A DNA stretch of 64,000 nt from an uncultured Bacteroidales bacterium. Its GTDB lineage: Bacteria > Bacteroidota > Bacteroidia > Bacteroidales > UBA932. The position numbers and the translations under genes were made by a program. The notes under the pieces are model-generated. The model was not told the DNA's origin. It made no database searches and worked only from the letters and a program-made list of their open reading frames with translations. The stretch's first letter is position 1; every line of letters begins with the position of its first letter. Of this stretch, positions 1 through 64,000 are shown piece by piece. The DNA is taken from positions 19,759 to 83,758 of the forward strand of contig CALUTU010000011.1 in the NCBI GenBank assembly GCA_944323785.1, given 5' to 3'.

Positions 1-2131
1 AGAGCTTGAGAATGCATGCGAGAAAGACCTTCTTGCTATAAGTCATGCCAAAGAGAAGCTGGAGCAGGAAATAGCCAGGCTCGATGAGCTCTTAGCCGGG
101 CAGAAAGGCTCTTTCATAGAGTGGTTGGAGGATAATGCCGCCGGATGGAAGGACAACATAGGCAAGGTGGCGAATGATACCCTGCTTTACAGTACTTCTC
201 TCGAGCCGTGCAAAGCCGGAAACTCGGACACGCTGTATGGAATCCGCATTGAACTGCAGAATGTGGACAGGACTGTAAATACTCCTGAGGAAATACGCTC
301 AAAGATAGATGAATATAAGCAGCAAATCAACGCACTTGACAATAAGGCGGCAGAGAGGCAGCAGAAGCTCGATGGCGATATTGAAGAACTGGAACGTCAG
401 CCGTCGGTGAAATTAAAGAGTCTCCGCAAGGAGAGAATCAACATGGAAGCGGAGTTAGGGCAGATTCCGGCACATATAGGACATTGCAAGAAAGAGATGG
501 GCGTATATCAGGAAAAACTCAAAGAATGGAGAGACAGAGAGTTGAATGATATAAGAGGACAGTCAGGGAAGATAGAGGAACAGCTGGCCAGGCAAAGAAC
601 GTTAAAGCAGCAGACTGGCGCTCAGAAGCGGAAGGAGGAAGAAGAGTTGCGCAAATCTGTGGAGCGCAGGAAAAGGGATATTGATACTTTTGCAAGGCAG
701 AAAAAAGAAGATGTCAATGCAGCACTCAAGCGGCATGAGGCTGACATCGCAGTGCGCAGACGGGAACTTGAGGCGCAGGAGGATGCGGAGCTTAAAGGAC
801 ACGGCGTGGATGTAAACAGACTGGCGGAGATAAAGGTGGAGCTGCAACAGGTCAACGACGCTCTGGATTATATTGAGAATCATAAACAAGATTATTACGC
901 CTGGCAGAAAGACAAGAAGGAGTATTTTGATCTGGAACAGTCCAAGAAAGAGGAACGGAAACGGCTGCAGGAGAAGATGAGTGAGCTGCAGCATAAATTT
1001 GACCTCAGAAGAGAGAAAAAAGAGGCGGAAATCCGCACGGTCTCCGGGGAAGTCCAGTCCCTGCAGAGTGAGAAGGCGAGGCTTGAAGAAGCCATTGACA
1101 GAGTCAATCAGTTTTTAAACAATCCCACATGCCCCTCCGATATTGCCGGGGCCGGGACTCAGGAGACTCAGGAACAACTGTCTTCTATCCTGGACAACTT
1201 AAGGGACAACATCAGCGGCTTGCAGCAGAGGATGGAGGAATTCAAAAAAGCTGTTACTGTATTCAAGAGCAATTTCTCACCTCAGAATACATTCCATTTC
1301 CGAACAGAATTCAATACCGAAGCGGATTACGTGGAATTTGCGTCAGAACTGCACGAATTCATATCCAACAACAAGATAGAGGAGTACCGTACCCGTACAA
1401 GCGGTCTGTATGCCGACATAATCAAGCGGATTGCCAGGGAAGTAGGAGATCTTGACAGGCACGGCGCCGAGATTAGAGCCACCATAAACGAGATAAACCG
1501 GGACTTCAGGGAAAACAATTTCGCAGGTGTAATCAAGGAAATAGAGCTTCGTGCAGTGGAAAGCAGCGACAGGCTTATGCAGCAGCTTATCAATATCAAG
1601 AAATTTGATGAGGAATATGGCTTTGATATTGGAAATCTGAACCTGTTTTCGACAGAAGAGTCCCAAAGCAAGACTAACGAGCAGGCTGTAAAGCTGTTGG
1701 TGAACCTGATAGAGATGATGGACTTAGACCGCAAACGTGAGAGGATAACCCTGTCTGATACATTCAAACTGGAGTTCAAGGTCATGGAGAATGACAACGA
1801 CACCAACTGGGTGGAAAAACTCTCCAATGTCGGCTCGGACGGAACGGACATATTGGTGAAATCGATGGTGAACATCATGCTTATCAATGTGTTCAAGAGG
1901 AAGATATCCAAGCATTTCGGGGATTTCAGGCTGCACTGCATGATGGATGAGATAGGCAAACTGCATCCTGATAATGTGGAAGGTATATTGAAGTTTGCCA
2001 ACGTGAGGAATATTTTCCTGATAAACAGTTCTCCGACAACGTACAATGCTCAGGTCTACAAGTACACATATTCTCTGAGCAAGGATGACAGGAACAATAC
2101 TGTAGTAAAAACATTGCTGACTATAAGATAA
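1..2131 (+). CDS. SMC/MukB/JetC-like ATP-binding protein, 5' end outside the window
   Basis: The frame is open from base 2, so the start lies to the left and 709 C-terminal residues are visible. The first 350 residues are Lys/Glu/Gln-rich heptads typical of an SMC coiled coil. The last 150 form an ABC-type head half: a signature-like stretch GSDGTDILVKSM, then a Walker B-like strand ending in MMDEIGK, then a strand with FLINSS. This is the arrangement in MukB, MksB, JetC and DUF3584-type proteins, which act as DNA-loop-extruding condensin-like motors. The Walker A half must be off the left edge. The JetD-like gene starts 8 bp downstream, which points to a Wadjet-like plasmid-defence or condensin locus. 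JetA- and JetB-like genes would be expected further left but cannot be seen. A generic DUF3584 ATPase is the main alternative. Confidence 0.75.
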   Translation, partial: ELENACEKDLLAISHAKEKLEQEIARLDELLAGQKGSFIEWLEDNAAGWKDNIGKVANDTLLYSTSLEPCKAGNSDTLYGIRIELQNVDRTVNTPEEIRSKIDEYKQQINALDNKAAERQQKLDGDIEELERQPSVKLKSLRKERINMEAELGQIPAHIGHCKKEMGVYQEKLKEWRDRELNDIRGQSGKIEEQLARQRTLKQQTGAQKRKEEEELRKSVERRKRDIDTFARQKKEDVNAALKRHEADIAVRRRELEAQEDAELKGHGVDVNRLAEIKVELQQVNDALDYIENHKQDYYAWQKDKKEYFDLEQSKKEERKRLQEKMSELQHKFDLRREKKEAEIRTVSGEVQSLQSEKARLEEAIDRVNQFLNNPTCPSDIAGAGTQETQEQLSSILDNLRDNISGLQQRMEEFKKAVTVFKSNFSPQNTFHFRTEFNTEADYVEFASELHEFISNNKIEEYRTRTSGLYADIIKRIAREVGDLDRHGAEIRATINEINRDFRENNFAGVIKEIELRAVESSDRLMQQLINIKKFDEEYGFDIGNLNLFSTEESQSKTNEQAVKLLVNLIEMMDLDRKRERITLSDTFKLEFKVMENDNDTNWVEKLSNVGSDGTDILVKSMVNIMLINVFKRKISKHFGDFRLHCMMDEIGKLHPDNVEGILKFANVRNIFLINSSPTTYNAQVYKYTYSLSKDDRNNTVVKTLLTIR

Positions 2132-2139
2132 ATTTGAGG

Positions 2140-3006
2140 ATGGGAATAACAGTTGCACAGACGGAAAAACTGCTGAGGCTGGCAAAAGGAGATACGTTGC
2201 CGTCGAGTATACTTAAAGGAGAACTGTTCGAATGGATGGTTTCGGACGGAATACTTGTTGCCGTCACCCGAGGCAGCAGGAAGAGTTATCGTGCAAGGGA
2301 CGGGCGGTCTCTGAGAGATTATATTGCTGCTCATTTTGATATCAGAGATCTTGAGAAGTATTGTAAACTGTTACAGGAAGGAGGTGCGTCCCGTGCTGAG
2401 CAGGTGAGGATGACCGGGAATTCCAAGACTATAGCGCGCCGTACCTTCTACGGCTTTATGGTCAATTGTTATGAGCCGATACCTGTTATGTTGGCGGGAA
2501 AGTCTTTCAACCTGTTGCCTGAGGAAGGGACATTCGCATTCATCTATGATTTTAATACATTCTCAATTCCGGGAGACACCGTAGTTGTAGGCATTGAGAA
2601 TGCCGAGAATTTCAGATACATCAGAGAGCAACGGCCGCTGTTTGAGTCCATATCTCCAAAAGAATCCAGGTTGTTGTTTGTCTCCAGATATCCTCAGGAG
2701 CAGAGTCGTGACCTTATGCAATGGCTTATTTCAATCCCCAACCGGTATGTCCATTTCGGAGATTTGGACTTGGCAGGAATCCATATTTACCAGAGTGAGT
2801 ACTACAGACGTCTCGGGGAAAGGTCCTCTTTCCTGATTCCGCAAGATTATGAGTACAGAATATCAACAGGCAGCAGTGAAAGATATGACAATCAGTACAG
2901 TAGATTCGGCAAAATGAAGATTACAGATTCCCGTGTGGCCTCTCTTGTGGAGTGCATTCACAGATACCATAAAGGCTACGATCAGGAAGGGTTTATTGGC
3001 AGTTGA
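2140..3006 (+). CDS. JetD-like Toprim-domain protein (Wadjet/MksG-type nuclease subunit)
   Basis: A 288-residue protein. I chose ATG 2140 over an in-frame TTG at 2134. The N-terminal half looks like winged-helix DNA-binding material. The C-terminal half has the two Toprim signatures of the JetD/DUF2220 family: a Glu at residue 153 in VGIENAENF and a D-x-D pair at 208/210 in HFGDLDLAGIHIY. In Wadjet systems the JetD Toprim subunit cleaves DNA that has been looped by the SMC complex. Here it lies directly behind a JetC-like ATPase, the same order as jetC-jetD. It is shorter than typical JetD proteins of about 350-400 residues. Metal-binding residues look intact, so the protein is probably active. 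The family assignment is from motif and context. Confidence 0.78.
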   Translation: MGITVAQTEKLLRLAKGDTLPSSILKGELFEWMVSDGILVAVTRGSRKSYRARDGRSLRDYIAAHFDIRDLEKYCKLLQEGGASRAEQVRMTGNSKTIARRTFYGFMVNCYEPIPVMLAGKSFNLLPEEGTFAFIYDFNTFSIPGDTVVVGIENAENFRYIREQRPLFESISPKESRLLFVSRYPQEQSRDLMQWLISIPNRYVHFGDLDLAGIHIYQSEYYRRLGERSSFLIPQDYEYRISTGSSERYDNQYSRFGKMKITDSRVASLVECIHRYHKGYDQEGFIGS

Positions 3007-3028
3007 ACATTGTGTGTCACTTACTGTT

Positions 3029-5740
3029 ATGGATGCAAGGCTGTACATGATTGTGGATTTGGAAAGGCGAGGAGATAAGCGGATGTTCATCACGGAGCAA
3101 GTCGTCTCGATAAGTGAGAGCGGCAGCGGTCTTTGGACGGTGCGGTTCTCTTCGTCTCCGCGAGTGTTCAATTATAATCATGCGAGACTGTTGTGTCTTT
3201 CGCATCCAGAGACTGTGGACCTTCAGGATAAAGGACTGTATGTCAACAATCGTCATATAACGAATGTCAAAGAACTCCTCCGCTTCACGGATGGGCGGCA
3301 TACATTTTATCATGTGACTTATAACAACGGTTATTATGAGAATCTTGAAAGTACGGAAGTATATGTCTCCCGCACACGTCTGGATAAAGATGGAGGCTCT
3401 GTCTGGGATTACTTGCGTAAATTGGCCGAAGAGACAAGTCTGATTACGGAAGAAGATGACAGTATTCTTTCTAAGCAATATGATTTGGTGGATGTTATGC
3501 GGGATAATGTTCCATTGGTGCAGTATCTTGGCAACGGAGCCCGGTTGGCCTCATATAACTGTCCGGAGCAGATATACTATCCGTTCGGATGCAATGCAAG
3601 CCAGAAGGCTGCTGTGGAAGCCGCATTGATACATCAGGTAAGTATCATTCAAGGTCCTCCTGGGACAGGCAAGACACAGACCATCTTGAATATCATCGCC
3701 AATCTGCTTATGGCGGATAAAACGGTGCTGGTTGTGTCGAACAACAATTCTGCCGTCGATAATGTGGCGGAAAAGCTTGAGAAAGAATGTCTTGGTTTTA
3801 TTGTGGCCAAATTAGGCAGTGCTCAGAATAAGAAGGCATTCGTTGCCAATCAACCCGATTATCCGGATATGAGCGGTTGGACGATAGAGGAAGTCCCGGC
3901 AAAACTATGTGCGCGGGATTCGTTGCTTGCTGTGACTAAGGGATTTGAGGCACAGATACGTCAATCTGGGCTCAAATCTGAGTACGATGCCTTACTGAAA
4001 GAGATGAAATACGAGAATATGGCCCGACGGGAGCAATCGTGCGATGAAAAATTAGGCGGGATGAGCTCAGCCGTGCTTATGAGGCTGCTTAATCTGTATC
4101 AGATGAAGATCAGGGCGAGCGGGCGCAAGCCGGGTCTGTGGTCCAGGTTAAAGTGGACTTGTGCATTCGGTATGAGAATGTTCCGGTTTCTCAGCAGCGC
4201 TCCGTCTTATGTGACACGTTCATTGGAGGCTGCGTATTATTCTTCGCGCAAGACTGAAATAGAAGAGGAACTATGCTCAATCGCTGCGATGCTGCAATCT
4301 ATGGATCTCGATGAGCGGACAAAAGATTTGCGCTCGACTTCACTTGCAGTGTTGAAGAGCAGGATGGCTGATCGTTATGGCACAGGAGAAAGGCAAAAGT
4401 TTGAAGTCAGAGAGATAAAACCGAAGACTGCGGCATTCCTGAAGGAGTATCCGGTCGTGCTGAGTACAACCTATTCTGCCAAGAGCTGTATCAGTAAGGA
4501 TATGGTCTTTGACTACGTGATTATGGATGAGGCGTCACAAGTTGATATAAAGACAGGTGCGCTGGCCTTGTCCTGTGCCGTGAATGCCGTAATTGTAGGC
4601 GATGACAAGCAGCTCCCCAATGTGGTCAGCAGGGAGGAGGCACAGGCATTGAACGCTATCCAATCAGAGTACAATGTGGATGACAGATACAATGCCGCCA
4701 CGCACAGCTTCCTGCAGTCTTGTGTGGAAGTCTTCAAGGATGCGCCGGTGACATTGCTCCGTGAGCATTATCGCTGCCATCCCAAAATAATCGGATTCTG
4801 CAATAAACGGTTCTATGACGGCGAATTGGTGGCCATGACCACAGATATGGGCGAGGATAAGGTCTTGCAGGTTGTACGGACTGTCAAGGGAAATCATGCC
4901 CGCGGGCATTTCAACCAGCGTGAGATTGATGTGGTAACGCAGGAAGTGATGCCGGAATATGCGGATGTTGGTAGTGTGGGCATCATTACTCCCTATCGGT
5001 TGCAGGCGGAGGAAATCAATAAGGCGATAGGGACAGATATTGCCAGTACGGTACACAAGTATCAGGGACGTGAGTGTGATACCATCATCATGAGTACGGT
5101 TGATAATGTGCCGACGGAGTTCTCAGATGACCCCAATCTGCTCAACGTGGCAATATCACGTGCCAAGACACATCTGTGCATAGTCACCAATGGCAATGAT
5201 ATGCCGCAGAGCTCTAATTTGGCCCAGCTTATCGCTTATGTCCAGTACAACAACTTTGAAGTGAAGGAGAGTAAGCTTCATTCAGTGTTTGATTTGTTGT
5301 ATAAGCAGTATACGGCGGAACGGTTGGCGTATGAGCAGGCTCACTCGGTCGGTGCTGGGTATCTCTCTGAAAACCTTGTGTATGACATGCTGATTAAAGG
5401 AATAGCCAAGTCGGGATTGGCAAATACAGGTGTCCTGTGCCATTATCCTCTGTCAAGATTGATTGCTGACTGGGATATGCTGGATGAGCGGGAGAAAGCG
5501 TTTGCAGAAAGCCCTCTTGCGCATGTGGACTTTTTGATTTATAATTCTCTTACCAAGAGGCCGCTTCAGACCATCGAAGTGGACGGTTGGCATTTTCATA
5601 AAAACAGCGAAGCCCAGCAGTCACGTGATGCCCTAAAGAACCAAATACTCACTAAGTTCGGATTGTGTCCGCATCGTATTTCCACAACAGCGACCGTAAC
5701 CGAGGAAACGATTGTGAGCCTTCTCAATCAGGATAAATGA
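3029..5740 (+). CDS. Superfamily 1 DNA/RNA helicase fused to a C-terminal PD-(D/E)XK-type nuclease domain
   Basis: About 903 residues from ATG 3029. The frame is open further upstream, overlapping the Toprim gene, but ATG 3029 leaves a natural 22-bp gap. SF1 helicase motifs are clear: Walker A GPPGTGKT at 209-216, DEAS at 500-503, GDDKQLPN, LREHYRCHP and VAISRAKTHL near residue 715. This is the Dna2/Upf1/AAA_11-AAA_12 type. The last 80 residues carry HVDFLIYN (Asp 834) and EVDGWHFHK (Glu 850, Asp 852), the pattern of Vsr/DUF2726-like PD-(D/E)XK nucleases. The insert between Walker A and DEAS is long and of unknown role. Position right behind the SMC and Toprim genes, on the same strand, suggests one operon and a shared defence function. 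That linkage is inference. Confidence 0.82.
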   Translation: MDARLYMIVDLERRGDKRMFITEQVVSISESGSGLWTVRFSSSPRVFNYNHARLLCLSHPETVDLQDKGLYVNNRHITNVKELLRFTDGRHTFYHVTYNNGYYENLESTEVYVSRTRLDKDGGSVWDYLRKLAEETSLITEEDDSILSKQYDLVDVMRDNVPLVQYLGNGARLASYNCPEQIYYPFGCNASQKAAVEAALIHQVSIIQGPPGTGKTQTILNIIANLLMADKTVLVVSNNNSAVDNVAEKLEKECLGFIVAKLGSAQNKKAFVANQPDYPDMSGWTIEEVPAKLCARDSLLAVTKGFEAQIRQSGLKSEYDALLKEMKYENMARREQSCDEKLGGMSSAVLMRLLNLYQMKIRASGRKPGLWSRLKWTCAFGMRMFRFLSSAPSYVTRSLEAAYYSSRKTEIEEELCSIAAMLQSMDLDERTKDLRSTSLAVLKSRMADRYGTGERQKFEVREIKPKTAAFLKEYPVVLSTTYSAKSCISKDMVFDYVIMDEASQVDIKTGALALSCAVNAVIVGDDKQLPNVVSREEAQALNAIQSEYNVDDRYNAATHSFLQSCVEVFKDAPVTLLREHYRCHPKIIGFCNKRFYDGELVAMTTDMGEDKVLQVVRTVKGNHARGHFNQREIDVVTQEVMPEYADVGSVGIITPYRLQAEEINKAIGTDIASTVHKYQGRECDTIIMSTVDNVPTEFSDDPNLLNVAISRAKTHLCIVTNGNDMPQSSNLAQLIAYVQYNNFEVKESKLHSVFDLLYKQYTAERLAYEQAHSVGAGYLSENLVYDMLIKGIAKSGLANTGVLCHYPLSRLIADWDMLDEREKAFAESPLAHVDFLIYNSLTKRPLQTIEVDGWHFHKNSEAQQSRDALKNQILTKFGLCPHRISTTATVTEETIVSLLNQDK

Positions 5741-5873
5741 AGAATACTGTATTTTTATTCATTTTAATTGAAATTGTTTCATAACAATAATTAAATTTGT
5801 ATTGCTGAATACAAATTAATATAGTTGAATATTAAGTGTTGTCCGAAAATAATGATAAGGTCCTTGGAATTTC
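5741..5873. other. A/T-rich spacer with a stem-loop between convergent genes
   Basis: The spacer between the helicase and the Crp/Fnr gene is strongly A/T rich. It contains a perfect stem of 10 bp (5794-5803 with 5808-5817) around a GCTG loop. There is no clear U-run, so its role as a terminator for the helicase operon is only a guess. Confidence 0.4.
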
Positions 5874-6485
5874 TCAGGTGAGGACGTAGCCGTCGGTGGT
5901 TTTGCGGAGGGTGCCCTGGGAGACGAGCTGGGAGACGGCGCGGGAGAGGGACGGGCGGGCGACGCCGAGGATGAAGGCGGTCTCCTGCAGGTTGGATATC
6001 GGGCCGTTGTTCTCAATGTAGCTTACGATGCGCGATGAGAGAGTCTGGAGGGCAAACTCCACGAGGCGGTTGCTCAGGAACATACTGTGGTCGGAGATGA
6101 CTCTGAGGTAGTTCTGCATGACGGTCTGGTCGGCTTTCAGGATACGCAGCATGGCTTCCCGGCTGATGAGCCAGATGCTGCAGTCGGAGGCGGCGATGAT
6201 GGTTACGGGAAAGATGCCGTCTGTACTGAAGATAAATGACGAGGCCAGCACTTCAGGGGCGCTCAGTGTGTCCAATGTGAATTCCCTGCCCTCCTCGCTT
6301 ACCATTCTGGCGTACGCGCTCCCGCTGCACAGCAGGTACAGTTGCTTGCAGACATAGCCCTGAAGGGCGATGATATCCCCTTTGGCGTACAGCCTGTGTC
6401 TTGCGGGATTCTCCTGCAGGATGTTGTCAATGAGTTCTTTATTGCCGCCAGAAAATAGCGGGAGGCTGTAAATGTCGCAATCCAT
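5874..6485 (-). CDS. Crp/Fnr family transcriptional regulator
   Basis: A 203-residue protein from ATG 6485. The frame stays open to a TTG at 6521, but the ATG gives a normal family length. Residues 20-110 read as a cyclic-nucleotide-binding-type beta-barrel (YAKGDIIALQGYV, LLCSGSAYARM, TLDTLSAPEV). Residues 150-200 are the winged helix of the family, with recognition helix ARPSLSRAVSQLV and a following wing. I see no cysteine cluster for an Fe-S centre, so an Fnr-type oxygen sensor is unlikely, and the ligand is unknown. It is transcribed away from a three-gene lipoprotein operon. A perfect 14-bp palindrome lies in the 81-bp gap, so it probably controls itself and that operon. Confidence 0.85.
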   Translation of the reverse strand: MDCDIYSLPLFSGGNKELIDNILQENPARHRLYAKGDIIALQGYVCKQLYLLCSGSAYARMVSEEGREFTLDTLSAPEVLASSFIFSTDGIFPVTIIAASDCSIWLISREAMLRILKADQTVMQNYLRVISDHSMFLSNRLVEFALQTLSSRIVSYIENNGPISNLQETAFILGVARPSLSRAVSQLVSQGTLRKTTDGYVLT

Positions 6486-6514
6486 GTCAAGTTTCAGTTT
6501 GTTTCGCAGCGGGT

Positions 6515-6528
6515 GTAACAATTGTTAC
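6515..6528. promoter_or_regulatory. Perfect 14-bp palindrome, candidate Crp/Fnr operator
   Basis: GTAACAATTGTTAC reads the same on both strands and lies between the divergent regulator gene (ATG 6485) and the lipoprotein operon (ATG 6567). The two-fold symmetry with a G-T-A-A-C half site suits a homodimeric Crp/Fnr protein. No binding data are available here. Confidence 0.6.
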
Positions 6529-6550
6529 GGAAAATGGCCGCAGGCCGGAA

Positions 6551-6558
6551 TACTTTTG
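6551..6558 (+). promoter_or_regulatory. Bacteroidota -7 box for the lipoprotein operon
   Basis: TACTTTTG fits the TAnnTTTG consensus and ends 8 bp before ATG 6567, so the leader would be almost absent. The nearest TTG that could act as -33 (6522-6524) lies inside the palindrome and is 26 bp away, longer than usual. Activation by the bound regulator could compensate for this. Confidence 0.5.
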
Positions 6559-6566
6559 CACCCGTT

Positions 6567-8429
6567 ATGAAAAATTACACAAATATACTAATTATTCCGG
6601 CTATTGTGACTCTGCTGGCTTCCTGTTCTCTGGAAGAGAGACCGGCGTGTCCTTCAACAGGGACAGAAGGAGACCGTATCACCGCAGGACTTCAGTATTA
6701 CGGTTTTGATGGAGGTGAGCCCATGACACGTGCTGCTTCATCGGCAGATTATGATCGGGTAGAGCTGCTGGTTGCGGATGACGTCGGTTCTATAGTCCGC
6801 AATGTAAAGGTGGGCTATGAGCCGCACACTGCTCTCGTATATATCGAGGGACTTCAGCCTGGCGGATACCGTCTTATGGTGGCAGGAGTGAAGGGGGATG
6901 CGGATAAGGACGGAGTTAGGTTCGCTTCTGTCGACAATGCCTCTGAGACGTGGATAAGTTTTCCGGAGTCAGGAGTTGTCGGGTCGGAGTATTTTTATTC
7001 GTCAACGGCCTTTTCGGTCTGGCCGGAGGACGGTCCGGGCGGAATGGTCTTAGTGTCCGACATGCCGGAGACTATTGTGCAGGAGCGCATAATAGGCCGC
7101 TTGGATGTGGCTCTCAATTTCCGTAATCAGTATATCGAGGGTGCATTGAAGTCTGCTGTGGTCGGGTTGAGCTCTCCGGTATTCTATTCAGGACTAACGG
7201 CTGACGGAAATTTTGCCGGTACTGCGGACAGGGCGGATATGACATTGGACCTGATGGAGGACAGAAGCTTTTTCCTGATTCCGACTGTGCCGGACGGCGG
7301 CTCTGGCGGCATGGTGGAAATAGTATCGCGCACATATACCGGCGAGACTGTCCGGAGGGAATATGCCGTTTCGCTGGAGGCCGTCGTTGCCAATCGGGTA
7401 ACCTCGGTGTCCGTCGAGCCAGTCCATCCGGATGACGGGAGCGGAACCATGTTTATCACGGACAGGACATATGCGGCAGGCAATCATGGCCGGATCCTTC
7501 AGGATGACGAGCCGCATGCTGTCTATACTGACAAGACATTGCGTAATTTCAATACGGCCAGACCGTTGCAGATATCCGTGACCGGCGAGGGGCTGTTGAG
7601 TGTCCGATTTTATTCTCCCAAGCCCCTGAAGGACGTACTGATACGGGCGCGTATCCCTTCGGTGGGGAAAGAATATGTGGACCTGGCCTATTTTGACAGT
7701 ATACCTGCCTTTGCGGATTTTTACGGTGAGATACCGGCTCTGTCCGCATCGCTGCTCTACCGTACCGGGTCGGGCAGGATAGTGGAGCTGCCGCAGTTGA
7801 CGGCTGAGCAGATGGCTGAGGCTGACTACAGTATAGTCTCATCTGATACCTACTGGAGCAAGCTTCAGAAGATACGGCACGGCTGGAATGTCCGATTTGA
7901 CCTTTACGGTGGCGATCCTGACAAACCGGACGGAGGCCCTCAGGGCAACTGGATGGGCATCAGACCGGTACACTGTCGCGAAGCCGTGGCGTTCTTTCTC
8001 AATTTCACCTATATGATAGATATGCCGGAGCATGAGGAGATATTGTGGGCCAATCAGGACCGTCTTTATGGCAATGGCGGAGTGGACGACAAGGTGTCGG
8101 TAGAGACAATACTCTCTCAGATGAGGCAGGACAGGACGGTCAATGTCGGCCTTGTCTACACTGGAAATTATGTCTATGGTCTTGGCGGCGGCAGTGTTTT
8201 CGGCGCATGGCAGGGAGGCTGGCTGGACCACTATACCTCTGAATATGCGTGTGAGGTCATGTTTCACGAGCTTGGTCACGTGATGGGCTACAGTCACAAC
8301 AGTTCCTTTACTTACGGACCGTGGGCTCAAGAGCTAATGAACAGATTTTATGTCAATAACATCTCGGAGATGCCGGTCGAGTCTTCCCATTGGCTTGACA
8401 GCAGGGCCAATCCGAACATATACAAGTAA
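6567..8429 (+). CDS. Fimbrillin-like lipoprotein with a metzincin-type zinc protease motif
   Basis: 620 residues from ATG 6567, chosen because a lipoprotein signal follows directly (LLASC, Cys 20). The sequence after the cysteine reads SLEERP, a pattern shared with the next two genes and typical of Mfa2/FimB anchor proteins. Residues 40-300 are beta-rich and fimbrillin-like. Near the C terminus, HELGHVMGYSH (567-577) matches the metzincin zinc signature HExxHxxGxxH, with the three His ligands and catalytic Glu all present. This predicts a surface-exposed metalloprotease tied to a fimbrial-type anchor. It is first in a three-gene operon and its stop overlaps the next start. Substrate is unknown. 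The fimbrillin part is called from pattern only, so the protein may instead be a plain secreted protease. Confidence 0.72.
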   Translation: MKNYTNILIIPAIVTLLASCSLEERPACPSTGTEGDRITAGLQYYGFDGGEPMTRAASSADYDRVELLVADDVGSIVRNVKVGYEPHTALVYIEGLQPGGYRLMVAGVKGDADKDGVRFASVDNASETWISFPESGVVGSEYFYSSTAFSVWPEDGPGGMVLVSDMPETIVQERIIGRLDVALNFRNQYIEGALKSAVVGLSSPVFYSGLTADGNFAGTADRADMTLDLMEDRSFFLIPTVPDGGSGGMVEIVSRTYTGETVRREYAVSLEAVVANRVTSVSVEPVHPDDGSGTMFITDRTYAAGNHGRILQDDEPHAVYTDKTLRNFNTARPLQISVTGEGLLSVRFYSPKPLKDVLIRARIPSVGKEYVDLAYFDSIPAFADFYGEIPALSASLLYRTGSGRIVELPQLTAEQMAEADYSIVSSDTYWSKLQKIRHGWNVRFDLYGGDPDKPDGGPQGNWMGIRPVHCREAVAFFLNFTYMIDMPEHEEILWANQDRLYGNGGVDDKVSVETILSQMRQDRTVNVGLVYTGNYVYGLGGGSVFGAWQGGWLDHYTSEYACEVMFHELGHVMGYSHNSSFTYGPWAQELMNRFYVNNISEMPVESSHWLDSRANPNIYK

Positions 8430-10609
8430 TGATGAAAAAGTATTTGAGACCAATATTGCTTATGGCGGTGCTTATCTCCGGATGCTCGCCGTCAGATGAG
8501 AGGCCGCAGGCTGATTTGCATGAGGCATTGACGGTCAAGATGGATGTAGATGGTCAGGATGTGTATGATGTGTCTGCGCTCAGGTTTGAAAGCGGAGTGC
8601 TTCGGGAAGTGCTGCCCTTGGAGAAAAGTTACGGAGATAATATTTATATCCTGGAGCCATCAGAGATATCTGGCAGGCTTTATCTGCTGGCCAATTCTTC
8701 GGCATTGGCGGCTGTGGACGGTTTTATCCCCGGGGATGTCACGGAGGAGGAACTTATGGGACTCACGGCTCCTGTGGAGGAGATGACCGGGCAGGGCCTG
8801 CTGATGACCGGTTCTTTAGAACTGCGTGACAATGTGGCGGGCACTCTGCCGGTGAGTATGCGCCGGACTGTGGCACGTATGGATGTCGCTGTTGCCGAAG
8901 CCGGGATAGAGGTGCTGTCTGTGGAGGTGACAGGACTGTATGGAGAAGGATATGTGATGCCTCGTGCGGAGGATGTGTCAGTGCCGGAGACAGCCGGGCA
9001 GATGAGGATTGTCCGGGACTATGGGGAGACTCCGCTCACAGGCGGGAGAGATGTCCTGGCGTATGTGCCGGAGCAGTCGTGTACTGATGCTGCTGTGGAG
9101 GTGGCGGCCAGACTGGAAGGTGCTCTGCACCGTTTGCGGGTCACTCTGCCCGGTGTATTGGAACGCAATAATGTCTATACGGTGCAGGTGAGTGGAAACG
9201 GGGCCGGACTTTCGGCTCTGGTGCTCTATGACAATTGGGGTCTGGGACCGTCTTCGGGTTCGGAGTATGTCCCTGCCGTAGCGGTGGATGTTGACAATTC
9301 GGTACTGGGTAGTGGCGTAAGGGTAAATGACATGGGTGACAGTGTCTTTGTGGCCTATACAGGAGGCTCGTATACTTTGGTGCTGTCTGCGGCGCGGGAT
9401 GCGGAAATCGCGGTAGAGGGCTTTTCTGCGGATGCCGAGGTAGTGCCTGGGGATGATGGAATACGGGTGACGAGCGTGTCCAGGAAGCCGGGCAGCAAGA
9501 CTGAGAGATTGTATCTCAATGTGCGTCAGGGAGAATTGTCAATAGGAAGAGTCGTGATAGTTTTAGAGGCAAGTCCGATAAAGTTGGGAGGAATGCTTGC
9601 ATTGGACAGCAGTGGAGTCTGCGATTTCGGCCGGTATGTGGACGGAGTGTTGGGAACGGTGAGTGTCCCGGCCGGAAAGATTGTGACCGTGGAAGTTCCG
9701 CATGATGCGCCGTGGATGAAGGCCGAGCTTCAGGCTGAGGATGACGGAGGCCGTGTGTATAGGATATTGGGAGGATGGCGGCCCAATGATCCGACAGCTG
9801 ACGGCCGGACACAGGAGGGGCTGCTGGTCATATCCGATGATGACGGCGGCAACCGTGAGGCATATGCGGTAAGGCGGCTCAACTGGGGACTGCCGGTGGC
9901 AAGGATAGGTGAAACGTGGTGGGCTGTCTTCAATCTCCGTGGCAATGCGCGTAGTTTTGAGGACCAGATTACCGGCGGGCCGTATGTGGTAGAGGATGAT
10001 CTTATGAGCTTCCTGCAGACTATGCCGGACGACAGCCTGCTTGCACTGATGGGAGACCAGTATCAGGCCGGCAATCCGGACGGGCTCGTGCTCAGTCACA
10101 ATGGAAGCGCATATTATTACGAGGGCATGAAGGCCTACGGAGGGGATTTCGGTCTGCTGGATCCTGCGGCCATGGCTCCGGACGGCTATCAGATACCGTC
10201 TTACGATGACTTCGCCTATCTGGCGGCGAGTGATGACTACAATCTCGGCGGGGTGGGTACCAGGACATTCACCAACCGTAAAGGAAAGATGATTACAGTC
10301 ACCATTGCTGAGCGGCAGGCGGAATTTCTCGGACAGGATTACGGAACAGTGTCCTTTTACGAGTTTGAGTCTGACGGTAACCGTTGGGTGCTCTTCGGTC
10401 TTGGCCATCAGTGGAGTACCGCGGCCGGAGATGTGGCCCGCATGAACATCCTGCTGGCTACATACGGCAGCAGCGGACGAAGCTGGGGACTTGAGGGATA
10501 TGCCTCCTCCGACCGTCCCGGACAGAACTGGCTGAAGTTCGTGGCGCACAACAATACCAAGACCAGGACTATAAGGTGTGTCAAGACACCCGTAGAGTAT
10601 ATTTATTAA
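8429..10609 (+). CDS. Mfa2/FimB-like lipoprotein with C-terminal FISUMP-like domain
   Basis: 726 residues. ATG 8429 overlaps the upstream TAA (TAATG); ATG 8432 is an equal alternative. The lipobox is LISGC (Cys 19), followed by a DERP motif close behind. Residues 30-280 resemble the Mfa2/FimB family (LLANSS, SMRRTVARMDVAV, NNVYTVQVSG), which anchors and regulates fimbriae in Porphyromonas and Bacteroides. The C-terminal part has PDGYQIPSYDDF, like the FISUMP or sulfatase-modifying-like fold often seen at adhesive tips. It is a close paralogue of the next gene: both carry GGWRPNDPTA, a GLPV..WW block and RSFxDQI in the same order. It is probably an outer-membrane adhesin or tip protein. No major pilin gene is adjacent. 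Confidence 0.75.
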   Translation: MMKKYLRPILLMAVLISGCSPSDERPQADLHEALTVKMDVDGQDVYDVSALRFESGVLREVLPLEKSYGDNIYILEPSEISGRLYLLANSSALAAVDGFIPGDVTEEELMGLTAPVEEMTGQGLLMTGSLELRDNVAGTLPVSMRRTVARMDVAVAEAGIEVLSVEVTGLYGEGYVMPRAEDVSVPETAGQMRIVRDYGETPLTGGRDVLAYVPEQSCTDAAVEVAARLEGALHRLRVTLPGVLERNNVYTVQVSGNGAGLSALVLYDNWGLGPSSGSEYVPAVAVDVDNSVLGSGVRVNDMGDSVFVAYTGGSYTLVLSAARDAEIAVEGFSADAEVVPGDDGIRVTSVSRKPGSKTERLYLNVRQGELSIGRVVIVLEASPIKLGGMLALDSSGVCDFGRYVDGVLGTVSVPAGKIVTVEVPHDAPWMKAELQAEDDGGRVYRILGGWRPNDPTADGRTQEGLLVISDDDGGNREAYAVRRLNWGLPVARIGETWWAVFNLRGNARSFEDQITGGPYVVEDDLMSFLQTMPDDSLLALMGDQYQAGNPDGLVLSHNGSAYYYEGMKAYGGDFGLLDPAAMAPDGYQIPSYDDFAYLAASDDYNLGGVGTRTFTNRKGKMITVTIAERQAEFLGQDYGTVSFYEFESDGNRWVLFGLGHQWSTAAGDVARMNILLATYGSSGRSWGLEGYASSDRPGQNWLKFVAHNNTKTRTIRCVKTPVEYIY

Positions 10610-10642
10610 AAACATTTTACTAACCATTTAAATTTAAAAAAG

Positions 10643-12901
10643 ATGAAAAAGAATTGGACAACTGTGCTGATGATGTCGCTGATGCTGGCATCCGCATGTA
10701 ACGTAGAGGAAAGACCTTCTCCGGTACCTGGAGGAGAGAGGATAGTAAGGGCCGCTGTCTCCGGGTATGAGGGTTCTGGCCTGTCGCTCGACGGAGAGAA
10801 TACTGTCGATGACCTGCAGGCCTGTATATTTGACAAGGGACGCATGACGGCCGTATTCGAGAATATACCCGTTTCCGGCAATGCTTATGAGATAAAGGTG
10901 ACCGGCTATTCCGGCAATATGTATGTGCTGGCTAATACTGCGGGTCTTGTAGACCTTACTGCGCTGCAGTCTGGAAATATTACCGAGGAGGAGTGGCTGC
11001 GTCTGGGACTGGCTACCAACCGTGACGGCCCGGCACATTTTTTCAGCGGCAGTGTAAGCCTGGACGGTGTGAGTCCATCGCAGACTGAGCTGCCAGTAAC
11101 TCTCCGCCGTGGAGTGGCACGTTTTGACCTTCAGATAAGGACAGCAGGGGTTGCGTCCGTGACGGGGATAGAATTCCGCAATGTGGCGCAGTCTGCCTAT
11201 GTCTTCCCGGTGGACGGAGAGTATTCTCCTGCGGATGTGTCAAGGGATGTGGCAAAAGTCACTTTCGACGAGCCTGTAACATCTGATACTCAGGCGGTGA
11301 TGTATCTTTATGAGCAGGCCAATGATGGTATAGAAGTGAAGGTTGAGGCGGTGCTGGACGGTAAGAGCTATACCTTGACCAAGACTCTTTCAGGAGATGT
11401 TCTCCGAAATACTGTCTATACCCTTACCGTACGGAAGGACAACATAGATGTTACACTGGATATTACCTTCGAGGACTGGGGCTCAGGTGGTGACACGGAG
11501 CTGACACCGGACAGAAGCAAGGCCGTTGCCGTGGATGTACACGGCAGTGGCCTGCCCTACGGGGTTGAGGCGTTGGACGGAGGCAGGACATTGGTTCTGC
11601 CTCATTTTGCATCTGATTTTATCATATCCGTGGACAGTGACGAGGAACTGGAACTGGTCTCTGCAGAGGGTTATCTGCTTTCTGTGGATGCCATTCCTTA
11701 TTCCGGAGCTGACGACATGAACCGTTTCAGGATAAGCAAGGCCCTGTACGCTCCCGGTGTTCAAGGAGGGGAGACTGTATTGCAGTTCCGCCGCAAAGGA
11801 CTGGAGCGGGTCTATCCTGAAGACCGTATTGTCCTGAAACTGTCTTCCAATCCGGCGTATATAGAGGGTGAAATGGATTTTGACTCAGAAGGCTATGCCT
11901 ATGACTTCGGCCGTTATGTGGACAATGAGCTTGGGGTGCTGACTCTCCCGGAAGGCAGTACTGTGTCGGTCAGATTTGCGTCAGGAGAGGACCCGTGGGT
12001 CAGACTGGATGCCGCAGGCAATAACCGCTGGCGGATAGTAGGCGGCTGGAGACCCAATGACCCGACAGCCAATGGCCGCCGGCAGTCGGCTGTAGTTGTC
12101 ATATCAAATGGCGTGATAGAAGAGGAATATACTGTGACACGTCGCAATTACGGACTGCCCGTCACCTGGCTTCACGGGATATGGTGGTGCAAGTACAATG
12201 CAATGGGCAATTCCCGCAGCTTTGACGACCAGATACTCTCATCTGAGGATCCTGCAGTGGCGGCGGGTATGAGTCTGTTCGATTATCTTGCGGTGTGCAG
12301 TGCGGATGAATACCGCAGTCTGTGGCAGTGGGCTTATCAGGGCGCCAGCGGCCATGGCATGAAGGTTGTCGACAACAACGGCGTGCTGGTGATGGATGGA
12401 TTCAGCATGAATGTACCGGCGCATATCAACAAACTGCCGGCCGACTCCCTGTCTCCGGACGGTTACGAACTGCCATCCATGGAGGATTTCAACCGTATAT
12501 TCGATGCAACGGATTATGTATGGATGATGTGGAACGGTACGCACCGGCTGAAGACACCGTGGGAAGGCCATGACATTATCAAGCGGGTACAGAAACGGAA
12601 GGACAATGTGACTGTAGGAAGCCAGACAATATCCAATCTCTATTATGCGGCCATGTCCTCACCGGACTATCCTGAGCATGAGCCTGTGGTGTGGTACGGC
12701 CCCGGAGCCCAGTGGAACGATGACGGTATACAGCATGCGAATCATTACAACAACATACTCTTCGGAGTGTACTCTCCGAAAGGGGAAGGATGGTACATCG
12801 CCGGCAATATGGATGCATTCTATCTACACAAGAATGGGGCGGGAACGCGCGACACCCGTATCCTACGCTTTAAAAAGTCCGATGTGGAGTACATTTACTA
12901 G
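10643..12901 (+). CDS. Mfa2/FimB-like lipoprotein, paralogue of the upstream gene
   Basis: 752 residues from ATG 10643 with an A-rich leader. Lipobox LASAC (Cys 19) is followed by NVEERP. The N-terminal half repeats the family pattern: VLANTAG, TLRRGVARFDLQI and NTVYTLTVRKDN. The C-terminal half has GGWRPNDPTA, GLPV, RSFDDQI and PDGYELPSMEDF, matching the upstream protein block for block, so the pair arose by duplication. It ends with VEYIY like its paralogue. It sits 33 bp after its neighbour and is probably in the same operon under the palindrome at 6515-6528. Likely role is fimbrial anchoring or surface adhesion. The ligand and pilin partner cannot be read from the sequence. Confidence 0.75.
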   Translation: MKKNWTTVLMMSLMLASACNVEERPSPVPGGERIVRAAVSGYEGSGLSLDGENTVDDLQACIFDKGRMTAVFENIPVSGNAYEIKVTGYSGNMYVLANTAGLVDLTALQSGNITEEEWLRLGLATNRDGPAHFFSGSVSLDGVSPSQTELPVTLRRGVARFDLQIRTAGVASVTGIEFRNVAQSAYVFPVDGEYSPADVSRDVAKVTFDEPVTSDTQAVMYLYEQANDGIEVKVEAVLDGKSYTLTKTLSGDVLRNTVYTLTVRKDNIDVTLDITFEDWGSGGDTELTPDRSKAVAVDVHGSGLPYGVEALDGGRTLVLPHFASDFIISVDSDEELELVSAEGYLLSVDAIPYSGADDMNRFRISKALYAPGVQGGETVLQFRRKGLERVYPEDRIVLKLSSNPAYIEGEMDFDSEGYAYDFGRYVDNELGVLTLPEGSTVSVRFASGEDPWVRLDAAGNNRWRIVGGWRPNDPTANGRRQSAVVVISNGVIEEEYTVTRRNYGLPVTWLHGIWWCKYNAMGNSRSFDDQILSSEDPAVAAGMSLFDYLAVCSADEYRSLWQWAYQGASGHGMKVVDNNGVLVMDGFSMNVPAHINKLPADSLSPDGYELPSMEDFNRIFDATDYVWMMWNGTHRLKTPWEGHDIIKRVQKRKDNVTVGSQTISNLYYAAMSSPDYPEHEPVVWYGPGAQWNDDGIQHANHYNNILFGVYSPKGEGWYIAGNMDAFYLHKNGAGTRDTRILRFKKSDVEYIY

Positions 12902-12919
12902 AATCTCCGGGCAGTCGCA

Positions 12920-13564
12920 TTATCTGTATTGCAGCCGTCTGACACACCGGTATGACAGTATCCATATCAGTACCGGCAGTGCGTAGGAGTACAGTATCGC
13001 CGGAAGTACTCCGCCGGTTTTGTCAAGGTGCAGTACTCCGATGCAGAATCCGTGCAGGAAAAGCATTGCCAGTAAGGTCAGAGCCACCTTGTGTTTTTTC
13101 AGCAGCAGATTGCCCAATACGAACACCGACTGATACAGGCATATTTTCCCGAAATCATACCAGAATCCTCCGAAGCTTATGCCGCTTTCCGTGCTCCATA
13201 TCATGCCGGAGAATCCTTTGCCGCCACTGACCGCCGTCAACAGGCAGTCCATGGCATACAGTCCGATGTAGAAGACCAGCGGAATGGCGATGACGGAGAC
13301 CAGCATCATGGCCGCGAATTTCACCCAGGTCCGGACGGGCAGCATCGCATAGCCTATGCCGTCGGATGGATTGTTGACGTACCCGTATACTGCAGCCGGT
13401 ACGCAGAACGCGAAGAACTGTGCCGCGATGTACAGTACCGGTATGCGGTCTTCGGGTGTGGCGCCGGCGCCGGTCAGCAGCATTACCGTCCAGTAGGCCA
13501 GATACAGCCCGGCCATCACGGCACCGGCAGGCCATACCTTGCCGGCCCCATACCTCAGATCCAT
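12920..13564 (-). CDS. Integral membrane protein, probable ABC transporter permease partner
   Basis: 214 residues from ATG 13564. Earlier in-frame codons would overlap the ABC gene and add an implausible N terminus. About six hydrophobic segments are visible, including AGLYLAYWTVMLLTG, FAAMMLVSVIAIPLVFYI and VALTLLAMLFLHGF. It starts 37 bp after an ABC ATPase on the same strand, so the pair most likely forms a two-component ABC exporter. The family is not recognised beyond that, and substrate is unknown. It ends 18 bp from the convergent lipoprotein gene. Confidence 0.65.
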   Translation of the reverse strand: MDLRYGAGKVWPAGAVMAGLYLAYWTVMLLTGAGATPEDRIPVLYIAAQFFAFCVPAAVYGYVNNPSDGIGYAMLPVRTWVKFAAMMLVSVIAIPLVFYIGLYAMDCLLTAVSGGKGFSGMIWSTESGISFGGFWYDFGKICLYQSVFVLGNLLLKKHKVALTLLAMLFLHGFCIGVLHLDKTGGVLPAILYSYALPVLIWILSYRCVRRLQYR

Positions 13565-13601
13565 TATTGTCAGCCTCCTTATATTCTGTATATTGCTTGA
13601 T

Positions 13602-14477
13602 TTACAGCACATAATCCACCTCCTTCCGGTCTCCGCCGGATGCTGCCGTCAAATATTGAATAAAACTTCTGCCGCCTATAGTACATGCGTCAAACAGGAC
13701 CTCCATATCCAGATTACCTGTATTGTAGCCAGGCGTGTCCTCGCATTTCAGTATGTTGATGTAGCCTCCTGTCACCTTCTCGCTGAACAGCGTATCGGCC
13801 ATGATGCGGTCGGACCGCACGAATGCTACCGTGCTTTCGAGCTCGCTTACAGAGGTGTTGAGCATCAGCCGGCCGTTGTCGATGACCGTGATATGGTCCA
13901 CGATGTCCTCGATGTCCCGGACCTGATGCGTGGACAGGATTACGGTCCTTTCCGGATGGGCATACTGAGACAGCAGGCGTCTCAGGCACAACTTGGACGG
14001 GATGTCCAGTCCGTTGCCCGGCTCATCCAGAAGCAGCACTTTCGCATTGAGGGACAGGGCGAAGGCTATGAGTGCCTTTTTGCGCTGCCCGAAAGAGAGC
14101 CTGTTTAGTCTCCCGTGCGGATCCACCTCGAATTCTTCCAGGTACTTCAGCAGAGCCTCCCCGTTGTAGCCCGAGTAGAACTTTCCGTATCCTGCCGCAT
14201 AATCGATTACCGGCATGTCCGGGGCGTTCATGCTCTCCGGAACGAAATACAGTCTGTCCAGAAACTCCGGCTTCCGTCTGTAGGGTTCGCAGCCGTTGAT
14301 CTCAATCTTTCCTCCGCCGCACTCCATCAGTCCGGCCATCAGGCGGAGCAGCGTCGTCTTGCCTGCCCCGTTCTTGCCCAGGAGACCGTAGACAGCGCCT
14401 TTGTCAAAGTGTGTGCTCAGACCGTCATACACACGACGTCCCCCGTAGCTGAATGTAAGTTCATCTATCCGTATCAT
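13602..14477 (-). CDS. ABC transporter ATP-binding protein
   Basis: 291 residues. Walker A is GKNGAGKT at 34-41, the signature is LSFGQRKK, and Walker B with its catalytic Glu is VLLLDEPGNGLD. An H-loop His follows in LSTHQV. The extra C-terminal 70 residues are typical of ATPases from the CcmA/YtrB-like exporter group. Together with the membrane protein 37 bp downstream it should energise export or act in membrane homeostasis. A -7 box (14483-14490, reverse strand TAACTTTG) ends only 5 bp before the start codon, which suggests a nearly leaderless message. Substrate unknown. Confidence 0.85.
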   Translation of the reverse strand: MIRIDELTFSYGGRRVYDGLSTHFDKGAVYGLLGKNGAGKTTLLRLMAGLMECGGGKIEINGCEPYRRKPEFLDRLYFVPESMNAPDMPVIDYAAGYGKFYSGYNGEALLKYLEEFEVDPHGRLNRLSFGQRKKALIAFALSLNAKVLLLDEPGNGLDIPSKLCLRRLLSQYAHPERTVILSTHQVRDIEDIVDHITVIDNGRLMLNTSVSELESTVAFVRSDRIMADTLFSEKVTGGYINILKCEDTPGYNTGNLDMEVLFDACTIGGRSFIQYLTAASGGDRKEVDYVL

Positions 14478-14590
14478 AAAACCAAAGTTAAAATGTTACT
14501 GTGCTGTCGGGCTGCCGCGGGACGTTACGGCACCTCTTCTTCTGCAAATATGGATGATTATTTTCACATTGCAAAATTCCGTATGAAAGT

Positions 14591-14623
14591 TTTGATGAAA
14601 TTGGAAATTTGCAGTTATATTTG
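14591..14623 (+). promoter_or_regulatory. Promoter of the tRNA-Ser gene
   Basis: TTTG at 14591-14594 and TATATTTG at 14616-14623 match the Bacteroidota -33 and -7 consensus with a 21-bp spacer. The tRNA starts 16 bp beyond the -7 box. Confidence 0.7.
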
Positions 14624-14639
14624 CATCTAGAATCGAAAA

Positions 14640-14727
14640 GGAGAGATGCCGGAGTGGTCGAACGGGGCAGTCTCGAAAACTGTTGAACTCCTTGTGGGTT
14701 CCGGGGGTTCGAATCCCCCTCTCTCCG
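14640..14727 (+). tRNA. tRNA-Ser, anticodon CGA
   Basis: The 88-nt gene folds as a class II tRNA. The 7-bp acceptor stem pairs 14640-14646 with 14720-14726, the anticodon loop is CTCGAAA giving CGA (reads UCG), a long variable arm is present, and the T arm is GGGGG-TTCGAAT-CCCCC. The discriminator base is G, as expected for serine. The 3' CCA is not encoded. Confidence 0.95.
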
Positions 14728-14785
14728 CAAAAGGGAACGAAGATGCCGCAGAGCTTGCTCTAGCGGCATTTTTGTTCCCTTTTGC
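14727..14785 (+). terminator. Long hairpin directly behind tRNA-Ser
   Basis: The outer arms GCAAAAGGGAAC and GTTCCCTTTTGC and inner arms ATGCCGC and GCGGCAT pair across the element. A run of five T follows the inner stem. The inner stem with its T-run can serve as an intrinsic terminator for the tRNA; the outer pairing makes a longer structure. Confidence 0.6.
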
Positions 14786-14789
14786 AATG

Positions 14790-14923
14790 CCCGCCGCAGG
14801 CGGCAGGGGAAATGCGACCGCAGGGAGCAAATCCCCTGAGAGAGGGGGCTTCGCAGTCCATTTGGTCCCGCCGCAGGCGTCAGGGGAAATGCGACCGCAG
14901 GGAGCAAATCCCCTGAGAGAGGG
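14790..14923. repeat. Two direct copies of a 57-bp element
   Basis: Copies lie at 14790-14846 and 14867-14923 and differ at one base. Each contains an AGGGGA/TCCCCT inverted repeat, so each can form a hairpin. They fill the gap between the tRNA and the hydrolase gene. Open frames that cross them have no coding character. They look like dispersed palindromic intergenic elements. Confidence 0.7.
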
Positions 14924-14940
14924 CTTCTGAATTAGAATAG

Positions 14941-15909
14941 TTACTGCATAGGGCAGGTGTGCCTGACGTCATCGGCAATCCGGGAGCAGAATGAGAGAAT
15001 GTCGTTCCAGACGGCTTTCTTGCCGTTTTCGTTGAGGATTTCGTGGCGCATGTTCGGGTAGAGCCGGGACTGTACGTTGCTGTAGCCGACGCGGCGCATG
15101 GCCCTGACGGCGTGGTCGAATCTGCGTTGGTCTATAAGGCAAGGGTCGTCCTCGCCGGAGATGAAAAGCACCGGCATGTCCGGCCTGCGCGGATGCCATC
15201 CCGAGATGCTGTAGGCATCCTGCATCAGCGAGAACAGGTTGATAAAACCGTTTGCGGTGAACTGAAAATTGCATAGCGGGTCTTTGTCGTAGTTCCTGAC
15301 GATTTCAGGGTCGGAACAGACCCAGGCGTTGGGTGAGCCTTCGTGGCGGAAACGCCGGTTGAATGAGCCGAATGCCAGACGCTGGATGAGCCGGGGACGG
15401 CATTTCTTCCCGGCAAGGAGGGCGTAAAGCCGCGCAATCAGCCTGCCTACCGGTGCTCCGCTGTTGCGGCTCGGACTGCCGCAGACGATGAGGCCTGAGA
15501 GCATGTCATCGTAACGCTTTGCGAAAGAGCGCACCGCCATTGAACCCATGCTGTGGCCTATGAGTATGAGCGGCAGGTCTGGATGCTCCATCCTTACTCG
15601 TTCTGTCACGGCCTTGATGTCATCGATCATGGCAGTGAAGCCTCCCTCGTAGAAGTATCCGAGGTCTTCGGCTGACCGTACCGATTCCCCGTGTCCCCGG
15701 TGGTCGTGGATGACACTTGCGAATCCGTTGGCTGCCAGAAATTCCATGAACGGGATGTACCGCTCCTTGTGCTCGCACATTCCGTGTACTATCTGCACGA
15801 TGCCTTTTGGCGCGGTCATCGGTTCGCAGATTATGATGCTGAGTGCCAGTCCGTCCGACGGAGAGGCAATCTTTTCTCTCTTAAAAGTGGCTTGTTTGGT
15901 ATATGTCAT
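14941..15909 (-). CDS. Alpha/beta hydrolase, lysophospholipase/monoglyceride-lipase type
   Basis: 322 residues from ATG 15909. The nucleophile elbow is GHSMG with Ser 120. HGMCEHKERY and HDHRGHGES are the hallmarks of the serine aminopeptidase S33/Hydrolase_4 group (PldB-like). The acid is probably in SGEDDPC and the catalytic His in MRHEILNE near the C terminus, so the triad is complete. There is no signal peptide, so it acts in the cytoplasm or at the inner face of the membrane, perhaps on lysophospholipids or monoacylglycerols. It stands alone, convergent with the tRNA region. Confidence 0.85.
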   Translation of the reverse strand: MTYTKQATFKREKIASPSDGLALSIIICEPMTAPKGIVQIVHGMCEHKERYIPFMEFLAANGFASVIHDHRGHGESVRSAEDLGYFYEGGFTAMIDDIKAVTERVRMEHPDLPLILIGHSMGSMAVRSFAKRYDDMLSGLIVCGSPSRNSGAPVGRLIARLYALLAGKKCRPRLIQRLAFGSFNRRFRHEGSPNAWVCSDPEIVRNYDKDPLCNFQFTANGFINLFSLMQDAYSISGWHPRRPDMPVLFISGEDDPCLIDQRRFDHAVRAMRRVGYSNVQSRLYPNMRHEILNENGKKAVWNDILSFCSRIADDVRHTCPMQ

Positions 15910-16000
15910 GATTTTCAGGCATCACCAAAAGTGTGCCATCTGCATCTTCAATCGCCATATTACCAACAAATGAGGATATTCCGGTGGAGTTTGCTGGAAA

Positions 16001-16017
16001 TTCGCTATATTAGCGAA
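16001..16017. promoter_or_regulatory. 17-bp inverted repeat upstream of the beta-barrel gene
   Basis: TTCGCTA and TAGCGAA are perfect 7-bp arms around TAT, 13 bp before ATG 16031. It may be an operator or a 5' leader hairpin. No function is shown by the sequence alone. Confidence 0.4.
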
Positions 16018-16030
16018 AAAATTATTGGTT

Positions 16031-16567
16031 ATGATAAACTCTGTGAAATCTATCATTATCGCGGCATCGGCTTTGGCGATGTCTGTGTTTGCGGCAATGC
16101 CGTCGTCCGCTCAGGAAAAAGTTGTCAGATATGAGGGCAGCGTGTCGGTCGGAGCTGGATATTTTGAATATAGGGAAGTGGGCGGAGTCCTGCATACCTC
16201 GCACGGTATCCGTTTCAATAGGGAAGGGGTGCGTTTCTTGTATCTGGGACTGAGCCTTGAAGAGCAGTTGTATCTGGGAGGCAGACCATATATCCCGTCG
16301 TATACTTTTCTAAGTGTGCATGCGAAGACTTATTTCCCGGTCGGGGCAAGGGTTCAGGCGACAGCCGGACTGGAACTGGGTGCAATGCGTCTTGCGGCCG
16401 GCAGTGTGATGTGGTCGCCTAACCTGACTCCATCAATAGGAGTGGAGTTCCTGACTAAGGGCAAGCAGGCGGTTATGATAACTGCTCGGACATATATCAA
16501 CAAGGATTCGGTTACAGGAGAACAGCCCGATCCCGGAGTGACGCTGATGGTCGGTTATCGTTTCTGA
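16031..16567 (+). CDS. Small outer-membrane beta-barrel protein
   Basis: 178 residues from ATG 16031. A signal peptide ends near PSSAQE. The mature part is made of alternating strands (YEGSVSVGAGYFEY, RFLYLGLSLEEQLYL, VQATAGLELGAMRL) and ends in VGYRF, a C-terminal aromatic typical of outer-membrane barrels. Six to eight strands fit the length. The alcohol dehydrogenase gene starts 2 bp after its stop, so they are probably co-transcribed, though no functional link is obvious. Confidence 0.65.
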   Translation: MINSVKSIIIAASALAMSVFAAMPSSAQEKVVRYEGSVSVGAGYFEYREVGGVLHTSHGIRFNREGVRFLYLGLSLEEQLYLGGRPYIPSYTFLSVHAKTYFPVGARVQATAGLELGAMRLAAGSVMWSPNLTPSIGVEFLTKGKQAVMITARTYINKDSVTGEQPDPGVTLMVGYRF

Positions 16568-16569
16568 GG

Positions 16570-17607
16570 ATGAAGGCTTATACGTATCTTGGACAAGGAA
16601 AGGCGGCCCTGCTCGACAAACCGGAGCCGCAGCTGCAGGGGCCGCGCGATGCCTTAGTGCGGGTGACTCTCGGGAGCATCTGCACGAGTGACCTGCATAT
16701 CCTGCACGGGAGCGTGCCCAGGGCTGTGCCCGGCATCACCCTCGGACACGAGATGGTCGGGGTGGTGGAGGCTGTGGGTTCTGCCGTGGACAATGTCCGT
16801 CCGGGCGACCGGGTAGCGGTCAATGTTGAGACATTCTGCGGAGAATGCTTCTTCTGCCGTCACGGCTATGTGAACAACTGCAGCGACCCGCTCGGAGGCT
16901 GGGCCCTCGGCTGCCGTATAGACGGAGGTCAGGCCGAGTATGTCCGGGTGCCTTATGCGGATCAGGGACTGACCCGCATTCCGGACGGGGTGAGTGATGC
17001 TCAGGCGCTGTTTACCGGAGACCTGCTGGCTACCGGGTTCTGGGCTGCCCGCATTTCTGAAATCGTTCCTGAGGAGGACACCGTCCTTATCATCGGGGCC
17101 GGTCCTACCGGTATCTGCACCCTGCTCTGCGCGATGCTGCGCAGACCCCGCCGCATCATCGTGTGCGAGAAATCCCCCGAGCGCAGGTGTTTTGTCCTGG
17201 AGCATTATCCCGAAGTGACGGTAACGGATCCGGAGCATTGCCTGCAGACGGTCCGGAGTCTGAGTGCCCATGGAGGAGCCGATGCCGTCCTGGAAGTGGC
17301 CGGTACGGAGGAGACTTTCCGCATGGCCTGGGAGTGTGCCCGTCCCAATGCCGTAGTGACCATTGTCGCCATGTATGACCGTCCCCAAGTCCTTCCACTG
17401 CCCGACATGTATGGCAAGAACCTGATATTCAAGACAGGCGGGGTGGACGGCTGCGACTGCCCCGAGATACTCCGTCTCATAGCTGAGGGCCGTATCGATG
17501 CCACGCCCCTCATCACCCACCGTTTCCCGCTCACCCGCATAGAGGAGGCCTACAGCCTGTTCGCCTCGCACGCCGACGGAGTCATCAAGGTCGCTGTCGA
17601 GCCATAG
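16570..17607 (+). CDS. Zinc-dependent alcohol dehydrogenase, MDR superfamily
   Basis: 345 residues. Catalytic zinc ligands are Cys 38 in SICTSD and His 60-Glu 61 in LGHEMVG. The structural zinc lobe has four cysteines in CGECFFCRHGYVNNC. The Rossmann glycine motif is IIGAGPTGI. This is the tetrameric secondary alcohol/threonine/sorbitol dehydrogenase type, using NAD(P). The exact substrate cannot be read. It lies 2 bp after a small outer-membrane protein gene. Confidence 0.88.
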   Translation: MKAYTYLGQGKAALLDKPEPQLQGPRDALVRVTLGSICTSDLHILHGSVPRAVPGITLGHEMVGVVEAVGSAVDNVRPGDRVAVNVETFCGECFFCRHGYVNNCSDPLGGWALGCRIDGGQAEYVRVPYADQGLTRIPDGVSDAQALFTGDLLATGFWAARISEIVPEEDTVLIIGAGPTGICTLLCAMLRRPRRIIVCEKSPERRCFVLEHYPEVTVTDPEHCLQTVRSLSAHGGADAVLEVAGTEETFRMAWECARPNAVVTIVAMYDRPQVLPLPDMYGKNLIFKTGGVDGCDCPEILRLIAEGRIDATPLITHRFPLTRIEEAYSLFASHADGVIKVAVEP

Positions 17608-17769
17608 CGCAGCCCTTCAGCAGTGACGTTTTGCTTTACTGTCAGTCGTTTGTATTGTGGCTTGGCATCCCAACGCTTCATTTTCTTTCGAGTAGGTGCA
17701 GAAAAAAGTGGTGTGACCCGTCACCTTCTGGATTTCGTCGCCGGATATTTTGTATTTTGCTAAAAATAA

Positions 17770-17817
17770 TTTGCATGTATGTAAAATATACTTTACATTT
17801 GCACAAGTAAAATTTAC
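17770..17817 (+). promoter_or_regulatory. Promoter with overlapping GTAAA/TTTAC inverted repeats
   Basis: TTTG at 17770-17773 and TACATTTG at 17794-17801 form a consensus promoter with a 20-bp spacer. Two inverted repeats overlap it: GTAAA-6 bp-TTTAC at 17781-17796 and GTAAA-1 bp-TTTAC at 17807-17817. They are good candidates for binding of the small Xre protein encoded downstream. Confidence 0.65.
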
Positions 17818-17832
17818 ATAAATAAAACAGAT

Positions 17833-18297
17833 ATGAAAACTAAACATTATCTTCTTTCCTACAAATGGCAGACGGCAGGATGGATACTCCTGGCTGTTGC
17901 CTTAATGGTGACTTGTCTAATTGTTGGTGTAGGACTTTACATGACGATGAGCGAGGCTGTTACGAAACTATTTGTCGCGGCTGTTTATGTCGTGACCGCT
18001 GTTTCACTGCTGCTGATAGCATTTTCGGAGGAGAGGCAGGAGGACGAATTCATTAAGTCGCTGCGGGGAAGGTCGCTGGCTGCTGCGGCTTGCGTGGCAT
18101 TTGTGCTGTCCATAATCTGGTTCTGCGTGAGCAATGTAGGCCAGATGTATCTCCCTTTGCAGAAGGGTGACGATCTGTGGTGGAAATTCAGCTTAGTGGA
18201 TAATTATCTGTCAATTATCCCGATGTTTTTCCTTTACATCGTTATTTTCAAAGCGAGTCTGTGGGTCTATAGATGGAGGAGCCGCCATGAAGAATAA
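17833..18297 (+). CDS. Four-helix membrane protein co-encoded with an Xre regulator
   Basis: 154 residues with four hydrophobic segments at about 16-37, 44-62, 82-102 and 121-140, and a charged loop EERQEDEFIKSLRGRS after the second. Its 3' end overlaps the Xre-type regulator gene by 11 bp. Pairs of a small membrane protein and a YozG-like HTH protein are common, and the membrane partner may bind or sequester the regulator. The family was not recognised. Confidence 0.6.
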   Translation: MKTKHYLLSYKWQTAGWILLAVALMVTCLIVGVGLYMTMSEAVTKLFVAAVYVVTAVSLLLIAFSEERQEDEFIKSLRGRSLAAAACVAFVLSIIWFCVSNVGQMYLPLQKGDDLWWKFSLVDNYLSIIPMFFLYIVIFKASLWVYRWRSRHEE

Positions 18298-18478
18298 CAT
18301 CCGCGTCGAGAGGGCTGTCCTGCGCATATCTCAGCAGCAGCTGGCCGAGGCCGTCGGAGTCTCCCGCCAGACCATTTACGCCATCGAGAACGGGAAGTTC
18401 ATTCCCTCCACCGAGCTGGCACTGAAACTTTCGGCCTATTTCGAGAAGACAGTCAATGAGCTTTTTCAGCTGGATTGA
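18287..18478 (+). CDS. Small Xre/YozG-type helix-turn-helix regulator
   Basis: 63 residues, almost entirely one HTH_3 domain. The two helices are QQQLAEAVGV and RQTIYAIENGK, followed by PSTELALKLSAYF. This short form is typical of YozG-like regulators paired with membrane proteins. It overlaps the upstream membrane gene by 11 bp, and the next ATG lies 3 bp after its stop. It probably binds the inverted repeats at 17781-17817 and regulates its own operon. Confidence 0.88.
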   Translation: MKNNIRVERAVLRISQQQLAEAVGVSRQTIYAIENGKFIPSTELALKLSAYFEKTVNELFQLD

Positions 18479-18480
18479 TC

Positions 18481-18840
18481 ATGCGGCTGGGATTGAGCAT
18501 TAAGCAGAGGGCGAGTCTGACGGCTATGTACGCCAGAAATTTCCTGATGGTCTCGGGGATATGCAGCTTGTCTGCGTTCATTGCTCTGGCGGCGATGGAC
18601 GCGGATAGGGCCGGACTCGCAGCGATGGCCGGGATGCTGTCGCTGATGAAGCTGTTCCTGACCGGGATACTGGTGCTGCTTAGAATGTTGGACCGCGGCC
18701 GGGGCGACCGGGAGTTTTTCTATATCAATCTCGGGCTCTATCCGCACCGGATGACGGCTGCGGCTGTGATTCTCGACCTTGCGGTATATGCTGTGGGACT
18801 GACCGTTATAATCTTGATTAAAAATGCCCTGCAGTACTGA
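18481..18840 (+). CDS. Small membrane protein of unknown family
   Basis: 119 residues from ATG 18481. Three hydrophobic stretches are visible (FLMVSGICSLSAFIALA, LAAMAGMLSLMKLFLTGI, AAVILDLAVYAVGLTVII), with a charged loop LLRMLDRGRGDREFFYIN. It overlaps the ABC ATPase gene by 17 bp, which suggests it is the membrane partner of that ATPase, though it is short for a permease. I do not recognise the family. Confidence 0.6.
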   Translation: MRLGLSIKQRASLTAMYARNFLMVSGICSLSAFIALAAMDADRAGLAAMAGMLSLMKLFLTGILVLLRMLDRGRGDREFFYINLGLYPHRMTAAAVILDLAVYAVGLTVIILIKNALQY

Positions 18841-19561
18841 GACACATAAAGTGCATACGCTGCTCGCCGACAGCATAACCCTCTCGTTCGGACGGCAGAA
18901 TGTCCTGAACGGAGCCTGGCTGCGGTCTCAGACCGGCATGGTCACGGGGCTGCTGGGCCGCAACGGAAGCGGCAAGTCCTCGATGTTCCGTGCGGTGATG
19001 GGGCAGCTTAGGACTCAGAATTGCTTTGTGCGGGTGGACGACGAAACCGTCTCGGATGCCTTGCAAGGCGGCAGCACTTCATGGCTGCCGTGGTCCGTGA
19101 CCGGAGGCCTCTTCCGGAACAGCTCCGTGGCCCGCTGTCTCAAGTACCTGCCTCAAGGCAACTTCCTGCCGCCGAAGATGACCTTGCACCGGATATTCGA
19201 ATATTACGCGATGGACTACGGAGAACTAGCCGAGACATTTCCCCAATTCGCACAATATCAGGATGCCCAGGTGCGGGAACTGTCCTCGGGAGAAGTGCGC
19301 ATCGCCGGGATATGGCTGGTGCTGTGCTCCCCGGCTCCGTTCTGCATCCTCGACGAGCCGTTTTCCTTCCTCGCCCCGGTGGCGGTGGAACGGATTCAGG
19401 ACCTCATCCGCCGCCAGAAGTCCTCCAAAGGCATCATCCTCTCCGATCACAACTACAACGCCCTCCTCGAAGTCTCCGACGAAGTCCTCCTGCTCTCCGA
19501 CGGTTATGTCCATCAGGTCCGGGACCGCAGCGACTTGGTGCGGTACGGCTACTGCCGTTAA
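18824..19561 (+). CDS. ABC transporter ATP-binding protein
   Basis: 245 residues. Walker A is GRNGSGKS at 45-52, the signature is LSSGEVRI, Walker B is CILDEPFSFLAP and the H-loop is LSDHNY. A Q-loop Gln lies in YLPQGNF. Some spacing is unusual, with a shortened helical domain, but all nucleotide-binding motifs are present. It ends the operon that begins with the membrane/Xre pair and meets the convergent HTH gene with a 4-bp overlap. Immunity, drug export or signalling roles are all possible. Confidence 0.8.
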   Translation: MPCSTETHKVHTLLADSITLSFGRQNVLNGAWLRSQTGMVTGLLGRNGSGKSSMFRAVMGQLRTQNCFVRVDDETVSDALQGGSTSWLPWSVTGGLFRNSSVARCLKYLPQGNFLPPKMTLHRIFEYYAMDYGELAETFPQFAQYQDAQVRELSSGEVRIAGIWLVLCSPAPFCILDEPFSFLAPVAVERIQDLIRRQKSSKGIILSDHNYNALLEVSDEVLLLSDGYVHQVRDRSDLVRYGYCR

Positions 19562-19770
19562 TGGCTGTCCTCGCGGTATTCGAGGATGTCGCCGGGCTGG
19601 CAGTCGAGGGCGCGGCAGAGGGCCTCGAGGGTGGTGAAGCGGATGGCCCGGGCCTTGCCGGTCTTGAGTATCGAGAGGTTTGCGGGGGTGATGCCGACTT
19701 TTGCGGCCAGCTCGCCGGAGGACATCTTGCGGCGGGCGAGCATTATGTCTATGTTTACGATTATTGCCAT
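19558..19770 (-). CDS. Xre/YozG-type helix-turn-helix regulator (HTH_26)
   Basis: 70 residues from ATG 19770; upstream in-frame codons would run into the DUF2975 gene. The pattern MAIIVNIDIMLARRKMSSGELAA, ITPANLSILKTGKARAIRF, LEALCRALDCQPGDILEY (split here for length) is the hallmark of the YozG-like family. It follows a DUF2975 membrane gene by 10 bp, the standard pairing for this family. It is likely autoregulatory. Confidence 0.9.
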   Translation of the reverse strand: MAIIVNIDIMLARRKMSSGELAAKVGITPANLSILKTGKARAIRFTTLEALCRALDCQPGDILEYREDSH

Positions 19771-19780
19771 GGCTGTTTGT

Positions 19781-20293
19781 TTAGATGGTGAGTCTGTTTT
19801 CTTCGCTGACTCTGACCGCAAGGCCGTAGATGAGGGAGAAGGCGAAGAGTATCAGCGGAGTCAGAAGCATAGCATCAGTGATGTTTTTGTATGTGTCGTA
19901 GATTAGAATACGGATATTCTCATTGCAGAAATTGTACAGTAGGTTGCATACTGCGGCGGATATCAGTATGTAAGTGTTTGATTTAAGAAAAAATGCTCCT
20001 GATTTGAGGGCAAGAATGGACTTGATCATGAACAGGAGCAGCAGAGCGTCGAAAGCGATGCCGAAGAGCAGGCGCCCATAAAATATAAAGTATTGCCAGC
20101 CGAGGACATCGTTGCGCCATACGATTTTGCTGCCGTTCTCAGCGGCGCCGTCTCCGTAGACAATATTCCTGTAGTCTGTAAACCATCCGGCTACGCTTCC
20201 GCTTTGCACGATAAGCCATACGGCATTTACAATGCAGATGATGCCGACTATTGCTGTTACGGCAATCAGTAGATTTTTAGTGTTTCTTTTCAT
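19781..20293 (-). CDS. DUF2975 membrane protein
   Basis: 170 residues from ATG 20293. Four hydrophobic segments are visible: LLIAVTAIVGIICIVNAVWL, LLFGIAFDALLLLFMI, TYILISAAVCNLL and AMLLTPLILFAFSLIYGLAV. The ending RVSEENRLTI is characteristic of DUF2975. The YozG-type regulator follows by 10 bp. A -7 box TATATTTG lies on the reverse strand at 20326-20333. Members of this pair are thought to form membrane-linked regulatory modules; the signal is unknown. Confidence 0.82.
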   Translation of the reverse strand: MKRNTKNLLIAVTAIVGIICIVNAVWLIVQSGSVAGWFTDYRNIVYGDGAAENGSKIVWRNDVLGWQYFIFYGRLLFGIAFDALLLLFMIKSILALKSGAFFLKSNTYILISAAVCNLLYNFCNENIRILIYDTYKNITDAMLLTPLILFAFSLIYGLAVRVSEENRLTI

Positions 20294-20453
20294 AATTCGG
20301 TAAATTTTTATTGTTAATCGATATGCAAATATAGTGATTTTATCGAAAAACAATAAATAATCTGAAATTTTTCTGAATGTTATGTCTTTTTGCTGTCACA
20401 GAGCACAATCCGTGTATGCGGTGCGGACCCTCGCCGTTTTTGAACGCGTACAT

Positions 20454-20487
20454 TTTTGCGGTAAAAGTTTTACTTTTGCGGTAAAAG
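20454..20487 (+). promoter_or_regulatory. Repeat-rich promoter of the aspartic protease gene
   Basis: TTTTGCGGTAAAAG occurs twice with a 20-bp period (20454-20467 and 20474-20487). The bases between form GTAAAA-G-TTTTAC at 20461-20473, another member of the GTAAA/TTTAC inverted-repeat group. TACTTTTG at 20471-20478 fits the -7 box and ATG follows at 20499. Confidence 0.5.
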
Positions 20488-20498
20488 TATCCACAATC

Positions 20499-21866
20499 AT
20501 GGCAAAAAGATTTCTCACTATCCTTCTTCTGAGCACGGCAGCAATGCTGGCATCTCAGGCGCAGAATGCTGACGGGCGCATCGGGACGTGCATGAACGAA
20601 GGCCGTTGGTTCGACCTGGCACACGAGCTGAATGTTACTCCGGCGGATTCCGTCAACCCTATTTTGTATAAGATGGCAGTGGCAATGACGCACCACTATT
20701 TCAACCGACCTGACTCGGCGTGCACAGTGCTGGGAGATCTGCTGAACAATCATCAGGAGGAGTTGGGCGACAATACTTTAAGCATGGCGGTGCTGCTGGG
20801 AATGAACCTGGCGCGTACCGACCGCTATGCGGAAGCGGCAGATCTGATGCATAGCCTGTGCGGCCAGCTGGAAGCAATGGGTGCGGACAGTACGCAGACC
20901 GCAGGGCTGAGTATCATGGCGCGGCAGTACCGCGTTTTCGCCGAAAACGGCCCTGTCTGCCGGCCTCTGCATCCCGCAGGCACTTACCGCGTTCCGATGA
21001 AGATTGATAATGCGATGCATACGGTCAGGGATAAAGCGTCCGAAGGGCATTTTATAGCAATGGACGGGCGCATCAACGGGAGGGAAAGTCCTCTGGTATT
21101 CGATACCGGTGCCGGTGTCAATATCATATCTTCCAGGCAGGCATACGAAAGCGGCTTGCGTCTTCTGGATGCAGTCATACCGATGGCGGGGATCGGTATG
21201 CAGCAGGGACATCTTGCAATGGCGGATACACTGCGTATTGGTGACATGGTGTGGGCCAATGTCCCGTTCCTTATCGTAGACATCCGGACGGGTAATGCGG
21301 AAGTGGACAGTACTGGTATGCTGCTGCCTCCGGTCATCGGTCTGCCCCTCATGCTCCGTATGCAGGAAGTGCAGCTGGATTTTGAGCACCGCCAGTTCAT
21401 CATCCCGGCAGTGCCTTCTTCAAATCCGCTGGGGGAGAGCAATATGCTGAGGACGGACAGTGAGGTCCTGCACGTGGCTGCTGCAGACGGAGACGGGCGG
21501 CCTCTGTATCTGCATTTTGATACAGGTGGATACGGGACAACGCTTCTTCCGCATTGGTACCTGCAGCACAAGGAGGAGGTTGTGGCTGCGGGAACACCGG
21601 ATTCCCTGAGGGTTGCCGGTGTGGGCGGTGTCAACAGTACCCGCGCTTACCGTCTGCCGTATAAAGAGTTTCGCATAGGAAACGGTGAGGCTGTCCTCGA
21701 TTCGGTGACAGTGGATACAGGAGTCGGCTTGCATACAGGCGGTGAGGAAAATCCTCAATATCTGGGAGGAGAAGAGGACGGTACTTTGGGGCTGGACCTT
21801 CTGGAGCAATTCAGGACGGTGATACTGAACTTGGAGGAAATGTATCTGAACGGGATACCGTATTAG
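20499..21866 (+). CDS. Secreted retropepsin-like aspartic protease homologue
   Basis: 455 residues from ATG 20499, chosen because a signal peptide ending near LASQAQ starts there. The frame is open upstream but has no sensible protein. Residues 45-180 look like TPR-type helices (tallies of Ala/Leu, DRYAEAADLMHSL). Two retropepsin-type active-site motifs follow: VFDTGAGVNIIS with Asp 202 and HFDTGGYGTTLLP with Asp 341. Two DTG halves in one chain allow an intramolecular pepsin-like pair, as in other Bacteroidota aspartyl protease family proteins. It is probably periplasmic. Substrate unknown. Confidence 0.78.
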   Translation: MAKRFLTILLLSTAAMLASQAQNADGRIGTCMNEGRWFDLAHELNVTPADSVNPILYKMAVAMTHHYFNRPDSACTVLGDLLNNHQEELGDNTLSMAVLLGMNLARTDRYAEAADLMHSLCGQLEAMGADSTQTAGLSIMARQYRVFAENGPVCRPLHPAGTYRVPMKIDNAMHTVRDKASEGHFIAMDGRINGRESPLVFDTGAGVNIISSRQAYESGLRLLDAVIPMAGIGMQQGHLAMADTLRIGDMVWANVPFLIVDIRTGNAEVDSTGMLLPPVIGLPLMLRMQEVQLDFEHRQFIIPAVPSSNPLGESNMLRTDSEVLHVAAADGDGRPLYLHFDTGGYGTTLLPHWYLQHKEEVVAAGTPDSLRVAGVGGVNSTRAYRLPYKEFRIGNGEAVLDSVTVDTGVGLHTGGEENPQYLGGEEDGTLGLDLLEQFRTVILNLEEMYLNGIPY

Positions 21867-21984
21867 CTCGATAGCAGACAATGCAGGCCAATCTTCACGT
21901 TGCTTTTTAGTTGTAACGGATGTGGTTAAAAATTAAGATGTTAGCAAAATCACAGAATTTAATTGCTGCACTTGAAAATATCTG

Positions 21985-22137
21985 TACCGCAACGTCACCG
22001 AATCGTGGGATTTGCTGCCGTTGTGGCAGGGGCACGGCGGGTCGATGCTGTCTATAATGCCTGTGGCAACGGTTGTGTAGAAAAGACATTACCGCAACGT
22101 CACCGAATCGTGGGATTTGCTGCCGTTGTGGCAAGGG
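21985..22137. repeat. Two 48-bp direct repeats, 105 bp apart
   Basis: Copies at 21985-22032 and 22090-22137 differ at one base. Each contains near-inverted arms CCGCAACG and CGTTGTGG, so each can fold as a hairpin. The 57 bp between them is unique. With only two copies and no cas genes nearby it is not a CRISPR array. A REP-like element is more likely. Confidence 0.7.
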
Positions 22138-22221
22138 AGCGGGGAGGCGATGCCGTCCAGAGTGAAAGTACACCGTAGGGCCGGCAATGTGTCCGGATTT
22201 AAGGTAAAGGGGCAGGCTTGC

Positions 22222-22252
22222 GGATAATGATAATCATTAAATCTGTATATTT
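22222..22252 (+). promoter_or_regulatory. Near-consensus Fur box followed by a -7 promoter box
   Basis: GATAATGATAATCATTA at 22222-22238 matches 17 of the 19 positions of the classical Fur box; its core TAATGAT-A-ATCATTA is a perfect inverted repeat. TATATTTG at 22245-22252 is a -7 box. The site sits where a repressor would block RNA polymerase at the gene starting at 22283. Confidence 0.65.
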
Positions 22253-22282
22253 GCAGAATATCGATATAAACAGAAACTGACG

Positions 22283-23296
22283 ATGGAGAACGGACGCAAG
22301 TATTTTTTCAACTATTTTACATCTTTGATTGATGTCTGTAAGGACGGGCATGAGCCTGTGCTGGATATGAAATACAAGAGTTTTTTGTGGGATGAGGACG
22401 TCAAAGGCATAACCTTGCAGCAGGAGGTACACAGCATCGGAAATCCGGATGAGGCCAGGACCGTCAGGATAAGGCTGGCAATCATCAAGGACGAGGACTG
22501 CCGGGCCTTTATGGAGGTGATGAACAGGTATAATCAATGGGAGTTCGCCAAGGGCCAGGTCTCGTCGTCCATAAAGGTGGACGGTCAGTCGTATCGGAAG
22601 ATACTGGACTACTACGGCAAGGATTGCCGGAAGGCAGAGGAGGAAATCCTCGGTAAGATCGTCAGCATGACCGAGGTGGAATATTCCATGCCTGTGGGAC
22701 AGATTGAGGACACTCTGACGCTGACCCTTCCTGTCAGCTGCGATATGCTGGAGGCGAATACCGTCTACTGTATCGGCACATTTGAATGCGGCGGACTTCC
22801 CATGTACTGTCGTGAGTGGGCCAGGTTTGAGTTCATCCGTCCTGCGGCGCCTGTAAAGGAGATGTTCGTCCCTTATTCGGCCTATCTGAAGGTCAGGAAG
22901 CCGGTCGGCCGGTATCTGTATTTCGACAAGTCGGTCGATTATCGTCATTACACCGGATTCCATTCGGACATACATTACGATAAATTATGCGATGAGGTGG
23001 AGGTCAATCCGGCTCTTGTGTGCTTTGAGATGGAGGTGAGATGCGATATAAAGGACCTTCCGATATTCAGCATGGAGATCGGTTCCGGGGATAAGGTGCT
23101 CCGCAGGTTCTACTGTCAGTTGCTGGAGGCAGGGAACAAAAACTGTATAGTCGCCTTCTGTCCGCTGTCGGTCGAGGACATTCCGGTGGCGAGTTACCGG
23201 GAGCTTACGGCCTCTCTTCGGGTATTTGACCGCACAATCGCCACATTCCGGTTCTTTACGGATAGAAAGGAGGAGGGCAGACTCAGGCTAAAGTAG
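22283..23296 (+). CDS. Conserved-looking protein of unknown function, possibly iron-regulated
   Basis: 337 residues, soluble, with no signal peptide or membrane segment. I do not recognise a family. It is rich in charged and aromatic residues, and mixed alpha/beta with long strand-rich stretches (YCIGTFECGGLPMYC, VCFEMEVRCDIKDLP). Eleven or so cysteines are scattered without a CxxC metal motif. A near-consensus Fur box and a -7 box stand directly upstream, so expression may respond to iron. It is a single-gene unit followed by the convergent trmD. Confidence 0.6.
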   Translation: MENGRKYFFNYFTSLIDVCKDGHEPVLDMKYKSFLWDEDVKGITLQQEVHSIGNPDEARTVRIRLAIIKDEDCRAFMEVMNRYNQWEFAKGQVSSSIKVDGQSYRKILDYYGKDCRKAEEEILGKIVSMTEVEYSMPVGQIEDTLTLTLPVSCDMLEANTVYCIGTFECGGLPMYCREWARFEFIRPAAPVKEMFVPYSAYLKVRKPVGRYLYFDKSVDYRHYTGFHSDIHYDKLCDEVEVNPALVCFEMEVRCDIKDLPIFSMEIGSGDKVLRRFYCQLLEAGNKNCIVAFCPLSVEDIPVASYRELTASLRVFDRTIATFRFFTDRKEEGRLRLK

Positions 23297-23343
23297 TGAT
23301 GCCCCCGGTAGTGTGGATGAATCAATGAAGATGAATCAGTGAA

Positions 23344-24036
23344 TCAGTCGGTCTGGTCGGTACCGGCGAGGAGGTCGGGACGGAGGCGGCGGGTGCGCTC
23401 CAAGGCCTGCTCTTCCTGCCATTGCTGTATAAGTTTCGGGTTGCCGGACAGAAGCACGTCAGGCACTTTCCAGCCCATGAAGTCGGCCGGGCGGGTGTAG
23501 ATGGGCGGGGCCAGCAGCCCGTCCTGGAAGGAGTCGGACAGGGCCGAGGTCTCGTCTGTCAGGGCTCCGGGGATGAGGCGGATGATTGAGTCGCAGATGA
23601 CGCAGGCGGCCAGCTCTCCTCCGCTGAGCACATAGCTGCCTATGGAGATTTCCTTGGTGATGAGATGCTCCCTTATGCGGTGGTCGATACCTTTGTAGTG
23701 GCCGCAGAGGATGATGATGTTGTCGCAGGTGGACAGGCTGTTGCACATACTCTGGTCAAGTGTCTCGCCGTCGGGAGAGGTGTAGATGACATGGTCGTAG
23801 TCGCGCTGGGAGGTCAGGTCGGTGATGGCCCTGTACAGAGGCTCCGGCTTGATGACCATCCCAGCGTCACCGCCGAATCCGTAGTCGTCGATCTGCTTGT
23901 AATTGCCTTTGCCATAGTCGTGCAGGTTGACGATATGTATCTCCACCAGACCCTTTTCCCTGGCCCGTCTGATGATGGAGTGGTTGAGCGGACTTTCGAG
24001 CAGGTCCGGCACTGCGCTGATAATGTCTATCCTCAT
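23344..24036 (-). CDS. trmD: tRNA (guanine-N1-)-methyltransferase TrmD
   Basis: 230 residues from ATG 24036 ([13 protein letters not shown]). The frame is open far upstream, but that part is antisense to the DUF349 gene. TrmD methylates G37 of tRNAs with G36, using S-adenosylmethionine, to prevent frameshifting. The trefoil-knot motifs are present: [45 protein letters not shown] and the C-terminal [19 protein letters not shown] -7 box on the reverse strand (24045-24052) lies 8 bp from the start codon. It diverges from the DUF349 gene. Confidence 0.95.
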
Positions 24037-24083
24037 AACGGCTGCAAATTTACTTAAAACAGCGGTTCTTTTAAAAAATAATG

Positions 24084-24091
24084 TATATTTG
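24084..24091 (+). promoter_or_regulatory. -7 box of the DUF349-yidC unit
   Basis: TATATTTG fits TAnnTTTG and lies 24 bp before ATG 24116. A clear -33 element is not visible. Confidence 0.55.
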
Positions 24092-24115
24092 CGAGTTGAT
24101 TTTAATATATTGAAT

Positions 24116-26182
24116 ATGATTGACGAGACCTTGAATCCTTCTGTAGAGAAGAGTACTGCTGAAAATTCCGTAGAGAATTCTGAAACACTGAATGTTAACC
24201 CTACCGAGAACGCTCCTGTCGCGGAGGAGACCACGGCTGCCGGTGCATCTGCCGAGGCTGCCGGAGAGATTGCGGATGCCGCTGCTTCCGTGGCGGCTGA
24301 GACTCCCGTGGCTGCTGAGACAGAGGCGGAGACTGCCGTTGAGGAGATGCGCGGAGCGGTCATCAGTGATGAGGAACTTAAGAAACTGTCCTCAAAGAGC
24401 CTGAAAGAGATAGTGGAGACATTCCGCAATCTCGTGGAGAACGGGGACATCATGGAGTTGAACAGGCAGGCTGAGTATATCAAGGCCACTTTCTATAAAG
24501 TTCTGAAAGAGGAGAAGATCGCTTCGGGATATCATGCACTTCCCGGTTCGGCCGACTATGTGGAGATGCCGGAGAACGAGACTGATGCGGAGCCCGCACC
24601 GGAGGCTGCTTCTTCCGAGCCCGAAGAGGCTGCCGGAGAGCCGGAAGCCGCTCCTGCAAAAGAAGACGAGGAGGTGTCAGTCAATCCTTTCGTAGAGATA
24701 GAGCGTGCGTTCAAAGACCTGTACGCCAATTATAAAGCCCGTCGCGCAGTGTATTTCCAGAATCTGGAGCGCGAGAAACAGCTCAATCTGGAGAAGAAGC
24801 TGGAAGTCATAGAGGAACTGAAGAAGCTGCTGGAGAGTACGGAGGACATCAATAAGATCTTCCCCGAATTCAGGGCCCTCCAGACAAGGTGGCGTGAGAT
24901 AGGCCCGGTGCCCCAGGCCAGAATCAAGGACGTGTACGACACCTATCAGCACAATGTCGAGAATTTCTACGACCTGGTCAAGATAAACAATGAGCTCCGC
25001 GATCTGGATTTCAAGAAGAATCTGGAACTGAAGACCGAGCTTTGCGAGCGTGCAGAGGCTCTGGAGAACAATCCGAATGTAGTCGAGGCGTTCAACCTGC
25101 TTCAGAAACTGCATGAGGAGTGGAAGGAGTGCGGCCCTGTGGCCAAGGAGTTCCGCGAGGAGATATGGGAGAGATTCCGCGCCGCCACTTCCCGTATCAA
25201 TAAGATGCACCAGGCTTACTTCGAGGGGCTGAAGGTGCAGCAGAAGGAGAACCTGGCGGCCAAGACCGTTCTCTGCGAGAAGGCAGAGGCTCTGGCTGAC
25301 AAGGATATCAAGGATTCCAACGGTTGGAATTCAGTGACCAAGGAGTTCGAGGAGATACAGAAGGAGTGGAGGAAGATCGGTTTCGCCTCCAAGAAGGACA
25401 ATCAGAAGATATACGACCGTTTCAGGGCTGCCTGCGATAAGTTCTATAACCGCAAGAGGGAGTTCTATGCGGAGTTCAAGGAGCAGATGAGCGGCAATAT
25501 GGAGAAGAAGATCGCTCTTTGCGAGCAGGCTGAGGCAGTACAGGACAGTACTGACTGGAAGAAGACTACCGACTATCTGATCTCGCTTCAGAAACAGTGG
25601 AAGGAGGTAGGCCCTGTATCCCGCAAGAAGTCCGACCAGATCTGGGCAAGGTTCCGTGCGGCCTGCGATCATTTCTTCGACAACAAGGAGAAGAATTACG
25701 GCGGTGTGGATCCTCAGTATGTGGACAATCTGAGGGCAAAGCAGGCGATCATAGAGGAGATAGGCGCTTATGTGTCTACAGGCGACATCAATGCTGACAA
25801 TAGGGCGGCCAGGGAGTTCTCCGAGAGATGGAATGCGGTAGGTTTCGTGCCTTTCAAGGAGAAGGAGAGGATTGCGGAACAGTACCGTGCGGCCATGTCC
25901 GACAAGTTCCCTGATTTCAGAGTTGCAGGAGGCAGAGGCCGTATGCAGAGGTCCCGCGGCAGGGTGGAGGTGAGTCCGGCCCGTCAGGAAAGGGAGCGTC
26001 TGCTGCAGAAGTTCCGCAAGCTGGAAAGCGAGATTGCCACATACGAGAACAATATCGGATTCTTCGCAAGTTCCAAGAAGGCCGAGTCGCTGGTAAGGGA
26101 ATTCCAGAAGAAGATTGACGCGGCAAAGAGTGAACTTGCTGAACTTGAAGAGAAAATACACAATCTGGACGCTCAGGAATAA
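24116..26182 (+). CDS. DUF349 repeat protein
   Basis: 688 residues from ATG 24116. The first 160 residues are acidic, Ala/Glu-rich and low in complexity. Five DUF349 repeats follow, each with a Trp and a G-P/F-V/A turn: [32 protein letters not shown] and RWNAVGFV. The last 60 residues form a coiled coil. DUF349 proteins are widespread and conserved in Bacteroidota; their role is unclear, with links to translation or nucleic acids proposed. It sits 3 bp before yidC on the same strand. Confidence 0.9.
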
Positions 26183-26185
26183 GGC

Positions 26186-28081
26186 ATGAACAAGAATACT
26201 GTTATCGGCATCACGCTGATAGGACTCCTGCTTATAGGCTTTTCGGTTTTCAATGCAAGGATGGCCAGGGAGCAGGCCGAGGTTAAGAGAGTACAGGACT
26301 CGATAGCTGCCGCAAAGGCATTTGAGTACGCAGAGCAGATGGCTCAGGCGCAGACAGACAGCACTGGGGCTCCCGTTGCGGACCAGGATGGTCAGCAGAC
26401 ATACCGGAGCACGTATGCCAATCCTTTCATCGAGGCGGCTTACAACGGCGGTGAGGAGTTCTACTATCTGGAAAACAATAAACTGAAGATCAGATATACG
26501 ACCAAGGGCGGTCAGGCCGAGAACGTGCTGATCAAGGATTACTACACCAGTGACAGCACCGACCTGTATCTGATGAAGGACGGATACAGCGACTTCGGTC
26601 TGCAGCTGTACACCAGTCAGTATATCAACACCGGCGACCTTACCTACGAAAAGGTGGTCAGCACGGACTCCACCCTCGTCATGAGGCTGTATTTCGCCGA
26701 GGACTCATACATAGAGCACAGATATTATCTGCCTGCGGACAGTTATATGGTGGACTTTGACGTACACATGGTCAATATGGACGCCCATATTCCCCGCAAC
26801 GCATCCCAGTTCGAGATAGCCTGGAACATGGATGTGCCCCGTCTGGAGAGGGGGTACAAGAACGAGCAGATGTACTCCACCGTTGATTACAAGTATCCCG
26901 GAAAGGTGAAGAAGGTGGAGAATCTGGGCATGATGCGCGGAGCCCGTTCCGGCGGTCAGCATAAGGAAGTGACTACCCGTATCGAGTGGCTGGCCTTCCA
27001 GCAGCAGTACTTCTCGGCCATACTCAGGGCAAAGGATAATTTCGAGTCGGGCAACCTCTCGCTGAATTTCTATCCTGAGACCGATCCGGACCGCCGCCTG
27101 ATGAACTGCTCGGCGCTGGCCCTCGTGCAGTACGACCCGGGTGCCGATGTCACCGTGCCCTTCGAGTTCTACTACGGTCCCAACCATTTCCGTACCCTCA
27201 AGAGCTACGATTACGATTTTGAGAAGATAGTGCCCCTCGGAGGCTGGCTCGTAAGATGGATCAACAGGGGTGTCATCATCCCCGTATTTGACCTCTTCGG
27301 CCGCTTCATCAGCAACTACGGTATCATCATCCTGCTGCTGACCCTGCTTATCAAGCTGGTCATCTCGCCGCTGACTCTCAAATCCTATATGTCCTCGGCC
27401 AAGATGAATGTCCTCAGGCCCGAGCTGGATAAGATCAACGCCAAGTATCCGCGTCAGGAAGATGCCCTGAAGAAACAGCAGGAGACCATGGACCTGTACC
27501 GCAAGGCCGGTGTGAGCATGTTCGGAGGCTGTCTCCCCATGCTGCTCCAGTTCCCGGTGCTCTTCGCGATGTTCCGTTTCTTCCCGGCCTCGTTCGAGCT
27601 CCGTCAGAAAGGCTTCCTGTGGGCGGATGACCTGAGTACCTACGACTCGATTCTCGATTTCGGATTCAATATACCGCTGTACGGTGACCACGTCAGTCTC
27701 TTCGCCATCCTCTGCGCCCTGAGTATGTATTTCTCGGCCAGGATGACTCAGGGCAGCAGCGCGGACAACAATCCCCAGATGAAGAGTATGCGCAACATGA
27801 CCCTCTACTTCATGCCCATCTTCATGCTGTTCATCTGCAACAACCTCTCCAGCGGTCTGACATACTACTATCTGCTCTCCAACCTCATAATGATGCTTCA
27901 GACCTGGATCATCCGCCGTTTCTTCGTGGATGAGGAGAAGATCATGGCCAGGGTGCGCGCCGCATCCGTAAAAGGTGCGGCCAAGCCCAAGTCCAAGTTC
28001 CAGCAGCGTCTTGAGGCCATCCAGAAGGCCCAGCAGGAGGCCATCCGCGAGCAGCAGAGGCAGCAGCAAAGACGAAGATAA
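26186..28081 (+). CDS. yidC: Membrane protein insertase YidC
   Basis: 631 residues, full length for the Gram-negative form. An N-terminal membrane helix (TVIGITLIGLLLIGFSVF) is followed by the large periplasmic beta-supersandwich domain (about 80-350) and the five-helix insertase core (about 365-590) with GIIILLLTLLIKLVISPLTL. The hydrophilic-groove Arg is probably the one in LVRWINRG or nearby. The C-terminal tail is basic and Gln-rich (REQQRQQQRRR), fit for ribosome contact. It inserts inner-membrane proteins with or without Sec. It forms one unit with the DUF349 gene. Confidence 0.95.
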   Translation: MNKNTVIGITLIGLLLIGFSVFNARMAREQAEVKRVQDSIAAAKAFEYAEQMAQAQTDSTGAPVADQDGQQTYRSTYANPFIEAAYNGGEEFYYLENNKLKIRYTTKGGQAENVLIKDYYTSDSTDLYLMKDGYSDFGLQLYTSQYINTGDLTYEKVVSTDSTLVMRLYFAEDSYIEHRYYLPADSYMVDFDVHMVNMDAHIPRNASQFEIAWNMDVPRLERGYKNEQMYSTVDYKYPGKVKKVENLGMMRGARSGGQHKEVTTRIEWLAFQQQYFSAILRAKDNFESGNLSLNFYPETDPDRRLMNCSALALVQYDPGADVTVPFEFYYGPNHFRTLKSYDYDFEKIVPLGGWLVRWINRGVIIPVFDLFGRFISNYGIIILLLTLLIKLVISPLTLKSYMSSAKMNVLRPELDKINAKYPRQEDALKKQQETMDLYRKAGVSMFGGCLPMLLQFPVLFAMFRFFPASFELRQKGFLWADDLSTYDSILDFGFNIPLYGDHVSLFAILCALSMYFSARMTQGSSADNNPQMKSMRNMTLYFMPIFMLFICNNLSSGLTYYYLLSNLIMMLQTWIIRRFFVDEEKIMARVRAASVKGAAKPKSKFQQRLEAIQKAQQEAIREQQRQQQRRR

Positions 28082-28086
28082 TATAT

Positions 28087-28093
28087 AAGGAGG
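28087..28093 (+). promoter_or_regulatory. Full Shine-Dalgarno sequence before the YggS-type gene
   Basis: AAGGAGG lies 7 bp before ATG 28101. Most genes in this window lack such a site, so this one may need strong ribosome recruitment. Confidence 0.6.
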
Positions 28094-28100
28094 AAATATA

Positions 28101-28805
28101 ATGGGACACATAAGTGAGAATATCCTGTCGCTGAGGCAGGAACTGCCCTCCGGGGTCGAGCTCGTGGCAGTGTCCAAATTCAAGTCGGGAGAGGAGATCC
28201 TCGAGGCCTATGAAGCGGGCCAGCGGGTCTTCGGCGAGAGCCGTCCCCAGGAACTCAAGGAGAAGGCCCTCTCCCTGCCCAAGGATATAGAGTGGCATTT
28301 CATAGGTCATTTGCAGAGCAACAAGATAAAGATGACCGTGCCGTATGTCAGGCTGATTCATTCGGTGGATACCCCGAAGCTCTTCTTCGAGATTGAACGT
28401 TGGTGCCGCCAGAACGGCTATAGCGTGGATGTGCTCCTCGAGATGCACATAGCCTCGGAGGAGAGCAAGCAGGGCTTCTCCGATGAGGAGGTGATGGATT
28501 TCCTTGCAGGGATAGAGCAGGCCCGTCAGTCCGGGGACAATGAGAAATATCCCTCTCAGGTCCGCATCCGCGGGGTCATGGGCATGGCCTCCCTCACGGA
28601 GGACGAGGAACTTATCCGCAGGGAGTTCGCTCATCTGAACTCAGTGTTCGACAGCATCAAGGCTCTTGATTATCCTTTCCTGGGACAGTTTGACCTGAAG
28701 TCGTTCGGGATGACGCACGACTATCATATCGCGGTGGAGATGGGCAGCAATATGGTTCGCGTCGGCACTAAAATTTTCGGTCCCCGGGGAGTCCGTTTAT
28801 CATAG
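28101..28805 (+). CDS. YggS/PROSC family pyridoxal phosphate homeostasis protein
   Basis: 234 residues. The PLP-lysine is Lys 26 in VAVSKFKS. Other family marks are FGESRPQE, WHFIGHLQSNK, IHSVDTPKL, RGVMGMAS and the phosphate-binding end SFGMTHDYHIAVEMGSNMVRVGTKIFG. The protein binds PLP and buffers vitamin B6 and amino-acid pools; no catalysis is known. It starts 19 bp after yidC. The inverted repeat at 28793-28855 covers its stop codon. Confidence 0.93.
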   Translation: MGHISENILSLRQELPSGVELVAVSKFKSGEEILEAYEAGQRVFGESRPQELKEKALSLPKDIEWHFIGHLQSNKIKMTVPYVRLIHSVDTPKLFFEIERWCRQNGYSVDVLLEMHIASEESKQGFSDEEVMDFLAGIEQARQSGDNEKYPSQVRIRGVMGMASLTEDEELIRREFAHLNSVFDSIKALDYPFLGQFDLKSFGMTHDYHIAVEMGSNMVRVGTKIFGPRGVRLS

Positions 28806-28855
28806 CAGGCGAACTGCTGTGTTATGCCTTGCATTTCACCCGCTCTGATAAACGG
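28793..28855. repeat. Inverted repeat across the gap between convergent genes
   Basis: CCGTTTATCA at 28793-28802 and TGATAAACGG at 28846-28855 are perfect 10-bp arms. The left arm includes the stop codon of the YggS gene. It may help end transcription from both sides, but no U-run is present. Confidence 0.45.
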
Positions 28856-28859
28856 AAGG

Positions 28860-29678
28860 TTAGAGGTGTGCCTGAAAGACCAGTTCTACGGGTCCGGTTA
28901 GTTCGACGTTTGAGAATATTCCGCTCCGATGGCTGAACGACACCGTGAAGGTGTCCGAGGTTGACCGGAGCGTGTATTTTTCCCGGCGGTCGCCTTTCAT
29001 CCATGCCGCGACGGCCGAGGCTATGATGCCGGTGCCGCAGGACAGCGTCTCGTATTCCACTCCCTTTTCGTATGTACGTACTCTCAGAGCCTCCTCCTGG
29101 CCGGAATATTGTACGAAGTTGACATTTACGCCTTTGGGTGCGAACCGGCTGTCGTATCTCCATCTGCGGCCCTCTTTCAGGACATCCAGAATGTTCAGGT
29201 CATTCCTGAACATTACCAGATGATCTGTACCGGTGTTCATCCGCCAAGCCTTGCTGTACTGACCCTCCGTCTCCGGCAGCTCTACGGGCTCAACGGAAGT
29301 GATGTCGTTCATGCTCAGACAGACGATGCTCTTATTGCCCTCGGAGGCGACAATCCTGCCGCGGTGAATGCCGTCCGGGGCTTCGAAGACCCAGCTGCCG
29401 TCCTTTCCCGAAGCCGGTATGCCGGTACGCCCGGCCAGATCCACTATGCAGCGGCCTCCGTTGCCGCACATCATGCCGCCCGAGCCGTCATTGTTGAAGA
29501 ACCGCATGGCGAAGTCATAGTCCATGCTGCCTTCCAGGATGATGAGCCCGTCGGCTCCGATGCCGTAACGCCGGTCGCAAAGTCTGATTACCTCATCTGT
29601 GGAAATATCCGCCCTGCTTTCCAGGGAAGTTACCAGCACGAAGTCGTTGCCGGCCGCCTGATATTTGTAGAAGTCCAT
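28860..29678 (-). CDS. dapF: Diaminopimelate epimerase
   Basis: 272 residues. The two catalytic cysteines are Cys 71 in MMCGNGGRC and the one in LSCGTGIIASAV. The start AAGNDFV is characteristic. It converts LL- to meso-diaminopimelate for lysine and peptidoglycan synthesis. It is last in the surE-lpxB-dapF operon, 2 bp after lpxB. Confidence 0.96.
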   Translation of the reverse strand: MDFYKYQAAGNDFVLVTSLESRADISTDEVIRLCDRRYGIGADGLIILEGSMDYDFAMRFFNNDGSGGMMCGNGGRCIVDLAGRTGIPASGKDGSWVFEAPDGIHRGRIVASEGNKSIVCLSMNDITSVEPVELPETEGQYSKAWRMNTGTDHLVMFRNDLNILDVLKEGRRWRYDSRFAPKGVNVNFVQYSGQEEALRVRTYEKGVEYETLSCGTGIIASAVAAWMKGDRREKYTLRSTSDTFTVSFSHRSGIFSNVELTGPVELVFQAHL

Positions 29679-29680
29679 GA

Positions 29681-30826
29681 TCAGAGTCCTTTTATAAGCT
29701 GTTCGATATCGGCTGCGGTGCGCTCGGCGGAGCCTCTTTCCCCTAGCATAGCCCGCATGTCGTCGTAGTCCTTTATCATGCGGCTGCGGTATGCCCTGTC
29801 ATCCGTCATGCGGAGCACCTCGTCCGCGATATGCTCCGGAGTGCAGTCGCCCTGCAGCAGTTCCCTGAAAATATGCCTGCCTAGAATCATGTTGGCCAGC
29901 GAGATGGTGTCCAGCCTGACCACCAGCCTGGCCAGGAAATAGGTTATGGGATTCATCCCGTAGCAGACTACCTGGGGCGTACCTATAATCGCGGCCTCCA
30001 GGCTTGCCGTGCCTGAGGAGATCACGGCCGCCTCGGAATGGCTCAGGACTCCGTAGGTGTCGTTCTGTATGATCTCGATGCCGCTGTCTCCTATGTATTT
30101 GCCGTAGTATTCCGGATCTATGGACGGGGCTGCCGCCAGCAGAAAGCGGAATCTGCCGCCAGTTCTTTCCTTCAGTATGGCGGCGGTGCGGACGATTCTG
30201 GGCATAAGGTAGTCCACTTCCATCCTGCGGCTGCCGGCCAGAAATGCCAGCAGCGGCCGCCCGTCGTCCGTCAGGGAGTGGGTGCGGAGGAAGTCTTCCC
30301 GTGACAGGTGTACTGACGGAGTGCTGCCGATGTTGTCCACCAGCGGATTGCCGTTGTAGACGGCATCCACGCCTTTTGCCTTGAAATACCCCACTTCGAA
30401 CGGGAAGATTATGAAGACTTTGTCCACGTACTTTTTCAGCAGTCTGATCCTGGACTCTCCTCGGGCCCATGCCTTCGGAGGGATGTAGTAGAAGACCTTG
30501 AATCCTCTTTCATGGGCGAAGCGGGCTATCTTGAGATTGAATCCCGGATAGTCAATCAGAATCACCGCGTCCGGCCTGTACTGCAGGATGTCCTCCTTGC
30601 AGAAGCGGAGATTGCGCAGGATGCTGCCCAGGTGGCTGAGCACCTCCACGAAGCCCATGACGGCATTGTCCCGGTAGTCCTTGACTAGAGTGCCGCCGAC
30701 GACCGCCATTTTCCCTCCGCCCCAGAACCTTATGTCGCAGGACGGGTCGTGCCGCAGCAGGCCTTTCATCAGGTTGGCCCCGTGCAGGTCGCCTGATGCC
30801 TCGCCGGCTATGATGTAGTATCTCAT
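29681..30826 (-). CDS. lpxB: Lipid-A-disaccharide synthase
   Basis: 381 residues, normal for the GT19 family. It opens with YIIAGEASGDLHGANL. Further family marks are GHGEV-type FVEVLSHLGSI, LIDYPGFNLKIARFA, YYIPPKAWARG and, near the end, SGTASLEAAIIGTPQVV with MNPITYFLARLVV. It joins UDP-diacylglucosamine to lipid X at the inner face of the cytoplasmic membrane. The gene sits 3 bp after surE and 2 bp before dapF. Confidence 0.97.
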   Translation of the reverse strand: MRYYIIAGEASGDLHGANLMKGLLRHDPSCDIRFWGGGKMAVVGGTLVKDYRDNAVMGFVEVLSHLGSILRNLRFCKEDILQYRPDAVILIDYPGFNLKIARFAHERGFKVFYYIPPKAWARGESRIRLLKKYVDKVFIIFPFEVGYFKAKGVDAVYNGNPLVDNIGSTPSVHLSREDFLRTHSLTDDGRPLLAFLAGSRRMEVDYLMPRIVRTAAILKERTGGRFRFLLAAAPSIDPEYYGKYIGDSGIEIIQNDTYGVLSHSEAAVISSGTASLEAAIIGTPQVVCYGMNPITYFLARLVVRLDTISLANMILGRHIFRELLQGDCTPEHIADEVLRMTDDRAYRSRMIKDYDDMRAMLGERGSAERTAADIEQLIKGL

Positions 30827-30829
30827 GGC

Positions 30830-31609
30830 TTACAGATTCCAGGCCCGGCCCAGCCGCTCCATCTCCGCATAGTCCGTAGTATCCACGCGGTGCGGAACGA
30901 CAGTGATGTATTTATGGTATACCAGCCAGTGGTCTCCGTCCGAGCCCTCTTTCTCATGATTCTCGAAGTGTCCGGCCATCATGAAATACTTGCCTCCGTT
31001 CTCATCGTAATGGGTGTCGAACTCTTCTACCCAGCGTCCACGGCCTCTGCGGGCCATGCGTATGCCGAGAATCTCGTCCGCCGGGATGGCCGGGAAGTTG
31101 ACATTGAGATAGGTGTCCTTGTCAGGAGGAAACTCCAGGAACTTCTCGATGATGGTGCCGGCGTACCTGAGTACCGGGCTGAAGTCCGGGTGTGGCTTGT
31201 GTGTACACAGGGAAAATCCTATCGAAGGTATCTCATAGACGGTTCCTTCTATGCAGGCTCCGAGGGTGCCGGAATACAGGGAGGCCACTGAGCAGTTGGC
31301 TCCGTGGTTGATGCCCGAGACGACTATGTCGGGAAGCTCGCCTTTTGGGAAGCACTCGTTGATGCCTATCTTGACGCAGTCCACCGGTGTGCCGTTGAAT
31401 GTGTATTCACGAAGGCCCGGCTCGTCCTTGACCTGCTTCAGGTACAGGGGGGTGTCCATGGACAGGGCAGCGGACTTTCCGGACTGCGGGTGCAGGGGCG
31501 CCACGACCGTGACATTGCCGTATCCGGCCATGATTCCGGCCAGTACGTGGATGCCCTCAGCGTCTATTCCGTCGTCGTTTGTGATTAGGATTTCTCTGGT
31601 AGATCTCAT
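30830..31609 (-). CDS. surE: 5'/3'-nucleotidase SurE
   Basis: 259 residues from ATG 31609; an earlier in-frame start would overlap the promoter. The metal site is ITNDDGIDAEG with Asp 12 and Asp 13. VVAPLHPQSGKSAALS, VSGINHGANC and YSGTLGACIEG complete the family pattern. It dephosphorylates nucleoside monophosphates and exopolyphosphate. It is first in the surE-lpxB-dapF operon; the pairing with lpxB is usual in Bacteroidales. Confidence 0.96.
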   Translation of the reverse strand: MRSTREILITNDDGIDAEGIHVLAGIMAGYGNVTVVAPLHPQSGKSAALSMDTPLYLKQVKDEPGLREYTFNGTPVDCVKIGINECFPKGELPDIVVSGINHGANCSVASLYSGTLGACIEGTVYEIPSIGFSLCTHKPHPDFSPVLRYAGTIIEKFLEFPPDKDTYLNVNFPAIPADEILGIRMARRGRGRWVEEFDTHYDENGGKYFMMAGHFENHEKEGSDGDHWLVYHKYITVVPHRVDTTDYAEMERLGRAWNL

Positions 31610-31627
31610 ATTGTAAAATATTGTCCG

Positions 31628-32700
<1,073 letters not shown>

Positions 32701-32724
32701 ACGGCAGATAAAGTATTTATAGTA

Positions 32725-32753
32725 AGCCATCAGATTTTCTGGTGGCTTTTTTG
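32725..32753 (+). terminator. Intrinsic terminator of gapA
   Basis: AGCCATCAG and CTGGTGGCT pair with one G-T wobble and are followed by six T. The -7 box of the next gene (TACATTTG, 32754-32761) begins right at the end of this T-run, so terminator and promoter abut. Confidence 0.75.
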
Positions 32754-32783
32754 TACATTTGTCCGCACAAAGGAACTTGCCTT

Positions 32784-34436
32784 ATGAGATATCTGCGTTT
32801 GTGTCTGTTTGTTGTCCTGTCATTTCTGTCCGTAACGGTGAAAGTCTCAGCTGAAAGCCAGGATTCGGTATTGCTGGGTCTGTACGGGGACTCCATGGAG
32901 AAAGGGGATGTCCCCGACGCTATGGATGCTGCGGCCGTAATTCTATCCAGAATAGATTCTGCCTCGGTGGATGTGCAGACAGCCGTGATGGCGGAAGACC
33001 TGGCGGAGTATCTGGACAAGGCCTTCCGTTATTCCGAGGCGCTCAGATGGCGGAGCCTGGCTTCTGCCGGATATGGCAAGAGTCCGGAACACAGGCAGGA
33101 TTATGCCAGGAATGAACTGGAGCTAGCCAAACTGTATTACAGGACAGGCACGTTTCACAAGGCATTCGTGCATGTCAACAATGCTATGGACGTATACTCG
33201 GAGGGAAGGGAAAATAAGGAGCATCTTGAGTGTGTGAACCTGCTTGGAGCTCTTTATTATGCGTGTCGGGACTATGACAGGTCCAGTGACTATTTCAGGC
33301 AATGTGCAAAAGGAGCTGAGTCTATAAGAGATACCTCCATGCTGTTACTGGCCCTTAATAACATGGCGGTATATATTTACAGCCAGTCAGACTCGGTCGA
33401 GACCAAAAAACTGCTGTTGGAATGTGCGGAATTGTGTCGGCAGTCAGGCAATACCTCCTTTTTGTCAAAGGTCTACATTAACATAAGCCTTATGTCGATC
33501 AGGTCGAAAGACTTTGATGCCGCACGCAGGTATCTTGATGCAGCAAGACCGATATTGACGGATGTGGGAGAGAATGGGCAGTATTATTACTATTCCGCGA
33601 TAATAGACTATAGGCAGGGAGATCTTGATGCTGCAATAGTCTCATTGCATAAGGCCGTGGACTTGTATAGTCTGGGCGAATTCGGGGAGAGAAGGCAGGC
33701 GTGCCTGGAGCTGCTGCAGGAGATTTACGCTGTCAGGGGGGATTATGAGAATGCTTATAACACGCTATTCAATTATTATACGGCTTCAAAGCAATACGAC
33801 AGGGAGGGGGCCGTCATAGAGCTCTTCAAAGTCCAGAATGAAAAATTGCTCAATGAACAGAGAGAAGAGGAGCTATCCAGAAAAAGGGCTCTGGCAGTCT
33901 GGTTGTCAGTGAGCGTCTTCCTGCTTGTCTTGATATCGGCTCTGGCAGTTATGATGTACAAGCGTCGTGAGTATGAGATAAGGCGCAGGGAACAGGAACT
34001 TGCTGCAAGAAAGGAAATCGAGGAACTGAAGCAGATGCAGCAGTATAAGACAGACTGTCTCGTAAATGACACTATAGAAAATCTCAACAGGCTTGGGGCG
34101 AGGATGAAGGATGAGGAACTGCAAAAAGAACTGGCGCGAATATGCGGTGACCTTAAGGATGCTAAAAAGAGGGATGAGTGGATGGAGATAAAGTCTTTCG
34201 TTCCTAAGTTTGACTCGGATTTCTACCGTAATCTGATACAGGCGTATCCTTCGCTCACTCTTAACGAGAGGAGGCTCTGCGTCTTTCTCAATATGAGCCT
34301 TACGACGAAAGAAATATCCGATATCACCCGCCAGTCGGTGCAGAGTATCAATACCGCACGAGGGAGACTGCGCAGGAAACTGGGTATAAACGGAGACAAT
34401 GTCTCGATGCAGGAATTTCTGTCAAAGTTCAACTAG
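32784..34436 (+). CDS. TPR sensor with one membrane helix and a LuxR-like HTH domain
   Basis: 550 residues from ATG 32784. A signal peptide (LCLFVVLSFLSVTVKVSA) leads into about nine TPR-like repeats (33-360). A membrane helix (VWLSVSVFLLVLISALAVMMY) is followed by a coiled coil and a C-terminal HTH: LTLNERRLCVFLNMSLTTKEISDI (split for length: TRQSVQSINTARGRLRRKL). This layout, a periplasmic TPR sensor with a cytoplasmic DNA-binding tail, is common in Bacteroidota. Targets are unknown. The gene has its own promoter inside the gapA terminator region. Confidence 0.82.
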   Translation: MRYLRLCLFVVLSFLSVTVKVSAESQDSVLLGLYGDSMEKGDVPDAMDAAAVILSRIDSASVDVQTAVMAEDLAEYLDKAFRYSEALRWRSLASAGYGKSPEHRQDYARNELELAKLYYRTGTFHKAFVHVNNAMDVYSEGRENKEHLECVNLLGALYYACRDYDRSSDYFRQCAKGAESIRDTSMLLLALNNMAVYIYSQSDSVETKKLLLECAELCRQSGNTSFLSKVYINISLMSIRSKDFDAARRYLDAARPILTDVGENGQYYYYSAIIDYRQGDLDAAIVSLHKAVDLYSLGEFGERRQACLELLQEIYAVRGDYENAYNTLFNYYTASKQYDREGAVIELFKVQNEKLLNEQREEELSRKRALAVWLSVSVFLLVLISALAVMMYKRREYEIRRREQELAARKEIEELKQMQQYKTDCLVNDTIENLNRLGARMKDEELQKELARICGDLKDAKKRDEWMEIKSFVPKFDSDFYRNLIQAYPSLTLNERRLCVFLNMSLTTKEISDITRQSVQSINTARGRLRRKLGINGDNVSMQEFLSKFN

Positions 34437-34800
34437 AGGCCCTATAAAAGGCTTTTGTACAACAATTGATATATGTCATGGCTGTGTTTGTACAAATAAT
34501 GTGTATGTGATTTTCTTCGAGGAAAAGCAATCAAGACGTATTTTTGCTATGTGAATTAATGAATATGTCCCTCGTAAGGAACAGGTGCGGCAAAAAAGTT
34601 GTTTCATAAGAGTTGGGGGCCATATGCCGCGGATAGATTGAAAAGGTGCAGTTTGTCCACGCTGTATTATTAGGGTTCTATACGGCGATTTACCTGTTTG
34701 AAAGGAAGGAACGGAGTCTTCTGTTCTTTCCTTTTTTTAGTTTCTCAATCCGTATTTGAATAGATTGACTATCTTTGTCCGATAAAGTGTTATTTGCTGT
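34437..34800. other. 364-bp non-coding region with two TTGTACAA palindromes and a terminator
   Basis: No gene is seen. TTGTACAA occurs at 34455-34462 and, as TTTGTACAAA, at 34487-34496, with starts 33 bp apart, about three helical turns. A strong hairpin lies at 34701-34738. TATCTTTG at 34770-34777 is the -7 box for the gene at 34801. Confidence 0.5.
34701..34738 (+). terminator. Intrinsic terminator in the TPR-TrkH gap
   Basis: AAAGGAAGGAACGG pairs with CTGTTCTTTCCTTT with two wobble pairs and is followed by a T-run. It lies 265 bp past the TPR gene, so a short RNA may be made from the region before it. Confidence 0.7.
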
Positions 34801-35598
34801 ATGTCAATGTTCGGAAAAGTCAAGCTGGGTATCAGGAGCAAGATATATGTGGCGTCTCTGGTCATCGTGATGATGCTTCTGCTTTCGGGGGTCATGGCCT
34901 TCTTTGAATTCGGCCGTATGAGCCGTTATATCTCCAATCTTATATCAAGCAGCATAATGACGGTGGACTTGACCCGGAACCTTTTGAATACCTGCGACAG
35001 ATACCATTCTGATCTTTTCCGCCAGATAGGGGACGACGGACTTCTGGCCCAGCCGGAGACTATCCCCACTGATGAATTCGAGTCCAGTATCGACAGGCTT
35101 TATACGGTGATGAGGTCAGCGGAGGAGAGGCAGATGACAGATTCTGTTCGATATGCCTATTCGGCCTATATGCAGGTATCCCGTGAGATAGAGTCAGTCT
35201 GGCTTAGACCTCAGGAAGAACGCACTGACTGGTATTTCAACCGTCTGCAGGTGGTGTACGAGAAGTTCCGCAATTATCTCCAGCGGCTGTCCGACAGCTC
35301 GCAGACCATACTGACAGACAACTACAACAGTCTTCAGGACAGTTATTATCGCTCCATCATGCCCGGAGTGGTGGCCAATGCAGCAAGTATTATCCTCATA
35401 ATCCTGTTTGTCTATCTCCTCGGCCTGTATGTCATCAAGCCGGTGGTCAAGATGTCCAGAGGCCTGAGGGACTACAGGCAGTCCGGCAAGAGCTACAATG
35501 TCACTTTCGATTATGGAGGGGACCAGATTCAGTCCATGAATGAGGAGATCAAGGAGATAATAGACGAGAACAAATCTCTCAAGAACAGGAAGTCATGA
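34801..35598 (+). CDS. Two-helix membrane sensor with periplasmic domain and HAMP-like tail, no kinase
   Basis: 265 residues. A membrane helix at about 15-40 and another at about 190-215 flank a helical periplasmic domain (RYISNLI, QLYEKFRNYLQRL-type helices). The tail (VIKPVVKMSRGLRDYRQSG) resembles a HAMP linker and ends in a short coiled coil (NEEIKEIIDENKSLKNRKS). No kinase, methyl-accepting or cyclase domain follows. Its stop overlaps the trkH start (ATGA), so the two are translationally coupled. It may sense envelope or osmotic state and gate the potassium channel. Confidence 0.7.
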   Translation: MSMFGKVKLGIRSKIYVASLVIVMMLLLSGVMAFFEFGRMSRYISNLISSSIMTVDLTRNLLNTCDRYHSDLFRQIGDDGLLAQPETIPTDEFESSIDRLYTVMRSAEERQMTDSVRYAYSAYMQVSREIESVWLRPQEERTDWYFNRLQVVYEKFRNYLQRLSDSSQTILTDNYNSLQDSYYRSIMPGVVANAASIILIILFVYLLGLYVIKPVVKMSRGLRDYRQSGKSYNVTFDYGGDQIQSMNEEIKEIIDENKSLKNRKS

Positions 35599-37040
35599 AC
35601 ATCAAACTGGTTGCTCGCTATATCGGTATAGCGTTGGTCTTCAACGCTATCTTCATGTTCATCTCCTTGGCAGTGTCAGCTGTGAACGGGTTCGATTCAT
35701 CGTTCTCTCCGTTGCTTCTGAGTGCATTGATTACGGCCATGGTGGGCTGTTTTCCCCTTATATTTGTGAGGGGACAGGACAATGTTAATCTCCGCGAGGG
35801 TTTTGCCATCACGATCTTCTCCTGGTTCCTGAGTTGTATCTTCGGGATGTTGCCTTATGTGCTATGGGGAGGGGAGTTCACTCTGTCCAATGCCTGGTAC
35901 GAGTCTGTCTCCGGCTATACTACTACCGGAGGGACTGTGCTGACGGATGTGGAGGCCCTGCCTAAGGGGCTGCTCTTCTGGCGCTCCTCCACGCATTTCA
36001 TAGGCGGTATGGGAGTCATGGTCTTCATGCTCCTGGTGCTTCCCTCCATGAGCATGTTCCGCATGAGAATATCCAGGATAGAGATATCATCCCTGTCCAA
36101 GGACAATTACCGTCTGCGCTCAAAGGAGACGGTGAGGGTCATTGCGGCCACGTATGTCGGGATAACGGTATTCACGACAGCGGCCCTTATGGTTGCTGGC
36201 ATGTCGTTTTTCGATGCGGTTAATCATGCGATGAGCATTGTGTCGACTGGCGGCTTCAGTACCAGAAACCTTTCTATCATGTATTATGACTCTCTTGCCA
36301 TAGAGATCGTATGCATAGTCACCATGTACATTTCCACACTTCATTTCGGGATGGTGTACGCGCTGTTCGTAAAGCGTTCTACGGCACTGCTCAAGTCGCC
36401 TGTGTTCAAGTACTTCATGGTATTCTGCCTGTTGATGTCCATCATCATCGGTCTTGATCTGAAGGTCAACGGAGATGCTGAGACATACGGCGAGGCCATG
36501 CGTCTGTCGTTTTTCCAGTTCTCATCCATAATAAGTTCTACGGGCTTCGCCACTGCGGATACGTCTGTATGGCCACTGCTCTCCATTTTCCTGCTTCTGT
36601 TCGCCATGTACCATGGCGGCTGCAGCGGCTCCACTTGCGGAGGCATCAAGGCCGACAGAATCTGGATATTCTACAAGGTGCTGAAGTCCAATGTATATAA
36701 GCAGCTGCATCCCAATGCCGTGATACCGGTCAAGGTCGGGGACAATGTCATAGACCCCTCAATAATCCGCTCGGCGGTCATGTACATCGTGGCGTTTACA
36801 TTTATCTTTATACTTGGAGCCATGCTGATAGGTATTACAGGCCCTACGTTTGAGGAGGCGATATCGGCCTCAATGACTTCTTTGGGCAATGTCGGTCCCG
36901 GTTTCGGCTCATGCGGCTCGATGGGCAATTTCTCTCATTTTACGCCTTTCGCCAAGTTTGTCATGACGGTGGAGATGCTGCTCGGCCGTCTGGAGATATA
37001 CACTCTGCTGATGCTGTTCTTCATATTCAAGAAAGTGTGA
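35595..37040 (+). CDS. trkH: TrkH-family potassium uptake protein
   Basis: 481 residues with about ten membrane helices. Four P-loop filter segments are visible: SGYTTTGGTVL, IVSTGGFSTRN, ISSTGFATADT and SLGNVGPGFGSCG. The central glycines that select for potassium are all present. TrkH normally binds the cytoplasmic TrkA ring. No trkA is next to it; instead the HAMP-like sensor overlaps its start. The RecD-like helicase gene follows 4 bp later. Confidence 0.93.
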   Translation: MNIKLVARYIGIALVFNAIFMFISLAVSAVNGFDSSFSPLLLSALITAMVGCFPLIFVRGQDNVNLREGFAITIFSWFLSCIFGMLPYVLWGGEFTLSNAWYESVSGYTTTGGTVLTDVEALPKGLLFWRSSTHFIGGMGVMVFMLLVLPSMSMFRMRISRIEISSLSKDNYRLRSKETVRVIAATYVGITVFTTAALMVAGMSFFDAVNHAMSIVSTGGFSTRNLSIMYYDSLAIEIVCIVTMYISTLHFGMVYALFVKRSTALLKSPVFKYFMVFCLLMSIIIGLDLKVNGDAETYGEAMRLSFFQFSSIISSTGFATADTSVWPLLSIFLLLFAMYHGGCSGSTCGGIKADRIWIFYKVLKSNVYKQLHPNAVIPVKVGDNVIDPSIIRSAVMYIVAFTFIFILGAMLIGITGPTFEEAISASMTSLGNVGPGFGSCGSMGNFSHFTPFAKFVMTVEMLLGRLEIYTLLMLFFIFKKV

Positions 37041-37044
37041 TGTC

Positions 37045-38451
37045 ATGGCGGTGCGGGAGTTTCTGTTGCAGAGGATACTGGATGACTTTCCATTTGAACC
37101 CACTGAATGTCAGAGACGTCTTTTCGGGATGTTCTCCGACTTTGTCTGCGGTGACGGTGCGATAATGATAGTAAACGGTTATGCCGGTACGGGCAAGACC
37201 GAGGCTGTCGGTGCGGTTGTGCGGGCCATGAAGTCATGTGGGATGCGTTACCGTCTCATGGCTCCGACAGGCAGGGCGGCCAAGGTGCTGTCAGGCTATA
37301 CCGGCGAGAAAGCCACCACGATACACAAGCAGATATACAGGCAGAAATCGATGGATGCCGGTGGCGGCAAGTTTGTCCTGGACCTGAATAAGGACAGGAG
37401 AACATGCTACTTCGTGGACGAGGCCTCGCTTATAACCGTTATGTCGGACAACTCCATGTTCGGCAGCGGCAATCTGCTGGAGGACCTTATTGACTATATC
37501 CGGCAGGGCGAAGGCAACAGGCTGGTGCTGATAGGGGACAGGGCTCAGTTGCCTCCGGTCTCTCTGGACACCAGTCCGGCTCTGGATCCCGATTATGTCG
37601 GTATGTATGCCCGTGTGGATTATGCGGAGCTGGACCAGGTGGTGCGTCAGGCCGACTCGTCCGGAATACTCTTCAATGCTACTCAGGTGCGTCAGGCGAT
37701 AGTCGCAGGAGACTGCACGCAATATCCGCATCTGGTCACCCGGGGCTTTGACGATGTGGACAGTATCGGCGGGGGGGACTTGATAGAGGCGCTGGATGAT
37801 GCCATTAGCCGTTACGGTATAGAGGAGACGGTGGTGCTCTGCCGTTCCAACAAGCGGGCCAACCGATACAATCAGGGTATCCGCGGTTCCGTGCTTTCCC
37901 GCGAGGAGACTCTTTCCAGAGGCGACCGGCTGATGGTGGTCAAGAACTGCTATCAGTTTCTGGACAAGATAGAGGAACTGGACTTTATAGCCAACGGAGA
38001 TATAGCCGAGCTGATCAGAATATCGCATTACGAGGAGCGTTACGGCCTGCAGTTCGCCGAGGCGGTGCTGGCCTTTCCGGATTACGGCGACGTGGAGATT
38101 ACGGCCAAGGTCATCCTGGACACACTTGCATCCGAGACAGCCTCGCTTCCGGCTGACAAGCAGACGCTTCTGTATGAAGGGGTGTATGCCGATTACGACA
38201 ATATCTCCCAGAAGCGCAAGCGCAATGCCGCCGTGCGCGAGGATCCGTATTACAATGCCCTGCAGATAAAGTACTCCACTGCCATCACCTGCCACAAGTC
38301 CCAGGGCGGCCAGTGGAAGTGCGTCTTCGTGGACAACGCTTTCTGGCAGGACACTCTCTCGCTCGAAGACCTCAAGTGGCTCTACACGGCCCTCACCCGC
38401 GCCACCGAAAAGCTCTACCTGGTCAACTTCAACAAGAGATTCTTTCAGTAA
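37045..38451 (+). CDS. RecD-like ATP-dependent DNA helicase
   Basis: 468 residues. Walker A is GYAGTGKT at 45-52. Further SF1B motifs are APTGRAAKVLS, TIHKQIYR, CYFVDEASLI, LIGDRAQLPPV, CRSNKRANRYN, ITCHKSQGGQW and YTALTRATEKLYLV. The protein is shorter than RecD2 and lacks its N-terminal region, matching the Dda-like single-chain helicases common in Bacteroidota. It probably acts in DNA repair or replication. It starts 4 bp after trkH but function is likely separate. Confidence 0.9.
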   Translation: MAVREFLLQRILDDFPFEPTECQRRLFGMFSDFVCGDGAIMIVNGYAGTGKTEAVGAVVRAMKSCGMRYRLMAPTGRAAKVLSGYTGEKATTIHKQIYRQKSMDAGGGKFVLDLNKDRRTCYFVDEASLITVMSDNSMFGSGNLLEDLIDYIRQGEGNRLVLIGDRAQLPPVSLDTSPALDPDYVGMYARVDYAELDQVVRQADSSGILFNATQVRQAIVAGDCTQYPHLVTRGFDDVDSIGGGDLIEALDDAISRYGIEETVVLCRSNKRANRYNQGIRGSVLSREETLSRGDRLMVVKNCYQFLDKIEELDFIANGDIAELIRISHYEERYGLQFAEAVLAFPDYGDVEITAKVILDTLASETASLPADKQTLLYEGVYADYDNISQKRKRNAAVREDPYYNALQIKYSTAITCHKSQGGQWKCVFVDNAFWQDTLSLEDLKWLYTALTRATEKLYLVNFNKRFFQ

Positions 38452-38654
38452 CAGTCAAGGCCGGAATCACTATCTTTTTCGCCCGGCTACTGCTGTCTGC
38501 CCTGCGAGAGTGTACCGTTTTTATCGTTATGCAGTACACCCTCCATGCAGGCGTTTTGCAACACCTCCCCTACAGCGCATTCTTATAGGTTTTGAGGCTC
38601 TTCACTTTTTGAGGGTGTACCGAGTATGCAGATTTTTCGTACACCCTTGCAGTA
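38452..38654. repeat. Intergenic palindromic element, two related units
   Basis: Units at about 38506-38551 and 38611-38653 share the parts GTGTACCG, TTTTT-CGT, GTACACCCT and TGCAG. GTACACCCTC (38534-38543) is the exact inverse of GAGGGTGTAC (38611-38620). The region has no gene and separates two convergent genes. It looks like a pair of REP-type elements. Confidence 0.5.
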
Positions 38655-39863
38655 TTAAATTGTGGTGATGATGAGGAGGCGGGAGCTGTCGGAGGCGGTG
38701 GTGGCCAGGACGCGGAGGATGTCGCTCTCAGAGGTGCCGAGGCGGCGGCGCAACTCCTCGGAGGTCATCGGAAAGTTGCGGGCGGTGACGGAGCAGGACG
38801 GGTATTTCTTCCGGAAATCGCGGATGGCGGCTTTGTTGAACGGCAGTACCTCCACGATGCGGCGTATCTTACCAGGGAAATCCTTATAAACAGAGTTTCC
38901 GACATAGAAGTGGGTGGAGGCGGAGATTTTCCGCAGACCGAAGCGGACGGCAGGAAGTTTGAATGCTCCGCTTTTGAGCAGGGCGGGGGACGGCTCGTAA
39001 AGGAAGCCGGTGATTTCCGATGGGGCAGCAAGTTCTGCAACAGCCTCCGTTTCTTCTCGGAGGGAGAAATGGAATACTGCTGTCTGCGAGGCACTGTCAT
39101 CGAGGATTTCCACTGCCGTAATAGGAATGTCCTCCGGAGAGGCGCTATGACCCCGTTGCATCAGGAGCAGGACCTCCTTGCATTCATTGTTGTGGGAGAC
39201 AATGCGCACTTCTGCGGCCTCGGGCAGTTCCGACAGCAGGACACGGATGTCGGCCATGGGAGAGGCTTTGAGCAGGATGCGGGGGGCGATGCGCAGCAGC
39301 TCGGGGCATAGGGCGGTGATGTCCGGTTCGCAGTCCCTGAGGGAATATACCCTGCCGCCGTCCTTGCCCCTGCGGGCCGGGTCGAGGTAGATGAGGCTAT
39401 ATGAGTCGGACGGGATGTTGCCGAGCATTTCCGGGGTCGTCTCTGCGTGGCAGACCGTGATATTGCTCCTGCCGAGTGCGGAGAAGTTGTGCCGGGCACA
39501 GGCGCAGAGTTCTTCCGAACGCTCGAAGTAGTCTACGGATGCGGCTGCCTGCGAGAGGCTCCACGAATCCACGCCGAGGCCTCCGGTGAGGTCGGCCACC
39601 CTGTCCCCGCTGCTCACGAAACGCTGCTTGTAGAGGGCGGTGGCCTGCGAGCTGCACTGTTCCAGGGGCAGGGACTGCGGATAGAGAAGTCCGGGCTCGG
39701 CGTACCATAGTGGCAGCTTGCTCCGGGCCTTTACCCGTCCCTGGATGCACTTGACCGCCTCCGTCATGTCAATGTCCGGCCACCTCTCCCGGTGCAGCAT
39801 CAGCTCCGCCGGACTGTCTGCCTCATGCGCAATGATAAATTCTGTGAATTTCTGGTATGCCAT
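38655..39863 (-). CDS. Class I SAM-dependent methyltransferase with THUMP-like domain
   Basis: 402 residues from ATG 39863. The SAM motif I is VADLTGGLGVDSW, and a catalytic-type motif LIYLDPARRGKDGGRVY follows, with acidic residue for SAM at YFERSEEL. The C-terminal part matches the THUMP-like domain of a Bacteroidota family. LDPARR resembles a DPPY-like motif, so the substrate may be a nucleic-acid base. RNA is the most likely target. A -7 box on the reverse strand (39868-39875) ends 4 bp before the start codon. Confidence 0.8.
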   Translation of the reverse strand: MAYQKFTEFIIAHEADSPAELMLHRERWPDIDMTEAVKCIQGRVKARSKLPLWYAEPGLLYPQSLPLEQCSSQATALYKQRFVSSGDRVADLTGGLGVDSWSLSQAAASVDYFERSEELCACARHNFSALGRSNITVCHAETTPEMLGNIPSDSYSLIYLDPARRGKDGGRVYSLRDCEPDITALCPELLRIAPRILLKASPMADIRVLLSELPEAAEVRIVSHNNECKEVLLLMQRGHSASPEDIPITAVEILDDSASQTAVFHFSLREETEAVAELAAPSEITGFLYEPSPALLKSGAFKLPAVRFGLRKISASTHFYVGNSVYKDFPGKIRRIVEVLPFNKAAIRDFRKKYPSCSVTARNFPMTSEELRRRLGTSESDILRVLATTASDSSRLLIITTI

Positions 39864-39950
39864 ATTGCAAAATTAAGCCGAAGAGGGGAATTATTTGTGG
39901 ATTTGTTCTGGAAATTTTGTAAATTGCAACGATGAATCGAAAATGAGACT

Positions 39951-41015
39951 ATGAGAAGAATTATTTGCGCGGCTGTCGTGGCGGCAATTCTACTGTCAGG
40001 ATGCGGAAACAGCAGTACCCTGGAAACAGAATTGTCTCCCGAAGTTCTGACGGAAGCTCAGGCAATAGCTCCGGATAAGGTTTACGATCTGCCGGAACTG
40101 TTTTTCGCAGGTTCAGCTCTTGTGTATGGAGATCGGTATGCGGTGTGCGAGATGGAGACCCAGGAATTTGCGGCGGAAGTGTATGACCTGAAGGAAGGGA
40201 ATGTGGTCGGGAAACTGCTGCACTACGGCAACGGTCCGCAGGAAGTGTTAGTCCCGATTTTCAATATGTTCGGAGATACGCTGCAGGTGGTGGATATACA
40301 GAAGAACAGGCTGTTCATGATTCCGTGCGCAGACTTTCCTGATGCCGGAATCGCCAGAGAGATAAAATACGATTTCATTACCTTGTCCCTGGTTTCGTGC
40401 GGGGACAGCCTGCTGGCCCTCAACCCGTTTTATTTCGAGAACGATGACCTGGACATACACAACGGCGAACCCCTGTTTTTCTATACCGACGGCGGGAAGG
40501 CTCCGTACGACGCATCGAAGATCATGACGGCCGGAGTGGTGCAGGGGCCGGTGGCCGTGCATCCCGAGAGCGGAAGGGTGGTTTTCGCCAACAGTGTGGA
40601 ATCTGAGATATTTATCCTGAATAAGGACCTTTCCGTGAACCGTAGGATTACCGGACCGCGTCATGAAAGTACGGACTATGCGGTGGCGGAAGGCCAGCTG
40701 CTGTTTTCCGGAAATATAGCCAATACATATCTGTCCGCCTGCTCCGACCGAGAGTATGTCTATCTTATCTACGACGGCAGGTATTACGATCTGTATGAGG
40801 ATAATGTAGACGGGGCGAATACCGACCACGACCTGTATCTTTTCCAGATGGACTGGGACGGACGGTTGGTCGGAAGTTATGTCCTGGAGGGAGTCAGGTA
40901 TGTCGGCTCGAGACTGAGCTGCGGTTCACAGCCGGGGACGGTGTATGTCTCCGCCATTTCGCCCGACGAGGGGAATCTTCAGATATTTTACTATGATCTC
41001 AGAAAGTACAACTAA
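39951..41015 (+). CDS. Six-bladed beta-propeller lipoprotein (BF3164-like)
   Basis: 354 residues. Lipobox LLSGC gives a lipid-anchored Cys. The rest reads as repeated strands with VYDLKEGNVVGKLLHYGNGP, TLQVVDIQKNRLFMI and ESEIFILNKDLSV, the TolB_like/BF3164 propeller pattern found across Bacteroidota. It should sit on the periplasmic face of a membrane. Function is unknown. It lies 12 bp before the phosphoglucomutase gene, possibly in one unit. Confidence 0.75.
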   Translation: MRRIICAAVVAAILLSGCGNSSTLETELSPEVLTEAQAIAPDKVYDLPELFFAGSALVYGDRYAVCEMETQEFAAEVYDLKEGNVVGKLLHYGNGPQEVLVPIFNMFGDTLQVVDIQKNRLFMIPCADFPDAGIAREIKYDFITLSLVSCGDSLLALNPFYFENDDLDIHNGEPLFFYTDGGKAPYDASKIMTAGVVQGPVAVHPESGRVVFANSVESEIFILNKDLSVNRRITGPRHESTDYAVAEGQLLFSGNIANTYLSACSDREYVYLIYDGRYYDLYEDNVDGANTDHDLYLFQMDWDGRLVGSYVLEGVRYVGSRLSCGSQPGTVYVSAISPDEGNLQIFYYDLRKYN

Positions 41016-41027
41016 TCCTTAAAAGAT

Positions 41028-42683
41028 ATGAATTACAGAGAAGTCGCAATGCAGTGGACAGGTCCGGCTTATGACGAGGAGACCAGGGCCGGGGTCAATG
41101 CTCTCCTTCACGGAGACGAGAAAGAACTGGAAGATGCCTTTTACCGCAATCTGGAGTTCGGTACGGGCGGACTGCGCGGTATAATGGGCGTGGGAACCAA
41201 CCGCATGAACAAGTACACTGTGGGTATGGCCACTCAGGGATTCGCCAATTACATTGCCAAGGCTTTCCCCGGGGAGGAGATCAGGGTGGCCGTCTCCTAT
41301 GACTCAAGGAACAACAGCCGCGATTTCGCCAGGATTACCGCCGAGGTATTCGCCAACAACGGCTTCCTCGTATATCTGTTCGACAATATCCGGCCTACCC
41401 CTGAGCTCAGCTTCGCCATACGTCACTATCACTGCCATGCAGGCGTGATGATCACGGCCTCGCACAATCCCAAGGAGTACAACGGCTACAAGGCGTACTG
41501 GCAGGACGGTGCCCAGCTTACTGCGCCTCACGATACCGCAGTGATAGATGAGGTTAATAAGATAGCGGATCCTTCTATGGTCAGGTTCGGGGAGGAGGGT
41601 GCCTCAAGGATTCAGATGATGGGAGAGGAGACCGACAAGGTGTATCTGGATTCGGTGCTGTCGCTGATGCTCTCGCCTGAGTCCATCGCACGTCACAAGG
41701 ATATCAAGCTCGTCTATACTCCTCTGCACGGTACCGGTGTGCGTCTGGTGCCCAGAGCCTTGAGGCAGATAGGCTTTACAGAGGTGTTCCCTGTGGCGGA
41801 CCAGATGGTAAGCGACGGCAATTTCCCGACGGTCGTCTCGCCCAATCCCGAGGAGCCTTCGGCCCTGAAGATGGCCGTAGAGCTGGCTGAGGCCAAGGGT
41901 GCCGACATAGTGCTGGCTACCGACCCTGACGCTGACCGCGTGGGTGTGGCCGTCCGTGACGACAAGGGTAAGATGGTGCTGCTGACCGGCAATCAGACCG
42001 CCGCGGTGCTTACCTATTATATACTGACCCGCTGGAAAGAACTTGGAAAGCTTAACAAGGATACGTATTGTGTAAAGACCATCGTGACCACAGAGCTGCT
42101 GACAGCCATCGCCGACAAGTTTGGAGTACAGATGTACGACGTGCTTACGGGCTTCAAGTATATCGCCCAGATAGTCCGTGAGAACGAGGGCCGCAGGACT
42201 TTCATCTGCGGAGGCGAGGAAAGCTACGGCTTCAATGTGGGCGAGTTCGTCCGGGACAAGGATGCCGTGATTACCTGCTCGTTCGTAGCCGAGTGCGCCG
42301 CCTGGGCTGCGGATCAGGGCCTGACACTGTACGGCCTGCTGCAGAAGATATACGCTGAGTTCGGTATCTACCGTGAGAAGCTGGTGTCGCTGACCAAGAA
42401 AGGCATAGACGGTACGCAGCAGATAGCGGCCATGATGAGACGCTACCGGGACAATCCGCCTTCGCACCTGGGAGAGTCGCCGGTGCTCAAGGTCATAGAC
42501 TATACCGAGCCCGATAAGACAGGTCTGCCCAAGTCCAACGTGCTCAGGTTCTTCTCCGAGGACGGTTCAGTGGTGACAGTGCGTCCCTCGGGTACGGAGC
42601 CGAAGATAAAGTTCTATTTCGGAGCGAAGGGAGACAGTGCTGACAGGACGATAGAGTTACTTGTCAGACAGTTTTCGGAATAA
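41028..42683 (+). CDS. Phosphoglucomutase/phosphomannomutase, alpha-D-phosphohexomutase family
   Basis: 551 residues. The phosphoserine loop is MITASHNPKEYNGYK, the Mg site is ATDPDADRVGVAV, the sugar loop is CGGEESYGF and the phosphate loop is RPSGTEPKIKFY. All four are intact. The length and GTGGLRGIMGVGTNRMN opening match the PgcA-type enzymes of Bacteroidota. It interconverts hexose 1- and 6-phosphates for glycogen, capsule or LPS synthesis. Its 3' end overlaps the convergent pssA by 27 bp. Confidence 0.94.
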   Translation: MNYREVAMQWTGPAYDEETRAGVNALLHGDEKELEDAFYRNLEFGTGGLRGIMGVGTNRMNKYTVGMATQGFANYIAKAFPGEEIRVAVSYDSRNNSRDFARITAEVFANNGFLVYLFDNIRPTPELSFAIRHYHCHAGVMITASHNPKEYNGYKAYWQDGAQLTAPHDTAVIDEVNKIADPSMVRFGEEGASRIQMMGEETDKVYLDSVLSLMLSPESIARHKDIKLVYTPLHGTGVRLVPRALRQIGFTEVFPVADQMVSDGNFPTVVSPNPEEPSALKMAVELAEAKGADIVLATDPDADRVGVAVRDDKGKMVLLTGNQTAAVLTYYILTRWKELGKLNKDTYCVKTIVTTELLTAIADKFGVQMYDVLTGFKYIAQIVRENEGRRTFICGGEESYGFNVGEFVRDKDAVITCSFVAECAAWAADQGLTLYGLLQKIYAEFGIYREKLVSLTKKGIDGTQQIAAMMRRYRDNPPSHLGESPVLKVIDYTEPDKTGLPKSNVLRFFSEDGSVVTVRPSGTEPKIKFYFGAKGDSADRTIELLVRQFSE

Positions 42684-43385
42684 TGCCGCTGCCGCGTTCC
42701 AGATGATGTAGAACGCGAAGATGAAGAATACGATGCCCGTCCAGTGAATCTTCAGGACAAGAAGAACGGCTGCGGCGGGTATTGTTATGCACAGGAATGT
42801 GTACCGCTGTGCATTGGCCTTCCATTTCAGGGATTTGAATTTCAGGGAGAACATGGGAATCTCGCTGATCATCAGGAAGGACAGTATGAGGGTGATGGCC
42901 GGGATGGCGAAATTGTTGGCCAGGAAAGTATTGGCGGTCTGCTCGTAGTGGGCGGCAAAGGCGGCCAGGGATGCGGCGCAGAGCCCGGAAGCCGGTACCG
43001 GCAGACCGAGGAAGCTCTCGCTCTGGCGGGTGTCCAGATTGAACTTGGCCAGCCTGAGGGCGGAGAATGCCGCGAGTATAAGAGGAAAATAGCAGATATA
43101 TGGATGTATTCCGGCAGTGAAGCCGTTAAGATAGTTGTAAAGTATAAGGGAAGGAGCCAGTCCGAAACTCACGGTGTCCGAGAGGGAGTCCAGCTCCTTT
43201 CCTATGTCGGAGTAAGCATTGAGGGCACGGGCTGTCAGACCGTCCAGAAAATCAAATACGGCGGCCAGGATTACAAATCCCAGGGCCGTGTCCAGTCTGT
43301 CCTGAAAGGCCATGATAACCGCCACCGCCCCGGATATGAGGTTGAGGCAGGTGACGGTATTCGGTATGTGTTTCCTGAAGCCCAT
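42657..43385 (-). CDS. pssA: CDP-diacylglycerol-serine O-phosphatidyltransferase
   Basis: 242 residues from ATG 43385. The CDP-alcohol phosphotransferase motif is intact: DFLDGLTARALNAYSDIGKELDSLSD (quoted in parts: DFLDGLTAR, GKELDSLSD) with all four metal-binding Asp. About seven membrane helices follow. It makes phosphatidylserine, the precursor of phosphatidylethanolamine. Its last 27 bp overlap the end of the phosphoglucomutase gene on the other strand. Confidence 0.93.
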   Translation of the reverse strand: MGFRKHIPNTVTCLNLISGAVAVIMAFQDRLDTALGFVILAAVFDFLDGLTARALNAYSDIGKELDSLSDTVSFGLAPSLILYNYLNGFTAGIHPYICYFPLILAAFSALRLAKFNLDTRQSESFLGLPVPASGLCAASLAAFAAHYEQTANTFLANNFAIPAITLILSFLMISEIPMFSLKFKSLKWKANAQRYTFLCITIPAAAVLLVLKIHWTGIVFFIFAFYIIWNAAAALFRKLSDK

Positions 43386-43400
43386 GCTCAAAGCAGATGC

Positions 43401-44615
43401 TTAGAGGTTCATCTTGGCTCTGATCTCCTCGGGGATGGCGTTCTTGTTGACCAGTACGTCCATGGTCTTGTACCTTACGAAAGCCTCGGATACGTACCAG
43501 ATGCCGTCATACTTTCCGGCATCGCCCCATGAGTTCTTCACCATGTAGTATTTCTTGCCGGTCTGGTCCTTGGCGATACCGAAGATCTGCATACCGTGGT
43601 CATCGGTGGTCTGATAGTTGTCGTAGCCTTCCTGACGCATCTCCTGGGTAATCTCCAGTTCGGGGCAGGGAGCCTCGAACGCCTTCTTGTAGAGGTCGTT
43701 CTTTGAACTTCCGATCCAGCGGGCCTGGTCGGTGCCGGTCTCCTTCAGCTCTACCTCCATCTTGTCGTAGTCGGGTACGATGCCGAGTCCGTCGCGGGTG
43801 AAGCCTCTCTCGCTTACGTCAGAGGCCCATGCTACGGTGTAGCCGTTCTCAAGAGCGTTGTCGATGATAGCGATCAGATCGTCAAGAGGAACGTTCATGG
43901 ATGACTCCCAGAGCCAGTTGTCGGGCACTTCGATGACCATGTTCTCGTAGAACGGCCTGTGTGTCCAGGATGTGAGGTCAACGTAGTCGTCGAGGTCGAT
44001 GCCGAGGGACTCCATGTAGGTGTGGGGATTGTACTCCTTGCCGTTTACTGTGAAAGTCTCGGGGCACTCACCCAGATATGCGTCCAGGATACCTTTGAAA
44101 CCTTCTTTCCAGGCGGTGGAGAGAGTACCGTTGGGATTCTTTACGATTACATCGAGATAAGCCCTGAGCACTCCGTCAAGCTCGTTGTGGCGGTGCTCGT
44201 CAGTGCCGTAGTTGAGGCCCTTCATCTCCCACTCGGGCACGATGCCGTAGTGCTTGAGACCGTAGAGCACGTTGCCGAAAGAGCTGCCCTGGCCGAAGTT
44301 GAGGACTCCGTGGAGCCTTACGAACTTCTCGCCCTTTTCCTGATAGGAGTTGTGTACGATGAACATCTCCGAGAGATCAAGAGAGTCGGTATAGCCGTTC
44401 TTCAGGATCTCTGACTCGAAGAATGACAGAGCCGAGAAGCACCAGCAGGTGCCTGAGCTGGCCTGGTCCTTGATCGAGGTGATGGGATTCTCGATGACGG
44501 TTGTGAACTTGTATCCTTCCGGCTCAGCTTCTTTGCTTTTCTTGTTCTTGGCGGAGAGTGCCGGGGTGATCATGCATCCGATGCACAGTACTGTGATGAT
44601 TTGTTTTACAGACAT
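43401..44615 (-). CDS. C1B-family cysteine peptidase (bleomycin hydrolase/aminopeptidase C type), secreted
   Basis: 404 residues from ATG 44615. A signal peptide ends near ITPALSA, unlike cytoplasmic PepC. The catalytic Cys is Cys 57 in QASSGTCWCFS, His lies in DDHGMQIFG and Asn in VKNSWGDAGKY, so the triad is complete. The length suits the C1B fold. It probably degrades peptides in the periplasm. The gene follows queE by 17 bp. C10-type proteases are ruled out by these motifs. Confidence 0.9.
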   Translation of the reverse strand: MSVKQIITVLCIGCMITPALSAKNKKSKEAEPEGYKFTTVIENPITSIKDQASSGTCWCFSALSFFESEILKNGYTDSLDLSEMFIVHNSYQEKGEKFVRLHGVLNFGQGSSFGNVLYGLKHYGIVPEWEMKGLNYGTDEHRHNELDGVLRAYLDVIVKNPNGTLSTAWKEGFKGILDAYLGECPETFTVNGKEYNPHTYMESLGIDLDDYVDLTSWTHRPFYENMVIEVPDNWLWESSMNVPLDDLIAIIDNALENGYTVAWASDVSERGFTRDGLGIVPDYDKMEVELKETGTDQARWIGSSKNDLYKKAFEAPCPELEITQEMRQEGYDNYQTTDDHGMQIFGIAKDQTGKKYYMVKNSWGDAGKYDGIWYVSEAFVRYKTMDVLVNKNAIPEEIRAKMNL

Positions 44616-44632
44616 AATGATTATTGAATTAA

Positions 44633-45268
44633 TTAAGGTATATTCATGTATTTGTGGGTCTGGAGCGATATTCTCCAGACTGGGTGGTGCTTCACATACT
44701 CTATTATCAGCGGCATAACGGTGTTCCGGCGGCTCCATTCGGCCTGCAGGAACGGCAGGCAGCCGTCCTTGGTCTGCGCCCGGCAGCTCTCGGCCCAGGC
44801 GAAGTCCTCCTCTGAACTGATTACGGCCTTTATCTCGTCCGCAGCCTTCAGCACTTCGGTCTTAGGGGGGCAGTGTTTCTTGGGAGAGAGGCAGATCCAG
44901 TCGAACTGTCCGCTGAGCGGATGCGTGCCGGAGGTCTCCAGAAATATGCTGTAGCTTCTGTCCTTCAATCCGGAGCAGAGAGCGTCCAGATTGTGCATAA
45001 GCGGCTCTCCGCCGGTGATTATGACATTGGCGGCCGGAGACGAGATGATTTCACCTATTATATCTTCCACAGGTGTGAGCGGATGGCTGTCCGGATTCCA
45101 TGTATTTTTGGAGTCGCACCACGGGCAATATACGTCACAGCCTCCCAGGCGGATGAACCATGCTGCCCTGCCTGTATTGTATCCCTCGCCCTGTATTGAG
45201 TAGAAAGACTCAACCAGAGGAAGGCGCAGGCCGTTGCCTGTGTGTCGGGTGCTGTGTGTGTCGCTCAT
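44633..45268 (-). CDS. queE: 7-carboxy-7-deazaguanine synthase QueE
   Basis: 211 residues. The radical-SAM cysteines are in GCDVYCPWCD (Cx3CxxC), the short spacing seen in many QueE enzymes. ESFYSIQGEGYNTGRAAWFIRL opens the protein and IITGGEPLMH binds SAM. It makes the deazaguanine ring for queuosine. A -7 box on the reverse strand lies at 45298-45305. No other que genes are in the window. Confidence 0.92.
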   Translation of the reverse strand: MSDTHSTRHTGNGLRLPLVESFYSIQGEGYNTGRAAWFIRLGGCDVYCPWCDSKNTWNPDSHPLTPVEDIIGEIISSPAANVIITGGEPLMHNLDALCSGLKDRSYSIFLETSGTHPLSGQFDWICLSPKKHCPPKTEVLKAADEIKAVISSEEDFAWAESCRAQTKDGCLPFLQAEWSRRNTVMPLIIEYVKHHPVWRISLQTHKYMNIP

Positions 45269-45361
45269 TATGGGTGTTTCAAATGGATTTAAACGGACAA
45301 ATGTAATAAAAAACTGTCATAATGTCATAAAATCTTAACGGCAGGCTTTTTGAGTGATTAT

Positions 45362-45385
45362 ATGAACAAAGGAGAAAAGTTATGA
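45362..45385 (+). CDS. Possible leader peptide overlapping clpB
   Basis: ATG 45362 opens a seven-codon frame (MNKGEKL) whose TGA at 45383-45385 overlaps the clpB ATG at 45382 (ATGA). An AAAGGAG sequence inside it lies about 8 bp before clpB. Coupled translation or a simple Shine-Dalgarno site would both explain it. Confidence 0.35.
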
Positions 45386-47550
45386 ATAATATGAATTACC
45401 CGCAGAACAATAACAACAAGGAGTTCCTGGAAAGGTACGCGGTCAATCTGAACCAGCGTGCCCGAGAAGGGAAGCTCGATCCCGTCATCGGCAGGGATGA
45501 GGAAATCCGGAGGGTGCTCCAGATTCTGAGCCGAAGGACGAAGAACAATCCTATACTGGTCGGTGAGCCGGGTGTCGGAAAGACGGCTATCTCGGAAGGC
45601 ATAGCCGAGAGGATAGTCAGTCAGGACGTGCCTGAAAACCTGAAGACCAAGGAGATCTATTCGCTGGACATGGGCGCCCTCGTGGCCGGTGCCAAATATC
45701 AGGGCGAGTTCGAGGAAAGGCTGAAAGGCGTTGTCAATGCCGTGATAGAGAGTCAGGGCGAGATAATCCTGTTTATCGATGAGATACACACTTTGGTGGG
45801 AGCCGGCCGCTCATCCGGTGCGATGGACGCTGCCAATATCCTGAAGCCTGCCCTGGCCCGTGGAGAGCTTAGGGCCATCGGCTCTACGACTATCGAGGAG
45901 TACCGCAAGTATTTCGAGGAGGACAAGGCTCTTGAGCGCCGTTTCCAGATGGTCATGGTGGACGAGCCTACTCCCGCGGAGTCTATTTCCATCCTCCGTG
46001 GTCTGAAGGAGAAATACGAGAACCACCACAAGGTGCATATCGACGATGACGCCATCATAGCGGCGGTGGAGCTCTCGCACAGGTATATCACGAACCGTTT
46101 CCTTCCGGACAAGGCCATCGACCTCATAGACGAGGCCGCGTCGAAGCTCCGTCTGGAGATGAACTCGGTGCCCGACCCCATCGACGAGCTGAACCGTAAG
46201 ATACGGCAGCTGGAAATCGAGAGGGAGGCCATCAAGCGTGAGGGCCGTTCACCCAAGCTGGACGAGATACAGGCTTCCATCAAGGAGTCCAAAGCTCAGT
46301 TGGAAGACCTTAACCGCAAATGGAAGGTGGAGAAAGACCTGCTGTCGCGTATTTCCCAGAAGCGTGCGGACATAGAGCAGTACAAGTTCCAGGCTGACGA
46401 GGCGGAGCGCAGCGGTGACTATGGCCGTGTGGCCGAGTTGCGGTACGGCAAGATAGCCACGGCTCAGAAGGAGATAGACGAGCTCACGGCACAGAAGGCG
46501 GCCAACCCGGACCCGCTTATCAACGAGTCGGTGGAGCCGGAGGACATAGCCGAGATAGTGTCGAAGTGGACCGGCATACCGGTGACCCGTATGCTTGAGA
46601 GCGAGAAGACCAAGCTGCTGCACATGGAGGACATGCTGCACAAGAGAGTGGTGGGTCAGGATGAGGCCGTGCGTGCCGTGGCCGATGCTGTGCGCAGAAG
46701 CCGTGCCGGACTGCAGAACGAGAAGAGGCCCATAGGCTCGTTCATGTTCCTCGGTACCACCGGTGTAGGTAAGACAGAGCTGGCCAAGGCCCTTGCCGAG
46801 GCCCTGTTCAATGACGAGAACATGATGACCCGTATCGACATGAGCGAGTACCAGGAAAGGCACAGTGTCTCCCGTCTGGTCGGTGCGCCTCCGGGATACG
46901 TCGGATACGATGAGGGTGGCCAGCTGACAGAGGCAGTGCGCCGCAAGCCCTATTCGGTGATCCTGCTGGACGAGATTGAAAAGGCGCATCCTGACGTGTT
47001 CAATATCCTGCTGCAGGTGCTGGACGACGGCCGTCTGACCGACAACAAGGGCCGTACGGTGGACTTCAAGAACACCATCCTGATCATGACCTCCAACGTC
47101 GGAGCCGAGGTGATACAGGAGTACATGCAGCGAATCGAACACATCGACGACAAGGCTTCGAGGACCGATGTCCTGGAGGAATGCCGCCGGGCCGTCATCG
47201 ATATCCTCAAGAAGACCATGCGTCCGGAGTTCATCAACCGTATCGACGAGATCATCATGTTCGAGCCTCTGACCCGCAAGGACATACTCGGCATCCTGAA
47301 CCTCCAGCTGAACGCTCTGAGGAAGAAGATGGAAGAGCACGGCATATCGATAGAGTTCAGTCAGAAGTTTATCGACTATATGTCCGAGAAGGGTTATGAC
47401 CCGGCCTACGGTGCCCGTCCCATCAAGCGTATCCTCCAGCGCGAGCTGGTCAATATGCTGGCCAAGGATCTCATCGAGGGTTCTGTCTCCAAGGACAAGC
47501 CTGTACTGGTGGATATTTCCGGAGACCAGATTGTCATCACCTCGAAGTAA
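45382..47550 (+). CDS. clpB: ClpB-type AAA+ disaggregase without the N-terminal Clp_N domain
   Basis: 722 residues, against about 860 for full ClpB. After a short Asn-rich start the first AAA+ module begins at once, with Walker A GEPGVGKT at 61-68. The coiled-coil middle domain is present (about 255-385), as is the second module with [18 protein letters not shown] and the sensor-2 GARPIKR. Lack of the IGL/IGF loop of ClpA/ClpC and presence of the middle domain mark it as ClpB. It rescues aggregated proteins with DnaK. The missing N domain matches the short isoform made in other bacteria by internal initiation. Upstream DNA holds no Clp_N coding sequence. Confidence 0.9.
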
Positions 47551-47569
47551 TGCAGGAATTAGCCGGATT

Positions 47570-47608
47570 AAAGGGTTGGAGTCCCATCGTCGGATTCCAG
47601 CCCTTTTT
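47570..47608 (+). terminator. Intrinsic terminator of clpB
   Basis: AAAGGGTTGGA and TCCAGCCCTTT pair with one wobble and are followed by a T-run. It lies 20 bp after the clpB stop. Confidence 0.8.
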
Positions 47609-47957
47609 CAATATATCTCCTGCAAGTCTTTTTTAGTTCCGGATTATGTGAAAAATTCTATCTTTTTTCTTCTTTGATGAGATGCACTCAATGGATTTGG
47701 GTTAAAAAGTTCCTGTCCGGGAAGCGGCGGCGCCGAGTGTCCGTTCCTCAGAATGGCGTGTTCGGGGAACGGAAACGGTAAACTGAGTAACACCTGTGAA
47801 ATGCAATATTGTGATTTACAATGCTTTATGAGTGCAACCCGTGTCTCATGTTGACTTCAGATACGTCGATAAGAACAGGCGATTTTTATAAATTATTGAT
47901 TATCATTGAATTGTGAGTGACGGTCTGCTGCTGTACCAACAGTTACAATAGCAGTGA
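47609..47957. other. Non-coding region between clpB and a nucleotidyltransferase gene
   Basis: No gene is seen. TCCGTTCC (47740-47747) and GGAACGGA (47766-47773) form an 8-bp inverted repeat. The rest is A/T-rich with no other clear signal. Confidence 0.4.
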
Positions 47958-48278
47958 CTATTGATCATCCTTTTGGTGTTTCCGGTAGATGGTGATGCCG
48001 GTGGAGAGTATCTGCGAGACAAGTGCTTCGTTCCTGAGTGAGTTCAGTATCGAGATGTCGAACTGGTACGGAAGAAGCAGGTCATCTATTGCCAAGGACA
48101 GTCGGACAAGATTCTCATGAGTGAGATCATCCCCAGTCAGAGTAATATCGACATCGGAAAACGGCTTATATGTGCCCTTTGCTCTTGATCCATAGAGGAT
48201 TACGGTCTCAATATGTCCATCCGCCGCAAAGAGCTGCTTTAGTCGGTTAATCTCTATGTCTTTGAGTCCGAACGGCAT
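47958..48278 (-). CDS. Minimal nucleotidyltransferase (MNT), HI0073/MntA-like
   Basis: 106 residues. The active-site pattern GSRAKGTYKPFSDVDI has the GS and both Asp of the polymerase-beta superfamily. This small class pairs with HI0074- or HEPN-type partners, usually as toxin-antitoxin modules in which the MNT AMPylates the partner. The partner gene lies 5 bp upstream on the same strand. Confidence 0.85.
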   Translation of the reverse strand: MPFGLKDIEINRLKQLFAADGHIETVILYGSRAKGTYKPFSDVDITLTGDDLTHENLVRLSLAIDDLLLPYQFDISILNSLRNEALVSQILSTGITIYRKHQKDDQ

Positions 48279-48283
48279 GGTAA

Positions 48284-48736
48284 TCAGAATAATGTAGGTT
48301 CAGTATCGTGCTCTTTGCTTAGCAGCAGCGACATCCTCTTTTCAAAGTCCTGAAAGAGCGGGAAGTAAACATTCAATATAGACAGATAGATATTCCCGGA
48401 TATGTCATCATCGTACAGATGTGATGTCTGATTGCGGTCAATTATTGACTCCATCCAGCGGGAATCCGAGATCAGCCCTATCTCCAGTGCGCGCCTGAAA
48501 GCGTCACGGGAACCTTTTATATCGGAATATCCCTGATATTCAGCATAGTCTTTCATGACTTTCCAGGCCAGTTCATGTGTGTATTCAAACCGTTGGATGA
48601 GTCCTTCCTTGATAAGGTCGTCCACATCCTCGTCCCATTCCATTTGCCTTTGGACGATGTCCACAGCTTGGGACAGTCGTCCCAAAGCCTTGCGGTAATT
48701 ATTGAATCTCTGTTCCCAGCGGATATCATCACTCAT
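48284..48736 (-). CDS. HI0074-family nucleotidyltransferase partner
   Basis: 150 residues from ATG 48736. All-helical, with RWEQRFNNYRKALGRL at the start, IQRFEYTHELAWKVMKDY and SRDAFRRALEIGLI in the middle; these match the NTase_sub_bind (HI0074) family. It acts with the MNT protein encoded 5 bp later. A -7 box TATTTTTG is on the reverse strand at 48762-48769. Toxin-antitoxin function is probable but unproven for this subtype. Confidence 0.85.
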   Translation of the reverse strand: MSDDIRWEQRFNNYRKALGRLSQAVDIVQRQMEWDEDVDDLIKEGLIQRFEYTHELAWKVMKDYAEYQGYSDIKGSRDAFRRALEIGLISDSRWMESIIDRNQTSHLYDDDISGNIYLSILNVYFPLFQDFEKRMSLLLSKEHDTEPTLF

Positions 48737-48983
48737 AATATGAAGTTTTGTAAACCGAGTACAAAAATAGAGAAATCCGGCGATTTCTACTATTTTTGTC
48801 ATCAAAAGAACTGACTCATGAAGTATCCTGTTTCCACGATGCAGGCGTAGTTATAGAGTCGTGGGATGCTTTGTCCGCATACCTGTTGTGCTCCATGATG
48901 TCGTCTTGATAGAAGAACGCCTCAGAAGAACTGCAGGGGAAGCATCCGCGGGATATTTTTACGGAAAAAGTGAAACGGATTGT

Positions 48984-48991
48984 TATATTTG
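48984..48991 (+). promoter_or_regulatory. -7 box of lysO
   Basis: TATATTTG fits the consensus and lies 20 bp before ATG 49012. It rules out the upstream in-frame starts, which would be in or ahead of the promoter. Confidence 0.6.
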
Positions 48992-49011
48992 CGCGGCAAA
49001 ATTTTAAGACG

Positions 49012-49965
49012 ATGTTCGCGGTTTTCGGATTTCTGGCAGGCGGTTTGATTGCCGGATGGTGTCTCAGGCGCAGAAGGTTCGCATGGACGGGCAGGCTGTC
49101 AGTCTTTCTTATATGGCTGCTGCTTTTTCTTCTCGGTCTGGAGGCCGGAGGCAACAGAATGGTGATGCAGAGTCTGCCGTCACTTGGGCTGGAGGCTTTG
49201 GGCGTGGCCGTGGCATGCGCTGCGGGAAGCTGTGTTATGGCCTTGCTGTTGTGGACCTTTGTCAGGAAACGCGGTGCTTCGGATGATCGGAAAGGTATGC
49301 ACGGAGAATCCGGCTCCGGAAAATCTACGGCCGGGAGCGATGGCGGCACCGGGTTGAGGGCTGTGGCAGACAGTATCGTGATCGTGGCATTCTTCGCAGC
49401 CGGGATTCTGTGCGGGCTGTATGGACTGCTTCCGTTTGATGTCACCGAAACCGGTATAGCCGTGTACGCCCTGTATGCCCTGATATTCGTTGTGGGCTTC
49501 AGTATCGGCAACAGTCCGGATGTCATAGGCAGTTTCCGCAGACTCAGTCCGGGACTTGCCTTGCTGCCGTTGTGTACTGTCATCGGGACTCTGGCCGCTT
49601 CCGCTCTGATGGGACTGCTGCTTCCGCACCGCAGTGTCCAGGAGACTATGGCAGTCGGCTCCGGATTTGCCTACTATTCGCTTTCCAGTATCATCATAAC
49701 GGAGTATAAAGGAGCCGAACTGGGCACTGTCGCGCTCGTTGCCAATATTGTCCGCGAGTTCATTACCCTTCTGGCAGCCCCACTGCTGGCACGATGGTTC
49801 GGTCCATTGGCTCCCATAGCTGCCGGAGGAGCCACTACTGCGGATGTCACCCTGCCGATAATAACCAATACTTGTGGAGAACGGTATGCCGTCCTGTCCA
49901 TATATCATGGGTTCGTAGTGGATTTTTCCGTCCCTTTTCTGGTGACATTTTTCTGCGTTTTGTGA
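49012..49965 (+). CDS. lysO: LysO-family lysine exporter
   Basis: 317 residues from ATG 49012 with eight to nine membrane helices. Conserved marks of the family are LLLFLLGLEAGGN, FVVGFSIGNSPDVIG-type segment, SGFAYYSLSSIIITEYKGAELGTVAL and GGATTADVTLPIITNTCG. It exports lysine and toxic analogues such as thialysine. Its 3' end overlaps the -33 element of the pyrE promoter. Confidence 0.85.
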   Translation: MFAVFGFLAGGLIAGWCLRRRRFAWTGRLSVFLIWLLLFLLGLEAGGNRMVMQSLPSLGLEALGVAVACAAGSCVMALLLWTFVRKRGASDDRKGMHGESGSGKSTAGSDGGTGLRAVADSIVIVAFFAAGILCGLYGLLPFDVTETGIAVYALYALIFVVGFSIGNSPDVIGSFRRLSPGLALLPLCTVIGTLAASALMGLLLPHRSVQETMAVGSGFAYYSLSSIIITEYKGAELGTVALVANIVREFITLLAAPLLARWFGPLAPIAAGGATTADVTLPIITNTCGERYAVLSIYHGFVVDFSVPFLVTFFCVL

Positions 49966-49991
49966 TTTCTGAATAAAAATTACTAACTTTG
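49959..49991 (+). promoter_or_regulatory. Promoter of the pyrE unit
   Basis: TTTG at 49959-49962 and TAACTTTG at 49984-49991 match -33 and -7 with a 21-bp spacer. The -33 overlaps the last codons of lysO. Confidence 0.65.
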
Positions 49992-50008
49992 AACGATTTT
50001 TGAAGGAT

Positions 50009-50656
50009 ATGCGTATGGAAAATCTGGAATATAAGATTGCAAAGGGACTGCTGGATATCGAGGCAGTCAAGCTCAGTCCTGAAAAGCCTTTTCTCTGGGC
50101 ATCCGGACTTCACTCACCCATTTATTGCGACAACCGCAAGGCCCTGTCCTATCCCGAGTTCCGCAAGACTATCTGCGAGTCGATGATCGAGGTCATCAAG
50201 GCGGACTTCAAGAAAGTGGACGTGATAGCCGGCGTGGCTACGGGCGCTATCGCTTACGGAGCCATCGTCGCAGAGATGCTGGGCAAGCCGTTTGTGTATA
50301 TCCGCTCCAAGGCCAAGGACCATGGCATGGGCAACCAGGTGGAAGGTGTCCTCCATCAGGGTGAGAGCGTGGTGGTCATCGAAGACCTTATCTCTACCGG
50401 TCAGAGCAGTCTGGCGGCTGTGGACGCGCTTCTCAAGTGTGGGGTACATGTCGCAGGCATGATCGCCATCTTCTCCTACAATTTCGACCGTTCGCGCCGC
50501 GCTTTCGAGAATGCTGACGTAGAGCTGCACACTCTTTCCAATTATGACACCCTCATAGATGTGGCCGTCGATACCGGCTATGTGAAGGAAGAGGATGCCA
50601 AGATGCTGAAGGAGTGGCGTTACGATCCTGACAAATGGAGCAAGGATCATGAGTGA
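50009..50656 (+). CDS. pyrE: Orotate phosphoribosyltransferase
   Basis: 215 residues from ATG 50009; ATG 50015 is also possible. The PRPP loop is VVVIEDLISTGQSSL. FLWASGLHSPIYCDNR, GVATGAIAYGAIVAE and YIRSKAKDHGMGNQVEG are family signatures. It makes orotidine monophosphate in pyrimidine synthesis. Its stop lies inside the start of the next gene (8-bp overlap). Confidence 0.96.
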   Translation: MRMENLEYKIAKGLLDIEAVKLSPEKPFLWASGLHSPIYCDNRKALSYPEFRKTICESMIEVIKADFKKVDVIAGVATGAIAYGAIVAEMLGKPFVYIRSKAKDHGMGNQVEGVLHQGESVVVIEDLISTGQSSLAAVDALLKCGVHVAGMIAIFSYNFDRSRRAFENADVELHTLSNYDTLIDVAVDTGYVKEEDAKMLKEWRYDPDKWSKDHE

Positions 50657-51116
50657 GACCAGCGTTAAGGGTCGTGAGGTGCTGCTCAAGCGGCCTCCTA
50701 TGACCATATTCAGTCTGTTCTCCGACCTGAGCCTCCTGGTGCAGAATGTTCCCGAGGAGTACGGCGGCAAGATACAGGCCGACAAGGACAGTGTGCATAT
50801 TGAGTACAAGGGCATCAAGTTCGGTATTGTCGTAGACAGGCGCGAGCCGTTCTCGCTGGTGGTGCTCAAGGATGACGGCCAGTCTTTCCTGCCGTTCACG
50901 ATATCGTTCTTCATGGATCCTGTCGGCATAGACTCGACTCTGTTCCATATAGAGCTTACGGCCGAACTCAACTTCATGATGAAGATGATGATCGGCAACA
51001 AGCTGCAGGAGATGGTGGACAGCATTACCGACCAGATAGAGAAGGCCATCAACAGTTTGGCAGCCGGTCAGAGTGTGGACTTCTCCGACATCAAGCCGCC
51101 GGTCAGTTTCAGCTGA
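50649..51116 (+). CDS. SRPBCC/START-like domain protein
   Basis: 155 residues, overlapping pyrE by 8 bp. The pattern of strands (SVHIEYKGIKFGIVV, FSLVVLKDDG, LPFTISFFMDP) followed by a long C-terminal helix (MMKMMIGNKLQEMVDSITDQIEKAI) fits the SRPBCC hydrophobic-pocket fold. Ligand and role are unknown. The coupling with pyrE and the rRNA methyltransferase is common in Bacteroidales. Confidence 0.7.
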   Translation: MSETSVKGREVLLKRPPMTIFSLFSDLSLLVQNVPEEYGGKIQADKDSVHIEYKGIKFGIVVDRREPFSLVVLKDDGQSFLPFTISFFMDPVGIDSTLFHIELTAELNFMMKMMIGNKLQEMVDSITDQIEKAINSLAAGQSVDFSDIKPPVSFS

Positions 51117-51130
51117 CGGCTGTGGATTCG

Positions 51131-52543
51131 ATGCCGATGCTGCCGGAACAGTTTATAGCACAGCTTACACTCTCCCTCGGTCCTGAAAGAGCGGGGGAGG
51201 TTCTTTATTTTATTCAGAATACGGCTCCATCAGTTGCCGTACGGCTCAATCCGTTCAAGATGCCTTCTGCAGACATGAGTGCTGATCAGGCTGTCTGTGA
51301 CGCTTTGTCCTGGCTTCCGGTTGACAGAGCGCGCAGGACATTCTCGCAATGGGGCAGTTTCCTGGAGACCCGTCCCGAATTCTATCTGGATCCGCTCTTT
51401 CATGCCGGTACATATTACGTCCAGGAGGCTTCTTCCATGTATCTCGAGAGGATTTTCCCGATTATGAGGCAGATGAGGGAAGACCGTCCTTCCGGAGCAT
51501 TTGCCGTGCTGGACTTGTGTGCTGCTCCTGGCGGCAAGACCACGCATCTGCTGTCCATGCTGCGGGATATTCCCACATCGTTTCTGGTGAGCAACGAAGT
51601 CATCCGTTCCCGGGCATCCGTGCTGTGTGAGAACGTCTCCAAGTGGGGGGCCGCCAATGTCATTGTCACCAACAATGATCCGGTGGATTTTGCAGATATT
51701 CCGGGATGTTTCGATGTGATTGTGGCCGATGTGCCGTGCTCCGGGGAAGGGATGTTCCGCAAGGACCCGGAGTCGGTGGCCCAGTGGTCTGTGGATAATG
51801 TCCGGCTCTGTGCGGCCCGTCAGCGCCGTATCCTCTCGGACGTGCTTCCGGCTTTGCGTCCGGGCGGTCTCTTAGTGTATTCGACCTGCACCTTCAATCA
51901 TTTCGAGGATGAGGACAATGTCGCCTGGCTGGCCTCCGAATACGGCTTCGAGATTCTGGAACAGCGGCATTTCTATCCCGGAGATATCGGGGCGGGGGAG
52001 GGCTTTTTCTTTTCGGCCCTGCGCTTGCCTGGTGCAGCGGCTGATAGTCCGGCCTGTACTCAAGGAAATCGTAACCGTAAAAAATGGAACAAGGGGGATG
52101 GCAGATTCCTTTATAGGACTGCTGAAAGTCCTGGCTGGGTAAAGGAAGGTTTTCGTGTCTTCCAGAAAGGCAATATGCTGAAGGCCTTTCCGGATGAAGT
52201 GTGTGCCGTAATGCAGGCATTCGAGACTTCTTCGGGTCTGAGCATAATGATGTCCGGAACGGCAGTGGCTGAGGTCAAGGCTGGGGCATGTCAGGTGATT
52301 CAGCCTCAATACTCGTTGATCCAGAGTGAGGTTTACAGACGAAACAGTCTTCCGGAAGTGAATGTGGGGCTTGATATGGCCTTGTCCTGTATGCGTCGCG
52401 ATCCTGTCGTCCTGCACGGTGCGCCTTCCGGCTATGTCGTCCTTACGTTTTCCCCTGCAGCCGTCCCTTTCTGTATAGTCAAGAATCTCGGCAACCGCTG
52501 CAACAGCCTTCTCCCTCATTCTGTCGCTCTTCGGAAAAGGTAG
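51131..52543 (+). CDS. RsmF/RsmB-type rRNA (cytosine-C5-)-methyltransferase
   Basis: 470 residues from ATG 51131; GTG 51122 and ATG 51137 are alternatives. SAM motif I is VLDLCAAPGGKTTHLLS. The two catalytic cysteines lie in DVPCSGEGMFRKDP and VYSTCTFNHFEDED. The C-terminal PUA-like extension fits the RsmF group, which modifies 16S rRNA. It ends the pyrE unit. Confidence 0.9.
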   Translation: MPMLPEQFIAQLTLSLGPERAGEVLYFIQNTAPSVAVRLNPFKMPSADMSADQAVCDALSWLPVDRARRTFSQWGSFLETRPEFYLDPLFHAGTYYVQEASSMYLERIFPIMRQMREDRPSGAFAVLDLCAAPGGKTTHLLSMLRDIPTSFLVSNEVIRSRASVLCENVSKWGAANVIVTNNDPVDFADIPGCFDVIVADVPCSGEGMFRKDPESVAQWSVDNVRLCAARQRRILSDVLPALRPGGLLVYSTCTFNHFEDEDNVAWLASEYGFEILEQRHFYPGDIGAGEGFFFSALRLPGAAADSPACTQGNRNRKKWNKGDGRFLYRTAESPGWVKEGFRVFQKGNMLKAFPDEVCAVMQAFETSSGLSIMMSGTAVAEVKAGACQVIQPQYSLIQSEVYRRNSLPEVNVGLDMALSCMRRDPVVLHGAPSGYVVLTFSPAAVPFCIVKNLGNRCNSLLPHSVALRKR

Positions 52544-52637
52544 GTCAGTGTGGATGCGGCAGCCATATTTTCCTGAAAATCTTTGAATATCGTAGATAAT
52601 ATGTTATATTCGCCTATATTAATTAAAAGTAAGGACT

Positions 52638-54938
52638 ATGAAAAAAGGGTTTGTTTTTGCAATAATGGCATTGTTGCCGGTATACATGTCGGTGGTTACG
52701 TCATGCAGTAATGATGAGAAGAGACTCCAGCCGGAACTGAAAGCGGGCACGGAAGGAGATGTCCATGTGGCTTATGACGGAGGATGGTGTGAGTTCAAGT
52801 ATTCTGTCATCAATCCGTCGGACCAGTATGCGGTATCGGTATCCGTACCCGATACTGTGGACTGGATAACGAATGTGGATACGGAGCACGACGGTGCTGT
52901 TGCGTTCTATGTGTCTCCCAATATGCTTGGGGCGGAGCGGACAGCGGAACTTCTGCTGGCTTATGGTCCGTCTACCTTGACTTTCAATGTAGTGCAGGAC
53001 GGTGCTGAGGGAGAGACTTCGGATCAGTTTTCGTTTGTCATCGACAATCTGACCTCGTCTTCGGTTTCCTATACGGTCATTCCGGTCGATTCCGACAGGA
53101 CATATCTGAGCCTTGTCATAGGAAAAGGCTATATGGACGGTTTTGAATCCAACGATGAGTTCTTCAAGTATATTATGGATTATCTGAGCACTACGGCATC
53201 TTCCTTAGGTATGAATCTGGGCAGTTTCCTTGAGAAAGAGGTGCTTTATAAGGGCGAGTCCTCGGATTTCGTGTTCTATGATCTGGAGGCAGAGACCGAA
53301 TACTACATGTTCGCATACGGAATGACTGTAATGGGTGAGACCACTACCGGGATCAGCCGTAAGGCGTTCAAGACACAGACAAAGGCTCAGAGTGACTGTG
53401 TCGTGGAGCTGAGTACGGACGTGTCGGGCAATAAAGTCACTGTCAAGGCCAGTCCTTCGGATCCTGAGCAGGCGTATTACATTAACTTGATGGAAGCCGA
53501 TGATTTCCTGAAATTCTATGGCGGGGAGTGGCCTGGCGCTGCGGAGATGTTCATGTCGGATGAGATATTCCTGATGAGAATGCGGGACGGTATGACGGAT
53601 GAGCAGATATTCGAGGAATTGGCCAACTTCGGGGAAAAGGAGGTAGAGTTCACGGAACTGAATGCGGAAAAGGATTACTATGCGTTCGCCTGTGCGATAG
53701 GAGAAGATTGCAGTGTGATAGGAGAGGTTACAGTGAAAGATTTCACTACCGGTTCTATTGAGCAGTCAGACAATATTATAGAGTTTGAGGTGGATAAGCT
53801 GGGAGTGAACTATGCGGAAGTGTCCGTTTATCCGTCCAATCTGGATCCTTTTGTTCCACTTATTGAGAAGGCGGTCATATTCAAGGGAATGGAGGATGAC
53901 GCAATTATCAGGTCAGTACTTGAGGAGTACGGTGACAATCTTTCATACCTTGTAAAGACAGGCCACGGAGTGATGTACAGAAGCGATCTTGAGCCGGAAA
54001 CAGAGTATATGGTCTATGCTTTCGGTTACGATTACGGTGTGCCTACCACACAGCTGTTCACGCATACGTTCACCACACTGAATGAGGTGGATCCGTCGTC
54101 ACTTGTATTTGACTTTGAAATAAAGGATGTGACACAGCGCGGTGCTACTGTGACCGTATATCCCGAGCCTGAAAACGCAAGGTATTACTGGAATCTTGTG
54201 GAGGCGGGCAATTCTCAGGAAGATGTGATCGGAATCATAAATGCCGAGTACGAGTACTATCTTGGACTTGGATATGTCAGGGACATGGTGGACTACATGT
54301 CCAAGTTGACGACTACCGGAGAATCCTCCTCGACATTCAAGACGCTTGACTCCGACACAGAGTACAAGCCGTTCGCAGTGGGAGTCTATGCTGAAACAGG
54401 CGAACTGGCTACGGAAATTTACTTCGGGGATATTTTCCGTACGGAGATACTTGTCCCTGCCGATGTGCATATCGACCTCAATGTGGACGAATATTATGAC
54501 GGAGACGAGGTCGCTGAGAAGTATCCCGCCTTGGGTGATGCCGCCGGCTATGCAGTGGTTCCTGTAAGCACGGAAGTAAGTGACGGTACAGCCAATTACT
54601 ACTATCATATTTTTGAAGGAGACTGCTCTGATAAGGATTATCTCTCAGATGAGAGGATAATAGATGAACTTTATCCAAGAGGAGTCAAGAATGAGCCGGA
54701 ATATGTTTTCTATGCTCCATGGAATACTGTCATTACTCTTATGGGTGTGGCTGAGGATGCTGAAGGCAACTTCGGTCCTGTCACGAGGATAGTGCTGAAT
54801 TTCTCAAAGAGCGGTGTGTCTCCTGTGGACGGCTTCAATCCTTATGGCGTGACGGCAACTGCGTCCCGTACCGTTACTGAAGTGCCGGAGGTAAGTGAGA
54901 CCGTCAGGAGAATCCAGCCTTTCGGCAGCATTGATTGA
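52638..54938 (+). CDS. Large lipoprotein with BACON-like and repeated Fn3-like modules
   Basis: 766 residues. The lipobox is VVTSC, followed by SNDEKR. Residues 40-125 look like a BACON domain (GGWCEFKYSVINPSD, ERTAELLLAYG, TFNVVQDG). Then come about five modules of roughly 120 residues, each with a strand pattern ending in a tripeptide-like LxxxTEYxxFAxG (LEAETEYYMFAYG, LNAEKDYYAFACA, LEPETEYMVYAFG, LDSDTEYKPFAVG). These read as Fn3-like repeats. It is likely an exposed outer-membrane binding protein. No SusC/SusD pair is adjacent, so a polysaccharide-utilisation role is unsupported. Confidence 0.75.
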   Translation: MKKGFVFAIMALLPVYMSVVTSCSNDEKRLQPELKAGTEGDVHVAYDGGWCEFKYSVINPSDQYAVSVSVPDTVDWITNVDTEHDGAVAFYVSPNMLGAERTAELLLAYGPSTLTFNVVQDGAEGETSDQFSFVIDNLTSSSVSYTVIPVDSDRTYLSLVIGKGYMDGFESNDEFFKYIMDYLSTTASSLGMNLGSFLEKEVLYKGESSDFVFYDLEAETEYYMFAYGMTVMGETTTGISRKAFKTQTKAQSDCVVELSTDVSGNKVTVKASPSDPEQAYYINLMEADDFLKFYGGEWPGAAEMFMSDEIFLMRMRDGMTDEQIFEELANFGEKEVEFTELNAEKDYYAFACAIGEDCSVIGEVTVKDFTTGSIEQSDNIIEFEVDKLGVNYAEVSVYPSNLDPFVPLIEKAVIFKGMEDDAIIRSVLEEYGDNLSYLVKTGHGVMYRSDLEPETEYMVYAFGYDYGVPTTQLFTHTFTTLNEVDPSSLVFDFEIKDVTQRGATVTVYPEPENARYYWNLVEAGNSQEDVIGIINAEYEYYLGLGYVRDMVDYMSKLTTTGESSSTFKTLDSDTEYKPFAVGVYAETGELATEIYFGDIFRTEILVPADVHIDLNVDEYYDGDEVAEKYPALGDAAGYAVVPVSTEVSDGTANYYYHIFEGDCSDKDYLSDERIIDELYPRGVKNEPEYVFYAPWNTVITLMGVAEDAEGNFGPVTRIVLNFSKSGVSPVDGFNPYGVTATASRTVTEVPEVSETVRRIQPFGSID

Positions 54939-54959
54939 ATTTCCGTACCGCAAGATTGA

Positions 54960-55008
54960 TGAAGTCCCCCGAAAGCTGTGATCCGGCTTTCGGGGGACTT
55001 CATTTTTT
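54960..55008. terminator. Strong bidirectional terminator
   Basis: Two perfect 17-bp arms (54960-54976 and 54986-55002) around a 9-nt loop, G/C-rich at the centre, followed by six T on the forward strand. It lies between two convergent lipoprotein genes and can end both transcripts. Confidence 0.9.
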
Positions 55009-55041
55009 GTCGCTTATGGGCAGGTTATTTGTCTAACCTTG

Positions 55042-56370
55042 TTATGGTAGTCCGATTATACTCAGAGGACCGGAATAGCTGCATTTTACACTGAAGCCGT
55101 TGTCTGTGGTGAAATCGCAGATAATGGTATAGTTGTCCGTAGTACCGGATATCTGCATTGTTCCGCCGTTGATTATTCCATAAGTTATGTCATCGAGGTT
55201 CTCTGCATGTTCTACGTACGTTCCTTCATAATATACGGCACCTGAATAGTCGGAAATCTGGCCTGGATACAAAGTGTACTCGGCAGTTCCTCCGACATTA
55301 TATGTCTGCCCGGTGGCAAGTGCGCCGCTGAAATCGGCCGGCATGTACAGGTCTATGTACAGAATGCTGCCTGGAGGAGTCATTGAGCCGTCTTCACCTA
55401 TGAGCAGGTCTGTCATCTGCAGACTGACGTTCATGACACCGTCATTGTCTGAAATATAGGAGGCAGTGGCAGCTGTTGCTGTGATGTCGAGGTTGACTGA
55501 CAGCTTGTTGTCATCATCATCTCCACCTGAGTAATAGTTGTCGTAGACGGCCTCGCCGGAGTATGTGAAATGATGGGTCATTCCTTCCTCGTCAGTGAGG
55601 ACGGCATCCATTACGATATTGCTGCCATCATATTCGATGGTGAGAGTGCCTTCATCGAAGTAGATGTTGGAAGTGTATTCTCCGTCGGGGCTCATGACGG
55701 AAGCTTTCGAATAATCGTAGGAGAATGTCATGTCCGCAGTACTTTTGGGCTCGCTAAGCGTGTACGTTCCTGCAGGAGGCAGTGGAGCGTTTTCATTGTC
55801 CGGTGCATTTGCGGCATAGATCTCCATCAGGTAGTAGGTGCTTTCAGACTGGGGCAGACCCTCTATCAGCGGCATGTCGGAGATATATGTGGAGTAGCGG
55901 TGTTCTCCGTTGTTGCCTGAAGGCCCGTAGTAGTAACCTGTAAAGTCAGTAAGATCGAAGTTGTAATCGTACTCAGGCTCGGGTGCCGGCGGGTCTTCTT
56001 TTATGGCGGCCTGGCTTACACTTATCTCTGCGGATACGGATTGGCCGTCACCGTATGTATATGCGAGCAGGATCTTTCCCTCCCTGGTTTCTCCTGTGCT
56101 GTTGCTGTCCGCTGTAAAAGTGGTCGTAGTGCTGTCTATGCCGACGAAGTCATGCATCCATTCATCGGGCGAAGTGGCAGTCAGCTCGCCGTCCGATGTC
56201 GGGTTCAGGATCTCGTATGCTATTTCTACCTGGCCTCCTTGCTCGGGAACGGAAAGAGTGGCGGCAGTCTTGATTTCAGGAGGGTCCGGATTGTAGGTCG
56301 GCCCGTCGTTGTTGTCGCAGCCCGTTGAAAGTATCAGTGCTGCGGCTGTCATGAATAGAATCTTTTTCAT
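55042..56370 (-). CDS. BACON-domain lipoprotein of unknown function
   Basis: 442 residues from ATG 56370. Lipobox LSTGC is followed by an Asn/Asp/Pro-rich linker. Residues 40-125 form a BACON-like domain (EQGGQVEIAYEILNPTSD, EGKILLAYTYGDGQSVSAEISV). Then a Pro-rich spacer and two beta-rich segments with GTYTLSEP and GGTMQISG motifs. It is convergent with the larger BACON lipoprotein and shares its domain, but the rest differs. It is probably surface exposed. Confidence 0.75.
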   Translation of the reverse strand: MKKILFMTAAALILSTGCDNNDGPTYNPDPPEIKTAATLSVPEQGGQVEIAYEILNPTSDGELTATSPDEWMHDFVGIDSTTTTFTADSNSTGETREGKILLAYTYGDGQSVSAEISVSQAAIKEDPPAPEPEYDYNFDLTDFTGYYYGPSGNNGEHRYSTYISDMPLIEGLPQSESTYYLMEIYAANAPDNENAPLPPAGTYTLSEPKSTADMTFSYDYSKASVMSPDGEYTSNIYFDEGTLTIEYDGSNIVMDAVLTDEEGMTHHFTYSGEAVYDNYYSGGDDDDNKLSVNLDITATAATASYISDNDGVMNVSLQMTDLLIGEDGSMTPPGSILYIDLYMPADFSGALATGQTYNVGGTAEYTLYPGQISDYSGAVYYEGTYVEHAENLDDITYGIINGGTMQISGTTDNYTIICDFTTDNGFSVKCSYSGPLSIIGLP

Positions 56371-56463
56371 ACTGTATAAGGTTTGATGTTGTTGAATTAT
56401 GTGGTATAGTTTTCTCAAAATTACTGAAATTTTCTGTACGGACAACGAATGAGACAGAAAGTT

Positions 56464-57429
56464 TCAAATTTTTTCAATGGCTTTGGTGATTCTTCTTAGG
56501 GACTCTTCCTTTCCAAGAATGTAAAGCAGGTCGATTGCTCCTCCCGGGGTTACAAGCAGTCCTGACAGGGCGATCCTTATGGGCCATGTGAACGGCCCTA
56601 TCTTGAGGCCGGCTTCGGAAGCCATGCCTGTGACGGTATCCAGAAGGACTTCTTCAGACCAGTCATCAACTGTAGAAAGGGTATTGGCTGCCTTTTTCAA
56701 TATCGCAGCTGATGTCTCGAGAGTGGACTTGTTCTTCTTGTTTATGAACAGTTCCGTGCTGTAGTCGGGCAGTTCGTGCAGGAAAGCGGTCTTTTCCGGT
56801 ATCTCGGACATCTTTCCTATTCTGGACTGCAGCAATGACGCGGTCTTTTCCCATTTGGATTCGAGCGCAGTGCCTTCCATACCGGAGAAAGGCAGGGCCA
56901 GCGTGCGGAATACTGCCGGGTCCATCATGCTGATATGCTTGCCGTTGACCCAATCCAGCTTCTGGTAGTCGAATACGGCGGGACTTTTGTGTATTCCGCT
57001 TACCGAGAATTGGGCGATAAGCTCGTCCATAGTGAATATTTCCTGTTCGGATTTCGGGGACCATCCAAGCATGGCTATGTAGTTGATGATGCCTTCCGGT
57101 ATGTATCCCTGCTCGAGGAGTGCCTGGAAACTGACGGCTCCGTGTCTCTTTGAGAGTTTGCTTATGGTTCCGTCCGGGTTCTTGCCGTTGATCAGGGGCA
57201 GATGGATATATTCGGGGGCCTCCCAGCCGAATGCCTTGTACAGCAGCAGGTATTTCGGATTGGACGACAGGTATTCCGATCCCCTGATAATGTGGGTGAT
57301 GTGCATGAGGTGGTCGTCCACTACGTTGGCGAAGTTGTAGGTGGGCATGCCGTCGCTCTTGAGCAGCACCTGATCGTCAAGGGTCGAGTTCTCGACTGTT
57401 ATCTCTCCGTACACCATGTCGTTCCAGGA
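56464..57429 (-). pseudogene. gltX: C-terminal part of glutamyl-tRNA synthetase, N-terminal half missing
   Basis: About 317 residues remain where GltX has about 480-500. The KMSKS equivalent SKLSKRHG, the DGMPTYNFANVVDDHLM segment and the anticodon-binding domain are present. The Rossmann first half with the HIGH motif is absent. Upstream the frame meets TAA at 57430-57432, and beyond it the same frame encodes an arginase-family fragment. The sequence type is closer to Firmicutes-like GltX (NFANVVDDHLMHITHIIRGSEYL) as I recall that family. Without the HIGH motif it cannot charge tRNA, so a complete gltX must be elsewhere, or the contig is misjoined here. The ATG at 57417 is not a real start. 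Confidence 0.8.
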
Positions 57430-57942
57430 TTACGACATAGGCGGTTCTATACGTGCCGGCAACTGCTTTACTATCCTGCTGTCCCCGAGGCCCATGCATG
57501 CGGTTACGGCCATAGCGTGATATCCGGCGTACACGTCTCCGGGGAGGGTGATGTCCGGATGCGCGTCAATCCATATCACCGCCACGTCGTCCCCGTACCT
57601 GTCCGTCAGATATGTGAAGGGGACCACGCTTGCCGAGCACTCCCCGCCCAATGTGACGATGCGGTCCGGGGCCGCCACTTTCAATATGTCCAGAGCAGCA
57701 GCCGTCTGGGCCGCGATGATGTCACGGTCCATTACCCCGTCCGTCACTGTCCGCTCACACGGGCCCAGGCTTACGGGTACTGTGTAGGTCTCCTGATTAT
57801 TGCCTGCCGGAACTAAGAAATTGAGCAGCTGCGCTCCCAGCCAGCATCCCCTGGCCGACCTCGCGCGGTCCTCTATTTCCGGAATCCACCGCGCTATATC
57901 CCCGCCCTGCCATTGCGGGTAGATGAGTCTGATTGTTTTTAT
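57430..57942 (-). pseudogene. Arginase/ureohydrolase family fragment without a start codon
   Basis: About 170 residues of an arginase-family protein: KTIRLIYPQWQGGDIARWIP at the start, LGGECSAS for the metal-binding His-type loop, and WIDAHPDITLP as the second metal site. It stops after ARIEPPMS, before the third metal-binding region, so the C-terminal half is missing. There is no ATG; the expected position reads ATA (57940-57942), and an upstream TATCTTGC looks like a decayed -7 box. The fragment joins the gltX remnant in frame across one TAA. It is not a working enzyme. Confidence 0.7.
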
Positions 57943-57976
57943 GCCGCAAGATACTCAAAAAACAGCATAAATTTCG

Positions 57977-57984
57977 TAGTTTTG
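57977..57984 (+). promoter_or_regulatory. -7 box of the YwqG-like gene
   Basis: TAGTTTTG matches TAnnTTTG and lies 19 bp before ATG 58004. Confidence 0.5.
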
Positions 57985-58003
57985 CCAAACTAATTATGTG
58001 TTT

Positions 58004-58627
58004 ATGGCAATACGGATTGAAACAAGATTGACGGACCGGGATCTCACCGGGCGGAGTCACTGGTGGGGTGCGCCGGATATGCCGGAGGGGATGGCGTATC
58101 CCTGCATAGATGTGGAGGACGGGGACGGCGGCACGTACCCGGAGCCGTTGACATTTGTCTGCCAGATACGCTGCAAGGATATCGCAGGGTTGGATACGGA
58201 CGGGCTGCTGCCGCACAGCGGGATGCTTTATTTCTTCGCACCGATAGACTATTTTCTCGGAGAAGACGGTTCTCCTCTGGACTATCATGATTCTCCTGCG
58301 GTGATTTATACAGAGCGGGAGGACGGGCTAGTGCCGTATGAACTGTGTTGGGAGGGGACGGATGAGAGTGTCTTCCGGCCTGCAGAGGAAATGCTTTTCT
58401 CCAAGGCAGAATCTCCGCGCGGCGACGGTCACATCCTGCTGGGCGAGCCGTATCAGGACGAGATCCGCCAGGCTCATCCGGGCTGCCTGTCCCTGCTGCA
58501 GATAGACGAGGATGACCGCTGGGGCCTGCGCTTCTACGACTGCGGCATGTACTATTTCCTCGTCAGACCCAGCGACCTCACGGACCGCAGATGGCACCGC
58601 GTCGAAGGCGATCTGTTCTTCTATTGA
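58004..58627 (+). CDS. YwqG/DUF1963 family protein
   Basis: 207 residues from ATG 58004. The family marks are WWGAPDMPEGMAYP, LTFVCQIRCKDIA, GMLYFFAPIDY, LSLLQIDEDD and the closing YDCGMYYFLVRPSDL. No catalytic site is known for this family. It lies 24 bp before the SWIM-domain gene, likely in one unit. Confidence 0.85.
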   Translation: MAIRIETRLTDRDLTGRSHWWGAPDMPEGMAYPCIDVEDGDGGTYPEPLTFVCQIRCKDIAGLDTDGLLPHSGMLYFFAPIDYFLGEDGSPLDYHDSPAVIYTEREDGLVPYELCWEGTDESVFRPAEEMLFSKAESPRGDGHILLGEPYQDEIRQAHPGCLSLLQIDEDDRWGLRFYDCGMYYFLVRPSDLTDRRWHRVEGDLFFY

Positions 58628-58651
58628 AAACAATCGGAAGGAGAATGTTTT

Positions 58652-60328
58652 ATGAGATTGGATGACTTTGAGAATGAGATTTCTGCAGTGATTTTCCGAA
58701 GGGGAGAGGATTATTATGAGGATGGTCTTGTGGAGGAGTTGGATGAGACGGCTCCCGGTATATGGTGTGCGGTGGTCGCCGGAACAATGGATTATGAGAC
58801 GGAGGTTTGTGTTAAGGACGGGGAGATTGTCTCATGGGATTGCGACTGTCCATATGACGGCTATATGTGCAAGCACGTGGTGGCGGTACTGCTCAAACTG
58901 CGCAATGAGAGGTCGGCTTTCTCTGAATATGAGGAAGTTGAATCCAATGTTGAGTCTGTAGTGCCTGAAGAAAGGACAGTCGGGCCTTTTGACGGCGCCG
59001 CGGATTTGTCTGACAAAGTATCTTTGTTGACAGACAAGCAGTTGCGGGACTTTGTCGGCAGATATGCACAGAAAGATGCCGCTTTCAGGGAGGAACTGCT
59101 CGGAGCTGTCGTGAAGAAGCAATTGTCCGGAAATCCTGATACCTATCGCCTGGAGGTGAGAAAGTATATCTGTTGTGCGAATATCTACGGTATTTTGAAA
59201 AAGGGGCAGCTGCTGTTGGAGGCCGGTCGGATGGATGCCGCCGCGGCTATAGCGCTTCAGACTTTGGAGTCCTTTGCGGATGAATATGAGTACTATGACT
59301 ATACTGACAGCAATTCAGTAGACCCCGATGTGTGTGATGAGGCAGGCGCTCTGATACATAAAATAATTGATGACGGCAGGACCGGGGACGGTCTCAAACG
59401 GTTTATAGCGGAGGAGCTGGACCGGATGTCGAAGAAGGAGGTTTATACGGATTATGATATGTTCGATATGGACGCATTGGTAGCTGATGTCAGTGAGAGG
59501 GTGCTGTCTAAGGAGGATGTACTGAAAATGATAGATGCTCATCTGAGCACAGAATCTGAGTATCGTCTTGCGGACTGGGTGCGCCGGAGAGTGACGCTCC
59601 TTACCGGTTTGGGCAGGGTGAAAGATGCGGAAGACACAGTGCGTCATTATCTTTATCTTCCGGAGATACGCAAGGATGAGGTGGACAGGTGTGTTGCGTC
59701 GGGAGAGTACCGCAAGGCCTATGCGATGCTGGACAAGGGTATCGCTCTGGCGCAAAAGATGAGACATCGGGGAACGGAGGACAAGTGGTTGGAGATGAAG
59801 CGTGAGATTTATGAGAGACAGGGAGATGCGGGCGGTGTCATGGACACTACCCTTAAGTTGTTTATAAACTCTCTTAAGATGGAGGAATACCGTAGGCTTA
59901 AGAAGTTGGTGAGTGCTGATGAGTGGCCTGAGTATTTGGACAGGCTGATTGACCATACTAAGCTTTGCGATTACTCCAGTTATGCTCACTGTTCTCAGGC
60001 GGAGATATTCAAGGAGGAAAAGGAATATGACCGTCTTCTGAATCTGATTGCCAACTTGAGACCTGACAGCCGTTTGGAAGCATTGATGCGGTATTCGGAG
60101 GTATTGAAGGATATGTATTCTAAGCAGCTGTTGGAAATGTTCGTTCCTTTGATAAAGGATTATGCTGAGAAGAATGTCAATGTCAAGGCATATCCTTATG
60201 TTGTGCAGGTGCTTAGGCAGATGCGCAGATTGAACGGGGGAGCGGAGGCGGTGTCCGGGCTGGTCGCTTTGTTCCGGCAGAAATACATAAGACGCTCGCG
60301 CATGATGCGGGAGTTGGATAAACTCTGA
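58652..60328 (+). CDS. SWIM zinc-finger protein with a long helical repeat region
   Basis: 558 residues with an AAGGAG site (58638-58643) before ATG 58652. The SWIM motif CDCPYDGYMCKHVVAVLL gives the CxC...CxH zinc ligands at about residues 61-76. After that come helical, TPR/HEAT-like repeats to the C terminus. SWIM domains bind DNA or protein. The YwqG-like gene precedes it. The function of this pair is unknown. Confidence 0.82.
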   Translation: MRLDDFENEISAVIFRRGEDYYEDGLVEELDETAPGIWCAVVAGTMDYETEVCVKDGEIVSWDCDCPYDGYMCKHVVAVLLKLRNERSAFSEYEEVESNVESVVPEERTVGPFDGAADLSDKVSLLTDKQLRDFVGRYAQKDAAFREELLGAVVKKQLSGNPDTYRLEVRKYICCANIYGILKKGQLLLEAGRMDAAAAIALQTLESFADEYEYYDYTDSNSVDPDVCDEAGALIHKIIDDGRTGDGLKRFIAEELDRMSKKEVYTDYDMFDMDALVADVSERVLSKEDVLKMIDAHLSTESEYRLADWVRRRVTLLTGLGRVKDAEDTVRHYLYLPEIRKDEVDRCVASGEYRKAYAMLDKGIALAQKMRHRGTEDKWLEMKREIYERQGDAGGVMDTTLKLFINSLKMEEYRRLKKLVSADEWPEYLDRLIDHTKLCDYSSYAHCSQAEIFKEEKEYDRLLNLIANLRPDSRLEALMRYSEVLKDMYSKQLLEMFVPLIKDYAEKNVNVKAYPYVVQVLRQMRRLNGGAEAVSGLVALFRQKYIRRSRMMRELDKL

Positions 60329-60360
60329 TTCTGGGAGTGCCCTTTGTGTTGTTCCGTATT

Positions 60361-61497
60361 TCAACATTCTTTGCCGCCATATTGGTCGGCATCGTCTTTC
60401 AGCAAATAGTTGGAACTGCGTCCTCCGTCGGCTGCCGCTGTCAGTATGCCTTTCTCTATAAGGTCAGTTATGTCCCTGAGGGCAGTGGCTTGTGAAGTCT
60501 TGGTTATTTTTGCCCATTTGGAGGATGTGAGCTTGCCTGTAAAGCCGTCCCAGAGCATATTGACCACTCTCACCTGTCTCTCGTTCATCGGTATCTCACG
60601 GTGCCGTTGCCAGAAAGAGGATTTGCATACAACTCTCTTTACAGTTTCCTTTGCCCTGAGAATGGAGCTTTTCATCGTATTCAAGAACCATTCAAGCCAC
60701 TCTGTAATATCCGTAGAGTTGCTCGTAGTATGCTCCAAAATCTCGTAATAGGCCTTTTTTTCACGCAGTATCTCTGCCGACATACTGTAAAAACGCAAAG
60801 GGAACCCATCTGCCTTGGCCAGCTGCATATCGGTTATAGTCCGCGTCAAACGCCCGTTTCCGTCATCAAATGGGTGGATGGCAACAAACCACAAGTGTGC
60901 TACTGCCGCTTTCAGTACAGGGTCGATTACGGTGTTGTCAGAATTTATCCACGTTAAAAAATCAGTCATCATATCAGGGACAACATCTGACGGCGGTGCT
61001 TCGTAATGTACTTTTTCCTTACCCATCGCTCCGGAAACTATCTGCATCGGCTCACCGCCTGTCCGGTATGCCCCGACTGTAATCGGATACATACCGCTTC
61101 GTCCGGTAGGGAACAATGCGGCGTGCCAGTTGAACAGGCGTTCCGGGGTGAGTGGTTTGTTGCAGTTTGTCACAGCATCCATCATGATCTGCACAACACC
61201 CTCGGTATAGTGATCTGGTTGTGGAAGACCTGCGGTGTCAATACCCAAATGCCTTGCAATGGACGACCGCACTTTGTCAGAATTCAAAATCACGCCCTCA
61301 ATTTCGTTTGAGCGCAGCACATCCTCGGTCATTACATTGAGTGCAGTCATGCTTTGTACATTAAATCCCAGTCCGTCCATCATACCCTGTATCATTCCTT
61401 CGAGGTTGCGTACCTCTGAGAGCAGGGCTATGAGCCTGGAATCATTCCATGTAAAAGAAGGCCATTCAGGATATTGCCAGATGTATATTGGTCTCAT
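60361..61497 (-). CDS. Fic family AMP-transferase with inhibitory helix
   Basis: 378 residues from ATG 61497 (61503 is possible). The Fic core is HPFDDGNGRLTR, complete with catalytic His. The N-terminal SNEIEG fits the class II inhibitory motif (S/T)xxxE(G/N), so activity is self-restrained. A DUF4172-like N terminus (YIWQYPEWPSFTW) and a C-terminal winged helix (KLTSSKWAKITKTSQATALRD) flank the core. It probably AMPylates a host-cell protein of its own and may bind DNA. A -7 box on the reverse strand lies at 61516-61523. Confidence 0.92.
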   Translation of the reverse strand: MRPIYIWQYPEWPSFTWNDSRLIALLSEVRNLEGMIQGMMDGLGFNVQSMTALNVMTEDVLRSNEIEGVILNSDKVRSSIARHLGIDTAGLPQPDHYTEGVVQIMMDAVTNCNKPLTPERLFNWHAALFPTGRSGMYPITVGAYRTGGEPMQIVSGAMGKEKVHYEAPPSDVVPDMMTDFLTWINSDNTVIDPVLKAAVAHLWFVAIHPFDDGNGRLTRTITDMQLAKADGFPLRFYSMSAEILREKKAYYEILEHTTSNSTDITEWLEWFLNTMKSSILRAKETVKRVVCKSSFWQRHREIPMNERQVRVVNMLWDGFTGKLTSSKWAKITKTSQATALRDITDLIEKGILTAAADGGRSSNYLLKDDADQYGGKEC

Positions 61498-61605
61498 GTC
61501 CATTCGGTTTATTCGCAAATATAGAATTAATGACGCGAATAGGCAAATTATTCACGTCATATTTTGATTGGAATAGCAGGACTTAAGTTGACGCAATAAA
61601 TTGTG

Positions 61606-61902
61606 TCACACCAGTACCCCAGTCCTGAGAATATCTTCATAAAGAGGACTGTCATCATCCTCTGTCAGTAGGACCGGTTCTATCAGACAGCTTACTTTCC
61701 TGCCTAACTTCCAGAGTAAAGGAGTGTCTTCAAAGTAGTTTTCACTTCTTTTTGAAACCACTACGGCAATATCTATATCACTTTCCTCAGTGTAGTTCCC
61801 TTTGCTGTATGAGCCATAGAGATACAACGCCTTCAATGGCAGGTGTTCAGCTACCATTGCCTTGTATTTCCTTGCTATATCTAAAGCCTGCCCTTTATCC
61901 AT
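61606..61902 (-). CDS. Minimal nucleotidyltransferase (MNT) antitoxin-like
   Basis: 98 residues. The active-site pattern is GSYSKGNYTEESDIDI. It overlaps the HEPN gene by 22 bp. In HepT/MntA pairs the MNT protein neutralises the HEPN RNase by adding AMP groups. This module lies 100 bp past the Fic gene on the same strand. Confidence 0.85.
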   Translation of the reverse strand: MDKGQALDIARKYKAMVAEHLPLKALYLYGSYSKGNYTEESDIDIAVVVSKRSENYFEDTPLLWKLGRKVSCLIEPVLLTEDDDSPLYEDILRTGVLV

Positions 61903-62186
61903 AATTGAAGTGTTTTTGTCTTGTTTAACAATTCCTTGCAGTATTCTGGCGTCAGAACTTTCATCAGCAGCTCCTTATAGGACGGATACCTTGCCATCAG
62001 ACCTGACTTTAAAGCCAGCCTTGACAGGTGATGAATCTTCAAAGGAGGCTCTTCCAGTACTTTGCTCCAATATGCCTTGAGTGCCTTTTCAATGACCTGA
62101 TGGCACATAAACCCGACATAAAGGAATCTCTTTGTCTCCAGCATTGCCTGCGCTGTGTCAAAATCATAGTCAGACAATTCTATCAA
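61881..62186 (-). CDS. HEPN-domain protein, toxin-like partner of the MNT gene
   Basis: 101 residues. The start appears to be TTG 62186, with an in-frame stop just upstream and no ATG before residue 15. The helices DFDTAQAMLETKRFLYVGFMCHQVIEKALKAYW (shown as DFDTAQAML and FMCHQVIEKAL) match the HEPN family. The usual Rx4-6H ribonuclease motif is not obvious in its standard place, so this may be a non-nuclease or variant member. It is followed by the MNT gene with a 22-bp overlap. Confidence 0.82.
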   Translation of the reverse strand: MIELSDYDFDTAQAMLETKRFLYVGFMCHQVIEKALKAYWSKVLEEPPLKIHHLSRLALKSGLMARYPSYKELLMKVLTPEYCKELLNKTKTLQLWIKGRL

Positions 62187-62277
62187 ATATGTTATTTATC
62201 CGCCATAAATCAGTCAATTATGTGGCATAATATACGTTTTTATCTTCAATTTGTTTTATTGATGTTTACAAAAGATG

Positions 62278-62321
62278 CAATACTTCGGTAAATTTTTCGG
62301 TAAAAATTTACCGAAGTATTG
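62278..62321. promoter_or_regulatory. Perfect 44-nt hairpin/palindrome before the LytTR gene
   Basis: Two perfect 20-bp arms (62278-62297 and 62302-62321) around CGGT. The arm contains TTCGGTAAATTTTT. It ends 14 bp before ATG 62336, and the site AAAGGAG at 62326-62332 lies between. It could be an operator for the LytTR protein or an RNA hairpin that gates translation. No U-run follows, so it is not a simple terminator. Confidence 0.75.
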
Positions 62322-62335
62322 TACTAAAGGAGCTA

Positions 62336-62692
62336 ATGGGAAGGCACATAGTCATATCCACGTCTGTCGATCTGGTACGTGTGGCCACGGAGGGTGTGGT
62401 GTATATCTCCTCTGACGGCAATTATTCGACGCTTATTCAGGCGGACGGCGGCAGCCGTATTCTGACGGTGCAGCTCGGTCAGTTGGAGACCCTTATTGCC
62501 AGGCAGTTGGAAACGGACGGAAATGTGTTTATCCGCATCGGCAAGAGCTTGATAATCAATCGTAACTATATACATTACATTAATATCCCAAAGCAGCAGC
62601 TTGTCCTTTCCGACGCACGGACTTTCAGCCACACTGTCTCAGCGTCAAAGGATGCGTTGCGCCAGCTTAAGGAATTGATAGAGAAGGAGTGA
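62336..62692 (+). CDS. Single-domain LytTR transcriptional regulator
   Basis: 118 residues made up of one LytTR DNA-binding domain: LVRVATEGVVYISSDGNYSTLI, FIRIGKSLIINRNYIHYIN and LVLSDARTFSHTVSASKDALRQLKE. There is no receiver or membrane part. A Shine-Dalgarno site (62326-62332) and the perfect hairpin at 62278-62321 precede it. Its stop overlaps a GTG of the next gene (GTGA), and ATG follows 2 bp later, so regulator and membrane protein are coupled. Confidence 0.9.
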   Translation: MGRHIVISTSVDLVRVATEGVVYISSDGNYSTLIQADGGSRILTVQLGQLETLIARQLETDGNVFIRIGKSLIINRNYIHYINIPKQQLVLSDARTFSHTVSASKDALRQLKELIEKE

Positions 62693-62694
62693 CC

Positions 62695-63573
62695 ATGAAA
62701 GAGAATAAGGATATACCGGAAATCCGGGATGATGAGATACGCGTCATCGGAGATTCTCAGTCCGGTGAGAATAAGAGCGGCAGGGCGTGGTGGTGGATAT
62801 TGGCGGCCGTCGTATTGGCAGCGGGGATTGTCTCGGCTGTGCTGTTGGTGAGGGAGCCTGGGAATGCAGCTGACCGGGATGAGCAGGAACAGGAGGTGGT
62901 GCGCGGCTTCTATGAGCAGGAGGAAATGGTTGACAGTGTACAGTCTGCGCCGGCGTATGTGGAGGTGGAGGAGCAGACAATATCCGGAGTGCCTGTGCGC
63001 ATCTTTACACCGGTAGGCGGAGAGCCGTCGTTGATGATCGGAATGCCGGATTTTGAAGATTCAACCATCTTTTTTATAACTCAGGCTGCAGATATACGCG
63101 CTGATAATATGCAGATTTTAGGTGACTTCGTACTGCGTGGAGAGCAAATCGCCAAGGGACGGACCAAGTTGGGATGGTGTGCGATAATTGACGGCAATAT
63201 ATCGATAGGCTATGATAAGGAACCTGCGGCCTTGCAAGAGGCAATATTATCCGGAGGCTATTTTTTCCGTCAATACGGTTTGATCGCTGGCGGCAAGTAC
63301 GTGAAGGAGTCCAGCCGATGGAAATATTCCAGCCGGCGCAGGGCATTGTGTCTTAAAGACGGTCAGGACTTTATTGTCGAGACTCTTGAGGCTGAGACAT
63401 TTCCGCGATTTTCATATGTCCTTGAGGACTTGAATGTAGATGCTGCGATTTATCTAGTAGGTGGCGATTCATACGCTTATGGCCGTGACCGGGACGGCAA
63501 TAGAATCGCGTCCGGTATCTTCGACCCGGACGTTATTATGGACAATACCAGTTACATACTTTGGAAGTATTGA
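62695..63573 (+). CDS. Membrane-anchored protein with a phosphodiester-glycosidase-like domain
   Basis: 292 residues from ATG 62695. A short cytoplasmic N terminus, one membrane helix at about 32-54 (WWWILAAVVLAAGIVSAVLLV) and an acidic stalk lead to an extracytoplasmic domain from about residue 95. ILSGGYFFRQYG, RRRALCLKDGQDFIV and AIYLVGGDSYAYGR resemble the NAGPA/phosphodiester glycosidase fold, but the DGG-type ending is changed to VGGDS, so it may be non-catalytic. Coupled to the LytTR gene, it may be the membrane sensor that controls that regulator. Confidence 0.6.
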   Translation: MKENKDIPEIRDDEIRVIGDSQSGENKSGRAWWWILAAVVLAAGIVSAVLLVREPGNAADRDEQEQEVVRGFYEQEEMVDSVQSAPAYVEVEEQTISGVPVRIFTPVGGEPSLMIGMPDFEDSTIFFITQAADIRADNMQILGDFVLRGEQIAKGRTKLGWCAIIDGNISIGYDKEPAALQEAILSGGYFFRQYGLIAGGKYVKESSRWKYSSRRRALCLKDGQDFIVETLEAETFPRFSYVLEDLNVDAAIYLVGGDSYAYGRDRDGNRIASGIFDPDVIMDNTSYILWKY

Positions 63574-63600
63574 CTTCTGGGGCTGGTGTGGAAAAATAAA

Positions 63601-63634
63601 GCCCGGACGAGGGGAATTTCCGTGTCGTCCGGGC
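63601..63634 (-). terminator. Intrinsic terminator of nqrF
   Basis: GCCCGGACGA and TCGTCCGGGC are perfect 10-bp arms. Read on the reverse strand a T-rich run follows, so it ends the nqrF transcript. It also lies 28 bp after the end of the forward gene. Confidence 0.8.
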
Positions 63635-63673
63635 AGGTCTCTATAATGTCGGCTGCGGAAGTCCGCGGAGGGA

Positions 63674-64000
63674 CTATGAGCCGAAGTTGTCGAAGAGTAT
63701 GTTCTCGGGAGGTACTCCGAGGCTGTCCAGCATCTTGAGAACGGACTGGGTCATCATCGGAGGTCCGCACATCAGGTAGAGGCAGTCCTCGGGAGCCTCG
63801 TGGTTCTTGAGGTAGGTCTCGTAGAGGACGTTGTGAACGAAGCCGACCTTGTAGTCCACTCCTGCAGCATCGGCCTCGGGATCCTGACGGTCGAGGGCCA
63901 GATGGAACTTGAAGTTGGGGAACTCGCGCTCTATCTCGTGGAAGTCCTCGAGGTAGAAGGCCTCCTTCAGGCTGCGGGCACCGTAGAAGAAGTTGACCTT
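63674..64000 (-). CDS. nqrF: Na+-translocating NADH:quinone reductase subunit F, C-terminal part
   Basis: The last 108 residues are visible; the 5' part lies beyond the right edge. [27 protein letters not shown] and [22 protein letters not shown] belong to the FAD/NADH-binding domain of NqrF, and the end NILFDNFGS is characteristic. It takes electrons from NADH into the sodium-pumping complex, the main respiratory entry point in Bacteroidales. Confidence 0.95.

Follow-up and report, generated by a model that had tools for sequence, protein, structure and literature searches.

The window analysed here, a stretch of 64,000 nucleotides from an uncultured Bacteroidales bacterium (contig C11:19759-83758 of genome G000), opens with an SMC gene, a Toprim gene and a gene for a large helicase with a nuclease-like C terminus, all on one strand. 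The first-pass annotation had read the first two as part of a Wadjet-like system and proposed that the helicase could be its co-directional fifth partner, processing the ends left by JetD, or else an independent defence gene. The locus thus raises the question of whether it encodes a complete Wadjet system, and whether the helicase belongs to that system or is a separate gene carried along with it.

Table 1. Coordinates of the features discussed, in window positions unless marked L002 (the leftward reading stretch, C11:4000-23000).
Feature	Position	Strand	Remark
JetA, kleisin-like, 398 aa	L002:12506-13702	same as SMC gene	upstream, outside the window
JetB, MksE-like KITE, 183 aa	L002:13699-14250	same as SMC gene	upstream, outside the window
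JetC/MksB-like SMC ATPase, 1218 aa in full (last 709 in the window)	1..2131	+	DUF3584
JetD/MksG-like Toprim nuclease (predicted), compact, 288 aa	2140..3006	+	DUF7281, conserved Toprim residues
SF1 UPF1/DNA2-like helicase, 903 aa	3029..5740	+	C-terminal DUF2726, PD-(D/E)XK-like
AT-rich palindrome ATTTGTATT-GCTG-AATACAAAT	5793..5824		close to the tract's right end
Crp-like regulator (named by eye)	5874..6521	-	right flank of the insertion site

The annotation had left the presence of jetA- and jetB-like genes to a leftward extension of the contig, and both proved to be there (Table 1). The ORFs of L002 follow one another on the same strand in the order JetA-JetB-JetC-JetD (L002:12506-18765, overlapping window positions 1-3006), with short overlaps among the 398-aa, 183-aa and 1218-aa genes and the Toprim gene next. 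The SMC gene in full spans L002:14234-17890, and its window ORF (2-2131) is open at the left edge. Its identification as an SMC-type ATPase was borne out: the Pfam family DUF3584 was matched at 1.7e-34 by the 709-aa fragment and at 2e-64 by the full 1218 aa, and the residues G30, G33, G35, K36, G1120, S1121, G1123, D1158 and E1159 were conserved in all 33 aligned sequences, as was Ser37 except for a Thr in three of the 33. We take these residues to be those of the Walker A, signature and Walker B motifs, of which the ABC signature and Walker B fall in the part of JetC encoded in the window. JetB belongs to the MksE family (PF21980; 2e-40). JetA matched no Pfam or PADLOC jet family; its predicted fold, modelled from 25 of 29 alignment rows after the plasmid rows L004-L007 were dropped, was of moderate confidence (pLDDT 78, pTM 0.43) and found no match at E <=0.001, with MukF (9gm7_C) ranked first at E 1.6e-3 and the E. 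coli JetABCD chain 8q72_E second at E 2.2e-3.

These genes share with Wadjet, MksBEFG of C. glutamicum and EptABCD the one-strand order of a putative kleisin, KITE, SMC and Toprim genes, an MksE-like KITE protein, the SMC ATPase residues and the Toprim Glu and DxD of JetD. Together with the weak likeness of the JetA fold to MukF and JetABCD (E ~2e-3), this upholds the description of the locus as Wadjet-like, and because JetA and JetB were found on the contig to the left, the operon is, as judged from its sequences, a complete and divergent Bacteroidota form of JetABCD (= MksFEBG). The divergence is considerable. The PADLOC models of JetB, JetC and JetD were matched only at ~1e-4 to 1e-6 (JetB 1e-4; JetC 3e-6, with Lamassu LmuB next and about as good at 1.7e-5; JetD 3e-6). 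We tried to assign the operon to one of the PADLOC Wadjet types I-III and rejected the assignment, as the subunits do not all convincingly match one type. Likewise, a search of the PDB by sequence returned nothing convincing for the JetA, JetB and JetD profiles and mostly coiled-coil matches for the JetC profile. Within a limited literature collection, we recognised no account of a DUF7281 Wadjet branch or of a DUF2726-helicase defence family.

JetD is the most distinctive subunit. It is 288 aa long from its ATG, and an in-frame TTG at 2134 would give 290 aa. The sole Pfam family passed is DUF7281 (1e-6; 28.9 bits for a cut-off of 27), and JetD_C, at 0.077, falls under its cut-off. Among 43 aligned relatives, DUF7281 was matched in 40 and JetD_C in 17 (at 0.01), and one PADLOC JetD1 model was matched weakly, at 0.001, in 31. 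The annotation had placed the catalytic residues correctly: E153, D208 and D210 are kept in 42, 42 and 43 of the 43 relatives, respectively. A C-terminal (D/E)281-Q282-E283 is conserved as well (D or E at residue 281 in 40/43; Q282 and E283 each in 42/43). The remark that this protein is shorter than usual stands against the PADLOC JetD profiles that were matched, which span 346-409 positions and are some 60-120 residues longer, but not within its own family, where the length is 277-302 aa (median 286) and compactness is therefore a family-wide trait. The one sequence departing at E153, D208, Q282 and E283 is that of L102, an orphan jetD lacking jetABC beside it. This homologue (L102 9093-9926) and a second one without jetABC (L101 5988-6479, 163 aa) may each be a remnant or a repurposed gene; the Toprim residues are lost in the former.

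The JetD structure was predicted from 38 of the 43 rows, dropping the plasmid rows L004-L007 and the degenerate L102, and the model reached a pLDDT of 93. Among the 50 fold matches listed, two Spo11 core complexes stood alone at E <=0.001 (1.3e-4 and 2.9e-4), a likeness in probability and E-value, though their TM-scores were low (0.32-0.38). MksG has likewise been compared to topoisomerase VI-A/Spo11, and its metal binding is attributed to E236 and D279, with E349 and E351 as further candidates (PMC10123090). The C-terminal (D/E)QE of the compact proteins may correspond to the E349/E351 glutamates, judging from position rather than from alignment. The JetD profile matched no solved chain by sequence, and neither this search nor the 50 fold matches listed recovered a solved JetD or MksG structure, which argues against a close kinship of compact JetD with them.

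The annotation of the third gene also proved accurate with respect to its 903 residues, its position 22 bp behind the Toprim gene on the same strand (3007-3028) and its PD-(D/E)XK-like C terminus. Translation from a GTG at 2933 would lengthen the protein from 903 aa to 935 aa. Pfam identified AAA_11 (4e-29), AAA_12 (4e-26) and DUF2726 (2.7e-9), and the SF1 helicase core, of the UPF1/IGHMBP2/DNA2 kind, is intact. The DUF2726 residues D834, E850, Q863, D867 and K870 were kept in all 11 homologues, and D852 in 10 of the 11. The protein shares the core and conserved motifs of UPF1/IGHMBP2/DNA2-type SF1 helicases (TIGR00376, PF13086/PF13087) but differs from them in an N terminus of its own of ~180 aa and in the C-terminal DUF2726, and it scores 161 bits on TIGR00376 for a cut-off of 349. 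Its best PADLOC matches are MkoA and MkoC of Mokosh (MkoA at 2e-60 over residues 129-723). Mokosh systems presumably comprise an MkoB kinase partner or a PLD domain. We rejected the helicase as a Mokosh system: no kinase was seen by eye among the adjacent ORFs, the Pfam scan detected no PLD domain and the nuclease domain is DUF2726.

We found the same five genes in a relative, L030 (CALVDI010000007.1, labelled as an uncultured Bacteroidales MAG). Starting 53 bases past the ABC-F stop codon and reaching window position 5802, a 9.2-kb tract aligns between the two genomes at 99.7% identity over 9199 columns. The flanks are far more diverged: the abutting 4.4 kb on the left of L030 is 89.5% identical, a 7.8-kb left stretch is 86% identical, and pieces located beyond the tract on the window's right side show 88-92% identity to another contig. 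The mismatch counts by gene show the same pattern, with 2/1197 in JetA, 0/552 in JetB, 11/3657 in JetC, 1/873 in JetD and 10/2808 in the helicase ORF (counted from the GTG and so overlapping jetD), against 79/1812 in the ABC-F gene and 160/1113 in the RmlB gene. The contrast between a 99.7% tract and 86-92% flanks indicates that the five genes recently moved together, or were exchanged together, as a single tract. At their right ends the two copies differ: positions 13707-14114 of L030 hold an extra gene of 135 aa, secreted-looking by eye, between AAATTTGTAT repeats, and this gene is absent from the window, where the two AAATTTGTAT repeats form one palindrome with no gene between them.

The cassette is flanked on the left by an ABC-F gene and on the right by a Crp-like one (ABC-F, RmlB, Crp-like and lipoprotein are names given by eye from sequence and are not family calls). 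In another genome of the same genus, G474, the ABC-F and lipoprotein genes are present with three other genes between them (L123 7097-14401), which encode a STAND NTPase with WD40 repeats (1299 aa), a SIR2-like/TIR protein (431 aa) and a 710-aa protein with no family matches. These three genes are possibly an undescribed three-gene defence system. A third genome of the genus, G485, has 41 unaligned bases between the aligned ends of the ABC-F and Crp-like genes, at a contig edge. The different insert in G474 and the near-empty site in G485 show a variable site that has received two or more distinct inserts. Genes similar in size to the three of G474 adjoin the ABC-F gene in G433 (L124), sizes alone being compared. 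To the right of the Crp-like gene, three large lipoprotein-like genes (by eye) lie in a row at window positions 6522-12901, the first with a metalloprotease-like HELGHVMGYSH motif.

We then considered whether the helicase is linked to jet genes elsewhere. JetD loci came from three sources: four from plasmid records, 24 from genome contigs and 22, spread over 21 genomes, from a set of 393 genomes of the order. The window's own genome and L030 were left out, the duplicates L034/L083 were merged and L052, where no JetD gene was called, was not counted, which gave 46 other distinct JetD proteins. The loci from the order-genome searches with JetD and with the helicase were re-read with wider flanks. 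All four jet genes lie within the covered stretch at 38 of the 46 loci, and at one more, L005, by a separate reading. The helicase is found in none of the 46 stretches, of which 35 cover at least 2.75 kb downstream of jetD and 43 at least 100 bp, the latter being sufficient to see a 22-bp junction. The contig loci describe local neighbourhoods, the scan of genome contigs covers close relatives, and the genome samples were evenly drawn from part of the order and of the phylum.

Counts over whole genomes agree. Of the 393 order genomes, apparently the same set in both searches, 21 had a JetD match and 14 a helicase match. Only one genome other than that of the window, G326, has the two together, on separate contigs (C132 and C117), for a chance expectation of 20 x 13 / 392 = 0.66. 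Across 395 genomes of the phylum, 2 had a JetD match (partial in the second, G792) and 19 a helicase match, with the window's own genome as the sole overlap. Put differently, the helicase occurs without a JetD match in 12 of the 13 other order genomes and in all 18 other phylum genomes that have it. No relatives of JetD or the helicase were found in viral contigs, and none of JetC in a phage collection. Seen from the helicase, no jet gene was present at any of 27 other loci read with their flanks, some of which are short; these counts exclude the short loci L133-L151.

The neighbourhoods of the helicase do not point to another constant partner. A same-strand gene lies within 100 bp upstream at 7 of the 27 loci and none does at the other 20. 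In the search of these 27 loci for a conserved partner gene, the neighbour groups common to four or five loci were all on the opposite strand. A SNF2-family gene is common to two loci; so are an HNH endonuclease gene and a second gene, the latter encoding a neighbour of ~290 aa, near the helicase in two genomes (L076 274-4938 and L162; PADLOC ThsC2 at 4e-12 in L076). The nearest relatives found are those of L152, a Parabacteroides distasonis record labelled as a plasmid (78%), and L069 (72% identical). Both stand behind SNF2-type helicase and DNA-methyltransferase genes (L152 2676-14709; L069 5340-17304), with a TIR gene too in L152. When the window was compared with five such helicase loci, DNA similarity began no further upstream than 5 bases ahead of the start codon. 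Similarity confined to the region from about the start codon is the pattern of a gene joined as a unit.

Nor did the jet loci yield another recurrent gene beside jetD: the widest neighbour family spans four loci and adjoins jetD in one, and none of the families present in two jet loci lies directly behind jetD in both. In a Persicobacter plasmid, two tandem genes for AAA ATPases of 567 aa lie directly behind jetD (L004 10879-14341), and related ATPases lie ~2-8 kb from three other jet loci.

These distributions led us to reject the helicase as a conserved fifth Wadjet gene. The linkage that the first-pass annotation made its proposal hinge on is indeed rare: the helicase is absent from the covered stretch at all 46 other loci and accompanies JetD in a single other genome of the 393. 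What stands of that proposal is the co-directional layout of the five genes in one near-identical tract of two related genomes; the conserved linkage is absent. We therefore favor an interpretation, which we hold to be probable, in which the locus is a 9.2-kb transferable cassette made of a divergent Wadjet operon and an independent, probably defensive helicase-nuclease, moved or exchanged as one piece. The helicase is most likely an independent gene outside the Wadjet core. Its defensive role is inferred from its neighbors in a few loci.

The main alternative makes the helicase-nuclease a fifth subunit peculiar to this lineage, which would degrade the plasmid from JetD-made ends and so turn a single cut into plasmid destruction. 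The 22-bp same-strand spacing, the intact helicase and nuclease residues and the transfer of the five genes in a single tract would fit a functional five-gene operon equally well. However, the one near-identical tract speaks for shared transfer and not for shared function, and the absence from all 46 JetD stretches, the prevalence of helicases in genomes without a JetD match and the SNF2-helicase and DNA-methyltransferase context of the two nearest relatives all stand against such a subunit, which we regard as unlikely. It is similarly doubtful that a compact DUF7281 Wadjet of this lineage has acquired a stand-alone helicase-nuclease as its fifth gene, which now resects JetD-made ends; if true, this would represent effector coupling at an early stage in an SMC-based immune system.

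A second alternative concerns the operon itself, which could be mainly a chromosome condensin in this lineage, comparable to MksBEF and without an immune role. The MksE match of JetB is strong, and MksBEF of P. aeruginosa contributes to chromosome organisation (PMC10586767). Two Bacteroidetes genomes are reported to lack any known condensin homologue (PMC10197239). The Wadjet-like family described here is divergent enough to escape such condensin searches. Since nearly all of our loci came from the JetD query, operons lacking jetD were under-counted, and we therefore searched 295 order genomes with JetC. Eighteen were matched, 15 of them with a JetD match too, and the JetC locus of G011 is interrupted by a contig end. 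G121 (L181 3142-8574) and G258 (L182 5753-11246) present jetA-jetB-jetC without an adjacent jetD, and the surrounding genes look like housekeeping ones; the helicase of G121 lies on another contig (C7 versus C12). Nuclease-less, MksBEF-like relatives thus exist, and those of G121 and G258 are candidate MksBEF-like condensins of Bacteroidales, which suggests that part of the Wadjet-like family may be condensin. The operon of the window, however, possesses jetD with its catalytic residues kept, four copies of the family are in records labelled as plasmids, and the spread is patchy (JetD in 21/393 and 2/395 genomes; JetC in 18/295). The patchy distribution, the nuclease gene and the location at a variable site, within a cassette that moved recently, make an immune role of this operon more likely than a housekeeping one, and we consider a mainly condensin function very unlikely here. 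Finally, both genomes with the junction look like drafts (G000 has 36 contigs and L030 is titled as a MAG), but it is hardly credible that an assembly or binning artefact produced the jetD-helicase junction or the identity of the tract, as the junction occurs with both reading frames intact in two assemblies whose flanks differ (89.5% identity on the left of L030, the extra 135-aa gene on its right).

Under the favored reading of a two-module cassette, the first module would be the complete divergent JetABCD. Wadjet extrudes loops and cleaves small circular DNA (PMC10586767). By analogy, JetABC would be loaded onto DNA and form loops by extrusion, and a small circular plasmid would be cut by the JetD Toprim dimer once extrusion on it has run to completion. 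The anti-plasmid action of this operon is thus presumed from gene order, homology and the conserved ATPase and Toprim residues. The second module would be the SF1 helicase-nuclease gene, which elsewhere usually lacks a close upstream partner and sometimes lies beside defence genes. Because it is intact and lies 22 bp behind jetD, it is probably read through from the jet transcript. A promoter and terminator scan found no site between the two genes. The helicase would most likely act alone, as a second nucleic-acid-targeting defence gene and not as a partner of JetD. The cassette as a whole occupies a variable ABC-F/Crp-like site and has recently moved or been exchanged whole.

These results describe a Wadjet/MksBEFG branch, here encountered in Bacteroidota, which the PADLOC models barely detect. 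The compact JetD could show the minimal needs of a Wadjet nuclease and, given the two relatives with A-B-C and no nuclease, the branch may illuminate a step between condensin and immune complex. With its two modules 22 bp apart that moved jointly, the cassette itself calls for caution in equating adjacency in an operon with partnership.
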